A stretch of 64,000 nucleotides of DNA, from positions 12,752,501 through 12,816,500 of the forward strand of contig NC_073354.2 of the NCBI RefSeq assembly GCF_027580225.2, given 5' to 3'. The stretch comes from Misgurnus anguillicaudatus. Lineage: Eukaryota; Chordata; Actinopteri; Cypriniformes; Cobitidae. Positions 1-64,000 of this stretch are shown in pieces; the stretch's first letter is position 1; each line of letters opens with the position of its first letter. Made by a program: the position numbers and the translations under genes. The notes beneath the pieces are model-generated. The model did no database searches, was not told where the DNA came from, and saw nothing but the letters and a program-made list of their open reading frames with translations.

Positions 1-487
1 TAACATATCATATACATTCAATTTTACTCGACAATCGGCTTGTGACACATTTCATGGTAAGCTTAAGGTTTTACATGTATCTACTTGTCAGACCTAAGCC
101 CATTTCCAATACTTTTTGTAGTGTATTTAAATAACAAGGCAAGGCACGCGTTTCTCAACTTTATAAGCGAGGTCTCAGCTTAACACACAAACTCAAAATG
201 AGGGTATATTAGGCTAAACTTTTTTGTTATGACATGCGCAGAAGGCACACCGAATAAAACAACGGCAAGCCCTCAGGGACAACCTTAATGCACATTTTTA
301 ATAGTATTAAATACACCACACTTTTTAACCTAAATTAATTTGTTAAAGACTACCTTTTGTTACTAAAATTGACTAAGGCTTGACTAAATCCTTTTTGTGT
401 TTTCGCCAACTAGAACTTGACTAAAACTATCAAGTTTATAAGTGATTAAAATGTGACTAAAACTAAAAAAACTAAGACTAAAACTAA
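1..487. other. No recognised feature
   Basis: AT-rich intronic DNA. Short runs of CTAAAACTA-type words occur at about 370-485. Nothing else is supported. Confidence 0.5.
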
Positions 488-702
488 GGCTACCTTTACA
501 TGGAAACGATCTGAAAAGAAACCGCAAAAGTGGCGTTGCGTTATCACTTTTTATTCCGCGTTTATACAAGTGTTTTGAGGGGGAAATCTGCGTGCATATG
601 GTGACGCAAAAGTGTGTGATATTCGATGTATTATGCACTCCAGACGGCTAGGTGGCAATGTGAAGCACTGACACATAGGGTTGGGTATCGTTTGAATTTG
701 AA

Positions 703-780
703 CGATTCCGATTCCAATTCCGATTCCGATTCCGATTCCTTGTTTCGATTCCGGTTCCTGTCGATTCTCGATTCCGATTC
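703..780. repeat. GATTCC hexamer tandem array
   Basis: Around ten degenerate GATTCC/AATTCC/GGTTCC units in tandem, part of the left sub-terminal region of the hAT element. A short open frame reading Asp-Ser repeats here is an artefact. Confidence 0.8.
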
Positions 781-1208
781 TTTTAAGAGGCAGGGTCAAA
801 AATGTTTAGGATATTTTAAATGAGCTAGCTAACCAATGGTCTTTCTGAAGGAAATAGTCTGACCTTCTCCATCAATTTTAATTTTATAAACTTTTGACTT
901 TTTATGAACTTTACTATTCATTTCTCACATGGCTGTTTTCAACAATATAAATATCAAATCTATGAACTTGAATATAAATATTATAAATTATGAATATATT
1001 TTTACAGGGGTACACTTTCCTCAAGAGAGCTTTATTTTTAAAAACCTCATGAAAACACATTTACACATGAGTGTATGATACTGCTGCAGGTACTTGAGCA
1101 CGTCCCATTGATGGGCTAACTAACATTCGCACTCTTAGCTCATAAATTGTCTATGAAAAAATACATGGGCTAATTTGTTAGCTCAATGTTGGTGCAAGGC
1201 ATTCTTTT

Positions 1209-1632
1209 CAGGGCTCGCAAAATCGCTAGCCCGACGTCCCGGGGCTATTGCGAATTCCTGTCGGGTTATTAAAATGCTTCTTCGCTCTGCCCGTGCGGGC
1301 TATCATAGGAAAAATATTTTAATGTTTTTGCATTCTCTCAGATTTTGTTAGGTAGTATGTACGGCGTCGTCTTGTCAGTCATTACTATCCTCACGTAACA
1401 AGAAGTGAAACTGAAAGCATAATTAAACCCATTATTCCTTTCGTGTTCACGTCTGTGATGCGCGCTCCTCTGCATCCTGGGTCCGCTCCTCACAAGTACG
1501 CGCTTGTTCTTGTGCTCAGGAAAAAGCGCGAACCCAAGTAATTTAAAAATAATAAGTCCTTTTGTTTTCAGAGACTAACATTGTTTTAGCGTTTCTTTTT
1601 TCTACCAGGGATTTCGAAATTTAGCGAGCCCT
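1209..1632. mobile_element. Nested hAT-like MITE with CAGGGCTCGC termini
   Basis: CAGGGCTCGCAAAAT at 1209 and the inverted AGCGAGCCCT ending at 1632 form terminal repeats within the larger hAT element. Flanking 8-mers CATTCTTT and CATTGTAT match at 6 of 8, so the duplication is eroded or the ends are misplaced by a base. Confidence 0.5.
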
Positions 1633-1977
1633 CATTGTATATATTGTTTTACTTACTTGATACGGACTGCAGTGCAGTCACTGCGGTGCCAAGCTGGATG
1701 TCATAGACAGAGGAAGAGGCAGCGGAGGACGGTCGGCGCAGCGCGTCAAAGACGGGGCACACATTTATTTCTACTCAATGAACGAGGTGCTTTATTACGT
1801 TCGATGTGCACCCTCCTATGCACGAAACAGATGCTTCTTCATTGGTGTTCAGTGGTTTCTTTATCTGCTCGGCGGACTGTGAATCGAAACTAGGAATCGA
1901 ATTTTAAACTTTTGAACGATTCCGGGAAAATCGCAACGCTAGTCCCGGTTCCAATCGATTCTCGATTCCCAAGCCTA

Positions 1978-2261
1978 CTGACACACAACAACACCAAGTT
2001 CATGTGCCTGCGTACAACCTTCTTCCTGTTTCTCCCAGGTCTCGTCCAAAGCCGTCTGCTTAGTCTCCGACGAATTGGCGCATTAACAGTTTGACTGAGG
2101 TCATTAATGCGCCTTCTATGATCAGTAATACTAGCTGTGAATATTTCGTACAACTGCTGGAAAGACTCTTGTATATTTATCAGAGCTGCTATGGCAACTT
2201 GAAGGTCCGACGTATGGAAATAATCCGACATGTTTGTTGTTATTTTCCTGAACTGGCGCAT
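1978..2261 (-). pseudogene. PIF/Harbinger- or ISL2EU-type transposase N-terminal fragment
   Basis: Reading on the minus strand from ATG 2261, the frame stays open for over 90 codons until the hAT insertion at 1977. It has a helical N-terminus followed by an Arg-rich stretch and the motif RRLWTRPGR. This resembles the RRR..W(V)RPGR segment near the N-terminus of fish DDE_4 (PIF/Harbinger-related) transposases. The catalytic domain is absent. If the hAT element is removed at its target duplication, the frame continues 12 codons into 640-667 and stops, so it was already a non-autonomous remnant. The family assignment is tentative. Confidence 0.35.
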
Positions 2262-2480
2262 GCCTGTGACGTAAACGCGTCACCGTGAGCAGACTTTTGC
2301 GTTTTTATTCTTTAGACGAGAATGCGACGGTAAATTGTTTTTAAGATTTCCACTCTGAAGGGTGGTTTCACTTTTTTGCAGTTTTAAGCCCCCAAAACGC
2401 CGTCGCCGTGTAAACGAAAGGCACATCCGATAAAATGTTTTTACGTTTTCACCCTCGAGCGTTCTCGTGTAAACAGGCCA

Positions 2481-3727
2481 TAAAGGGCTGCCAAAAACAA
2501 CACTGGCCCCCATTTAAGAGAACGGTATCTTTATAATTTGTTTGTGTTCAACTAAAGAAACAAATTCATATTCAACTGAGATGGCATAAGAGTAAACCGT
2601 ACATTCAGGGAATTTTCATATTACGTTGAATTATTTTTATAATGAAAGGAAAATGTGAGTCGATGCATGGAGTAAACAAAAATACTTAATACTTTGTGGT
2701 TAAAACAAGGAAGAGGAAACATAAGGGCAGGAAATGTATTAAGTATGCTCTTTACTTTCTGTAATAAATCGTACTCCTCCTCCTTTCTGTCTCTCTTAAT
2801 CTCTCGCTCTCAGTAACAGGCTGAACGATGCTGGTTAGAGTTCAGAGAGATGCTTTATTAGCTTCGGTCCATATAAGACGAAACAGGAAAAGACAGGGAC
2901 AGATTGCAAGCCAACGTGACCCAGATTTAGGTCAGTTTTGTAAGCGAGGCTCTCTCTCGCTTCATTTCTTTTTTTCACCCACGCGCGCACACAGATTTTG
3001 TCTAATAAAACCACAGAGATGACTAGAAGATCACCAAGGCTCTTTGTGACAGGCAGCAGAGGATTGTGGGTACAAGCGTTTGTTCTGTAAGTGGGAATGT
3101 GATTTTGATTGGCAGGTCTGATTCACTTTAATGTGACTGCTTCTTTGTCGGGTGTAGCGTTGAACGATAGCGCACATATTGTTACCTGCCATATTCAAAT
3201 ATTTCAAATAAAACTCATCACAGATAGTGTTAGTCATTTTTATCTCACAGAGCATTTCTTTAAGCTTCCCCCTATGAATTGTCATCTTTATCTAAATAAC
3301 CAGAGGACGTGCGTGCACTGTGCTGTTTTTATTTAGATAGAGGCCGAATACTACTACTTATATATTCAGTGCACGTGCCCAGCTCGGGAAGGTGAACTGG
3401 GACTCACTACAGATGGCAGGGGAGAAGAGAGTAAAACCTGACATGTCCTGTCATTTACCCAGACGGTACGCACGCGTGTGTAAGTGAGTGTGGTTATCTG
3501 CATTTTATTTTGAAGAATAGCTGTCACGCCCTGTCAGCTGTGGAGTGGTTAGTAATGACACGTATTTATCTACCCGTATGGGATTAAATGTGGGTAACGT
3601 TGCATTTAAACACTTAGAATTTCATTACAAAAATGCTCAGCGATTAAAACGTGGCTTGATGGTTATACGTGCTTTGCTGACACTTGGCAGTGCTCATGCA
3701 GGTTTGAGTCTGGCCAGTGACATGTCC
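2481..3727. other. No gene recognised
   Basis: Unassigned intronic DNA with a pyrimidine-rich patch (about 2775-2812). No exon, RNA or element ends could be supported. Confidence 0.4.
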
Positions 3728-3889
3728 TCGTGCTCCTGTATAGCTCAGCATTGCGTTGGGTTCGAACCTAGAGAACACACATACTGCTAAATGTTTATAT
3801 AATTTATATAATAATTGTATACCTTGTAATGCACTGTAAGTCGCTTTGGATAAAAGTGTCTGCCAAATGCATACATGTAATGTAAATGT
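3728..3889 (+). mobile_element. tRNA-derived SINE with L2-type tail
   Basis: An A-box-like TAGCTCAGCATTG (3741) and a B box GGTTCGAACC (3759-3768) are followed by the common fish SINE tail GTAAGTCGCTTTGGAT (3836) and CTGCCAAATGCATACATG. This is the pol III promoter arrangement of a tRNA-derived SINE ending in a LINE-related tail. Confidence 0.75.
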
Positions 3890-4305
3890 CCTTTAAAAAA
3901 ACTTTTTTTAAGTATACACTGTATACTAACTAATGCCCTTTCTACTTGATATAGGTCAATAAAGTGGATAAAGTCCATTTAATGAAATTAAACTGCATTT
4001 TTTGATGTAATGGCATTTTTTATGTTTAATGCATGGCCATAACTCACTATAGGTGGTTGCTAAGGTGGTCAATTTGGTTCCTAGATGGCTGCTTACTAGC
4101 AACTCAAGTAGCCACATAATGTGTATTCATCATCAATCTCTATTACAGATAGACACAATAAATAGCTACAGAATACAACATTATTATTCTTTATTATTAT
4201 TCGGTACATTTAATGTTTTTTTTTCCGTGCCACTCAGCATAAATATCTTTAAATAGTTTTTCGTGTCCGTGTTGTTTTCAGATTTTTCCCTCTAATTTTA
4301 AATTA

Positions 4306-4530
4306 TTGTCACTTGGGGTTAGATTTGGGGTTTGGGTTAGGATGTACTTTTATGCATTGGTTTCTATATGTTTTTCTTCGCTTTTAAAACTATTCTCGTC
4401 TGGAGTTGGGGTTAGAGTTGGGGTTTGGGTTAGGATGTCTAAACATTTAACAGAAAGTGATTCTAACCCCAAACCCAAGCGACAATGGTAAGAAAATAGG
4501 AAAAACAATGAGAAAACAATACATAAAATG
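4306..4530. repeat. GGGTTTGGGTTAGGATG repeats and shared family segment
   Basis: Two direct copies of a GGGTTTGGGTTAGGATGT block (about 4325 and 4418) are followed by an inverted copy (4463-4485). The stretch from 4463 is closely similar to 18900-18965 (both contain CCCAAGCGACAA then A-rich DNA), so they belong to one dispersed family. It is not a telomeric array; the spacing is irregular. Confidence 0.5.
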
Positions 4531-5025
4531 ACATGAAAAAGAAAGTCGTGCCACGGACAAAAAAAAACTATTTATAGAAATTTGTGCGAGTGACCCGAAA
4601 AAGACATTCGTGCTTAAGGCATGAAAAAAAAACTGAAAATGTATCAAATTTTACGTGACTATAGACGGTTTCAGAAGTATCAACATAAACAAGTGGCTGT
4701 CGTGGTTCGCACGTAACTTCCGGTAAACTCCGCTAAGAATAAATAACCACAAAGTTCTTTAAACGTAGTTTATTTATATAACAAGCAAAAAGACAACACA
4801 TAGATTACATAGGAAACCAAAACATGTGTTATTTTCGACGAGGCATTATTCAAGAGATCAGTTTAGCAACTAGTCAGACCATAAAAAAAATGAAAGCGGA
4901 AATAAAGTTCGGATCCAGAGGTGTATCGCGCACGTGCGTCCGATGAAACCATCTATACCACACCTCCTTGAGATCAGTCTATAGAGTATCGTGAATGTTG
5001 GACAATTAAAACATGAAGGTGCGGT

Positions 5026-5246
5026 TTCCCAGACAGGGTTTATCCTAGTCCCAGACTAAAATGCAAGTTTGAGCCGCCTTAATTTAAAAACACCTTATAC
5101 TAAAATATCTTAACATATATCAATGCCATTGTTTCTCTCAGGATGCACACCAGTATTGTTTTTATAAGGTATGTTTGTAAAAACTACTTAAATGTCGTAA
5201 TTTAACTAAGGCCTATTTCTGGATGAATCTAAACCCTGTCCAGGAA
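5026..5246. mobile_element. MITE with TTTCCCAGACAGGGTTTA-type ends
   Basis: The left end CCCAGACAGGGTTTATCC and the right end (reverse complement CCTGGACAGGGTTTAGAT) are inverted. A second partial copy lies at 43146-43265. The superfamily is not determined. Confidence 0.6.
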
Positions 5247-6035
5247 GGAGATTTTTTGAATGCTTATTCCTAACTAAACGCAATAATAGTTACCACTAAT
5301 AAAGTAAAGCCTCCCTGTTTGTCTGTATAACAGACCCTGACTCTTTGACCTCCACTGGCCTGTTAAGACTCCCCGAGATGTGGGCAAAGAAGTGTGGACT
5401 AGGCCTGGCACCCGCAGCCGTCCACGGCGTCTGGCACTATCTGCCTGTTAGTAGTGAGTGATTTATGAGGATTAAGCAGGCCTGTTGGCAGCGTGCTACT
5501 TATGGGCATCCAATTTACCGCCTGTTTTCACCTCTTCCTCCTCCTGTTTCTTTCCTCACTCTTTCATAGCTCTGTAGGTGCTGGCATGGCGGATGATCCT
5601 TTAGATGTAGAGCGATGCATGATTCTTTTTAGAAGCATTTATAGAGCATCAATTATCTTTGGAAAAGCATGAAGGAACATTCGGGATGAGTTAATGTGTA
5701 TGGCAGTCGTCTTAGTAAATGTGAGAGAAATGTTCTTGACCATGATTGCTGGGCTGTACATGAGACAAAGATGTACATTTGTGAGTTTTGTTGTTATTAT
5801 CTAGACTAACAGCTGTGTGGTTTTGCTACTGATGTACTCAAAGATTGAAGGCAGCAAGAAGACAACAAATGTTTATGTCGGAGGTTTGTGCAGTATGACC
5901 TTGGTAACAGAAATATTTTTGGTTGTTATCAGCAGTGCTGGCTGCCCAAACTTAGCTCAGGAGACTTAATGGAATTTTCCATTTTGTTTTGTTGCGTTTG
6001 TAGATCAGAATTGTATCAGATGTTCAATACAAGTC
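5247..6035. other. No recognised feature
   Basis: Unassigned intronic sequence. No exon-like or repeat-like structure is supported. Confidence 0.4.
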
Positions 6036-6043
6036 GCATAGAG

Positions 6044-6758
6044 CAGTGGTTCTTAAACTTTTTCGGCATGCGGCCCCCCTTGGTGCATACCTTCGCACAT
6101 CCCCCCCAATAGAAAATGTCTAAAAAAAAAATTCTAAAACTTAAAATTTTATTTAGAGGTGCACCGATATATTGGCCGATGATGCTTGCAATACTTCTCA
6201 ATGAGTTACGATGAAATGCAGCTACATCCAAAAGCCAGAGGGCGCTCTCGTGCAGAAACTCAATATGCGCTGTAGACAAAGAACCATACACGCGCAGCTA
6301 TGACACGCAGCTCCAGAAAATGTTTTAAGGATATATTTATATTGCTGTCATTCAAACCTTTTCAGATATTTTAATAAAGAATATGTATAATGATTATGTT
6401 TGACAAGTGTTGCTTTATCAAAGGCAAAATATAAACGACTCAAACGTACGGTGACCATACGTGCCATTCTTCCCGGACCTGTCCTGGCCAGGATTTCGGT
6501 GCATCTTCCGGAAGTTGCATTTGTTGACCGCATGCGCCATTCAGTTAAAAACATAAGACATACAATCATAGTTTCATTTTTACCTAAAAATCTAATTGTT
6601 TCTTTTCTGTAATAATAATAATAATCCTCTATGACGTATGGGGTCAACAAATATGAAATCCTGGCCAAGACGTGTCCGGGAATAATGGCACGTATGGTCA
6701 CCCTACTCAAACTAACAGGGATTTCAGATCGAAATCGGAAAAAGGTTTGTAACCACTG
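6044..6758. mobile_element. hAT-type element with CAGTGGTT ends, carrying a nested MITE
   Basis: CAGTGGTTCTTAAACTTTTT at 6044 and inverted ...GTAACCACTG ending 6758. The flanking 8-mers GCATAGAG and GCATAGTC match at 6 of 8. A different 259-bp hAT MITE is inserted at 6447-6705. Confidence 0.6.
6447..6705. mobile_element. hAT-type MITE, TAGGGTGACC family, copy 1
   Basis: Termini TACGGTGACCATACGTGCC (6447) and inverted TAGGGTGACCATACGTGCC (ending 6705). The 8-bp flanks CTCAAACG and CTCAAACT match at 7 of 8. The interior is shared with the copy at 41968-42250. Confidence 0.8.
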
Positions 6759-6766
6759 GCATAGTC

Positions 6767-7606
6767 ATGTGAAGTATGCCGAGGGATGCCACGATATCAG
6801 ACTTTGACTACATGGATATTGTGGCCAAAAACCTCACAAAAACAATATTATTGCAATATCTGTTAAAATGTGTGAGCTTTTTAAATAAATAAATGATGGT
6901 AAAAGTCAAATTCATTTTAGTATTGTTTATTTAGTTATTTCTTAGTATTTTGGCAAATGGATTATATTCAATAGACAAAAGTAGGGAGGCAGAAACTAAA
7001 TTGTTTGTCAGGCAAAAATTTTAATCTCTGCTGAAATATTTACAATATTATCAAATTGATCATCATGGTTTTTATATTACACCCCTGGTGTACAGCATGG
7101 TTTAGTGTCTTTATGGAGAAATGTTTGAATTCATGTTTGAATCTCTGTCTATCAATTGCAGACCGTGGTGTGTGTGGGCAAATCTCAGTAAAGATGAGAC
7201 ATAGAGAAAAAAATTTAAAGATGCTGAACAACAAAAATGATTTTGTGTCTGGTGGCTTCTGCGGCTCACCCACTTTCCTTGCATGCTCTGAATATGTGGC
7301 GTGTCCCAGAGGAGACCTTAGCCTAGATATCAGAAATATCTCCAGTGCCTCAGGAGAGAGGTGTGCCAACCCTTGCCTCATGGCTGTCTGTCTGAAGTGG
7401 AGAGGAATGTAAATATCATGGCAAAATATTCATGGATAGATTGCCGCCTGAAACCAACACTGTAAGCTTTTTTATCATTTGGATGGTTAAGGTGTACTTA
7501 ACTCTAGAAGATTTTTTTTCTTCTATAGGATGGTTGGTTAGTATGGCACAGTTATTGACTACTTTTAAAGGTTGTATGTATACTTGACCCAAAAGGGGGG
7601 GGGGGG
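6767..7606. other. No gene recognised; 12-G homopolymer at its end
   Basis: Unassigned sequence. A run of 12 G residues sits at 7595-7606, directly next to the SINE at 7607. Confidence 0.4.
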
Positions 7607-7790
7607 ATTTGGCATTTCCAAGTCACCTAACCTTTATATTTTGGCTTGTGGGAGGAAATTGAATGGAGTAAACCCATGCTGACACAGGGAGAATATGCAA
7701 ACTTCACACAGAAACGGCACCTGACCTAGCCGGGCCTCGAACCAGGGACCTTTTTGCTGTAAGGCAATAGTGCTACACACTGTGCCGCCC
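7607..7790 (-). mobile_element. DANA-like tRNA-derived SINE, 5' part
   Basis: On the minus strand it reads GGGCGGCACAGTGTGTAGCA, an A-box-like TAGCACTATTGCC, then a B box in CCTGGTTCGAGGCCC (7736-7752), then GTTTCTGTGTGAAGTTTGCA. This is the order of the zebrafish DANA SINE head. The 3' part is truncated. Confidence 0.75.
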
Positions 7791-7845
7791 AAAACTTTTT
7801 TCTTTTAACTGCCATTCAAAATAATGCACTGCTTTTCTGTAAGGG

Positions 7846-8065
7846 TACACTCTTAAAAATAAAGGTGCTTAAAAGGTTCTAGAAGAATCATTTTTGGTTC
7901 CTCAAAGGACCATTCTGTCAAAGTTTCTTAGAAGAACCATTTATTTTATACCTTTGTATAATCTAAAAGACCTTTTTTCACTACAAATAACCATTCTTGA
8001 TACAGAAAGGTTCCTCGGATGTAAAAGGTTCTTTACGGAACCACTCAGCCAAAAATCCTACAGCA
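7846..8065. mobile_element. Short MITE rich in AAAGGTTCTT motifs
   Basis: Begins ACTCTTAAAAATAAAGGTGC and carries repeated GGTTCT and AGAACC inverted words throughout. This matches a very abundant fish MITE type. The right boundary is approximate. Confidence 0.5.
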
Positions 8066-8124
8066 TTGTGAGGCACGTGTATAACATCTGCATTTTATTA
8101 TAATAGTCTTCGTAGGGCATTTAA

Positions 8125-8630
8125 AGGGGCCATGGCAAGAAAATCTGACTTTTTTCATGTTTAAGTGCTATGATTGGGTCCCCAGTGCTTCTATCAATCT
8201 AGAAAATGTGAAAAAGATCAACCTAGTAACTTAGTTTTGGTAAACCATTCTTTACAAGCACATGAAAAAATAGGTTGTTGAAATTTGGCTCTCCGTATGA
8301 TGTCACAAGGAGCTCTTATTATAATAATACCTCCCCTTAATCTGCACTATCCAATCACAGCACTGACATTTAGTGCAGAGAAAAACACAATTGAGTTTTA
8401 ATTGCAACAAACTACCATCATTGTGATCAGTGTTTGAACTTCATTAGCTCATTTGCATTTTAAAGGACACACCCAAAACGGCACATGTTTGCTCACACCT
8501 ACAAAGTGGCAATTTAAACATGCTATAATATATTATTTACATGGTGTTTTGAGCTAAAACTTCACATATGTGCTCTGGGGACACCAAAGATTTATTTGAC
8601 ATCTTAAAAAAGTCTTGTGCCATGGCCCCT
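8125..8630. mobile_element. TTAA-flanked MITE, AGGGGACAT/AGGGGCCATGG family, copy 1
   Basis: TTAA at 8121-8124 and 8631-8634 flanks a 506-bp element with inverted ends AGGGGCCATGGCA. Its interior (GGTGTCCCCAG- and TTTAGTGCAGAGA-type blocks) recurs at 35360-36507, 45130-45320 and 60172-60575. TTAA duplication with AGG-starting ends fits Kolobok-type better than piggyBac-type, but no transposase is present. Confidence 0.8.
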
Positions 8631-8634
8631 TTAA

Positions 8635-10231
8635 ATGTATATTTTTTTTTCTCTGTCTGGTACTTAAAAGTCATAAGTTATAATTTAGGACAGACTCAAA
8701 CCTGAATCACTTACAAGCACCACATCCCAACATTTCTAAAGCACATGCTTACTACTACAGTAGCCACAGCTCCAAGAACTGAATTGTACATTATTGTTTT
8801 AAATATAAGTAATAAGTAAAAACAAACAATAGTAATTTCCAAATAAGTGACAGTATAATATTTACAGATTTTGTTCATTGCTGGACAGTGAGCCAGCCAT
8901 GCCGAATGGTATCAAGGATTATGTGATTCCAGATGTACCGAGTAAAGGTGAAGAGAGAGAGACTAATCAAAATGGAAAGAAAAAACCCAGAACGGGCAAA
9001 ATGCTTAGCAGAGAATCCTCTCTCCCTCTCTCCAAGAGATAATGGCAGTAATTGGACTGACTCTCGGCATATCGCTGTGTGTTTCTCTCAGATAAAGACC
9101 GGGTGTGATTCTCCGCTGTTCTGCGACATGCTCTCTCCATTCGGAATTAAATGTTCTGCACACAATGTGCGGCGCGTGGCCAGGCGGTTGTTGAAGCTCA
9201 GGGCCGGAGCTCAAAATGAAATGGCTGTTTAAATCCCCTCAGCGGCGGCTTACAGTGGCTCCTACACCGGCCTGCTGATCGGAGCCTGGGACTTTAGAGG
9301 ATTTTTGGAGGCTAGGCTCTCAAAATCTACCGCTCTCAGAAGTGATGTGTTTGGGGTTTTTTTACTTTGCAGTACATTTTGTTTTTTGTGGGGGAGACTA
9401 ATTCTCTTGACTTACCGGTATTAAAGCTTTACATCTCGGGTGGGAGCTCGAAATTGAGTGTCTGAATGGCTTAATGCTCCAAATCTATGCTGCTAGTAAA
9501 TCAGATTGCCCAAATACCATACGAGGAGTAATTTACATTTGATGATTATGTACTTACCTTAACATCATTCCAAGCCTGCATGCGTTTTTGTTACGCACAA
9601 AAGTATAACAAGCCAATATAATTGATGATTGTTTTAGATTGCATTAAATGAATAGGTTTTTGAGAAATAAAACACAAAATAAAATTAAACATAAACAAAT
9701 TGTGTTATATTAAAATGTCACCATGTTATCTTCTTATATGGGGGTCAACATGGTGATGCTCCAGAAAGCACTTAAATCCACCAATAAAGTAATCCAAATG
9801 ACACCAGTGGGTTAATACATAAGAAGTTCAGATGCAAAACCTTCTAAGGGGGCAGATCACACAAATGTGTTTTAAATTTTGTCGTGTGAACGCACCCCAG
9901 AGATGCAACTAGCAACATTGCAAAAGATAAAAGTGTGAATTTGAAATGTATAAATAAGGAAAATGAATCACAAACTAGGGGGCGCTGTTCTGCATGTGGC
10001 CACCACATTCTGATTGTATTCAGGTCCAAGAACTCACAAGGGACCCAAGTTTGAATGTTATTCATGGTCGCGTTACATTCGTCTTCAGTGGACTTCAGGA
10101 ATTTGCTGAAAAATCGAAGTGACTTTAACCGGAATCTGGGATTAAGCAGATTTGAAGCGAAAGTATTTGATGAACATAACCGAGAGCATTCGGTTAATAT
10201 CATTATATCATTTTTGAGGTGGAGTTTGATG
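8635..10231. other. No gene recognised; complex non-repetitive stretch at 8930-9340
   Basis: The part around 8930-9340 is GC-balanced, compositionally complex and not seen elsewhere in the window. It is a candidate conserved non-coding element rather than an exon: no open frame bounded by splice sites was convincing. Confidence 0.35.
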
Positions 10232-10477
10232 CACTGGTTCTCAAACTGGGGGCCGTGACCAGATGGTGCCAAGGGGGCTCGATTTTTATAAAATAAATTA
10301 ATTTTTCATAAATTAAATCTCAGAAAAATAACCAACAGCACTACGTTTAAATAATTTTATATGTTTTATTTAATTCAAATTTTAAGTTTTACAATGTTTT
10401 GTGTCATACATTTTCTTTGGGGGGCCACGAAAGTATGGACCGTATACAAGCATGCTGAAAAAGTTTGAGAATCACTC
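10232..10477. mobile_element. hAT-type MITE with CACTGGTTCTCAAACT ends
   Basis: CACTGGTTCTCAAACTGG at 10232 is inverted as AAGTTTGAGAATCACT near 10476. No convincing target duplication remains. It resembles the CAGTGGTT class at 6044 and 36694. Confidence 0.55.
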
Positions 10478-11962
10478 GGCTTTTGCATCTGAGCTCTTCA
10501 AATTTTGTCTGAAATAAAGTAATATTTTACATATAGTTATAGCAAAACTATAAAACAGCACATATTTTATGCTTACATAGCAAACGATACAACGCATATC
10601 CATGGAAAACAGTAAAAAATCAGTAAAAACAGTACTGGTTCATGTATGTGCAGGACTCGATGTAATGTGCCTTTTTTGAATTCTGGACTTGAATGCAGGC
10701 TGCAAAGGGCCCACATTTTAAATACATATTTAAATTTTTCCCCAAATTACTTGATCACACATAAACTGTTTGCAGACCCCATCACAGAACAATGTTTACG
10801 CATATACGAGGGTCCGCGTACTGTACGCGCACCGACAGATTTTTGTAACCGTGCATACTGTACTTTCTATGCGTAGGTCACACATGCGTGTACAGGGGAT
10901 TGTAGTGTGTAGCCCAGGAGATGCACTTTACTTTTTCGCAATGCGCATGCGCCGAATATCTGTCAAATACACTATACTGTTCGACCGTGCACGTACGTTC
11001 GCACACATGTAAAAAACCTGACTATACTCCGGGCTTTAGACTCTTAGACTGCTGTGTAATGTCTTAGAAGCCTCAGCTTGAGGTGTGTATCGATTTCTAA
11101 GCAATGCTTGTTGCTTGGTTGGGCTGCCTGAGCAGTTATAGGCAATCCCTGCGGTCTCATCCCGGTGTGATTGCTGTTGTGGGGCCGGGCAGGTTTTGAT
11201 CTGCTGATGGCTCTGACACCTGCAGTGATGCTACAGTACCGCTGAGGCCAATTAACACATGAAAGGTGCTTCCCACCTCCTGACTTCCACGGCAAGAGCA
11301 AAGTCTGGCGGAGGAGCCTGATGGAAGTGCACAGGAAAGAGGAATAATGGCTTTTGCATGCAATGACAAGGTGAGGTGGAATAGAGAGAGAGAGAGACAG
11401 CTGATGAGACAATTTAGTGCCGCCTCCTGCCTCCTTCCTACAGCGGGGAGTGAAAATAAGCCAAAACCTTATTCAGAGAAAGCTGCAAATGTCAGTGCAG
11501 ATGTGTGCGAGTTTGTGCAATGTTTACTAACGCAGTGTGCCATTGTGCAATATTAGTAGTGATGATAAATTCATGAACAAAATGGTTCTTTTCAACCAGT
11601 GTGAACCTTTTAGTAATAAAAAATGTGTAATGGGTGTACTTGTAATATAGTTTTAGTCTTTTAATGTCTAAAGAAAGGTTAGGGTTGGACATAAGCAACA
11701 TTTATCGGCTATCTTGTGTTTTGGCATGCAAACCTTTAAGCTACTTTGCAAACAACAATGTAACATTGTATATAATTGAAACAAAAATATTACAGTATTT
11801 CACTCAAAAGGCAAAATTCAAGGGATGACGGAAATGAATCGATGTATCAGTTTTTTGTATGTTTAATTGAAATGAACAAACTAATTTGCGAAAATCAATC
11901 AGATCTCCCATGATGTGGATCCGGATTCAAACCATCTTCTTATTTATCTTCTTCTCTTGCAG
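10478..11962. other. No gene recognised; CpG-rich MITE-like patch at 10785-11040
   Basis: 10785-11040 has many CGTAC/TACGCG words and ends in GACTATACTCCGGGCTTTA, the inverse of GTCTAAAGTCGGAGTATA at about 13872. The two loci therefore probably share a MITE family. A short (AG)n run lies at 11383-11397. The remainder is unassigned. Confidence 0.4.
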
Positions 11963-12163
11963 CCCTTGCTGGGAGTGAATGAGATGCCCTGTCGAGGTTA
12001 GAGGCGGCAGTGGACTGTTCCAGAGTCAGTGGAAAGCCCCTCTAGATGAGCCAGTCACAGCCACCCAGCTGCACGGTAAAGGAATAAGGATTTAATATGT
12101 CAACAGAGGCCGAGCTCCAGCCTGCTGCCAGACCCAGCGTCAGAAAGGATTCCAGGAGAAGAG
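11963..12163 (+). CDS. dab1: dab1 exon with 5'UTR and first coding codons (CDS 12097-12163)
   Basis: Exon of disabled-1, the cytoplasmic adaptor that binds NPxY tails of the Reelin receptors ApoER2/VLDLR and is tyrosine-phosphorylated during neuronal positioning. A strong acceptor (pyrimidine-rich tract ending TTGCAG at 11957-11962) opens the exon, and a GTAGGAG donor follows at 12164. The coding part starts at ATG 12097 (A at -3) and gives 22 residues, MSTEAELQ then PAARPSVRKDSRRR, plus one base of a split glycine codon. This matches the conserved Dab1 N-terminus (MSTE.ELQ...KDSR). An in-frame TAA at 12085-12087 lies upstream of the ATG, so the coding start is fixed. Joining phase 1 to 60002 restores the Dab1 reading frame. 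The 134-nt leader contains three short upstream ORFs. The a/b paralogue is unresolved. Confidence 0.9.
11979..12095 (+). promoter_or_regulatory. upstream ORF of 38 codons in the dab1 leader
   Basis: ATG at 11979 opens an uninterrupted 38-codon frame whose TAA is at 12093-12095, leaving one base before the dab1 ATG at 12097. It is in a different frame from dab1. Two smaller uORFs share the leader: ATG 11984 to TAG 11999 (5 codons) and ATG 12046 to TAA 12085 (13 codons, same frame as dab1). Together they would be expected to lower initiation at the main ATG. That role is inference; the ORFs themselves are visible. Confidence 0.5.
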
Positions 12164-12799
12164 GTAGGAGACTCTCATACAGATAAACACACATTCACTC
12201 CAGGAAAAGAGGGATGCGCAGTCTGCAGGGATATGCTTTAAAATCTGTTCATAATTATCTCTCTGGTGTACACTGCTAGTCAATGAATGTGCAAACTTAA
12301 CAAAATTTATCTTTTTCATGATCTTTAAAACCTTTTAATTTAAATGCTTTTGCTTAAGGGTTTGCAGTTTTTTGCCAATAAACATAAAATGTGCCTACTT
12401 TGGTGTTTCTTCACAACCCTAAAATGTATTTTTAGTTTTAATCAGCTTTAAGTGTCTGGCACACATAAGATCTGCTTAACTCTTAACAGTGTTTAAAAAA
12501 AATTGCCAGGGCCAGCATTTTTTAAGACTTTCACAAACGTTTAATGCCTTCCAGAAAATGTTCTTTTTTAAATATATAAACCTACAATATATTAAATAAA
12601 AGAACCAGACCCTCTGCTTTAAAAAAAGCATTTCATCCTACCTTTATTTATTTTTTATAAATTCTCAAATATGGGTAGGTTTCTTCAAAAAGACCTAATT
12701 TTGAGCAAGAAGCTGACATAATTACATTTTTGTGAAGGACTTTTGATAGAGATCAGATTCAGATTGATGATCAAAACATACACAGAGTTTGAATGGTTT

Positions 12800-13391
12800 G
12801 GCTGTTTCTCAATACACTGAAAAATGATTCAGTGAATTTAATACATTTTTTTAAGGTAAGTGGTTGCAATCAATTTATTTAAGCTACATTTAAACAAAAG
12901 TTTTATATTTTATTTTACGTTACTAATCTTTTTTGTTTAAATGTAGCTTAAATAAATTGATTGCAACCACTTACCTTAAAAAAATTGATTAAATTCAACA
13001 AATCATTTTTTTCAGTGTATGTGTTCTTTAGCGATCTTGCGTCCTTGTGTTCTCCCTCTACGACGTCATCATTAACCGTCGAAGTTCAATTCCAATTCTC
13101 AAGAACGCAAGTACAGAGGACGCATGAAAACACCCGGTTGTGTTCTTGATATCGAGATTGCATCGAGTGCAGACTTGCGTTCTGAAGTCGCTTTACGCCC
13201 TAGAAGTCATTGCTGCAAAACAATGGCGGAGGTCAGGTAACCAACAGGAAGATCGCACACATCTCAATTCTCACATGTGCGTTCTGTGTTCTCCCGACCT
13301 TCTGAGTTCGTTTTTCCAAGGTCGTCTGGCAAGACCAATCTCCACGAGAACGCAAGTCCGTTCTTTGCGTTCCTGGAATTGAGAAACAGCC
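12800..13391. mobile_element. Element with GGCTGTTTCTCAAT inverted ends, nested
   Basis: GGCTGTTTCTCAAT at 12800 and ATTGAGAAACAGCC ending 13391. A related element with GCCGTTTCTCAATGTC ends occupies the corresponding part of another host-family copy at 53836-54230. Confidence 0.6.
12814..13019. mobile_element. Palindromic MITE with ACACTGAAAAATGATT ends, innermost
   Basis: ACACTGAAAAATGATTCAG at 12815 and AATCATTTTTTTCAGTGT at the other end. The inner arms (about 12852-12902 against 12926-12983) are almost perfect inverted repeats, making a hairpin of over 50 bp. It is nested within the 12800-13391 element. Confidence 0.7.
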
Positions 13392-13394
13392 CTA

Positions 13395-13528
13395 CTGTCC
13401 TTAAGAGTTCAGCTCCAACCCCAATCAAACAAATCTGAAAATTAGAGTCAGGTGTGTTGAAGCTGGGTTGGAACTAAAATATGCAGGAGGGTAGATCTCC
13501 AGAAACAGGGTTGGTCACCCCTGCGCTA
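13395..13528. mobile_element. Remnant of the CAGTGGTCACC-type palindromic MITE
   Basis: Contains AGCTCCAACCCCAATCAAAC and ends AGGGTTGGTCACCCCTG, matching blocks of the clean palindromic copy at 50153-50325. Confidence 0.5.
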
Positions 13529-13676
13529 AGGGTATACTTCCGGGTTTTACAAGTTGGGTAAGAGCGCCACTGGTGGATAATAGAGGAAATATGGATTGCC
13601 AGCAAAAATCGTCGTTGGCAGGGAAACGTTTTCTCTTAATTGACAAGGTAACTCGTCAATGGTAGGGAAAGAGTTA

Positions 13677-14911
13677 AGTACATTCTTAGGTTGCATCTCA
13701 TGAAATTGTTATGTAGGCTAAAGCTGGAAGTATAGTTTTTTTTTACGTGTATGCCAGTCTTTGTGCACAATCGAACGCACAGCCTCGCAAAGCATACTTC
13801 ATTTGACTTAAATGCGTACATAGGTGTACCTCTCCTAGCCTGCAGGGGTCTGTAAGGAGCAGTTAGGTAGGTCTAAAGTCGGAGTATAGTCTCATTATAG
13901 TTGTGCATACGTTCTACGGCATGGCTGCGATAACTTAGGCCACAAGTCTGTTTTCAAATATACACCTGCGTCATCGTCTGCATCAATATGCTGTTAAAAT
14001 TTTGGCGTAGCGTAGAATCGCGTCATCGTCTGCATCAATATGCTGTTAAAATTTTGGCGTAGCCTAGAATCGACGCGCTGTTAAAAATGTGGCGACGTGC
14101 GTGTCAGGCTATGCATAGGCTATGGATAACCTACGGCATAGCTACGGCGCAATACAAATCAAGGTGCCTGCAAGGAGGACTCTGCATACGTTACAGGATC
14201 TCTCACGTAAAATAAAGCCCACAAACCCTCTCATGATTGGAAAAAGTATGCAATGCGCATGCTAATGTGAAACTATGATAATAATAGTAATAACTATCAC
14301 CTACTATCGTCATAAAAGCCCGCAATCGGCCATATGTCTGACGATCGTCGATACAGGATAGTATCTTCTATCGGCACAACCCTAAGTCACGTAACAGTCA
14401 AGAAAAGTAAGTTGAATTTTCTGTGAGTGTCTTTATGTGTGTGGTTCTATACCTTACTGTATGTGTATCCTCATTATATTTTCCCAGTCACTTCCCTTAT
14501 CTTTGCTATGTTTCACACTCTTAAACGGCTAGTCGGACAGATGTTTTCTGTTTGGACCGGTTCCAAAGGCCTGCCGCGGTCATTGTATGGCACTGCATAG
14601 GGCAATACAGGCTTTTGTCCCTCTTGTTATAATGAGTCTTGTTGCATTGGCCTCCTGTAATATGCCACCTGTTCTATAGTGGCCACACAATCCTGCTTTG
14701 TGCCAGGTTATGAGCCAGTAAGACCGAAGTGGCACTGCTGAGGGGTGGAGTAGCACCAGATGTCCCAAAGAAACTGAAAAATGGAGTTCAAACTGTCAGA
14801 GCTGTTTGTCTGCATGACTTCTATGTATCATTGTTTGTCTGAGAACTCAATGAACTTGAATCTTGCTTTGATCCTCAGCTCAGTTTTAAGTTGCACAGCT
14901 AGTTAAGTGAT
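13677..14911. other. No gene recognised; MITE fragments and a tandem duplication
   Basis: About 13700-14400 looks like eroded MITE material (CGGAGTATAGTC words, and an end CGGCACAACCCTAA near 14390 that resembles a hAT terminus). The rest, to 14911, is unassigned. Confidence 0.4.
13968..14071. repeat. 52-bp tandem duplication
   Basis: Two adjacent near-identical units, each starting GCGTCATCGTCTGCATCAAT (13968 and 14020). One base differs near the unit end (GTAGCGTAG against GTAGCCTAG). Confidence 0.85.
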
Positions 14912-14997
14912 GTTCATGTGGCTCAGTTGATAACACATTGCAATAGCAAAGCACAAACAGGAACATACTTATATAAACATTTATAGTTGAATTAAAG
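14912..14997 (+). mobile_element. 5' half of a tRNA-derived SINE, split by a hAT element
   Basis: GTGGCTCAGTTGATAACACA followed by an eroded B-box zone and GTTGAATTAAAG matches the head and body of the L2-tailed SINE. Its missing tail lies at 15800-15836, after the hAT insertion. Confidence 0.65.
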
Positions 14998-15799
14998 TAG
15001 GGCTGTGTATCGCCAACAATTTCCCGATACGATACGTATCCCAATACAAGGGCCCCGATATGATGCGCATCACGATACAAGACTATTTTGAATTACATTT
15101 TTGTTCAGAATTTAGTAAAATTATTATTATTATTATTTTCTGTTTATTGTACATTGAATAAGCAGTGTTGTAACAGTTGTGGTTTTGCCATTCATTTATT
15201 AGCTTTTGGGGTAACTCATAGAAATACTTACTCTAGGCATTATATTTGTTTCTCATTTAATTATTCTATATCTATGAATATATGTATAAACATGCAGTCA
15301 GAGTTAATACTATTTAATAGAAATCAGATTATTAATGTGACAGCTATAGTTTGAAGTGGCTCTGTATCTCTTCTTTAGATGTACACTTTTCACATGCAAA
15401 TCTTTGTCATGTTTCTTCTCAAATGCGTTAGTACTGTTTTATAAGAGAGTGGCTAATAAAGCCTTTTGCCTTAGTATAGGCTAAGATATCTGCGCTTTAT
15501 ACTGAACTCATTGATTTTAAAGAGCGAGAGAGAGCGAGAGACAAAGCAAGAGAGAGAGAGAGAGTTATGCAGACACGTGCGCCAGTGAGACAGACACGCA
15601 AAGTGAAAGTATACACCGCTAGCTTTAACTCTATGTACACTGCGGGACACATGCTTCTTTTCCATATGGATCAACAGCGATTCGTCACGTTACTTTCAAA
15701 AGTGCATCCGAATCGATATGGAAGGTGCTGTATCGATGCGCGCACCGTCAGGCGTCCATGACGATGTATCGTCGTATCGATATTTTGAACACAACACTA
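14998..15799. mobile_element. hAT-type element inserted into a SINE
   Basis: Ends TAGGGCTGTGTATCG (14998) and inverted TAGTGTTGTG (15799). The flanking 8-mers AATTAAAG and GATTAAAG match at 7 of 8. Sub-terminal CGATAC/GTATCG words are abundant. It contains an (AG)n run at 15549-15564. No transposase was found. Confidence 0.7.
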
Positions 15800-15836
15800 G
15801 ATTAAAGTGTCTGCTAAATGCATAAATGTAAATGCA
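15800..15836 (+). mobile_element. 3' tail of the split SINE
   Basis: ATTAAAGTGTCTGCTAAATG then CATAAATGTAAATG is the L2-type SINE tail, continuing from 14997 once the hAT element is removed. Confidence 0.7.
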
Positions 15837-15854
15837 CCACTATTCAATGCTATG

Positions 15855-16641
15855 ACTACACTCTCTGAATAAAAGGTAGACGAAGGTACAAAAGTTTTCA
15901 CTGGGACGGTACCTTTTAAAAAAGTACACATTTGAACCTAAAAGATGCAAATTGGTACCTTAAATGTACACATTGGTACTTTAGCAGTGCATACTTGTAC
16001 CTGAAAAGTACATACTCTATCTGTACCAAAATGGTACATATTAGGACCTTTATTAAAGGGAAACTCACTTTTCTGAAAATATGCTCATTTTCCAGCTCCC
16101 CTAGAGTTAAACATTCGATTTTTACAGTTTTTGAATCCTTTCAGCTGATCTCCGGGTCTGGCGCTAGCACTTTTAGCATAGCTTAGCACAATCCATTGAA
16201 TCTGATAAGACCATTAGCATCGTGTAAAAAATAACCAAATAGTTTGGATATTTTTCCTATTTAAAACTTGACTCTTCTGTAGTTACATAGTGTACTAAAA
16301 CCAACAGAAAATTAAAAGTTGCGATTTTCTAGGCTGATATGGCTAGAAACTATTTTCTCATTCTGAGGTAATAATCAAGGACTTTGCTGCCATAACATGG
16401 TTGCAGCAGGCGCAATGATATTAGGCAGTGCCCGAAAATAGTCCCCTTGGTAACTTTCAATAAACCATTCAACTAAAAGTAGTTCCAACAGACTCAGAGA
16501 TCAGCTGAATGGATTCAAAAATTGTAAAAATCAAATGTTTAACTCTAGGGGAGCTGGAAAATTGGAGCTGGATATTTTAAAAAAAGTGGAGTGTCCCTTT
16601 AAAGGTGACCCCATTTGTACCTTTAATCCTGAGAGTGTAGT
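15855..16641. mobile_element. MITE with ACTACACTCTC ends and GGTACC/GTACA repeats, holding a nested MITE
   Basis: ACTACACTCTCTGAAT at 15855 and inverted GAGAGTGTAGT at 16641. A possible TATG duplication is present. The interior alternates GGTACC and GTACA words. A TTAA element interrupts it at 16057-16598. Confidence 0.6.
16057..16598. mobile_element. TTAA-flanked MITE, AGGGA(C/A)ACTC family, copy 1
   Basis: TTAA at 16053-16056 and 16599-16602. The inverted ends extend about 75 bp and include TTTTCCAGCTCCCCTAGAG. The second family copy starts at 57333. Confidence 0.75.
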
Positions 16642-18297
16642 TATGAATCACACAAGTGTTTGTTTGAGAAATAATGTCTAGTGATGGTAATTCATTTTGT
16701 TTATCAGGCTCTCAAAAAGGACATAATAAAGTCTGATTTCTCTAAACCACTTAAAATAGTTTTTAGTTCTTCAAAAACTCTTATGTTTATGATCAGAATA
16801 AATGGAATAAACAGTCAAAGACTAAACCTTTTAACCTTTCTTTTTACCAGTTGCAAACAAAACAGATTTAATTATGCCCGTAGGAACCTCATTGACACGC
16901 AGCTTTAAAAACGCAATATGTTTTTTCTGTCAATTGCTTTGCCTTGAATATTCAAGCACTAAACAGCGGTCACAAACATCCACCTGTCTCTTCACCATCT
17001 CCATAACAAGCCTGACCCGCATCCTTATTCCCTAAGGAATCGATTTAATTACACCTGCTGTCTTTCCCCCCTAGCAACCATTAGAGCGGGACAAACTGCA
17101 TATTCCTCTGTTTATGACCACAAAACAGCACTAATGTGTTGCTAATGACAACGACCTTCCATCCCTATGGGGACCGGTTTAATATGACCTACAGCAAGCA
17201 GTTAATGACAGCCTTCTCCTTATTCAAAGAGGTTATCCTATCTGTCACCATTAAGAGTGACTCCTCTGTCTTACCCAAAATGCAACAGTGAATGCAGTCT
17301 AGTTAGATCAGAATTTTCAAGACGTGTGCATTACTAGTGGGGCACTTTTTGACCTTTTGAGATTTTAATTCAAGTAGAAGAAAGTTTTATTTGCATTTTG
17401 TGTATGCATTTGTGTTTATTTAGTTCATGGGGCAATCAGTTTGCATGTCAAAACTACATTTCCCATCATCCTCTGCAGCAGAACGAAAATGATGAATGAC
17501 AAGGATAACGCATTAATTACACGGCCAATTATTTTGCCTTTGTTTTGAAAGCTTCCTGTTTTTTTAAGAAGAGAGACAATGACATTGTGTAATATTTTTA
17601 TGTAGCATTTGAATTTAAATCAGAGCATAATTATGACCTTGTAACTCATAAGTATGTACAAAAGTCAGTTTTAAAGGCCGCATGTGACCACCATCACATG
17701 TATCTGCTGATAAGTGCAGTGATAAAATCATCTTTAGATCAGTGACCCAAAAACTGGTTATAAGAATTGGTCAGACAGAGTAGAAAAACAATGTTAAGCA
17801 TTTAGTATAGCAAAAACATAACATATATTTTTTTTAAACTGTGAAGAAATCACTTATAGTTGCCAACATGGACTGAATGGTGTGACATGTGTTTATTTTT
17901 GAAAACCATAAAAAACTATGCAAGGTTAACTAAAGCAAAATCTATATTAAATATTGATTCACTTGCAACACGATTAAACATGGTTCACGCTGACCACGAT
18001 GAGTCATATGTCCCTTTTGCCGAGAGCACGAAATCATTGAAATTCAATTTTGTGTCATAAACAATTGTGTTGGGTCATCCTTGATGTCTAGTGTATAATC
18101 AGGGTCCTGAGGCAAAGTCAACTGAGAACCACTGCTGTAGGCAATAAAGATCATACACCATCATCAAAACACCGAAGACAAGGTTCTGGATTACTCTGGT
18201 GTAATAACATTGGTACACACACACTGAGGTTTTAAACATGCCACTAAATTAATTGAGGAATAATGAACCAGGCTTTTATGTGCAGCTGGGTCCCGAA

Positions 18298-18301
<4 letters not shown>
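16642..18301. other. No gene recognised; non-repetitive stretch at 16920-17290
   Basis: 16920-17290 is unique in the window, of balanced composition, with TAATTA/TAATGA homeodomain-type words. It is a candidate conserved intronic element. The remainder is AT-rich and unassigned. Confidence 0.35.

Positions 18302-18361
<60 letters not shown>
18302..18361. repeat. (GA)30 microsatellite
   Basis: A perfect GA run of about 60 bp. Forty bases later comes an (AC)16 run at 18403-18434. Confidence 0.95.
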
Positions 18362-18364
<3 letters not shown>

Positions 18365-18398
18365 GCAGAGTCTCTCTCTCTCACTCACACACATGCGC

Positions 18399-18402
<4 letters not shown>

Positions 18403-18434
<32 letters not shown>
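18403..18434. repeat. (AC)16 microsatellite
   Basis: A perfect AC run downstream of the GA tract. Confidence 0.95.
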
Positions 18435-18437
<3 letters not shown>

Positions 18438-18787
18438 TAAGTGCTCTTGGGGCAAGGTGTAATGAATATGAATGTCATTAGGGCACATTAGAACACCGCA
18501 ACTAATAAATAAAGCATTTGCTGTAGTCTTGATGAGCTCTTTCCAGCTGCAACCCCCCATCCAGTCTTGTTTATTTTTTAATTAATAGCGCAAATAGGTG
18601 TGAACAAAGCCCTTTATTTAACCTCAGCTATTGACAAGCTTTAATGTTGAGTACTTTGAGGCGTAGTTATCATTTTAACTTTGTCTCCTTTTTGTGTGAA
18701 ATATTCATTATACTGTATAAAAGTTCAGTTTTGCGCTGTTGCAGTGTCAAGAAATAAATCGCCACTGGTCACAAAAAAGTCAACTTT

Positions 18788-18789
<2 letters not shown>

Positions 18790-18819
<30 letters not shown>
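18790..18819. repeat. (GT)15 microsatellite
   Basis: A perfect GT run of about 30 bp. Confidence 0.95.
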
Positions 18820-18822
<3 letters not shown>

Positions 18823-18899
18823 ACCTACCCAGTCTCATGTAGATGCGTATAAATAGCAGGAAGTGTGAAAACTTGTGCATTCATACGTTTGGGTCATTT

Positions 18900-18990
18900 T
18901 ATGTAACCCAAAACCCAAGCGACAACGGTAAAAAAAATTGAAAAAAATTGTGAAACCAATACATAAAACGATTAAAAATAAAATGGTTAC
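18900..18990. repeat. Segment shared with 4463-4530
   Basis: Both begin ACCCAAGCGACAA and continue with A-rich DNA ending in CAATACATAAAA. The family is not classified. Confidence 0.5.
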
Positions 18991-19692
18991 CACACAGTAC
19001 AAATATTAAAGAAAAAATATGTATCAATGCAACTTTTGTGAAGTAAATAGCGCCTTCCTTCTGCTGGAAAAAATAGTGCCTTGCTGCGTTCGAAATCGCA
19101 TACTGTGACAGTAGGTATCGTCTCTTAAAGGTCACATTCTTTCTGATCCCATTTTTTCAAACCCTAGTTAGTGTGTAATATTGGCGGACGACACATCCGT
19201 ACATCTCTATAAATGATAATGGTTGTTACTGTGGTCATGATTATTCAGTCCTTCCAGAAAAACACAGTTTTTTTGTTGATTGTTGCGGGCCAAAATTCTT
19301 GATCTTGCGGCACTTTTTCTTAAAAATCCAATGGAATATGTGGTATATTTATGCAATTTTATGCGATGAAATTGCTTGAACTTGCCAAAATTGCGTGAAC
19401 TTGCAAGAACTGTTTGCAACTTTTGCAGCCTTTCATTGATGTTCACGTCACGTAATTACATCACTTCCTAAAATTCCCATGACAACAGGGGACATGGCTG
19501 CGCAATTGTGTGAAGTAAATGCAACATTTTTTAACTGTCTGCTAAGATATATATATGACTTTTTGCTACGAAAATGCGGGGATTATGAAATCATCCAAGC
19601 CCTGCATATTTTGCGAGCAGAAATCTGCAATTTATGCGGCGAAAGTGCAGCGTATTTAAAAAATATATAAATATGCGGACATTGGCTGATTA

Positions 19693-20427
19693 TGTCACGG
19701 TACGTATAAACCGGATTGTGGTATAAAAGGAAGAACCCAAACGCAGAGGAATGTATGAAAAATATAACTGTATTAGAATAAACTGAACAAAACAAACCCA
19801 CGTGGGGGTAAAACAGAATATGAAATAATAGCACTGTGTTGGAACACAAATCAGAAACTGGGAATTACAGGAACAGACACTGGAGTACATAAACACAGGA
19901 TATACAACAACGCACGCACCCCCACACAGAGAACACAAGGGCATTAAATAGACAGCACATCAATGGGGAACAGGTGAACATAATTAATCACTTAAGACAT
20001 GATTACATAAGGGAGTAGGGTAAAAGTGACAAGACACTGGGAACACGTGTTACACAGACATGATGTGAATACACACGTATTCCCACATAAAACAATGCTG
20101 CCCTGGTCCTGCCCTCTGGATAATAACCAAGGTCAGGCAAGACCATGACAGCCACAAAACACTGGGAACACGTGTCACACAGATATGATGTGAACACACG
20201 CGCTCCCACGTACACACACACTGCTGCCCTGACCTTGCCCACAGAACATAGACCTGATCTACACTAAGGTCTGGCAAGATCACGACAGCAACAAGACACC
20301 GGGAACATGTGGCAGCCACACACAGAATGTGATCCCACATGTCCCCACACAGAACATGATACTGCCACGGTCCTGTCAGATGCACTCAGACCTACATCTA
20401 GCACGGATGTCTGACAGGACCATGACA
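19693..20427 (-). mobile_element. Probable solo LTR (735 bp) with 5-bp TSD GATTA
   Basis: On the minus strand it starts TGTCATGGTCCTGTCAG and ends TACGTACCGTGACA, the TG...CA termini of LTRs. GATTA precedes 19693 and follows 20427. The minus-strand end region includes TCTGCGTTTGGGTTCTTCC, typical of fish Gypsy-like LTRs. No gag or pol is present. The first part on that strand, likely U3, contains three tandem units. Confidence 0.55.
20030..20425. repeat. Tandem repeat of about 125-135 bp, three units, inside the LTR
   Basis: Units begin with AAGACACTGGGAACACGTG-type sequence at about 20031, 20156 and 20292 and end in AAG(A)CCATGACAGC-type sequence. They have diverged by substitutions and small indels. 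Confidence 0.75.
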
Positions 20428-20526
20428 GATTATGCATTGAATCATGCGATCGCATAATCACGTTTTTCTAGAGGGAAGACAATTATATAAATCTGTTTGA
20501 GTGCATGACATTAAACTCAAATTTAA

Positions 20527-22111
20527 AGGAATTGTCCACTCATTTTCAATATTAAAATATGAAGAGTTTGGTTCCAAAACGCAATAAATCCATTTTGACA
20601 AATTTCGGTAAAAACGTGTTTTCTATACCAAGAAAGTGACAAGATGAAAACCACTATTTTCTGTTACAAACTTTCACATAGCATCTTTAGGTTATAAAAA
20701 CATAAAAAATTCAAATCCATAACTTGATTTTCAAAGATTTATTATAAAAACTAATTATTTTTTCCACAAAATGCAATAAATCCATGACAGTTTTTTATTT
20801 CAAAATGCTATAAATCTATTAAATCAATGTATAAATGTGCATTCATCTTTACCATTTTATATTTATTTAGTTGACTAGTGGTATACAATGATTAAAAAAT
20901 AAACATTAATGGCATTAACCAAAACACTTACTTTGTAAGAACACAATGTTTTAGCATGAGAAGCTTGATGCTGTCTGGAGAACAAGCAACCGAGTGCCAC
21001 TCGCGGAAATTATTAGCTGTTGATGGCTTACGTTTCTTTCCCGTCACAGAAAACCATCACAGGTTTAGCGATGCTATTAAAGTATTATTTTGTTTTGTTT
21101 GTTGATCACGAAGTACAAAGTAGATGAGGAAAACTAGGACTCCGTGTACTCAGCGCGCCGCCATGTTTGTTTACATTGCGTGAATGGTCTGCTGTAATAT
21201 CAGAAATGGATTTATTGCATTCTGTAAAGAAGCAGGAGTGGCGTTTGTCGCATTTTGGGAAAAAAGGGAGAAAAGATGACAGAATATCACGGCGGGTATT
21301 GGATTTTGCGTAAAATGAATTATTTACTTTTAACTACTGACCTGATATAATACTGATTTTGGCAGTAACTCATTTTTTTCAAAAATGGCGTTTATCGCGT
21401 TTTGGAACCAAACTCTTCATATGTTATTACCTTAACTAAGAATTGTTGATACATCGCTCTATCATCTGTGTGCGTGCACGTAAGCGCTGGAGCGCGCTGC
21501 GACGCTTCGATAGCATTTAGCTTAGCCCCATTCATTCAATTGTACCATTTAGAGATAAAGTTAGAAGTGACCAAACACATCAACGTTTTTCCTATTTAAG
21601 ACGAGTAGTTATACGAGCAAGTTTGGTGACACAAAATAAAACGTAGCGCTTTTCTAAGCGGATTTAAAAGAGGAACTATATTTTATGGCGTAATAACATA
21701 TTTGGGAGTACTTCGACTCGACGCAGTAACACCCTCCCTCTCCCATTATGAGAGTGAGAAGGGGAGCGGACTTTTCAGGCGAGTCGAAGTACTCCCAAAA
21801 GTGCTATTACGCCATAAAATATAGTTCCTCTTTTAAATCCGCTTAGAAAAGCGCTACGTTTTATTTTGTACCACCAAACTTGCTCGTATAACTACTCGTC
21901 TTAAATAGGAAAAACGTTGATGTGTTTGGTCACTTCTAACTTTATCTCTAAATGGTACAATTGAATGAATGGGGCTAAGCTAAATGCTATCGAAGCGTCC
22001 CAACGCGCTCCAGCGCTTACGTGCACGCACACAGATGATAGAGGGATGTATCAACAATTCTTAGTTAAGGTAATAACATATTTTAATATTGAAAATGAGT
22101 AGACTATTCCT
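20527..22111. mobile_element. TTAA-flanked long-hairpin MITE, copy 1
   Basis: TTAA at 20523-20526 and 22112-22115. Ends AGGAATTGTCCACTCATTTT and inverted. The arms 21422-21720 and 21780-22085 are nearly identical inverted repeats (a handful of differences), with a spacer of about 60 bp. A TA-flanked element at 20560-21419 interrupts the left arm. Other copies are at 25959-28201 (diverged, composite) and from 63713 (A-to-G hypermutated). Confidence 0.8.
20560..21419. mobile_element. TA-flanked element with TGAAGAGTTTGGTTCCAAAA ends
   Basis: Inverted ends TGAAGAGTTTGGTTCCAAAA and TTTTGGAACCAAACTCTTCA lie between TA dinucleotides (20558-20559, 21420-21421). Removing it restores the hairpin family sequence. 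TA duplication suggests the Tc1/mariner superfamily. No transposase was found. Confidence 0.7.
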
Positions 22112-22115
22112 TTAA

Positions 22116-22274
22116 CACACACACAAACTTGACCCCTGTCTCCAACTCCCCATTATTAGATGTAACACTGCTATTGGGAGTGGGAGGCTGTATTTGTTTT
22201 CCACTATATGTCAGAGTCAGGTGACAGACTTACATTGCACTTTAGGCATGCATGTCATCACAGGAATATATACC

Positions 22275-22335
<61 letters not shown>

Positions 22336-22989
22336 ATTGTGTGCTGTGGAGATATCGTAATTATGAAAACAGAGCGCTTAATTGATTTTGTTCTGAATTG
22401 CGCTCTATTTTCCAAGACCGGTCTTTTGTTGAAGATGTGGATCACTGTCAGAGTTGGCATGCAGGGATTTATTAAACTCTGAGACTGATCATTAAGCTGT
22501 CTATGTCTCTGCTTCCCATCCATATCAGCATATCCCGTTCAATCTTTTCATCCCTAATTCCACTTTTTATCTTTTTCTTCAATGGCTTTGAAAAGAGCCA
22601 CATGCATTCGAGCGTGGTGTGGGAAAGAAAAGCATTCATCCCAACATGTGCTCTAGGAATAATACAGAGGATTGTTTGGAAAAAGATTTTAAATAAAGCC
22701 AAAAATATAGGTTGTCTGTGCTATGGTTAGCTCTCATTGGCTCATACCTTTGTTAATGGCTTATGTACTACACACCGTAATCTGATGTTATGAGGTAGTT
22801 TATAAAACCTGCTGAGGGACATGTAAATGCGTAGATGTTTGTCTTTGATAGCTCAGGGGATGTAATAAAATATGTAAGGATCATGTTTTAATAAATGGCC
22901 AATTTCAAGCAAATGTCAACCTTATCATGTTTATACTGAAGGTCTTAACCATACTGATATTTTATATGTCAATATTTGGTGGTTTTACC
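22116..22989. other. No gene recognised; (GT)n at 22277
   Basis: Unassigned intronic DNA around a long GT tract. The part at 22335-22700 is complex and non-repetitive. Confidence 0.35.
22277..22334. repeat. (GT)29 microsatellite
   Basis: A perfect GT run of about 58 bp, able to form Z-DNA. Confidence 0.95.
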
Positions 22990-23121
22990 CAGGGGCACCA
23001 CTGCCAATTTTTGAACCTATAAAAAGAATATGAGGTTAGGCCGTCTACCACACCAATGTTACTACTAAAAAACGATCTTTGGGGGCCCCAATAGTGTGTG
23101 GGCCCCTTAGTGACACCCCTG
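22990..23121. mobile_element. Short hAT-type MITE with CAGGGGCAC ends
   Basis: CAGGGGCACCACTGCCAAT at 22990 and GTGACACCCCTG ending 23121. The near-flanking 8-mers GTTTTACC and GTTCTACC match at 7 of 8, with one base of ambiguity at the right end. Confidence 0.6.
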
Positions 23122-23129
23122 AGTTCTAC

Positions 23130-24097
23130 CCATGCAAAGTCTCTGTTAAAGTTATTAAAGCATTTTCTCCATTGTTTTCCATAGTTAATAAGTGTAAGAT
23201 CAAATTTCACAATAATCATGTCCATAACGGAAACATGTCACATCCATAACATTGTTTCTGATGGGACTTATGTGATGATAGTGTACCCTTAGGAGGTTTT
23301 ATCATAATCCATAATCCCTCCTCTAATGTAAATGGGATTTTTAAAGTAGGTCCTATCAGACATAGCACAATTCTCTTCAAAAAGCCCCTGCCAATGTGAT
23401 TTGTATAATTCATGTCTGTTATTTCTGATTATTTACATACTGTAGGTTTAGAGGTCACCTCAAATCTGTTATCGTAAGCATGAGAAATATGATGGTGATG
23501 GAAATCCAAGCACATCATGTTCTCTTCACACCTATAAGATGTCAATTAGAGTCAGATAAGTGATGTTATTAAAACGGAAAGAACAAGGAGGTTTAAAAGG
23601 TCCCAGGAGAAAGCATATGGTACGTTGTGATTAAGATGCTAAAGAGAGATTTGAGGGTTTTTGTCACAGTGACACAGATAAAGATCTAGACCCAAATAAA
23701 GACCCCACATTAGTAATTCATGCAGATATTCTGTGATGTACTTCAAAGGCAGGTGTTGCTCTGCCTTAGGGCACAGTTGAAGTAATTAGACTGACGCAAG
23801 ACTAATGCAATGTTATGTGACCCAGGTGAAGTCCATTACAGTCCTTTTGAGTTTACAAAGTAAGGTTGTTTTTAGGTTAGGTAATCATATAGCAATCATA
23901 TAGCTGTAATACATAGTGTTAAGGTTGTGCATATTAAAAAAAGTCATATTTTCAACATAGTGTAAATTAATTTGTACAATCTCATTTGTAATTTTTTTTT
24001 TTTTAATTTTAAGGCATTATATAAGACAAACATTGTGAGATGATACCATTAACACAACACATAAAACAAAAAAAGTAATTTGTAAGTTCTAATACTT
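23130..24097. other. No recognised feature
   Basis: Unassigned intronic sequence with a possible old MITE around 23215-23410. Nothing firm. Confidence 0.35.
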
Positions 24098-24403
24098 CTT
24101 GACCTTAGCACAGCATTTGACACCATTTTGCATCGTATGCTCTTGAACAGACTGGGATCTATTGGAATCACTGGTTCAGCTTTAAACTAGTTCCATTCCT
24201 ATCTCACAGATCTCATTCAATTTGTACAACTTAAACAGTTTAAATCAAAGCCTACTAATGTTGTCGCTGGTGTTCCCCAGGGCTCGGTTTTAGGACCCCT
24301 TCTGTTTATTATTTATCTTCTACCAATTGGTGGCATTTTTAGGAAATATGATATTCAATTTCATTGCTATGCTGATGACACCCAACTTTTTTTCAGTTTT
24401 TGA
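24098..24403 (+). pseudogene. LINE (L2/CR1-type) reverse transcriptase fragment
   Basis: From 24098 the frame reads LDLSTAFDTILHRMLLNRL, then a SYL block, then GVPQGSVLGPLLFIIY and FHCYADDTQLFF, the conserved motifs of the non-LTR reverse transcriptase palm. The YADD box holds the catalytic aspartates. A TAG stop at about 24188 replaces the usual Trp before the FxSYL block, and TGA at 24401 closes the frame. The endonuclease domain and most of the ORF are missing, so this is a dead 5'-truncated copy. Confidence 0.85.
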
Positions 24404-24560
24404 ATCTCGTCTTAAAACGTATCTGTTTAGGCAGGCTTTTATATGATTTTTGTAAATGTGATTTAATGTTTGTTGCTGTACTGGTTTTACTGTTAAATGT
24501 CTTTCTTATGGACTTTGTAAGGTGTCCTTGAGTGCCATGAAAGGCACCTTTAAGTAGATA
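24402..24560 (+). mobile_element. LINE C-terminal codons and 3' tail, joined by internal deletion
   Basis: Directly after the palm motif the sequence reads ESRLKTYLFRQAFI then a stop (frame from 24402), the typical C-terminal end of L2-type ORF2. A tail with CTTGAGTGCCATGAAAGGCA follows. The thumb region between YADD and this end is missing, so a deletion fused the two parts. Confidence 0.6.
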
Positions 24561-25954
24561 CAATTTTAAAACCTGAAACACAAGCACGTCTAAAGAAAGA
24601 CTTTTAATTGGGGTTTGGCGAACCAAAAATGAGCTTAATTATACAAAACTTGTGATATACCACATACGCTGTCCTCTAAAAGTGCTGATGTTTAACTTAC
24701 AGTAGGCCTACTTTTTGTTTGTTCTTACTGCCATTATGAATGACTCCTGTACTTCAAGACAGCTGATTGGTTTCTGGCTGTTTTGTTTTTCCACCATAAA
24801 CAACCCCTGCTAAGGTCATATTTTACCCTCATCTGTCTCTTTAATTGAAATGCCATTTCTTGTACGTGCCGTCGACGTTCTGATTACCGAAAGGCTCAGA
24901 GAATCTCAGGAAATAATTTTATGTTGTTAGGTTTCATATCTTATACTGTAACCTTGACGCTCGTTTGGATTGCCTGCAACAAAGCGTCTCAAATCACAGG
25001 ATGTGAAACGGCATGCTTAGAATGTAAAGGGACAGCAAAAATGTTTAACTAATGCAGCGTTGATGCCAACACAACAGGTATTTACAGATGTTCTGCTTAT
25101 AGTGTCATATTCTCTTCTCAATCTTTCCTCTAACCTTTGTACAAACTTTGTGGACTAATGTGTAACTATTCATCTCATATCAACGAGACCTTTGATACTT
25201 TGATTGTATAACTGATATGATGACACAGAAAGCTATCCATATTTTCATATTTTTCTCTGAGGCACAGACAGCGTCAACTGTAGTTTCTTGTGGGTAACCT
25301 CACGCCCCATTCGCTTCCACCCTCAGGTCTCTCTCTCTCTCTCTCTCGCTGTGCGTCGTTCTCTACTTCACTGCTGCAATTAAGTAAATATTTATGTGTG
25401 ATTTTTCTGTCTGGTGATAAAGGATAATCACAGAGTATTACAACATAGCCTGATGAGATGGGTAAGCAAATAGTATGTGTTTGTGTGTCTTAACCTGTGA
25501 ACAATTGTTGCATTAGAGTCAGTTTATTTATTTAGTTTTATATAAATACAAACCATATATATATATTTAAGTGTTCCTTTAGCTCATTGTCCTAGAAGTG
25601 CAAAGGGAACACAAATACTAATAAAATGAATATGTTGAATGCATTATAAATCACTTTGAATGGATATACAATTTGACATCATCCCTGTTAAATTGAAATA
25701 TAAAATGCAACTTGTCATTTGACATTTCATTTTCACTACAATCTTGAGGAAAGACTGCCAATATCATAATAAAAAGGCAAACGTATATATATATATATAG
25801 GCTACACAAAAATGGTGACTAAAATCTAATTAACATGTAAAGTTCAGTTTTCATCTTATGTTTTCTTTTAACATTTTTAAAATCAACTTCTGTGCAAATG
25901 ATATGGTAATCGGTGAGGTTTACTGTGGAAAGTTGCTGAGACAGTTTTGCCAAC
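24561..25954. other. No gene recognised; short CT and TA runs
   Basis: Unassigned intronic sequence with (CT)n at 25328-25347 and (TA)n at 25784-25798. Confidence 0.4.
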
Positions 25955-26453
25955 TTAAAGGAAAACACCACAGATTTTCAATATTTGTTCTATATGTTCT
26001 TACCTTAACTTAGACAAATTACTACATACCTGTCTTTTTTCGATGCGTGCACTTGATCTTTGTGGGGCGCGTCGTGAATGTGTTAGCATTTAGCCTAGCC
26101 CCATTCATTCCTTGGGATCCAAACAGGGATGAATTAAAAGCCACCAAACACTTCCATGTTTTCCCTATTTAAAGACTGTTACATGAGTAGTTACACAGTA
26201 TGGTGGCACAAAATAAAACGTGATGATTTTTTATGCGGATAAAAAATGTTAACTATATTGGATGGCGGAAGAGCACTTAGTTTGTAGCGCTTCGACCTTG
26301 GCGCGCAGTAACATCATCACTCCTGACTACTCCCCCTCTCGCTCAAACTTCCTTCAATAGGGGATTATCACGCTTCCGGGTTTTGTGGGCGGGACTTGTC
26401 AACTTTGTGCATGTCCACTTCCTGCGCAGTTAGCTATTTAACATCCTGTTAAG

Positions 26454-26700
26454 CAGTGGTGGAATACAAATACTTTGTTACTGTATTTACTCTACTTGAG
26501 TAGATTCTATAGTGCATACTTTTGACATTTACTTCGTTACATTTTGCAACAAATTGTCTGTACTTTTACTTTACTACATTTCTACAACACCATTGTTCCC
26601 TTACGTACCTTTCTCAACAACTTTTCTGTTTAATCTGGACCAGCAGAACTGACTTTACGATACACCAAAAGTGAATGTGCACAAAGATCCCTGAAAGCGT
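26454..26700. repeat. CAGTGGTGGAATACAAATAC-type dispersed repeat
   Basis: Contains TACTTTGTTACTGTATTTAC and CTACTTGAGTAGATTCT blocks of a very common fish interspersed repeat. Its boundaries are uncertain. Confidence 0.4.
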
Positions 26701-27029
26701 AATGCTGAGTTTACACCAGCTGCGGTAAGCCATTTTCACACAGACATTCCGTAAAATACACGGGAAAGGCATCCGGGATTTTTCCGGGATCCTTATATTT
26801 TTTATTCATTCACACTGCCATGATTACACGGCATCTGATGGTCCCGGAAAGACACGTGACCTGTTGAAAGTCCCACCCTCTCTTCTACGCAGCGTCTGAA
26901 GTTTGCATATTATATATTATTTCTCTCTCCAAGCATTTTTGTTTATGATAAGATTATAAAGCAGCGCGTGACGCGCCGTTCTAATGCTGGTGAATGATCT
27001 CAGCTTCTGAGTGGATATTTGACGAGCTC

Positions 27030-27500
27030 CCTGATCTCTGCTTTAATACAGTTTTCAGACATTTCTCATCGTGATTGTTTATATGCATTTAAAACCCGCA
27101 TTTTGAGGAGCTGAACGATCTTGTTGGGATGACATGCAGGTATTTTTGTTTATTATAGCTCAAATGAGCACGTGACGCGATATTCTTTTATGCTGCTGAA
27201 TGATCTCCGTTTCAATACAGTTAATGACAAGCTTACTTACCTGATATCTGCTTCAGTCCAGTTTGCTGACATTTCTCGTCGTGAATGTTGTTAATTCCTT
27301 ATTTTAAAGAGTTGAACCAACCTCATGTTGCCATGACACGCGCGTCCTCACTACGGCACGTGCGTCATTGTTTATGCGTCTCATTTATCATTTCATGATA
27401 ACTGCTTCAATCTAGTTCGCAACATTTCTCGTGGTGAATGTTTATATGCATGTTATCTCTCGTTGTAAGGAGCTGAACCATGAGATGGCGCACGCGTCCT
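27030..27500. repeat. Degenerate long-unit tandem repeats (three units)
   Basis: A block with GACATTTCTC(A/G)TCGTGA then ATGCAT then GAGCTGAAC recurs around 27060, 27265 and 27420, with units of roughly 150-200 bp. The surrounding CpG-rich sequence (27480-28050) gives open frames on both strands without recognisable domains. Confidence 0.5.
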
Positions 27501-28201
27501 CACTACGACACGCCCATTACGGCATTCTTGCGGCTTCTTGTTCACACAGAGGGTTATCCGTGTATCTGACTAAGTCCTCTTTCCGGCAACGATCCCAGAA
27601 GATTAACGGGACGAGTTTTTGTTCACACAGACGTTTGTCTGGCAATTTTAGGGGTGCGGATGAGGCGTTTGGCGCGCCACAGAAGACGCGTTTCCGCCTT
27701 ATTCGCGCGTCTAGTTTGCACGATTTGAGCGCTTGGCGCGGTACGCGTGGTACACGCAAATGGTGCTTTTTGTGTTTGACGCGAATTGCCGGCTGACGCC
27801 CGAGTTGAAGAATTTGAACTTTGGCGGAATTTTGTGCCGCATTAACCAATCAGGAGCCTGCTTGCTGCTGTGGCGGCAGCCCCGGCCGGAGTGACTCATT
27901 CAACATGAAGGAACACTTGATATTGTCAGAAGCAGTCACCCGGAGCTATACGATCAAAGTTCTTATTTCTATAGAGACAGCACGTCCGCGTGTCAAACTG
28001 TTCAAGCGGCAAACTAGGCGCGGTAGACGCTATTTTGACGCCTGAAACGCGGTTGATGTAAGCGCAGCATAAGTACTACGTATCAGCGTGATAATCCTCT
28101 ATATCACTGTGCCCGAGGTCGAAGTGCTGCAAGCTAAGTATTAATTTGTCTACGTTGAGGTAAGAACATAGTAAAATATTGAAAAATGGTGGTAATTTCC
28201 T

Positions 28202-30020
28202 TTATTGACTTTGTTGCTAGATTCAGTGGCTTTTCTGACACCCTTACCAACTTTATATTTTACAAAATAGCACCTAGCAACAAAACTAGCAACTGTTTGG
28301 ATAAACCTTCACATCACATCTGTACACATTCTGTGCTGCTGGTACAGTCCCATTAATTAGTCACCATCATTTTGTTATTATCACTTATTACATGGCTTGT
28401 TGGAATGCTCGATTCTGATTGGCCAGTGGTGACATTTGCAGGTTTGTTATGTAAGAGAAAATGTATAGGCAGCAGGTTGGTATCACACATGTTTTATGTC
28501 TGGTGGCTTTATCTGTGAAATCTCCAGATTCAGAACGGGTGCATTTTTCAGTATTTCCCCCATGGTACATCTTCACAGAAAGCTCTGCAGATGGGTTTTA
28601 CAGATAAGATCTTTATTGATTGACCAGTGAGCTGCTTTTGGTGTGTTGTAAGATACACTTTAATTGTTGAACGGGGCTTTGTGGTTGTTTGAAGAACAGC
28701 GATTACTTGATGAAAGAAATAGATGGCTTTGTGTGTGTGTGTTGCAGTACAAATTAAGCTGAAGATAACCAGCAACAGCCTATTAATTACAAAATATGTC
28801 CAAAATAGGTCATTCACCCTCTCACGCATAAACACACACAAGATACACCCTTGAACCATCCACGACTAGGGACGTGCTACCCTTTGGTGTTGTTCATATC
28901 ACAAAATCAGGGTCACTTGTTGTAAAAGGAGACAGGTGGAAAGAAAGAGACCTAAGCTGTGTTGCAAAACTTTGTGTGCAAGCCAAATTCTCTAGGCAGT
29001 ACATTTTTCCTGAATCTCATATGAACCCAAAATGCTGGGTTGTTGACTTAACCGATGGTGTGTGGAAGGGATTCACCTAGTCACCTAAACATGAATGTGC
29101 CTAACAAGAACAAGAATGCAAATGTCGTTGTGTCTTTGTTTTATTGAAGTATATAGTAGGCATATCTTGTCTGATTTGTGCTACCTACTAAACCTATAGC
29201 TTCACCAGAGAGATTCTGCTCTTTGTACCCCTATTTAAATTCATCTCATATAACATTTATACAGTTGTGTGTGCTTGTTCATTTCATTTTTTTGTAGGGT
29301 GAGATGGAGAGACCGCAGGGAGAATGCTGAAGAGTGATTGTGTGTGCGTGAGCCAGATTAAAACAGAATCCTTTATGAAGCATGTTAGAGTTCAACACCA
29401 CATACAGAACGTACTGAATATAGAAAAAATCTAAACAATGACTTCATAAAGTAGGTGAATAAAGTATGTGTGTGTGTCAAATAAACAGAAAAGCTTTTAA
29501 GTGGACTTGCTTTTTTGTATCATTCAACCTGCAGCTGTGACTCTTTTGCATGTTTAATTTGTTTATTGCGAGATGTGACATGAGAGTTTTTATGAATACA
29601 TTGACTTGTTGTTGAGAACAAACATTTAATCAGGAACTCACTCCGCATTTGCATCATAGATTTTTCATTCTCTCTGTGTTATTTGTTTCAAATGAAAGCT
29701 CTTTGTACTGGTTACATTCATCTTCACATTCAGCCTTATCAAACTAAATGTCCCGGGGAACGTCTGTAAAGTTCAATATATTCTCTTTTGTTGTGTTATG
29801 ACATAGACTGTGTGAAATATTGCATGAGTTTCAATGCCAATAACCTAAAGTTATTACAAGTTCCTCTTTGAATGATGTACATCTTGTGATTCAGTTCAAC
29901 TGAATTGTAAAAAATAATGAGTTCAAAGATTCAAGTGGAAGAACTATTTGTCTGAACAAGATCCGTGCTGGTTTACTGGTGACCACCAGCATAGACCAGA
30001 ACCAAACCAGCATGGACCAG
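28202..30020. other. No gene recognised
   Basis: Unassigned intronic DNA. A fragment of a CCAGC-rich repeat family (like 62000-62255) lies at 29967-30020. An acceptor-like TTTTTTTGTAG at about 29297 is not followed by a recognisable exon. Confidence 0.4.
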
Positions 30021-30748
30021 GGATGCGTTTCCCGAAAGCATCGGTAGCCAACTACGGTCGCAAGTTCCATCGTTTGAGCATAGTTCACTGATGCGGGTGG
30101 TTCCCGAAACCATCGTTCTAGCGGACATTCGCAAACTGCATCGCAAAGTTGTGTCGTTGGAACGACAGCTCTTCACCTGTCATTAGAAGCATAGTTCCAT
30201 GTTATTATGTAGACTTACGCTGACCGTGCTTTTGAACAAAATAAGCAAAAAACATGTAGAACAGTCTATATCCATCATTCTTAATATATATATAAAAATG
30301 TACGTCTTTAATTTGTAAACAGAATTAAAGCGCTGCATTTGAAAACTGTGCATGTGCACATTCCTACGAGCTTTAAGACCCTGGGGAATCCCTGGGAGGA
30401 GTGATGTATGAAGAAACTTGCACATGAATTGAATATCTTGAAAATAAACAACAGATAACTAAATCACGATAACAAAATCAGTCTTTCGATAAAATAATAT
30501 ATGTTATTTACAGTCAGCAATAATCTTACATAAGATCGATTTGCACAGATTGATTAGTACTTCACCTACCATGTGACATCATCAACTATGTTGTTAAACC
30601 AACATGGTTCAAATGACGAATGTGCGACAAAGTTACTATTAAAGTTACTTTCGGGAAACATTCGTGACAAGGTAGTTAGTTTCCCCAACTACGCATCGTA
30701 CTATGTTGGTTCAGCAGCGGGTTACGTCGTTGTTCGGGAAACGCATAG
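30021..30748. mobile_element. MITE with GGATGCGTTTCCCGAA ends
   Basis: GGATGCGTTTCCCGAAAGCA at 30021 is inverted at TTCGGGAAACGCAT ending 30747. Further internal inverted words (CCCGAAACCATCG, TTTCGGGAAACATTCG) suggest a foldback. The superfamily is not determined. Confidence 0.6.
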
Positions 30749-31167
30749 GAATAATGGAATTATAAGAGTTACGTAGTTAATAGGATGTAATGGTATTCTC
30801 CTAAAGAACATCTGACTGGATAAAACTCTGTACACTTTTTTTTTAAATGTGTAGATCTGCTTAAAGTCCTTGTGAACTGGAAGTTGCAATCGAATTTACT
30901 TCCAAGTGGTGACGTACTTCCAAGTGAAACAGAATTTCATGTGATGAAAATAGTGGGCGTGGCTTGTGTTTCAACTGTGCTTTGTTTGGATATGGAAAAG
31001 TGGGCGTTTTATTCAGAAATAGAACTGGCACCATAGAGACAGAGCGCAGTTATGCAAATTTGAAAACCACGCCCACCGGGGGGAACGCAATCCAACCGTC
31101 TCCATTAACTTTGTATTGCGAGAAGCCGCCTCCTTGTCATTTCTGGCTTATAACAAAAAACTGAATA

Positions 31168-31305
31168 ATGCCTAAAAGCTGCTGTGTGACAATATGTACA
31201 GCTAACAAGCCAAAGAACCCAGAAATAAGTTTTCATAAGCTGTCGAGCCGTAAAACCCAGCCTTTAAGGAGAATAAAGTGGATCGCCGACTACGTTTCCC
31301 CCTAG
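31168..31305 (+). pseudogene. THAP zinc-finger fragment, left arm
   Basis: ATG at 31168 opens 45 codons beginning MPKSCCVTICTANKPKNPE and continuing ISFHKLSSR, then RRIKWIADYV, before TAG. This matches the first half of the THAP C2CH DNA-binding domain: the N-terminal CxxxC pair, the SF(H/Y)xL strand and the invariant Trp. The second Cys and His of the zinc site would lie beyond the stop. Confidence 0.65.
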
Positions 31306-31437
31306 TGGACGCAGTTCTACTAATAGAAGTACTGTGAAAAGTTGCCTGTTTCGTCTTTTCTGTCTGTAAACGCTCGTTTTTTGAGCTCGACAACTTATAA
31401 AAACTTATTTACAGATTAAACTTAAAAACAGAATAAT

Positions 31438-31520
31438 ACCTAAAAGCTCCTGTGTGACAAGGTGTACATCTAACACGCCAAAAAAAACAAATACGTTTTT
31501 ATAAGCTGTCGCCTTCAAAA
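31438..31520 (+). pseudogene. Third, degenerate THAP start
   Basis: ACCTAAAAGCTCCTGTGTGA and following bases repeat the 31168 start at lower identity. It lacks the ATG and ends quickly in a stop. It sits between the two arms. Confidence 0.5.
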
Positions 31521-31575
31521 AACGAGCGTTTAAAGACACAGAAATGGAAACAGGCAACTTTTCATAGTACTCCTA

Positions 31576-31731
31576 TTAGTAAAACTGCGTCCAATCGGGG
31601 GAAACGTAATCGGCGATCCACTTTATTCTCCTTAAAGACTGGGTTTTACGGCTCGACAGCTTATAAAAACTTATTTCTGGGTTCTTTGGCTTGTTAGCTG
31701 TACATATTGTCACACAACAGCTTTTAGGCAT
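31576..31731 (-). pseudogene. THAP zinc-finger fragment, right arm (inverted)
   Basis: On the minus strand from ATG 31731 it again reads MPKSCCVTICTANKPKNPE, with SFYKL in place of SFHKL, and passes the position where the left copy stops, adding PDWTQFY before TAA at 31578-31576. The left copy therefore acquired its stop secondarily. Confidence 0.65.
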
Positions 31732-31995
31732 TATTCAGTTTTTTGTTATAAGCCAGAAATGACAAGGAGGCGGCTTCTCGCAATACAAAGTCAATGGAGA
31801 CAGTTGAATTGCTTTCCCCCCCGGTGGGCTTGGTTTTCAGGTTATGACATGCTGCGCTCTGTCTCTATACTGACAGTTGGAGGGGGCGGAGTTAATGGAT
31901 GTTCCCACCCAAGACGTCTAACTTGCATCATCAGAGAATGATCGCCACAAGATTGCGGAAGTACATTTTCAGATTTTGATTGAAGTTTATGAGGG

Positions 31996-33746
31996 CACAT
32001 GAATTTTATAATAAACACAATATTGCATAAAGTCTCTCCCTGTTATCATTCTGAAACATCAAATATGAGCTTTAGATGTCATTTGTGAGTTAGAATAGGA
32101 AAGGTTTGGAAAACACAGATCAATGAATGACATTTTGCTCTTTTTTTGGCAGTCATTCTTTGACAGGTACAGTAGTATTTAGGGATCAGTGTTCAACCAC
32201 AGCTAAACCGCATTGAGCTGCCTGTCACTCCCTCCCATAACTATTGTACAGCTTTCACATCAGGCATCAGTCATTTCATCTGACTGCTGTCATTTTCTAA
32301 CACATTCAGCTCCCTGTCAGAGAAAACAAAACGGTCGCCGTTCATAATGAAACGATTCTCTGTTTTCCACTCTGTATTCTCTCATTAGCCCCATTCTCTG
32401 ATGTGTTTCAATAAACTTCGCTGTCATTTACAAATCTGTCTGGCTGATACATTCAGATGTGCGAGCGTGTGTGTTTGTGTGTGCGTGGCTCGGGTCGTGT
32501 TTAATGCAGCTGTGTGTGCGTGTGATGCATTTATTTGGTGGCAGTCTAATCAGATAGCAGTAATTGTGTTTACCCTGCTAAGGGAACATGTGCGCAGTAA
32601 TTGGTGCCTTGATTAGATCCGCCGTGGCTGTGAGACTGCTATGCAATCTCCTATTAAAAACACACCGCATTCAAATGGGACGAGAAGACTGGGGGTGCGC
32701 ATTATTTGGTGTTCAGAAACTTGTGATGCTGAGGTAATGAGGAAGTAAATCATTTTATTCCTAAACATCAGAGCTGAGTTCATTTTTCACTCGATTTAAC
32801 TGATTTTGAGGGTTTCGGAGCCACATTTTGTAATGCCGTCACAATGTTATTCATTAATTCAAAGCACTGCTGCTAATTGAAAAGGACGTTTTAGTAGTTT
32901 TAAAGTTCAAACATATAATTTCTGTGCCACTAGTAGCACTGATTGACAAAAAGTATTTTCAAAGGTAGTTTTCAAAACACTCTTGTCTGCCATTGGTCGG
33001 TAAAGATTCAGTTACACACAAAATACACTTCTTTATGTAATGATCAGCCCCACTGTGTGTGTGAGCCTTTCTCTGAAGGATCGCATGTGACTTTTCTTTA
33101 AAAAATGCATAAGTACAAAATAAAAACATACCTTCCTATATGCAATAAACATAAAATATATGCAAAATATGTGAAAAATCATGTGTTTTTGGACAATCAA
33201 CCATGAAAAACTACTTTAAGAGACGCCCCCAAAAAATCAATACTTCGCAAAAGAGATATAATAGCTATACAAGTTTCTTGCACCGTAAACTGTGATGGGG
33301 AGGTATTTTAACATCAAAACAGTTACAGAAATCAGCTTTTAAGGGCTTACATTTATGCATCTGCCAAATGCATAAATGTAAGCTCTTAAGGCACAGCAGG
33401 AAAAAAAAATCTGCTTCTAAATGCGAATGCCCTATATAATTATAATCATTCACAAATCGTACATGCTAGCGCATATACAAACATCTGTGCTAGTGCTGGT
33501 CATATGAAGTGCTTTTACTTGTACCGTGTGTCATTACTACTGTACCATTAAAAAGTTTGAAGTTACTTGAATGAAATGTTTCTTATGACCTTACAAACAT
33601 TTTAAGCATTATGCTTAAATATCTGAAATTAGTTTTGTAATTTTTTACAATTAGTTTATAATTGTAAAAAATTTATAATTTCATAATTTGTTTTTTGGAA
33701 TAATAACGAAGTTTATAGAAACTAAAAAAAAACATCTCAGTGTAAA
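31996..33746. other. No gene recognised; unique stretch at 32280-32680
   Basis: 32280-32680 is complex, non-repetitive DNA with AATTG/TAATCA-type words (for example CAGTAATTGTG and CAGTAATTGGTGCC). It is a candidate conserved non-coding element. A SINE-tail hairpin lies at 33336-33390. Confidence 0.35.
33336..33390. repeat. Short hairpin made from SINE-tail sequence
   Basis: The left arm ending GGGCTTACATTTATGCAT is inverted as ATGCATAAATGTAAGCTC after a 7-base loop. The right arm is the CTGCCAAATGCATAAATG SINE tail. Confidence 0.7.
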
Positions 33747-34450
33747 GGGCCGTTCACATTATAACGATAACTATAACGCTAAATATATTATGCCCCATTC
33801 AGACAGCCAGCGACCAGCAGTAGCAGAGCAACCTGATCTCATTCATTTCAATGGAAACCTAGCAACGTCTGGCGGCACGAGCGAAAGTGACCGTTGGCGG
33901 CCGTATGGGCGTGTCCAGCGATGCAAGAAAGTTAAGAAAAGTTTAACTTTATGCAAATGTTGAGCAAATTTCAGAAGCGACTACCAATGAGAACGAAACA
34001 GTGGAGTTCTCGTCATCATTCTCTCGTCAGTTACTGGAGTGAATGGTACTCATTTGTTTATGACAAGCAGATTTAGAAACGGCTCATTGAAAGAGACGGG
34101 CAACACACAGCGATAACATCGCTGACTGTCTGAATGGGGCATTAGCGTCCACATTATAACGATAACTTTATGCCAATTCACTCGCGCAAACACTTGCCTT
34201 TAATGACATTAACTTTTATTGGATATTTCTTGTAATAAAAACTTTTGCAATTGTTTACATGTCACTGAATATGTAAATATGCTGTTTTTGTTGTATTTAC
34301 ACAGCGGGTAACCAGCCATTTGCCATTACCCATTTCTGTCATTTGAAGTGCGCGTGCACTTGAAGTTCAAATAGATTTGATTGGCTGTCAATGGTTTATC
34401 GTATATCAGGTGGGGAAAAAAATCGCCCAGAAAGTGATCCCAACGATATC
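33747..34450. mobile_element. Element with ACATTATAACGATAAC repeats, split by a Harbinger-like MITE
   Basis: GGGCCGTTCACATTATAACG at 33747 and another TCCACATTATAACGATAAC after the insertion at 34149. The right boundary near 34450 is uncertain. Confidence 0.4.
33791..34141. mobile_element. Harbinger-like MITE with 3-bp TSD TTA
   Basis: Inverted ends TGCCCCATTCAGACAG and CTGTCTGAATGGGGCA lie between TTA triplets (33788-33790, 34142-34144). A 3-bp TWA duplication is characteristic of PIF/Harbinger. Confidence 0.75.
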
Positions 34451-35179
34451 GTTTGTCGTATTTTTATCGGTATGGTATATGGTAATAAAATGCAGAGAGT
34501 GCATTTTTAACAATTTAGGCAAATGGTGACTACACTGAAGATGCTAAACTATAAGCTTTGATTTATTTTTGGCTTTACTTAGTCACAACATAATTCCCAA
34601 AGTTATGTTTTACATAAAGTACATATTCTATTGTTTTGATTCAATTGAGTTCACTATTGTCCTATTATTCAAATGTGGGGAAATTGAGTAATGTCTAAAA
34701 TTGCGAATGGCAGTGTATGAAGTTGTTTTGGAACAGGTCAGTGTGTCTGTGGAGGACATGTTGTCTTGCGCATAACGGGCTGGGCTCAGCTCCAATCTAT
34801 TTGAGAAAGTAATTACCTTGCAATTAAAATGATGCTGAGATGTGATGAGTAACAAGTCTCATCATTTCTCTATAAGTCTGCCACCGACTCTCTCTCTCTC
34901 TCCCTCCCTTTGTGTTTGTCTTTCTCCTTCCAGGGACAGTTTATGTAGGAGGTTAAAGATATCGGCCTTGTGTGTGTGTGTGAAGCAGGCAGCAGCAGTT
35001 GGCTATGAGTGTAATTAAATGTGAAGGTGGAAGAGAGAGGAGTGAATTGCAGATTCATTTATCTTCTGCCAGTCAGAGAGAAGCAGAAAGTGTGTGAGAA
35101 TGGCTGGCAGTTAGCTGTGCAGGACTGGACTAGAACTTGACTGATGGAGATTGCTGATTGGACTTCAGAGGCGGTATGG

Positions 35180-35201
35180 GTGTGTGTGTGTGTGTGTGTG
35201 T

Positions 35202-35202
<1 letters not shown>
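35180..35202. repeat. (TG)n microsatellite
   Basis: A TG run directly adjoining the GA tract. Confidence 0.95.

Positions 35203-35283
<81 letters not shown>
35203..35283. repeat. (GA)n microsatellite, about 80 bp
   Basis: A nearly perfect GA run of about 40 units. The long open frames over it on both strands are low-complexity artefacts. Confidence 0.95.
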
Positions 35284-35285
<2 letters not shown>

Positions 35286-35359
35286 CGGGGGGCGGGAGCA
35301 GTATGGATACGTGCATTGTGTGTTAGTAGTATCTGTGGGAAACTGGATCATTACCTTAA

Positions 35360-36507
35360 AGGGGACATTTCATGACATTTCAAGACTTTTTTAAGATGTC
35401 AAATAAATCTTTGGTGTCCCTACTTTAAAAAAAATATATCTTGGTTAGGGTGTGATGCCTACTCGATCCCTGATGCGTTCTTCCAGCCGCTGTCCGCTGC
35501 TACAGAACTACCACTATTTTTACAACACTAAGAAGGCGCGACACAACATGAAACTTTGCTCGAAGTATCACCTTTATCTCTACACATGAACGCGAGCATT
35601 GAGAACATTGTTTGTGTACACGGAGTTTACTAAAAAGAAAGGTTTTGTACAACTGACTTTGGTTGTTTTGGTGTCCGCTCTTCATCTCTGCCAGACATAA
35701 ATAATCGATTTCCGAATGCCAATGAATGAATCTCATATGAGGCTCCTTTTTCAACTAGAAAGTCAATATTGTTTTTCACTTGCGACAAAACAACGAATTA
35801 TCCATGCATTTTTATGGAACTATGCTTCAGGACCTATCAATCTGTACTCTCCTCCCTCCTTACGTCGCAACTGGAGATTGATACATCTTGACTGGGAAGA
35901 AGGCGGCGAGCGGACGCCAAATCATCCAAAGTCAGTTGTTCAAAACCTTCTTTTTAGTAAACTCTGTGTACACAAACAATGTTCTCAATGCTCGAGTTCA
36001 TGTGTAGAGACTCAGGCGATACTTCGAGCAAAATATCATGTTGTGTTGAGCCTTCTTAGTGTTGTAAAAATAGCGATTTTGATGCTCACAGCATATTGAA
36101 GGCATAGCTTCTAGTTCTTTTGCGACCACTTCGGGTCCTCAAAATGGCGGAAGACAAGTGAGTGATGTCAGCTGATATTCATGTATAGATCATTTATTAT
36201 AGGATGTTAAAATTGCCACTTTGTAGGTGTGAGCAAAAATGTGCCGTTATTGGGTGTGTCCTTTAAAATGCAAATGAGTTGATCTCTGCACTAAAAGACA
36301 GTGGCGTGGTTGGAAAGTACAGATTAAGGGGCGGTATTATCTCCTTCTGACATCACAAGGGGAGCCAAATTTCAATTACCTATTTGTTCCTTTGGAGAGA
36401 ATGGTTTGTTCATTTTTTTTTTTACATTTTCTAGGTTGAGAGAAGCACTGGAGACTCAAATATAGCACTTAAACATGAAAAAGTCAGATTTTCATGATAT
36501 ATCCTCT
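35360..36507. mobile_element. TTAA-flanked MITE, AGGGGACAT family, copy 2, with a foldback insertion
   Basis: TTAA at 35356-35359 and 36508-36511. The ends (AGGGGACATTTCATGACA; reverse AGAGGATATATCATGA) and flanking blocks match copies at 8125 and 60172. Relative to those copies about 750 bp is extra (35425-36180), containing 145-bp inverted arms at 35515-35663 and 35926-36071. Confidence 0.7.
35515..36071. repeat. Foldback with 145-bp inverted arms
   Basis: The arms share TTTTTACAACACTAAGAAGG against its complement, and CTACACATGAACGCGAGCAT against its complement. They are separated by about 260 bp. This lies inside copy 2 of the MITE and is probably a separate insertion. Confidence 0.7.
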
Positions 36508-36693
36508 TTAACAGGCACTATGCCACCGTGCTGAAAAGTCTGGATACCATGATAATACAAGCAGAATCCTTTGCTAAATGGTCTGCTGTAGCACTCATGC
36601 TATGTTTAGCATCTACTTACCAACACCTGCTCATTTATTAGGTATAGCTTACTCCAAAAAGAAAATTCACATCCAACAATTTTTCCCTTAGGT

Positions 36694-36881
36694 CAGTGGT
36701 TCCCAACCTTTTTCACTTCAAGGCCCCCTAGTTGTCCACAAAAAATGAACTAGAGCTTGGAATGACTAGACAGATGCATATCCGCTAAAAATGATTTTTG
36801 CTTATTTTAATGCTTGTTTTCTCTAATTATTAATGATTTTAAGTCATCTTGAGGCCCCGGCCCCCTGGTTGGGAAACACTG
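36694..36881. mobile_element. hAT MITE with perfect 8-bp TSD CCTTAGGT
   Basis: CAGTGGTTCCCAACCTTTTT at 36694 and inverted GGTTGGGAAACACTG ending 36881. CCTTAGGT is repeated exactly at 36686-36693 and 36882-36889. The element is 188 bp. Confidence 0.9.
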
Positions 36882-36892
36882 CCTTAGGTCAT

Positions 36893-37396
36893 TTAACTCT
36901 TTCACCGCCAGCGTTTTAAAAAAAAGTTGCCAGCCAGCGCCAAGCGTTTTTCATGATTTTCACCAAAGTTTAATGCCTTCCAGAAAATGTTCTTCTTCAA
37001 ATATATAAACATACAATATACCAAATGAAAGAAGAGACCCTCTGCTTTCAAACAAAAAAAAAAAACGTTTCATCCTACCTTGAGTAGTTCTTTTGTAATC
37101 AGCTTTTGAATATGGGTAGATTTCTGCAAAAACACCACATTTTGAGCAAAAAGCTGATATAATTCCATTTTTGTGACGGACTTTTCATAGAGATCCCATT
37201 CAGAGCAATCTTTAAAACAGACACGGACATGCAGCAGCTTGCCATAGGGCAATACTTCCGATTTTAAAAAGTTGCGGAAGGGCGCCACCTAGTGGATAAT
37301 AGCGGTATTGCGGAAAGACGGAAATACTCGTCATTGGCGGGGAAGCGTTTTCTCTTAATTGACGAGATATCTCGTCAATGGCGGGGAAAGAGTTAA
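36893..37396. mobile_element. TTAACTCTTTCCC-family element, copy 2 (no insertions)
   Basis: TTAACTCTTTCACCGCCAGC at 36893 and inverted GGCGGGGAAAGAGTTAA ending about 37396. This uninterrupted copy serves as the reference for dating the insertions in the copies at 12477 and 53499. Confidence 0.75.
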
Positions 37397-38536
37397 AACA
37401 TGTATATGACTTTTTCTCCTGTGGAAGAAGAAAGAAAATATTTTGAGTAATGTCTCTGTGGTCTTTTGTCCATACAATAAATTAAATGGTGGTCTATGGG
37501 ACTTCAATTTGGTTACCAACATTCTTCAAAATATCTTCTTTTGTGCGGAAGACAGAAAGTCGTAGAGGTTTGTAATGACATTAATGTGAGTAAATAATAA
37601 AGGAATTTTTTTTTCTTTAAGGAAATCATTAAGCATTTTATTTAAAGTGACAGTGAATTCAAGGTTTACTCGTTCATGTTCCCTGAGTGTCGAACCCACA
37701 ATCTCACTGCCATGATAATGCCCCACCACTTGAATTACAACACGAGTCAAGCTGATGCATTTTACAATGTCCCCATACTTTCCATTTCATTCCTATACCC
37801 CTGTTTGTCGCTAACCAGCACGGATTAACGAGTATATAGGTGGATGTTGGGATACTAGTAATACCGTACTGGTAGTTGGAGATACAAACTACTTTTGGTT
37901 ATATTCCGTAAACTATTGCATTGTGGGAAATTGTCATTGCATCCCCCTGTGTAATTTACCCAGCGTCAAAAGTACCTCTATGTTCGACCTGCTGACTCAC
38001 CTAAGTGTTTGAGTAGAGCTCACCCTGAACTGCCCACAGGACAAGCCACACTCCGGTCAACATGTCAGATCACTGGTGTGATTCAGTAGCTGGCCGTTCT
38101 GAGAATGACAGCAGAGGACGGCAAAAAAACTAAAGGGGAGCAAGTATGAGATAAATGCTCTGACACATATTCACACGCACATACTTTAAGGCGTTCTGCT
38201 CTGCTGACTCATAAGTAATGGCCATTCTTCACCCCATCTGCTGCCGTTTGTCCTTATTAATACAGAAAAGGTGATCTTTCTTTTCTCTTTTCATCAACCT
38301 GTTATCATCCTCCACTCATTCGTCTTGCTTATTTTGCTCCTCTCAGGTTCAATCTGTTGAGTGACTGAGATTTCGTGTGGTTGGATGTGTGGATCAATAT
38401 ATCTGTTGTTCTTGGAGCAACATGTATCAACAAATCAGATTTAAGGTTCATGTGAGAAATGGACAGAAACTTTCTCGGGGTTGGCTACAGCAAATTCTCA
38501 CTGGTCCAAACCCCACTTAACACTCACTTTATAATA
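37397..38536. other. No recognised feature
   Basis: Unassigned intronic DNA. No exon or clear element ends. Confidence 0.4.
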
Positions 38537-38710
38537 TTACATTTACACATTTGGCAGACAGTTTTATCCAAAGCCACTTAAATGTATAGTACATTACAAG
38601 GTATACGTTTTATCATTATGAATGTTGGGTGAACCTATGACCTTTTGCACTGCTAACCCAAAGCTTTATATATTGGTTCTGGTTAGTGCTTAGTGCATCA
38701 GTTAAACCAT
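38537..38710 (-). mobile_element. tRNA-derived SINE with L2-type tail, minus strand
   Basis: On the minus strand: a B-box-like ATAGGTTCACCC, then TACCTTGTAATGTACT, then GTGGCTTTGGATAAAACTG and TCTGCCAAATGTGTAAATG. Same family as 3728-3889. Confidence 0.65.
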
Positions 38711-38910
38711 CTAGCCCTGTCAATAAATCCATAACTTCCTTCAATCTGGGTTCACCGGGATTTCTAATCAGGCATCCCCAGAAACACCTATACTTGCCTC
38801 CCTTTCATAGGCCTTAAGCTGTTGCAGTGTCTTCTTGTTAGGAACCTCATATTGATTGGCTACACTTCTCACAAAGCAATTTGTTCATCTCTTATGGTTT
38901 TGTCTGTGTT

Positions 38911-39571
38911 CCCTTACGAAAGGAAAACATATTTACCAATATATTACTTGAAATATATTGTAATATATTGCAATATATTATTTTACTTTCCATTTTCCAA
39001 TATATTATACATTGGCAATACAAGGAACAATATATTGATGGTACATATATTCTATATATGTGTAATATATTGCAGTATATTGCAAAATATACAAATTATT
39101 GCCACTTTCAATATATTGTACATGGATATAATATATGTGTTTATATATTAAAAAATATATGCAATATTATATTTGTAAATATCTGCAATATTGTATTTTG
39201 ATTTATATGTGAAAATGTATTAACAAAATATGTAGAGATATAGTTTCACATATATGTTTACTATATGGTAGAATATATTTCAAATATATGTAAAATTATA
39301 TGGAAATATACATGAAATATATGTAGATATGTGTTAGATATATTGTGGAATACATTTTAAATATATGTAAAATAATATGTGAAATATATGTGCATATATG
39401 GGAACATGTATTAACAATATATGTAGAGATATAGTGTCACATGTATGTTTCATGCATATATTTCAATATATTGGAAAATATAAATATTAAATCCCATATA
39501 TTGGAATATGTTGCCTAATATATTACATGATATTTTCCAATATACTGCAATATATTTTTGTTTCGTAAGGG
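38911..39571. mobile_element. Element with CCCTTACGAAA ends, filled with ATATATTG words
   Basis: CCCTTACGAAA at 38911 is inverted exactly as TTTCGTAAGGG ending 39571. Almost the whole 661 bp is degenerate repeats of AATATATTG/ATATATGT. Open frames here are compositional artefacts. Confidence 0.7.
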
Positions 39572-41640
39572 TTGAGACAGTTATCAGAAGGCTTTTATCA
39601 AAGATAGACTATGCTCAGATTTTTCTATAGAGAGATGTTAATTGTGGGGTCAGAAGTTAATTGTCTGGTATACTGCGTGTAGTCTGTGTTTGCATGCAGA
39701 TATAGACAAAATAGTGGAGGTTTTGTAGGAAACTGTTCCCAAATGTTTTGCTCTGTATACCCCAAGCCCCATTTTTTTATAAGGCTGTTGTTTTCTTTCT
39801 TTTTTAAATAAATGAAGTTGTTTCTTGCAAAGACTAAACTTTCATCTCTTTAGTGCTAATGTAATGTCATCATTTCTGTTTTAGGCCATAGGCTCAGTCC
39901 TCAAGTACTTTGAAATTTGGTACCCATGTAACCTACTTCCATACAAGTACAGGTACCTTCATTTGGGAATCTATGCTGTAGAGTCTGTCTCTGTTGCATT
40001 GAAAAGTAAGGATTGGTGATGCGTAAGCTCAAAAATGTTTGTTTTGTTGGGGATTATCTGGGGCGATCCACAGCTGATTTGAGCTGTGATCTCTTAAACT
40101 GTCATGCAACAAAATAGCTGTGGGTAATTACATACTGTCAAGAGAATTCATGATGGATTTAATCTGCCTGTCCATTTTGAATAAATCGGTAGACAGAAAG
40201 GGTCATAGGTCAGGCAGGCTATGCTTAATGTCCCCTGGAAACCCATACATAAGCACACACAAGGTCATGGGTTATTCATGGATTCATAGATCCATGTTAA
40301 ACCTAAACCAAACCTATAGAAAGGCAACAGTAGAACAATGTTACATCAAAATAGACTATATGACAGATACGAGCGTGAGCAGAATTTTTAGTAACAGTCG
40401 TCTGTTGATGCCTTGAGGTTAGATTTTGTGACTTTTGGCAGGGGATTGTGTGATTGTGTCTGGAGAATAAATTTGGCATTGTGGAGAGGCATCAGGGCAG
40501 GAAAGACCATCAAAATATGCATAAGGCACAGAAAATGTACTTAGACGAGAGCGTCTGCTGCTGAGACTGGCATGTTGATGATAAAGTTCTCTGTGAAGGC
40601 AGTTGTGAGGAAAGGACATAAAAGTGCTCTTCAAAATCTTCTCAGAACCACGAAACAAACCATTTGATGCTTGAAACATGACATATCAATGAGTGGCACG
40701 TGTTGACACGCATTCAGAGGTCTGTGTTATGACAAAGTGACAGAGTTTCTCTCAGGATTTGGTTCCAAATGATATCTTGCAGAATAGTAGTGTGTGTGAC
40801 ACATTCATAGCAGATCAGTTATGAATACGTAAACAAGTCTTCTGTGTTTTCTAAGATGTATTTTCTGGTGTGTTTTGTACAGTATGTTAGTTTTGGCACA
40901 TATTTGTAGGGACTGTAGAGAGAGAAGACAAGAGATGATGAGATAGGATAAGTGTTTACAATCAGAAATGATGAATTAAACTCATGATGCCCACATAAGT
41001 GCCATGGGTTGCTGTTTCAAAGCATATGTGCCGAATACTAAGCAATTACTAAAACTACACACTTAGCTGATAATGTTTTGTTATGCTGCATATTAGAAAG
41101 CAACACTAATTTAATAGCAGCTGAATTTCTGTCATGCTACTAAAAATATAGTTACGTTAGTACCTATTGTATGTATAAATCAAAGTACTGTACCATGCTA
41201 TGTCTGCAATAGTACATAAGGGGTATATTAGCAGTAACTATAAGCTGGTTTCCTCTCTTGATATGCCTTGATGCCCTGACCCTTTCTGTCCATTAGACAT
41301 GAGCGTTTTCATTAACATTGCACCTTTAGACCTTAGTCCTGTCCTTGCACTGCCACATCAGAATCACTAAACAGCCCTACCCTTCCTTATGTGAGGGAGT
41401 CCAGCTGTCATCATTACTATGCTAACTTTATGCTTGGCAATGACCAGTGCAGAAAAGGTCATTTTTCCTGTATTGGGAGCCACTGATTGATGTCAAGAGA
41501 GTTCTAGTTCCTGCAGACCTCTGGAAACTAGTTGTTTTGAAAGTACTGATCTTAGATCAACTTCTTTCTGAAAATACAGCTTAAACCGAACATTAATGTC
41601 TGGTTTGCTGCTTTAAGAGAGAGATTCTGGACACTTGTGT
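39572..41640. other. No gene recognised
   Basis: Unassigned intronic sequence, compositionally ordinary. No repeat ends or exons are supported. Confidence 0.4.
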
Positions 41641-42600
41641 GTTGATCAGGCTATTAGACCACTTGGCCAACCAGCTAGACCAGCTGAACTTTTGCATTGC
41701 CAAGCTGGGACACTTGCTAGACCAGCTGAAGATTCACTTGGCCAATATGGGAGATTAGCTAGACATGCTGAAGATTTACCTGGCCAAGCTGGGAGACTAG
41801 CTAGGCCAGCTGAGGATTCACTTAGCCAAGATGGGAGATTAGCTAGACATGCTGAAGATTTACCTGGCCAAGCTGGTAGACTAGCTAGACTTGCTTGGTC
41901 AAGCAGGGAGACTAGCTAGGCCAGCTGAGGATTCACTTAGCCAAGATGGGAGATTAGCTAGATATGCTAGGGTGACCATACGTGCCATTCTTCCCGGACG
42001 CATCCTGTCCAGGATTTCAGGTGCGTCTTTCGGAAGTCGTATTTGTTGACCGCATACGCCATTCAGTTAAAAACATAAGATATACAATCGTAGTTTCATT
42101 CTTACCTTAAAATGTAACAGTTGCTTTTCTGTAACAATAATAATAATAATCCTCTATGACGTATGCGGTCGACAAATATGACTTCCGGGAGACGAACACA
42201 AAATCCTGGACGGGATGCGTCCGACAAGAATGGAACGTATGGTCACCCTAAGATATGCTGAAGATTTACCTGACCAAGCTGGTAGACTAGCTAGACTTGC
42301 TTGGTCAAGCTGGGAGACTAGCTAGGCCAGATTATGATTTGCTTGGCCAAGCTGGGAGACAAGCTAGACCAGCTGAAGATTCGATTGGCCAAGCTGGGAA
42401 ACTAGCTAGACCAGCTGAAGATTCATTTGGCCAAGCTGGGAGACTAGCTAGACCAGCTGAAGATTCATTTGGCCAAGCTGGAAGATTAGCTAGACCAGCT
42501 GAAGATTTGATTGGCCAAGCTAGGTAGATCAGCTGTAGACCCACTTGGGCAGGCTGAGAGATTAGCTGCACCTGTTGTAGACCTGCTTTGCCAAAATTAG
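41641..42600. repeat. 42-bp minisatellite, about 15 units, interrupted by a hAT MITE
   Basis: Units of the form GCTAGACCAGCTGAAGATTC...CTTGGCCAAGCTGGGAGACTA recur with exact 42-bp spacing in the right part (for example 42363, 42405, 42447, 42489). The left part is more diverged. Since 42 is a multiple of 3, open frames run through it on both strands; these are not genes. A 283-bp hAT MITE interrupts it at 41968. Confidence 0.9.
41968..42250. mobile_element. hAT-type MITE, TAGGGTGACC family, copy 2, 8-bp TSD AGATATGC
   Basis: Ends TAGGGTGACCATACG and inverted CGTATGGTCACCCTA. AGATATGC is repeated exactly at 41960-41967 and 42251-42258. Excising it rejoins one minisatellite unit in register. 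It is the same family as 6447-6705. Confidence 0.9.
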
Positions 42601-45120
42601 TATTTTCAAATCAGTACATTCATACTACATTTTGTGAAATCTTTCATCTTACTTGGCAATCGCACACAAATGTTCGATTAAGTCAAACAATCACAAACAA
42701 CTACTTGCTTTGGTTTTATGCTTAAACAACTTTAAATTCAATCCCAAGTTTCCACAGCAACATATTTCAGACCCTGCTATTGATTTGGCCCATCAGGTAA
42801 CATTTAAGTCTCTAAGTTGTCAATAAAAGCTGGGAGCTCTTATTTTTGCAGGCTGAATGCACAGTGAATTTCTGTTTAGGTCTGGGACAAAAGGCCATTG
42901 ACTTGTAGACAACCCATGCACCGTGGGAAAGGTCAGAGAGTGGGTGCCAGTCATACCTGGAAAACCAGAATAACCTGCCATCGATTTTGCTGCCCACTGG
43001 ATGACAAGCAGATCAAAGGCCCCCTAAAGTGTGTTTGGGTACTCGATGGTGTAGAGCAGCTGTCAAATAGCTAAAGTTTCTTTACAACAATATTATAACG
43101 TAAATGCCCCACTAAGCAAGTAACGTGCAATAGGTATATTCATATGGGGCAGTTCCCAGACAGGGTTTAGATTAATCCAGGACTAGGCCTTGGTTATATA
43201 AGGTTATTTAAGTAGTTTTTACAAACATACCTTGATATATGTTAAGATATGTCAATGCAAGATGCAATGTTGAGTTGTGTAGTCTGGTGTCGTAATGTAA
43301 GTAAAGAAACTCTTCTCTTTTCATTCATCATGTCCTTGTCACCGCATCTTATTCTTTGTATCTGAATGGATTTTTAAAAGTAGTTTCTACTTTTCAGTAT
43401 TTCGGCAAGAGTAAATCAAAGCGCAACGTGGAGAGTGTGAGCGATAGCGTCGGAGAGATAGAGACTGATTGATGGCCATGTCCTGTGCTCTGCGCAAACA
43501 AACAAAGATATAAACCTCAGGCTGGAGTGTTACAGACGTGTACAGGGTCAAAAAATGGGCAGAGCTGAGGGAGTCCAAAGATGAAAAGAAGCTCCCAGTT
43601 TATTTCATCTACAGTATGTAATCCTCTAACACCTGAGGCATGACAAGTCGCAGACGTATAGCCTATATCCCTTAAAGGTTTTGTCTTTTCAACAGCATTT
43701 AATTGTAATGCAGATAAATTTAATTAATTAATTGCAATTTTAATAATTTATATTTTAATTGCAATCTTATATCCTATTTAGAACTGAGCGCAATTGGGCT
43801 AATGGGCAAGGAGTTGAAACGTTATTCTCAAAATGTCTCATGAATACTATAAAGTCTGTGCTGTTGAGGTGACACATCTATCTTGTTTGCATTAAATTGT
43901 CCTCAATAGATTTCCTACTTGTTATGGTTGTTTTTCAGCTGAATTTGTACCTGTTTGTTAGCGAATTGTGTGAAAAAGTTTTTTGGACTTGGTGAGTCAC
44001 AAATAGCTACCGGCAGATGCTGCAGCTTGTATGTCTGACAAAATGTATTTCAAAGTGAAGAACAAGGACAAGATATGCAAATAAAGCTGTAGACTGACCC
44101 ATAAAAGCCAAAGGCTGTATTTTTTGTGAATCACTTTAGAGGACACACACATACCGCTACAAAAGCATTTAGTCAGAACTCTTTGTGTATATGTAAACCC
44201 AGTACAAATACAATAAACAAGGCATGTTCTATCTTACTTCACCCTTTTGCTGTAAATGTGTGCCTATCTCCTTCCTACAAAACTTAATTTCTCACCTGAA
44301 ATGTTTATTTCATAACTTCCACATCTTAACTTTTTGCCCCAGGCTGCAAAACGTATCTTAAAATCTCAGCAAACTGACCTTGGCACTGGGAAAGTCTTTC
44401 TCCTTCCAGCCTTAAACACTACAATTTGTCATGTGCAGTGTGTAAGGAATGACTGAGCTTAGATCAGTATCAGGCTTGACCTGCACCATGCTGATAGTCA
44501 GGAGGTCACCGTGGCAACAGGAATTGGAAGCTCTGCATCAGCACCGCCTCAGCACTGTCTTCATTCTCACCTTCATTCTCAGACTCAAAATTGTATTTAT
44601 TTTAAAGACAACATGACTTGGCATTTATAGAAGCATATAATTGTATCTGACTGTAGCTTTTCTGATGTTTGAATCAAAGCTATCTAGATTCTGCAGACAG
44701 GTGCTAGCTAAAGGGAAACCATTACTACGGTAAAGGTTACTGTCAGTCATATCAGTGAAAGGGATGTGCATATGCGCACTGAAGCCTAGAATCACAGAGA
44801 CAGATAATACAACTTTTCAACTGCGAACAAAGGCTGCTCTTCACATTTTGAGTATTCATAGAAGCTGCCTACAGCATTGATACTCATGCACCGGTGACAG
44901 GCGTGCGTGACAACATGCTATTAAAGTAAGCTTGCTTGGAGACACACATGGTAGCAATGAGACGACAAAACGTGTTATTATCTAAACAACCCAGGTGTTC
45001 TTCAGTCCACAGCATACTGCTGTGTTCTCTAAACTCAAATAAGAAACTTCCAGTCTGATTTTGTCTGTGTGTGCATGTGTTTATGGACATTGTTGGGCTT
45101 AGAACTAAAATAGAAATTGG
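42601..45120. other. No gene recognised; partial MITE at 43146-43265
   Basis: CAGTTCCCAGACAGGGTTTA at about 43149 begins a partial copy of the 5026-5246 MITE. The rest is unassigned. Confidence 0.4.
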
Positions 45121-45321
45121 GAAGAAATTATCCCCTTCTGACATCACAAGGGGAGCCAAATTTCAATTACCTATTTTTTCACATGCTTGCGGAGAATGGT
45201 TTACCAAAACTAAGTTACTTGGTTGTTCTTTTTCACCTTTCTAAGTTGATAGAAGCACTGGGGACACAATTATAGCACTTAAACATGGAAAAAGTCGGAT
45301 TTTCATGATATGTCCCCTTTA
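45121..45321. mobile_element. TTAA-type MITE, AGGGGACAT family, copy 3 (truncated)
   Basis: Contains TGACATCACAAGGGGAGCCA and ends ATGATATGTCCCCTTTAA, as in copies 2 and 4. The left half is missing. Confidence 0.7.
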
Positions 45322-47026
45322 AATAGGTTAGCAGGGCTTCTGTAAAAATATGAATTCATGACATAAACATGCTCTAGTCATATCAACATCAAGTTATTTT
45401 CCTTAAATAAGTAAAATATATCACTCTCGGTTTCCTTTAAATTTTGTGACCATAAAAAAGCGCACAGCAGCATTTTTCTCCTGATAAATTGTCCTTTATA
45501 TCAGATATGGCAAATAATTGAATAAAAGAGCTGGTTGTGTTGAGTTTATACATACGTCTCCCGCAGGCCTTGTTGGCCGTTATTAAAACGCGCTTTTCTA
45601 TTAAGAAGGGACCCAAACGTGCTTACAGACGAAAGTTCGTTCCAGCCACAGTCAAATAGCCTTTCCAAAGCAGCAGACTTTTCTCCCTCGCTGCACATCG
45701 GCAATCTTCTTGTCTCCAAATGTGCATTAGAAACCAGAATTGGGGCGGGGGAGAATATTAAAGATTTATTGCTTTATTGTGATGCTTGTTATTGCCACTC
45801 GGCCCTCACTGTGTTTACCTGATGTTATTGTTTTGCTGTGATAGAGTAGCTTTTTATTTTCCTGTGGTTCAGTGTTTCACAAAGTAAATGATGAGTACTG
45901 GGAGCGAGTGAGCACCAGTGGGATGGTGTTTAGTGCTGAGTTATAGGCCCTGTAACTCAACTATGGAGCCATTTTGTTTAGAGAAATTGATACATGGTGT
46001 TGGGTGGACAGAGTTTTTCAAAGATAACAGACAAAAGTTATCATAGCTACCAAAACACAAGAGACTGTTGAAACTAGAGATTTAGGCCTTAATTAAGATC
46101 TACATGTACACTGTTTGTTGAAAGGTGCTGCCCATTTTAGAGCTTACACAGTCATTATGTGACCCTGTCTGTGAAACCCCAGCTGAAGTCTTTTTTTTTA
46201 AATCATCTTAAATAATGTAAAGAACATTCGGTGAAAATATAACCTTGATATTTTTATTATTGACTGAGGTCAAGATTGAAACCATAGGGAAATGAAAGCT
46301 GAAATCAAACTAAAGGACTAGTATTGGTTTTAAAAAACAGGAAAAAAGATATCAGGTAATGTCTTCCTGTTCAAGTGGTCTGTTTAAGGTCCCAAATTAG
46401 CTACAGAATGGACTAGACTTTGTCTTATGTTTTACCATTCTGAATAAAATGTCACTTGTCAGACAAAATGAAAGTTAAAGAGAGTACAACAAAGGGTTAA
46501 ATACCCATAGTCTCATACAGAGAAGAGTCTGTTAGAGGAACAGTTGGATCAGGTAGACTAAGATACTGACGTATATGGGATGACATTTTATTGAATGACT
46601 GCTTCAATTGAAAGTGACAGCATGGAGGCAGGTAAAGGAGATTTAGAAGGGAGAACTGAAGTACAAGGGCCTGTGGGAGCACAAGGGTCATGGCTGCCGC
46701 AGGCGATGCCTTAGGGTTGCCACAGCTATTGATGGATCACATGTTATTTAAAGAAACTGTCATAGTCAACTTGGTACACAGATACATGGGACAATGTGTA
46801 TGTTAGTATAGGCAAGTCTAGATGGTGTTAAGAATATATGAAGTTTCAACAGTATAAAAGTTTTTAAACAGTTAAGTGATACAGTTATCATTTTCACATC
46901 CAGCACCACTTTGTTTAAATAGCAAAGTATTTGCTTCCATTTGTGCGTCCATGAAACACAATTTTTTAACATCAATCTTAAACTATTGGTCTTCCCCTGC
47001 ATACAATTTTTCCGCTTACAAACTCC
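45322..47026. other. No gene recognised; unique stretch at 45600-45850
   Basis: 45600-45850 is complex, non-repetitive sequence and a candidate conserved intronic element. The remainder is AT-rich and unassigned, including where the left end of the Tc1 element should be. Confidence 0.35.
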
Positions 47027-47944
47027 GCCATATTTTTCGCACCTGGATTTGGGGATCCTCTGCCATACTTCTTTGCAGATCCTTTCTAGTTCTGTCAGCT
47101 TGGATGGTAAACGTTGGTGTAGAGCCATTTTCAGGTCTCTCCAGAGATGCTCAGTTGGGTTTAGGTCAGGGCTCTGGCTGGGCCAGTCAAGAATGGTCAC
47201 AGAGTTGTTTCGAAGCCACTCCTTTAGTTTAGCTGTGTGCTTAGGGTCATTGTCTTGTTGGAAGGAAAACCTTCGGCCCAGTCTGAGGTCCAGAGCACTC
47301 TGGAAAAGTTTTTTTTTTCAGGGTATGTCTGTACTTGGCTGCATTCATCTTTCCTTCAATTGCAACCAGTCGTTCTGTCCCTGCAGCTGAAAAACACCCC
47401 CATAGTACGATGCTGCCACCACCATGTATTACTGTTTGGATTGTATTGGGCAGGTGATGAGCAGTGCCTGGTTTTCTCCACACATACCACTTAGAATTAA
47501 CACCAAAAAGATCAAGGATCTTATTTCTCATAGTCTGGGAGTCGTTGGCAAACTCTATGTGGGCTTTCATATGTCTTGCACCGAGGAGAGGCTTCCAACG
47601 GGCCACTCTGCCATAGAGCCCTGACTCTATAGTTGACTTTCTGGAACTTTCTCCCATCTCCCTACTGCATCTCTGGGTCTCAGCCACAATGATCTTTGGG
47701 TTCTTCTTTACCTATCTCTCACCAATACTCTTCTCCCACGATTGCTCGGTTTGGCTGGACGGCCAGGTCTAGGAAGAGGTCTTGTCGTCCCAAACTTCTT
47801 CCATTTGAGGATTATGGAGGCCACTGTGCTCTTAGGAACCTTGAGTGCTGCAGAAATTCTTTTATAACCTTGTCCAAATCCGTGCCTTGCCACAATTCTG
47901 TCTCTGAGCTCCTTGGGCAGTTCCTTCGACCTCATGATTCTCAT
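47027..47944 (-). pseudogene. Tc1-like transposase, broken
   Basis: DD34E-type transposase on the minus strand. From ATG 47944: MRSKELPKELRDRIVARH and ISAALKVPKSTVASII form the paired-like helix-turn-helix, followed by a basic GRPAKPSNRGRR. The catalytic core continues at 47640-47290 (GLYGRVARWKPLL, YVWRKPGTAHHL, GGGSIVLWGCFSAAGTERL), but the segment with the first catalytic Asp (the TDE region before LFG) is deleted. Frameshifts separate the parts. The second Asp (QQDNDPKHTA, about 47250) and SPDLNPTEHLW with the final Glu (about 47160) are in another frame. Homology stops at KSRCEK (about 47027). It cannot encode an active enzyme. Confidence 0.9.
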
Positions 47945-48332
47945 TTGCTCCGAGATGCACTGTGAGCTGCAAGGTCTTATATAGACAGGTGTGTGCCTTT
48001 CCTTATCAAGTCCAATCAGTTTGATTAATCACAGCTGTACTTCAATGAAGGAGTAGAACCATCTCAAGGAGGATCAGAAGAAATGGGCAGCATGTGAATT
48101 AAATATGAGTGTCACAGCAAAGGGTCTGAATACTTATGACCATGTGATATTTCTGTTTTTCTTTTTTTAATAAATGTGCAAAAATTTCTAAATGTCTGTT
48201 TTTTTCTGTCAAGATAGTGTGCTGAGTGTACATTTATGAGAAATAAAATGAACTTTTTTGATTTTAGGAAATGTCTGCAATAAAACAAAGAGTGACAAAT
48301 TTAAAGGGGTCTGAATACTCTCCGTACCCACT
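47027..48332 (-). mobile_element. Tc1-like element, left side truncated
   Basis: Includes the transposase pseudogene and the right terminal repeat, GGGTCTGAATACTCTCCG then TACCCACT (48308-48332). The final G and the TA target base pair are displaced to 49953-49955 by a later insertion. No left terminal repeat was found. Confidence 0.8.
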
Positions 48333-49949
48333 GACTACGTTTACATGCTGTCAATATTCGGGTTATGGTCGAGTTAAGGTCGGGTTTCGGGTTTCTGAAA
48401 CATTCGGAATAACCCGTTTACATGCGTGAGCAGAGAGAGTTACCCCTGTATACATGGAATTGGCAATATCCTGATGTAAACTGTGATTAAAAGGTAAATG
48501 CTGTGATTTTGCGTGGCTCACTAGTGCGCTTTGCGGTTTTACTGCCTTCATTTACTAAAATAAAGGTATTATTTAAAGCTGCACCGATGTAGAAGCAGGG
48601 TAGGCTAAGTTGCATGTCTTTCCTTTTTTGATAAAAAGATTAACAAGCTATATACTAGCCTTCAGCTAAATATATTTTTGAAAAAAAAAAATTAATTGAA
48701 GAACAATTTTCTAACAAGAAGGTTTTTAAGTGCAAATTTACAGATCATCGGTAAATACAGAAGACAACAGTGTCTTAAAGAAATTAAAATTAGACAGTAT
48801 TTATGCACCTATAAATGTACAAAATGAATGCAATAGCTTACAGAAGGCAATTAATATTTATTTATGGCATTTTCAATCATATTAACATCTATAAAGTTTG
48901 AAAACGAATAAATCATTATTTTGGCTAAATTAAGGTGGATGGATAATTTTTATAATTGTCATCCTTTCAGAACAAGCGTATATGCTATCTATAATAACTT
49001 ACATTATATCCTGAGTGTTACTTGGCCGAAAATATGTAGAAATACATGCACGTAAAAAAGTACAGACGGATAGAACGAAAAGACGTTAATTAAGCGGACT
49101 GAAGACGTGCAGAAACAGTCGAGTCGGCAGATGATCACCAATGTTCATAATGTTTCACGCAGGTACTGTTGATGATAAACTTTCATATCTAAATGTCAGG
49201 TATAAGTAGCCAGTCAGTTAATAATAAAGCCACCGGTGTTATTGCAACATCCTTATCCACGGAGCGGACGCTGTATACAAAGAAATACGGTTTTAATGCT
49301 GGTAAGCAATCAGTTATTAAGATGCCGCTTTGTATTTGTGTTGATCAGTTAAATTAAAGTAATTTTAATCTTAGAAACTGCATCAAGATGCAGACGACGC
49401 TACAGTTATTTTGTCATCTTTAACTTTTTCACACATTCACTGTATTTAACGAAATATGAATAGCATAGTATTACATTTTGAATTCAAATTCACACAAAAA
49501 AACAAGTTACTCTCATAACTACTGACAATCTATTTGGCCTTTATTATACATGTATGCTTTGAAAAACAAGAATAGCTATATATTAATTTAACGTGAAAAA
49601 CGCGGTTGTTGCAATTGGTTTCCTCCTCTAAAAGTGTGGCGCATTTCTCTCGCCATGTTTTTTTGGCACATACAAGAAGTTCCTCTACTCAAAAGACCAA
49701 GATTCCTTGCGAATAAAACATGCGCAGTACACAAATCAATGTTCCTTTTGATGGGAATATCCCGATGCGCGTTTACATGACCAAAATTTCGGGTTAGAAA
49801 AGAGGTAACCCAGGGGTAATATTCGGGATTTTAAAAACAGGAATATGAGCATATTCGGGTTTTTGCCGGTGTTTACATGAACGTGCGCGACCGGGTTATT
49901 GCTAATATTCCGGATTTGAACGGGTTATTGGCTGCATGTAAACGCAGTC
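48333..49949. mobile_element. Element with GACTACGTTTACATGC ends, inserted in the Tc1 terminus
   Basis: Inverted ends GACTACGTTTACATGC (48333) and GCATGTAAACGCAGTC (to 49949) with CGGGTTAT-type sub-terminal repeats. It is flanked by ACT (48330-48332 and 49950-49952), a 3-bp duplication. Joining at ACT restores the Tc1 end CCCACTG followed by TA. The interior (1.6 kb) has no recognised ORF. Possibly Harbinger-like; related ends occur at about 56090-56175. Confidence 0.75.
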
Positions 49950-50152
49950 ACTGTAAATCTGGGAATCTGCCATGGCGCGAATGCAACTGGCTTTTAAAGG
50001 GGATGGGAGATGGCACTCTTATTGGTTTATTGTACATTATGCCCAAAACAAGCCCATTACTCATTAAGAAAATAAGGACAGCCCTTTTAGACCATGTGCC
50101 GGCCATTTTTTCCATCGAAACTAACAAACTTGGATTCGGACATGCCCTAAGT

Positions 50153-50647
50153 CAGTGGTCACCAATCCTGGTCCTGGAGGGCCGGTGTCTCTGCAGAGTT
50201 TAGCTCCAACCCTAATCAAACACACCTGAAGCACCTTAATTAGCTGCTTCAGGTGTGTTTGATAAGGGTTGGAGCTAAACTCTGCAGAGACACCGGCCCT
50301 CCATGACCAGGATTGGTGACCCCTGCCGGCTCTCCTGATTTTGCCAAGTGGTTGATGTCCTCAGGGCAGCATTATGTTGACCCTGGGACAACATATCAAT
50401 CAACCAATCAGATTTCAGAAATAAGTTTACTGTTTGTTTTAAGTTTAAGGTTACAACCAGGATTAGGTGTTTCTAGACCATTGTTTTTCACTTATCATGT
50501 CCCTCTGATTTTAGGGTTTGGTTGTGGTTAGGGTTGGGGTTTGGGGTGGGTTTAGGTTTTATTTAGAAAAATGTTGTCCTTGGGTCAACACAATATGTTG
50601 CCCTGAGGACATCAACCACTTGGCAAAATCAGTTCGAGCGACCACTG
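50153..50647. mobile_element. hAT-type palindromic MITE (CAGTGGTC) with nested MITE
   Basis: CAGTGGTC at 50153 and GACCACTG ending 50647 are exact inverted ends. The 8-bp flanks CCCTAAGT (50145) and TCCTAAGT (50648) match at 7 of 8. The segment 50153-50320 is a near-perfect palindrome (AGCTCCAACCCTAATCAAAC arms). A second MITE splits off its last bases. Confidence 0.75.
50326..50639. mobile_element. MITE with CTGATTTTGCCAAGTGGTTG ends, nested
   Basis: The arms from about 50335 (CTGATTTTGCCAAGTGG, then GTCCTCAGGGCA) are inverted at 50569-50631 over about 60 bp. It sits between GGTGACC and GACCACTG of the host element. The centre contains GGGTTTGG/GGGTTAGG words similar to 4306-4440. Confidence 0.7.
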
Positions 50648-50697
50648 TCCTAAGTGAACTTGCGCAATGCAGATCATGCGCTTAGATTGTTAAAATA

Positions 50698-50848
50698 GGG
50701 CTTTAAGTTTTCATGCTGCCTTACATTTTGCCTTAAAAATATATAAATATATTTTTAGTTAACTAATATTTTGAAGTTGAATTAACTCAAATTTTGTTTT
50801 AAGGCAGCACAAATTTAAGGCAACATGAACACTTACTTTATTAAGTAG
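50698..50848. mobile_element. Palindromic MITE with CATGCTGCCTTA arms
   Basis: TTTTCATGCTGCCTTACATT at 50708 is inverted at AAATTTAAGGCAACATGAAC (about 50812). AT-rich centre. Confidence 0.5.
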
Positions 50849-53498
50849 AAAAAACAAATCCTTTTTTACAGTGTAATTCACATACTGCACACAAGCAAAA
50901 TTTTAGAGAAGAGAATACATTTCAGTATCCAGCTCAGATTTTTGTTTAATTTCATAGGCTCACAGCAACATCTCTGTCTGTCTTTCAGTTTTAGGTTTAA
51001 TGTGCTTTACTGCCATTTCAAATAATGAAATAAATTCGCATTGAATAAGCATTTGCAGCTTAGCTGTGTACAATAAAATTTTACATAATCTGCATAAATC
51101 AATGAGAAATAAAGAAAAAATAAAATGAACAATTTATAAACTAACAAAAAAGTATGACATGAAATGAATAACATTTAAGAACAATTAACAATGTGCAAAT
51201 GTAACCTTAAATAGTAACCACACCATTCTGGTGACAATAAACATGTTTCTTTAGTAAAAACTCAATTTAACTGCATATTCTGTGATGAAAGTCATTGTAA
51301 GCAACTTTTCATGATAACATTGGATCAATATAATATTATAATAATATTGGATAAATTGGATTTTTAGTTCGATTTATTTAGTAGTATAGATCTCTTTGTA
51401 GGTTAAATGTTTCCATGTCTGTTGGCTTTTCTGTTGCCAGCTGAGCTCAGGATAGTCTTCAGAATTCCCAAGCTGGGAATCACATCAGCTTGATCTGGGA
51501 GACGCTTACAGTTTTACGGTGATAAAAAATGAAGTGGGTATTTGTATTATAATAGTGTGGTTGTGTACACACATTTGTGTTCAAACACCATTTAAAAGTG
51601 AATTTTGCATAACAGGTCCCCTTTAAATATTAGATTGAGCCCACTTCTTGGGACAAAGTAGTTTTCAAATGATTCTTGATAATTGTACAGCAGGCAGGCA
51701 CACAAATCTTCTCTTAGCCTGTAATGTAAAGATTAAACCCCATAGAGAACTGACCCATTTTGACCACTCACTGATTAGATATCTCAGATACTTTGATGTT
51801 TATTACTCATCAGATTACCATATAAGCTTCTTTATATCTGCCCTTCTTCTCTTTCTTTAAATAACAGACTTCAAACACCTTTGAAATAAACGTCTTTATA
51901 TACTGCACTATCAGGGATCAATACGTGATGTTGTATTCATGAAGTAAAGCCAGTTGCATTGGCATGCATGTTGAGAGCACGTTGTACTGCAGTGAGTGAC
52001 CTACATCAGTATGTTACAGTAATATATGCAAACGTATGTACGTGCGTATTTATGTGCACATCCCTCTGCGTCCACGGCTTCTCGTGTTGTCTCTCGACCG
52101 CATCTCACTTGAGGGGATTTAAGATCTATCAGATTTAAATTGGACGGGGGGATTAAACCGTGATATTCTTTGAAGTCTAACACACTCGACATTTTTAAGC
52201 AACTTCAAACGACAACTATCGAGTCTTCTCTCGGAAGGAACATTAATTAATTTCCATTTTCGTCTAGAAGAATAAATAAATCAAGGAGAGGTTTACAACA
52301 CCAAACACTGGCGCCTGCTATTGCCTGATGGTATTTAGCACAATGTGATCAAAATAGATTAGACCAAACATTTTGAGTTGTTTTATTAATAATGGTAGTG
52401 ATGTTTTAATACTAAAATACTATGGGCAGTGAAATTCCATGATACAACATCATCCGGTTTGTTAAATGCACCTCTACTATTTGTCTAAATTGCAACGATG
52501 CAAATTTTTCTTGATCAGTATGTAACATAAATGCACAATTAATTGGACTGGGTGAGGTTCTAAGCTTTAAAAAAAAACCCATATATGTCTAGTTTTGTGC
52601 TCCATAACTTACAGATTCTTTTTAAATAAATGTGATGATACAATGTTGGACACATCGGTGGACCCACGGGAATGACAATGCAAAAACATCTCCAAATTTA
52701 ATAGATTCCTCTGAAAGGAAGACAAAATTATTGTATTATTGCACTTCTCAAATAAATTTATCTTATTTTAAGGATGTTAAGATAATTGGGTTGGACAACA
52801 AGACCAAAACTATAGAGAATTGGATGGGAGCAACGAATTCTTCCATCATTAGCCACCAGGGGGCAGTTAACAGTCCATGCCATAAGGTCTTCTGCCCTCC
52901 TTTAATTAGAACCTGTGTCTTAACCATCAACAGCTCGATGTACTGTTGCTTACTACCAGAAGTCCTTATTTTGAAGAGCCATGGGAGTCGGTGAGATCCA
53001 GACTTCACTCCATAAAACATCGTACTGTCCTGAATAAGGACTCTGGATCCCTGCAGGGTAGAGAGCTGGTGCTCATTTTAGGACATCTTGACTTGGACAG
53101 TGTAGTTGGCAGCCTTCAGGCACAAATACATCATATGGTCACTTATTTACCGTCAATGCTCAGTCTCGGAGATTGGCATAAATAATTGCCGGCTGTACAG
53201 GTGCAGTGGTCTGAAATGGGGAAATAAAGTGTTTATTCTTCTCAGACCTGCCACTAAGGGACAGCTAGAGGTATCAATCATATGCAAGTCTCCATAGCTG
53301 TCAGTGGGAGAAAAAGTGGTCCCACTACAGTACACCTAATAATTTGTGTGTGTTCGAATTATTCTAAATAAATCCACATATTTGGCATTTGAATTTTACA
53401 TTTATAAATAATGATTTTAATACCTGGTAAAAAAACATTATACACTGTCAGAAAAACATGGTCAAAGGAATCCCAAGCTGTTACTTTAGCAGTAACCT
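50849..53498. other. No gene recognised; unique stretch at 52020-52320
   Basis: 52020-52320 is complex and non-repetitive, containing ACATTAATTAATTTCC, a homeodomain-type cluster, and is a candidate regulatory element. The remainder is unassigned. Open frames around 52630-53300 carry no recognised domain. Confidence 0.35.
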
Positions 53499-54374
53499 TT
53501 AACTCTTTTCCCACCAGCATTTTTTTTTTTAAAGTTGCCATGCAGCGCTAGCATTTTTCATGATTTAAAAAAAAAGTTTAATACCTTCTAGAAAATGTTC
53601 TTCTATAAAATATATAAACATACAATATATAAAATAAAAGAACAGACCATCTGCTTTCAAACAAAAAAAGTTGAATCCTTCCCTTATTATTTTATCTTCT
53701 TATCACCTTTCAAATATGGGTAGGTTTCTTCAAAAACACCAAATTTTGAGCAAAAAAGTGAGATAATTAAATTTTTTGAAGGACTTTTCATAGAGATCAG
53801 ATTCAGAGCGATCCTCAAACATACACGGACATATTAGCCGTTTCTCAATGTCAAGGAAGGATCCTCGGAAGCTAGAATTTCGAGGATGCTATGTCATCGA
53901 TGTCCGTCGAAGGACTGTTCCAATGTCAAGGATCCTCGAAATTTCAGCCAAGGACTGAGTCCTTCATTCAAGAAATATCCCATAAACAGGAAAGGATGCA
54001 AATTTGTATCCTTCGCGCTCTTTACGCGCTGAAATCACCCACAATCCTATGCGCGCAGCACCGAAAGCACACCTTTCAATCACGCAATGACGTAATGACG
54101 TGCACTTGCTAGCCTGTTCCATTTAACGTGTTCTCCGAATGCTTAAAAGGAGCCTCGCCTAGTCTCTGAAGGAAGTGACTTGTAAGGACTTGTCCTGCCA
54201 AGGAAGTATCCTTGACATTGAGAAACGGCTACAGCTGTTTGCGCTAGGGCAATACTTCCGGGTTGTATAAGTTGCGGAAAAGCGCCACCTGGTGGATAAT
54301 AGCGGTTTTGCGGAAAGCCAGAAACACTCGTCATTGGCAGGGAAGATTTTTCTCTTAATTGACAAGTTAACTCG
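53499..54374. mobile_element. TTAACTCTTTCCC-family element, copy 3, with nested MITE
   Basis: TTAACTCTTTTCCCACCAGC at 53499. Family blocks continue on both sides of a palindromic insertion at 53836-54230. The right terminus is lost after AGTTAACTCG (54374). Confidence 0.7.
53836..54230. mobile_element. Palindromic MITE with GCCGTTTCTCAATGTCAAGG ends
   Basis: AGCCGTTTCTCAATGTCAAG and the inverse end exactly opposite each other. A TA duplication is consistent with the uninterrupted copy at 36893. Related to the 12800-13391 element. Confidence 0.7.
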
Positions 54375-54750
54375 CGGGTTTACGGGGCTGCGTGCTGAAG
54401 TGAAGAGGACCAATGAGGTCTCGCAAATTCTTGTGATGATCGTGCGATATCTAGTTCTGTCTCTGCCCATTATGACGTTAAATTATGATGTTTTGCTGGA
54501 CCAGCCCAGATCACAACACGAGATCTCGCGATTCAGGTGTGATCACGCAATATAGTCCGGCATCGGGCAAAAATAGAAGCAAGAGAATGCAAGAAAGCCA
54601 TACAAACAATGATACAAGATGAAAAAAATACTTTTGTCTTATTTTCAGTAAAAATTTATATTTTTTTAAAAATCAAGATGCTGAGATGATGAGCAAAATG
54701 ACATAAAAAATAAGTCTAGTTTTTAAACATTTTTAAAGAAAAGTGTTTAA

Positions 54751-55590
54751 AGGCAGGGTAGGCAGGAATTATCTAAAAAAACTTTTTTTACAAATTAGTT
54801 TAAACTGTCTTTATATACCAATACATAAGTATTATGTAAGTACTCTGAAAAAGAGAGTATAAAACTCGAGTGTCTGTGGACCTCTCACGACTGTTTTAAA
54901 CACAGCTCATTTTTCCATTCACTCCACCCCCTCCCTTCTGGGTTTATTCTAAAGCCACGCCCCAAAACACATGAACGTGCTACGCTGACCGTCACTGCTG
55001 GGAGAAGCATTCGCCTCAGATGAGCGGAGAGGAAGGAGCGCGGTGCATGTAGTAACATCATGTCAGAATCCCATGTAATAATACACCTTTATCACTATGA
55101 ATATAAACAAATAGGATGGCTTTTAGTACTCACTATTAAGCCAGTGTTTTGCATGGAAGAGTTTCTGTGATGAAAGCATTGTTGACTCTGATGAGGACTA
55201 CACTCCGGAGACGATACCGCTACCGCATCGTCGACTCGAAGAAAAGCCACATGATATTTACTCTCGTTTGATTTCTTCGTTTATTCCTTTTTTTGCCTTC
55301 GATGACTAGATATGCAGGTACTGTGAGTTCTGAATGCTCTTTCTCTGCCATACTTTTGCTCTTCGATTTCGTGCCTCTTGCATGTTCAAATCAATCAAGT
55401 GTGCGCATCTGTGGGCAGATCCCATAGCAACAGGGGTGGTGCCATGGTCACAAGAGAGAGTGATAGTCGCGCAAGCCAATCATTTGTTTCGTCCCGAATG
55501 GAAAAAATTAACTGTTTAAAACAGTCGTGAAAGGTCAGTTTAAACAAATTTGTAAAAAAGTTTTTTAGATAATTCCTGCCTATACTGCCT
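54751..55590. mobile_element. TTAA-flanked MITE with AGGCAGGGTAGGCAGGAATT ends
   Basis: TTAA at 54747-54750 and 55591-55594. The inverted arms extend about 60 bp (ATTATCTAAAAAAACTTTTT). Further inverted pairs (CACGACTGTTTTAAAC) lie inside. 840 bp, no transposase. Confidence 0.8.
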
Positions 55591-55594
55591 TTAA

Positions 55595-57328
55595 GAAAAA
55601 ACTAAACTTATTTCAGATTTTTTTCTTACCCCATTGGCAAATTTTTTTTTTTGCTTGTTTGTTTTAAGCAGAAATTCTCTTAAATTTGATATTTTTGTTA
55701 GGGTTTGGGACATTTCGCTTATTTTTTAACATCCCAACGTTGATGGTTATGTGGAAAATATGCAAGTTAGGTAAATTGGAGATGTCAAATTGTCCCTCCC
55801 CTAAAATGTGTGAATTAACTGGTTCTCACCATAAATATAGCCATCAATGCTGGAATGGTGTTAAAAAAATATATGTACCTTTGAGGTTACTTTTTGAAAT
55901 ACCACAGCTAGGCACATTTTTTGACATTTTTTTCTGACAGTGTAGATAAGTGCTACGCTGTGTGTAGAGCTTAAAAATGTTATTTTATTCTACAGAGAAT
56001 AACATGTTTCACGCATTCACATGCATAGATCAGACTACACCACCCCTTTCAATACGATCGAAATTTACATCCGATTGACCATAATCATATTGATTAAGGT
56101 GTTTACATGAAGGCTTTTCAATCTGATTGAGCCATCAATACGATTACAAACAGATTATTTGGTTGCATGTAAACGTACCCATTGAGAATCATTGTGGACT
56201 TGGATCTTGAATCGAGGTAGAATTGACTCACTCCAAGTGTTCATACAAACACACTGTATAAGGTCATTTGCTTTACATGCATGAACTAACAACCTTTTCG
56301 ATGACAAAGCAGGCTGTTTGTAAAGAAAGATGAGCAAAGTCCTTGCATTATGTGTGCAGTGACCCTCAAAGAGTTAATTCATTGTCAAATCACTTTTGAT
56401 GAAATATCCGCTCCTCTTCATCAACTGCTTAATGTATGTGCGTGAATGTGAAGGAGCGACTGATATTCATCAAGCCTTGTTTCTTACTTTAGCTTAACGC
56501 CACGTTGTGTCAGTGCTTTGATATATGTTGCACTAGAAGCGCATAGCTATTTTCCTCACCACTCCTTTAGATTAATGATTTTGCAAATTTCTTTTGAAAG
56601 TGAGAGGCACTATACTCACTTTGGAAGACATGGTGCTTAAAGTGAAAGCTGTACTGTGTCATATTTGTCACCATACTGTATACAGTGCTAGTGGCCATAA
56701 ACAAGTTTCTGATTTAAATCTCTAAAAATGAGAACAAGCATAAGGTAACATTTGAGCTTCCTCTTTCTGGAAAAACACTTTAATGGTGCAACATGTATTT
56801 TGTTTAGTTCTCAAGTGTGTATTTTTACCGTGTGCAAGTGTGCATTTTATGTATATTGAAAAATGCAATTAAGCTTCAACAGAGAGCAGTATGGAGGAGT
56901 ATGTACTGTACAAGCAAGATCAACATTAGACACCACCAATACCACAATGACACAATAAAGCTAAAAGTGACAGAAAAATCAAGAAAGAGAAATGTCAAAC
57001 TGGTAAAGGTGAGGCAGAAATACAAAAGGGGTGGATGTTGGGTGAGTCATGGGGAATGATTGATTGGTTTAATCTTACACAATTGTATCATGTGCTGACA
57101 TTTTTCACTGCTTTTCAAATAGTTTTTAAATTAATTTTGAAATGTATGTTTTGATGTCAAGGTTTAGTGTGATCCGACACTGCAATATACAGTCTGCATC
57201 ATCCATAAGCTGTCCTTAGGTCACCTAGGCCTTGCAGTTAACTACTTTTGTCTGTCCCCTGTATTGTTTAAAGTAAACTTTGGGACACTCTTTTTTATAC
57301 TTTTGCAATTGCAACTTTTGAATCCAGC
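55595..57328. other. No gene recognised; MITE fragment at 56020-56180
   Basis: 56020-56180 holds GTGTTTACATGAAGGC and GGTTGCATGTAAACGTACCC, ends typical of the GTTTACATG class seen at 48333. The rest is unassigned. Confidence 0.4.
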
Positions 57329-57487
57329 TTAAAGGGACACTCCACTTTTTTGCCATATGCTTATTTTCCAGCTTCCCTAAAGTTAAACATTTGATTTTTA
57401 CTGTTTTGGAATCCATTCAGCTGATCTCCGGGTCTGGCGCTAGCACTTTTAGCATAGCTTAGCACAATCCATTGAATCTGATTAGAC

Positions 57488-57681
57488 CAGTGGTTCTCAA
57501 TCCTGGTCCTGGAGGCCCACTGCTCTGCACATTTTGCATGTCTCCCTTATTTAACACAGCTGATCCAAATCATCAGCTCATTAGCAGAGATCTCATTTAA
57601 TTGAACTGAGTCTGTCAGATAAGAGAGAGATACAAAATGTGCAGAGCAGTGGGCCTCCAGGACCAGGATTGAGAACCACTG
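57488..57681. mobile_element. Palindromic hAT MITE with perfect 8-bp TSD GATTAGAC
   Basis: CAGTGGTTCTCAATCCTGGT and its exact inverse close a 194-bp palindrome. GATTAGAC occurs at 57480-57487 and 57682-57689. The uninterrupted sequence is visible in the copy at 16.2 kb. Confidence 0.9.
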
Positions 57682-58175
57682 GATTAGACCATTAGCATCA
57701 CGCTAAATATTTATAACTCGACTCAATGTAGTTACATTATGTACTAAGACCGACGGAAAATTAAAAGTTGTGATTTTCTAAGCAAATATGGTTAGGAACT
57801 ATACTCTCATTCTAGTGTAAAAATAAAGGTACTTTGCTGCTGTAACATGGCTGCAGCAGGCGTAATGATAGTACGCAGCACCTGAAAATAGTCCACTGCT
57901 ATTGAAAGTTACCAAGGGGACTATTTTTGGGCAGTGCGTAATACCATTGGCCTGCTGCAGCCATGTTACAGCAGCAAAGTCCTTGATTATTACGCCAGAA
58001 TGAGAGTATAGTCCTAACCATATCTGTCTAGAAAATCGCAACTTTGTATTTTCCGTCGGTCTTAATACACAATGTAACTACAGAAGAGTCAAGTTTTAAA
58101 TAGGAAAAATATCAAAACTCTTTGGTCATTTTGAGCGCGATGCTAATGGTCTAATCAGATTCAATGGATTATGCT

Positions 58176-58632
58176 CATAGATATATACACTAGATGTCGC
58201 CTTGGGGCTCTGAGTATGCGTCAAAACCGCCGCCATCTTTGAACAGGGGTCTTGTCATAGGAAGTATCTAGGTAAAGCTGCTATCTCCGCCTGTACTTTG
58301 AATTCATGGACGATGCCGGACTTTTGTGCTGCGCATGGATGAAAGGGCTACTAGCACTATGCATTACAGTTAGAAAAAGTAAATTTTCATAAAATCAAAA
58401 CTTTTATTTTTTTCTGGACTCAATGCTAAATACACGTCTGACTGTTGAAACGAACCAAAAGAAAACCAAGAAAATCGCGTTCATGACGATTTATGGTGAT
58501 TTTATTTCTTTTACACCATTGCCTACAATGACGCTGATGCGGGATTCCCCTGTTTCAAGATGGCGGCTCTGTTTGACGCATTCGGTCCAATGAACTGCCG
58601 TAGCCAAGGCGACATCTAGTGTACATATATAT
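58176..58632. mobile_element. MULE-like palindromic element with 10-bp TSD GGATTATGCT
   Basis: Ends ATACACTAGATGTCGCC and GGCGACATCTAGTGTAC are inverted. GGATTATGCT is repeated exactly at 58166-58175 and 58633-58642. Inverted internal blocks include CCGCCATCTTTGAACAGG against its complement. A target duplication of 9-10 bp suggests a Mutator-type element. Confidence 0.7.
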
Positions 58633-58652
58633 GGATTATGCTAAGCTATGCT

Positions 58653-60168
<1,516 letters not shown>

Positions 60169-60171
60169 TAA

Positions 60172-60575
60172 AGGGGACATTACACAATACTTTTTTAACA
60201 TGTAAAATAAATCTTTGGTGTCCCCAGAGTATGTATATGAAGTTCTAGCTAAAAATATCATATAGATAATTTATTATAACATGTTAAAATTGCCAATTTG
60301 TAGGTGGGAGTAAATGTGCCATTGTGGGTGTATCTGTTTAAATGCAAATGAGCTGATCTCTGCACTAAATGGCAGTGCCGGGGTTGGAGAGTGCAGATTA
60401 AGGGTCAGTAATATCCCCTTCTTACATCACAAGGGGAGCCAAATGTCAATGAGCTATTTTTTACATGCTTGCAGAGAATGGTTCACCAAAGCTAAGTTAC
60501 TGGGTTGATCTTTTTCACATTTTCTAGGTTGATAGAAGCACTGAGGACAAAATTATATGTTATGATATGTCCTTT
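60172..60575. mobile_element. TTAA-flanked MITE, AGGGGACAT family, copy 4, next to the dab1 donor
   Basis: TTAA at 60168-60171 and 60576-60579. Shares GTGTCCCCAGAGTATGTAT, TTCTTACATCACAAGG and ATAGAAGCACTGAGGAC-type blocks with the other copies. It begins 30 bases after the splice donor at 60142. Confidence 0.8.
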
Positions 60576-60824
60576 TTAAGCGGTAATAGCTAAGTGATGA
60601 CATATTCAGATGTTATAGTTAATTTTGTCCATGTATATCGATAAGTTTTCATTCTGACCAGCCACAGCATCCAGCAATGAGCTGATCGATTTTTTGATTT
60701 CTGTAGCGATGAGCTGTTAAACCCGCCCACATTGAAATTTTATTGGACCAAAAACACAGTTTACAAGATTGATGACAAATTTTTGAATTAATTTGCATTT
60801 TGAAAAATGATTTAATGTTTAAAG

Positions 60825-61127
60825 GTGCAGTGTGTAAATTTTAGAAAGATCTAATGACAGAAATGCAATATAATATATAAAACTATATTATCTATGGTGT
60901 ATAAAGACCTTACATAATGAACTGTATTGTTCTGTATCCTTAGAATGAGATATTTTTATCTACATACACACATACACCCTTACATGGAAGTCACCATTTA
61001 TATTGTATTTTGTTTGTCCTGTGGCGGCTACCGTAGCTTCTCTATGCGTTTCGGTAAACGGTGGACTGGCCGTTGGTTGCAATTCACAATCTCACTGCTA
61101 GATGCCACTAAAATTTACACACTGCAC
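60825..61127. mobile_element. MITE with GTGCAGTGTGTAAATTTTAG ends
   Basis: GTGCAGTGTGTAAATTTTAG at 60825 and its exact inverse ending 61127. 303 bp. Superfamily and target duplication not determined. Confidence 0.8.
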
Positions 61128-61189
61128 ACTGATTTACTAAAATGGTTTTAGTCATTTCCAACTATTTTTTAACATATATATAAATTATT

Positions 61190-61508
61190 GCTGGGCAAAG
61201 ATTAATCGCGATTAATCACATACAATTTTTGTGTGTGTGCTGTGTGTAATTATTATGTATAGATAAATACACAAACACACATTTATGTATGTATTAAAGA
61301 AACATTTACATGTGTATATATATTTATTTATATTTTTATATATTCTATATTATTTATAAACAAATAGATATATAAATAAAAAATTTCTGAAATGTATACA
61401 TGTACCTGTTGGTGTTTAAATATACATAATTATTACACACAGCACAGACACATTATGCAAAATGCACTTTTTTTGTATGCAATTAATCGCAATTAATCTT
61501 TGCCCAGC
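61190..61508. mobile_element. MITE with GCTGGGCAAAGATTAATCGC ends
   Basis: GCTGGGCAAAGATTAATCGC at 61190 is inverted at GCAATTAATCTTTGCCCAGC ending 61508. AT-rich interior. Confidence 0.8.
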
Positions 61509-63708
61509 ACTAATATAAATGTTAGAAATGTATTGCTGAAACATGTTACAAAGACTGTGAACTATGTAGTACTGAGTTGTGGATGTATTCATTTAAAAAA
61601 AAAAATCTTACATCTGAGTTCAGAGTTATTTATGGGGCGGGGTTAAAAGGGTGGCTCGATGGCACACCGGAGCCACCGTGCATGTCTCCGCCCTTAACAC
61701 AATCAGAAGCATCCATTCAGGTTGTAGCGGTATTTGAAAGTTAAGAGACGGCAGCTTTCCCATGAGTGGGTGTGGTTTTAGCACAGTCAGGGGACATGCC
61801 CCACTATTTGAGAGCAGATATTCATGCCTATTTTTCCAAGATTTTGTTACCTAATTTTATTTACTTGCCATTTTCCTCATTCACATTTAATATCAGACTT
61901 TTCACAGATTTTAATATTGTGTAATATATATTTTCTTCAAAATCAATGTTAAAAATTTACCATCATGAAATAAAAATGTGTATCCCCTTTCAAGAAGTCC
62001 ATAAATTAAAAATACTGAAAGCTGGTAGCTGGTTTTAGCTGGTTTAAGGTGGCAGTAGATGGTCCTTCCAGCCTGACCAGCTAAGTCCTGCTTAAAAAGT
62101 GACCAAAACACAGCTTGATCAGCTTAAAAAATGACCAAAACACAGCTAGACCAGCTTGCCACACCATCAATACCAGCTAAAACCAAGCTGGGAGACCAGT
62201 TAAAACCAGCTCACCAGCTTATACTGGTCTTAGCTGGATTTTTCAGTAGTGTTGAAGTGATACACTGTAGGCACCAAGAAATGTGTTCCTTGTAGTTAGA
62301 TTGTACTTGTTTAACAACTCTTAGTAAATTATGATCAAGGTTGTTGTGATTATATCACAGGTGAAAGGACACACGGGTCACCTGACAAAGAAAACATAGC
62401 AGATGCAGTTTGTCAGAAATGTATTCATACTACACCCACCCATAAAATGTACTGTTTTAACGCTAAAGCTGTAAGTGCATCATCTAATTAAGTAAGTACT
62501 ATCGCAGAAAACAATTTCGGATGCAGCCTGTGACTTCAGTAGCTTGATGAACAAACAACATCCATCAGATTGGACAACAAGCCATGTGAACACCGGGGAT
62601 CACAGTAAAGACTATACATGGGTTGTGTGTCTGTGCGTGTATGTTTACCTGTTTTTGTTTGCTCTCCATGTGTTTGATAGAGAGGATGATTCACCATCTG
62701 CATTTGCATGTTGGTCTGATTGGAACGTCCAGAGTGTTATTGATCGGAGGTGTTTCGCCCTCACTCACCCGGACACATAATCTATACTCATATTCCCCCA
62801 GTCCTCCACTCCTTAGCAAACAAATGAGCCCCATGTTATCATTTTTAATCTCTTGTTTCTCGCTCTATCTTTCTGAGTTCATCACACAAGTTTTAAACAA
62901 AAGTTTTATTCAGATAATCCCCAGATAAGCACACACAGTGCCCATAAAAAAAGTGTCAAATTTCTGCACCACTATTACCAAATGAGATGATTGTTGTTAA
63001 ACAGGTTTCCCGAACACTGTCACTGATTTTCATTAGTTAGAGTCACAAATCCAAGCATCACATATTAAGAGTTTGAATTGTCAGAGTTGGTCCTCTATTC
63101 AGTGTGATCTCAATATCTCTAACATTAAAATGTGTCATTCATCAGCCTAACAGCACATATGCCACTGACTTGCATGTTGTAACTCGTCAAAACTGAAGTT
63201 AATTTTTTATCTTTTTTAACACTAAATCTAATAACACACATATTTAACTTTTTACTTTAAATGAGTTTTGAATCTTAACATGGTTTCTTAATGGAGGATG
63301 GAGGCATTTTGGTAACAGGACTGAGTTTTTAGCATAGATTTTGCAAATACATGAAATATAGCTGGATTAAATATATGTGCATCAAAGAAATAATATAGGT
63401 AAAAGGACTGAACATTAAGATTGACATTCACAGTCATAGCATCAATATCATAAAATATACAGAAAAAGAAAATGAGAAAAGTAACATTTGTCTTCACAGA
63501 AGATCTAGATGATGAATCTTTCTTTTGTAAATGAATATTATGACTTTTTTAATGTTAAAAAAATATTTAAAGCAAAGATGGGATATGTTCCTACACAAAA
63601 GTGCAACAATAAATAAATAAATGAAGATATCTGAAGAATTGTATGATTTAAATTTAAAGTATATAGATAGTTTTAATAAAATGCTTTCAGTGTTCTATGT
63701 AGTTTGTA
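61509..63708. other. No gene recognised; CCAGC-rich repeat at 62015-62255
   Basis: 62015-62255 contains many inverted AGCTGGT/ACCAGCT words, the same vocabulary as the minisatellite at 41641 and the fragment at 29967. The rest is unassigned intronic DNA. Confidence 0.45.
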
Positions 63709-63712
63709 TTAA

Positions 63713-64000
63713 AGGAATGGTCTACTCATTTTCAATATTGAAGTATGTTGTTACCTTAACTAAGAATTGTTGATACATCCCTCTATCATCTGTGTGCGTG
63801 CGCGTAAGCGCTGGAGCGCGCTGCGACGCTTCGGTGGCGTTTGGCTTGGCCTCATTCGTTCAATGGTACCATTTGGAGATGAGGTTGGAAGTGACCGAGC
63901 ACATCGGCGTTTTTCCTGTTTGGGACGAGTGGTTGTGCGAGCAAGTTTGGTGGTACAGGGTGAAGCGTGGCGCTTTTCTGGGCGGATTTGGAGGAGGAAC
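63713..64000 (+). mobile_element. Long-hairpin TTAA MITE, copy 3, A-to-G hypermutated, cut by window edge
   Basis: TTAA at 63709-63712 is followed by AGGAATGGTCTACTCATT, aligning without gaps to the left arm at 20527/21422 and to the inverse of 22111-21820. By hand alignment it differs at about 36 positions where the others have A and this copy has G, against about two other changes (one C to T, one T to G). For example TAGCATTTAGCTTAG has become TGGCGTTTGGCTTGG. The changes are clustered: four before 63740, none over 63740-63798, then dense to 64000. Confidence 0.85.

Follow-up and report, generated by a model that had tools for sequence, protein, structure and literature searches.

The analyzed window comprises 64,000 nucleotides of Misgurnus anguillicaudatus DNA, and its last 288 bases (63713-64000, + strand) hold the first-arm part of a hypermutated hairpin MITE copy, which carries 35 to 36 A-to-G changes and is cut by the window end. 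A dab1 coding exon was recognized at 60001-60141 on the + strand, with 91% identity to part of human DAB1 (E = 2e-22) and a GTGCG donor behind it. Additionally, a weak match to the first dab1 coding exon was found at 12097 (E = 0.38). By this similarity to the human protein, and with the exon on the + strand and a donor after it, the hypermutated copy is assigned to the dab1 intron that follows, with its changed + strand predicted to be the dab1 sense strand. The preliminary description of this DNA had assigned the changed strand to the dab1 sense, and the orientation of the exon agrees with it.

The same family is represented by a copy at 20527-22111 (+ strand), which has no A-to-G tract and retains both arms, located at 21419-21745 and 21755-22081 and 94% complementary. 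A nested insertion of approximately 860 bases lies inside this copy (approximately 20562-21418); the nested element has inverted ends (GAAGAGTTTGGTTCCAAAACGC) and ATATG on each side. The third copy (approximately 25955-26370, + strand) is diverged, at about 70% identity, and has one recognizable arm; it was used as the outgroup, and its right end was sought within the window and not found. The 20527 copy has TTAA and matching ends on both sides, whereas the 25955 and 63713 copies have TTAA at the left end. At the outer edge of the hypermutated copy, the TTAA was read directly at 63709-63712, and its likeness to the left edges of the other two copies suggests the target-site class. Pattern scans for the hairpin family in viral and prokaryotic contigs resulted in no match, which has little weight given those organisms. 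Other repeats of the window include minisatellite arrays at 41673-42521 and 62078-62157. Their 42-base unit includes AGCTAGACCAGCT, a motif that is found again in the 32-base array at 62078.

For the family as such, the capacity to form a long double-stranded RNA was assessed by folding. When folded, the inner stretch of the 20527 copy (21415-22111) forms a near-perfect hairpin of -546 kcal/mol, compared with -164.5 kcal/mol for 20 shuffled sequences. For the family, this folding agrees with the earlier proposal that the long inverted repeat may be an ADAR substrate; only one arm of the 63713 copy is within the window, and its second arm is past the window end.

For the substitution spectrum, we aligned positions 63713-64000 to each arm of the copy at 20527-22111, and the seven positions where the arms differ were left out of the main count. 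The results show that, at the bases where both arms agree, 35 of the 90 A were changed to G, along with one C-to-T and one T-to-G change. At the same bases, T-to-C changes were seen at none of 86 T, and G-to-A changes at none of 54 G. The chance of all 35 changes falling on A, if A and T were equally mutable, is 6e-11. When arm 2 alone (the reverse complement of 21824-22111) was the reference, 36 of 91 A were changed to G, with one each of C-to-T, T-to-G, T-to-C, and G-to-C; the last two are private to arm 2, as the 63713 copy has the same base as arm 1 at both sites. Against arm 1, the comparison resulted in 35 A-to-G, three C-to-T, one G-to-C, and one T-to-G, with T as the 5' neighbor in 16 cases, A in 11, C in five, and G in two. 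The approximately 36 A-to-G changes on the + strand given in the preliminary description were reproduced exactly as 36 against arm 2. Its statement that only two other substitutions occur, none of them T-to-C, holds where the arms agree but fails against each arm singly.

Nearly all changes in the 63713 copy are thus A-to-G on one strand, as ADAR would leave them. The derived clusters of C-to-T or G-to-A in preferred contexts that APOBEC or AID would leave were not observed where the arms agree, with no G-to-A and a single C-to-T. At 63723 and 63954, two of the seven positions left out, the 63713 copy and arm 2 have T and arm 1 has C, and the third copy, inspected by eye, has C at both. These two sites could be further C-to-T changes common to the 63713 copy and arm 2. 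The alignment with the third copy also contains two G-to-A columns, which by eye are in the flank, since this alignment began before the element.

The direction of the changes was taken from the third copy. At the 36 A-to-G sites, it has A at 28, T at four, C at three, and G at one, corresponding to a log10 likelihood ratio of about 20 for ancestral A under an assumed 65% identity of the third copy. Because the third copy mostly has A at the changed sites, A is the ancestral base and G the derived one. The third copy has C at the C-to-T site and G at the T-to-G site; due to the latter, the T-to-G difference was assigned to the 20527 copy or its subfamily. As a result, where the arms agree, the 63713 lineage keeps one further derived change besides A-to-G, the C-to-T, with the third copy as outgroup.

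In the main count, the change rate by 5' neighbor was 17 of 28 for T (0.61), 12 of 30 for A (0.40), five of 16 for C (0.31), and one of 16 for G (0.06), which is the ADAR order of U, A > C >> G. The ordered 5' trend of T > A > C > G had a permutation p of 0.00011 against arm 2. A 5' G preceded one of 35 changed A and 15 of 55 unchanged A (Fisher p = 0.0036), and a 3' G followed 11 of 35 changed and 10 of 55 unchanged A, which is raised and not significant (p = 0.20). The previously hand-counted 5' neighbors (T 18, A 12, C 5, and G 1) were recovered as exactly the same numbers against arm 2, with the ADAR order. Zebrafish RNA editing sites are likewise depleted of G upstream and enriched in G downstream, according to the available portion of PMC8096273.

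Along the arm, the changes were sparse up to 63833 (five of 32 A) and dense beyond it, where 31 of 59 A were changed in the section at 63834-63993 (+ strand). A likelihood-ratio change-point test stratified by neighbor gave p = 0.008, on which we rely weakly, and an unweighted change-point statistic gave p = 0.25. A Fisher test for position gave p = 0.001, with a cut that was picked after viewing the data. The uneven density, if real, may mark the end of a duplex or of a repair tract. Within 63713-63833, nine A after T in the first 100 bases of the arm are unchanged. The flank at 63600-63712 retains 17 TA dinucleotides in 113 bases, and because of these the A-to-G tract does not appear to extend visibly into the flank, an indirect reading made from the retained TA.

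We compared 55 repeat-pair rows of at least 100 aligned columns as controls across the window; these rows overlap and are not independent. The 63713 copy takes part in two of the 55 rows; in these, 36 and 34 A/G differences run in one direction and one and zero, respectively, in the other. No comparable one-way A/G excess was found in the other 53 repeat-pair rows of the window. A self-scan with A and G collapsed flagged three of 272 BLAST rows, and a scan with C and T collapsed flagged one of 240; every flagged row is the 63713 locus. Among the control collapses, A/C and G/T flagged no rows, A/T flagged 91, and C/G flagged 21, and the flagged A/T and C/G rows (18296-18434, 22272-22343, and 35176-35288) are within or beside dinucleotide arrays. 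The 53 other rows and the A/G self-scan thus show no similar A-to-G tract among the other repeats of the window.

Arm-to-arm transitions were also compared in the palindromes of the window at 6446, 12812, 21419, 31023, 31424, 41962, 50153, 57487, 57708, and 61166. On the + strand, these palindromes lean to A.C over G.T mismatches (AG+CT 66 vs. GA+TC 37, in 10 rows, one of them nested). Such an A.C lean is the opposite of the trace expected from + strand A-to-G change.

ADAR-type editing of a sense hairpin RNA, followed by reverse transcription and return to DNA, is the likeliest account of the 63713 copy, and we consider it probable. Its observed basis is the one-strand derived A-to-G change, the neighbor order, the absence of a similar tract from the other repeats of the window, the hairpin capacity of the family, and the sense orientation. 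From these we infer ADAR as the enzyme, an RNA stage, a germ-line setting, reverse transcription, and the way in. A dab1-sense transcript of the hairpin MITE would fold into a long double-stranded RNA, and an ADAR-type enzyme would hyper-edit this folded RNA from A to I in the germ line. As the changed bases are in DNA, a return step is needed: reverse transcription of one edited molecule would read I as G, and the resulting cDNA would replace or found the genomic copy at 63713. The entry could have been a repair event at the inverted repeat in which the edited RNA, or the cDNA made from it, served as template; alternatively, a TTAA-type transposase could have mobilized a double-stranded cDNA. 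We lean to repair in place over transposase entry because the outer 121 bases are little changed and the TA-rich flank looks untouched.

Several points stand against this account. A DNA transposon lacks an RNA stage of its own, and the TTAA at the outer edge of the element is the mark expected of DNA transposition. The visible part of the 63713 copy showed no footprint of reverse transcription; with respect to the marks of retro-insertion (poly-A, truncation, and variable target duplication), the left edge has TTAA as in the other copies, and the right edge is past the window. The evidence comprises one locus and one arm, the 3' G excess falls short of significance, and an uneven change density is not something that editing of a full hairpin would call for by itself. 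Moreover, no such tract is present in the 20527 copy, which lies in the same gene and is just as good a substrate.

One alternative is that adenine was deaminated directly in the + strand DNA, either by ADAR on a DNA:RNA hybrid with an antisense transcript or in the single-stranded DNA of an extruding palindrome, which would give one-strand A-to-G change without reverse transcription. A review (PMC12925331) describes ADARs as acting on the DNA strand of hybrids in model substrates, either at dA-C mismatches or through mutant enzymes, and PMC8448848 considers DNA-strand editing near breaks possible; the known activity, however, requires mismatches or mutant enzymes, and the excerpts of these two papers contain no report of such density in DNA. 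Deamination in an RNA:DNA hybrid had been offered in the preliminary description as a route into DNA, and its simple form is not supported here: a sense R-loop hybridizes the template (-) strand and predicts T-to-C on the + strand, which is absent at all 86 T, so the hybrid route would need an antisense transcript. We therefore regard direct deamination of DNA as unlikely. An assembly artifact, with edited bases brought in by RNA-derived reads when the hairpin was filled or polished, is distinctly unlikely. Hairpins are difficult to assemble, and the number of changes resembles a single ultra-edited cDNA; against this, the copy is intronic and 3.6 kb from the nearest exon found, so that RNA reads should be scarce, and no other repeat of the window is affected, including the 20527 copy, which would be as good a substrate.

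Error-prone synthesis, chiefly by DNA polymerase eta, was weighed for its neighbor preference. This polymerase errs at WA motifs, which fits the 29 of 35 changed A that follow T or A, but transversions at A would also be expected from it. None is seen, and all 35 changed A became G; the chance of this is 8e-10 or 4e-6 if 55% or 70%, respectively, of the errors at A were A-to-G (assumed shares), making the polymerase a very improbable source. The reverse polarity, with the 63713 copy as the old form and the G lost from the other copies by C-to-T type deamination, had been named beforehand as a result that would overturn the A-to-G direction, and it is hardly credible after comparison with the third copy, which has A at 28 and G at one of the 36 sites. 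Five changed A follow C, and only at these could CpG decay in the other copies explain the difference. However, the identical change would be needed in both arms of the 20527 copy, and the 5' neighbors of the complementary-strand C (T 11, C 11, A 8, and G 5) show no clear APOBEC motif.

With editing of a hairpin RNA and its return to DNA as the preferred account, the closest known cases are retroviral. Rous-associated virus and avian leukosis virus carry ADAR-type A-to-G clusters, which in an inverted repeat region reach nearly 50% of A (PMC12925331), compared with 35 of 90 A here. Retroviruses reverse transcribe obligatorily, whereas the present element is an intronic hairpin of the DNA-transposon type, and the same review states that it is not known whether ADARs act on the DNA strand in retroviral hybrids. 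The type of event is therefore not wholly new. The suggestion that A-to-G clusters in a DNA-transposon MITE had not been described agrees with the literature matches listed, taken as titles and abstract openings of mostly non-subscription papers, which include no earlier report of such clusters in genomic DNA transposons; the retroviral clusters were already described. The part of PMC5974252 that was available contains nothing on fixed A-to-G tracts.

Palindromic repeats of zebrafish are RNA-edited: in one ANGEL copy, 62 of 63 adenosines are changed, and the editing index peaks in ovary and testes (PMC8096273). ANGEL, of the hAT family, and the other zebrafish palindromes resemble the present copy in being self-complementary repeats with A-to-G change and G depleted at the 5' side; there, however, the changes are in RNA over unchanged DNA, whereas here G is in the genome assembly. 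Two ultra-edited human ESTs have 34 and 25 changes, the first against a clone average of 19 and a maximum of 36 (PMC3197674, in excerpt), and the number of changes in the 63713 copy is on the scale of one ultra-edited RNA molecule. APOBEC G-to-A clusters in retrotransposons are similar as one-type clusters in mobile-element DNA (PMC2873906, in the text available), but the present case differs in its A-to-G chemistry, in its context, and in the type of element, which is not that of a retrotransposon. As a further point against the preferred account, PMC2873906 reports that high-quality human and Xenopus genomic DNA traces had no excess of A-to-G clusters, in a survey that took only uniquely aligned traces and may miss repeats.

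Palindromic repeats are common in zebrafish, as described in the available part of PMC8096273, and for this reason the recurrence of write-back, its strand, and its orientation to host genes can be tested genome-wide by A/G-collapsed alignment. If real, the 63713 copy would preserve RNA editing in heritable form, in the DNA of an element that has no RNA stage, and it would mean that edited RNA can template vertebrate germ-line DNA. More broadly, and only as a tentative proposal, hairpin DNA-transposon transcripts edited by ADAR might return to the germ-line DNA of vertebrates, either in place or as new mobile copies. RNA editing might then be a source of mutation for DNA transposons that disarms their double-stranded RNA and gives rise to new MITE subfamilies.
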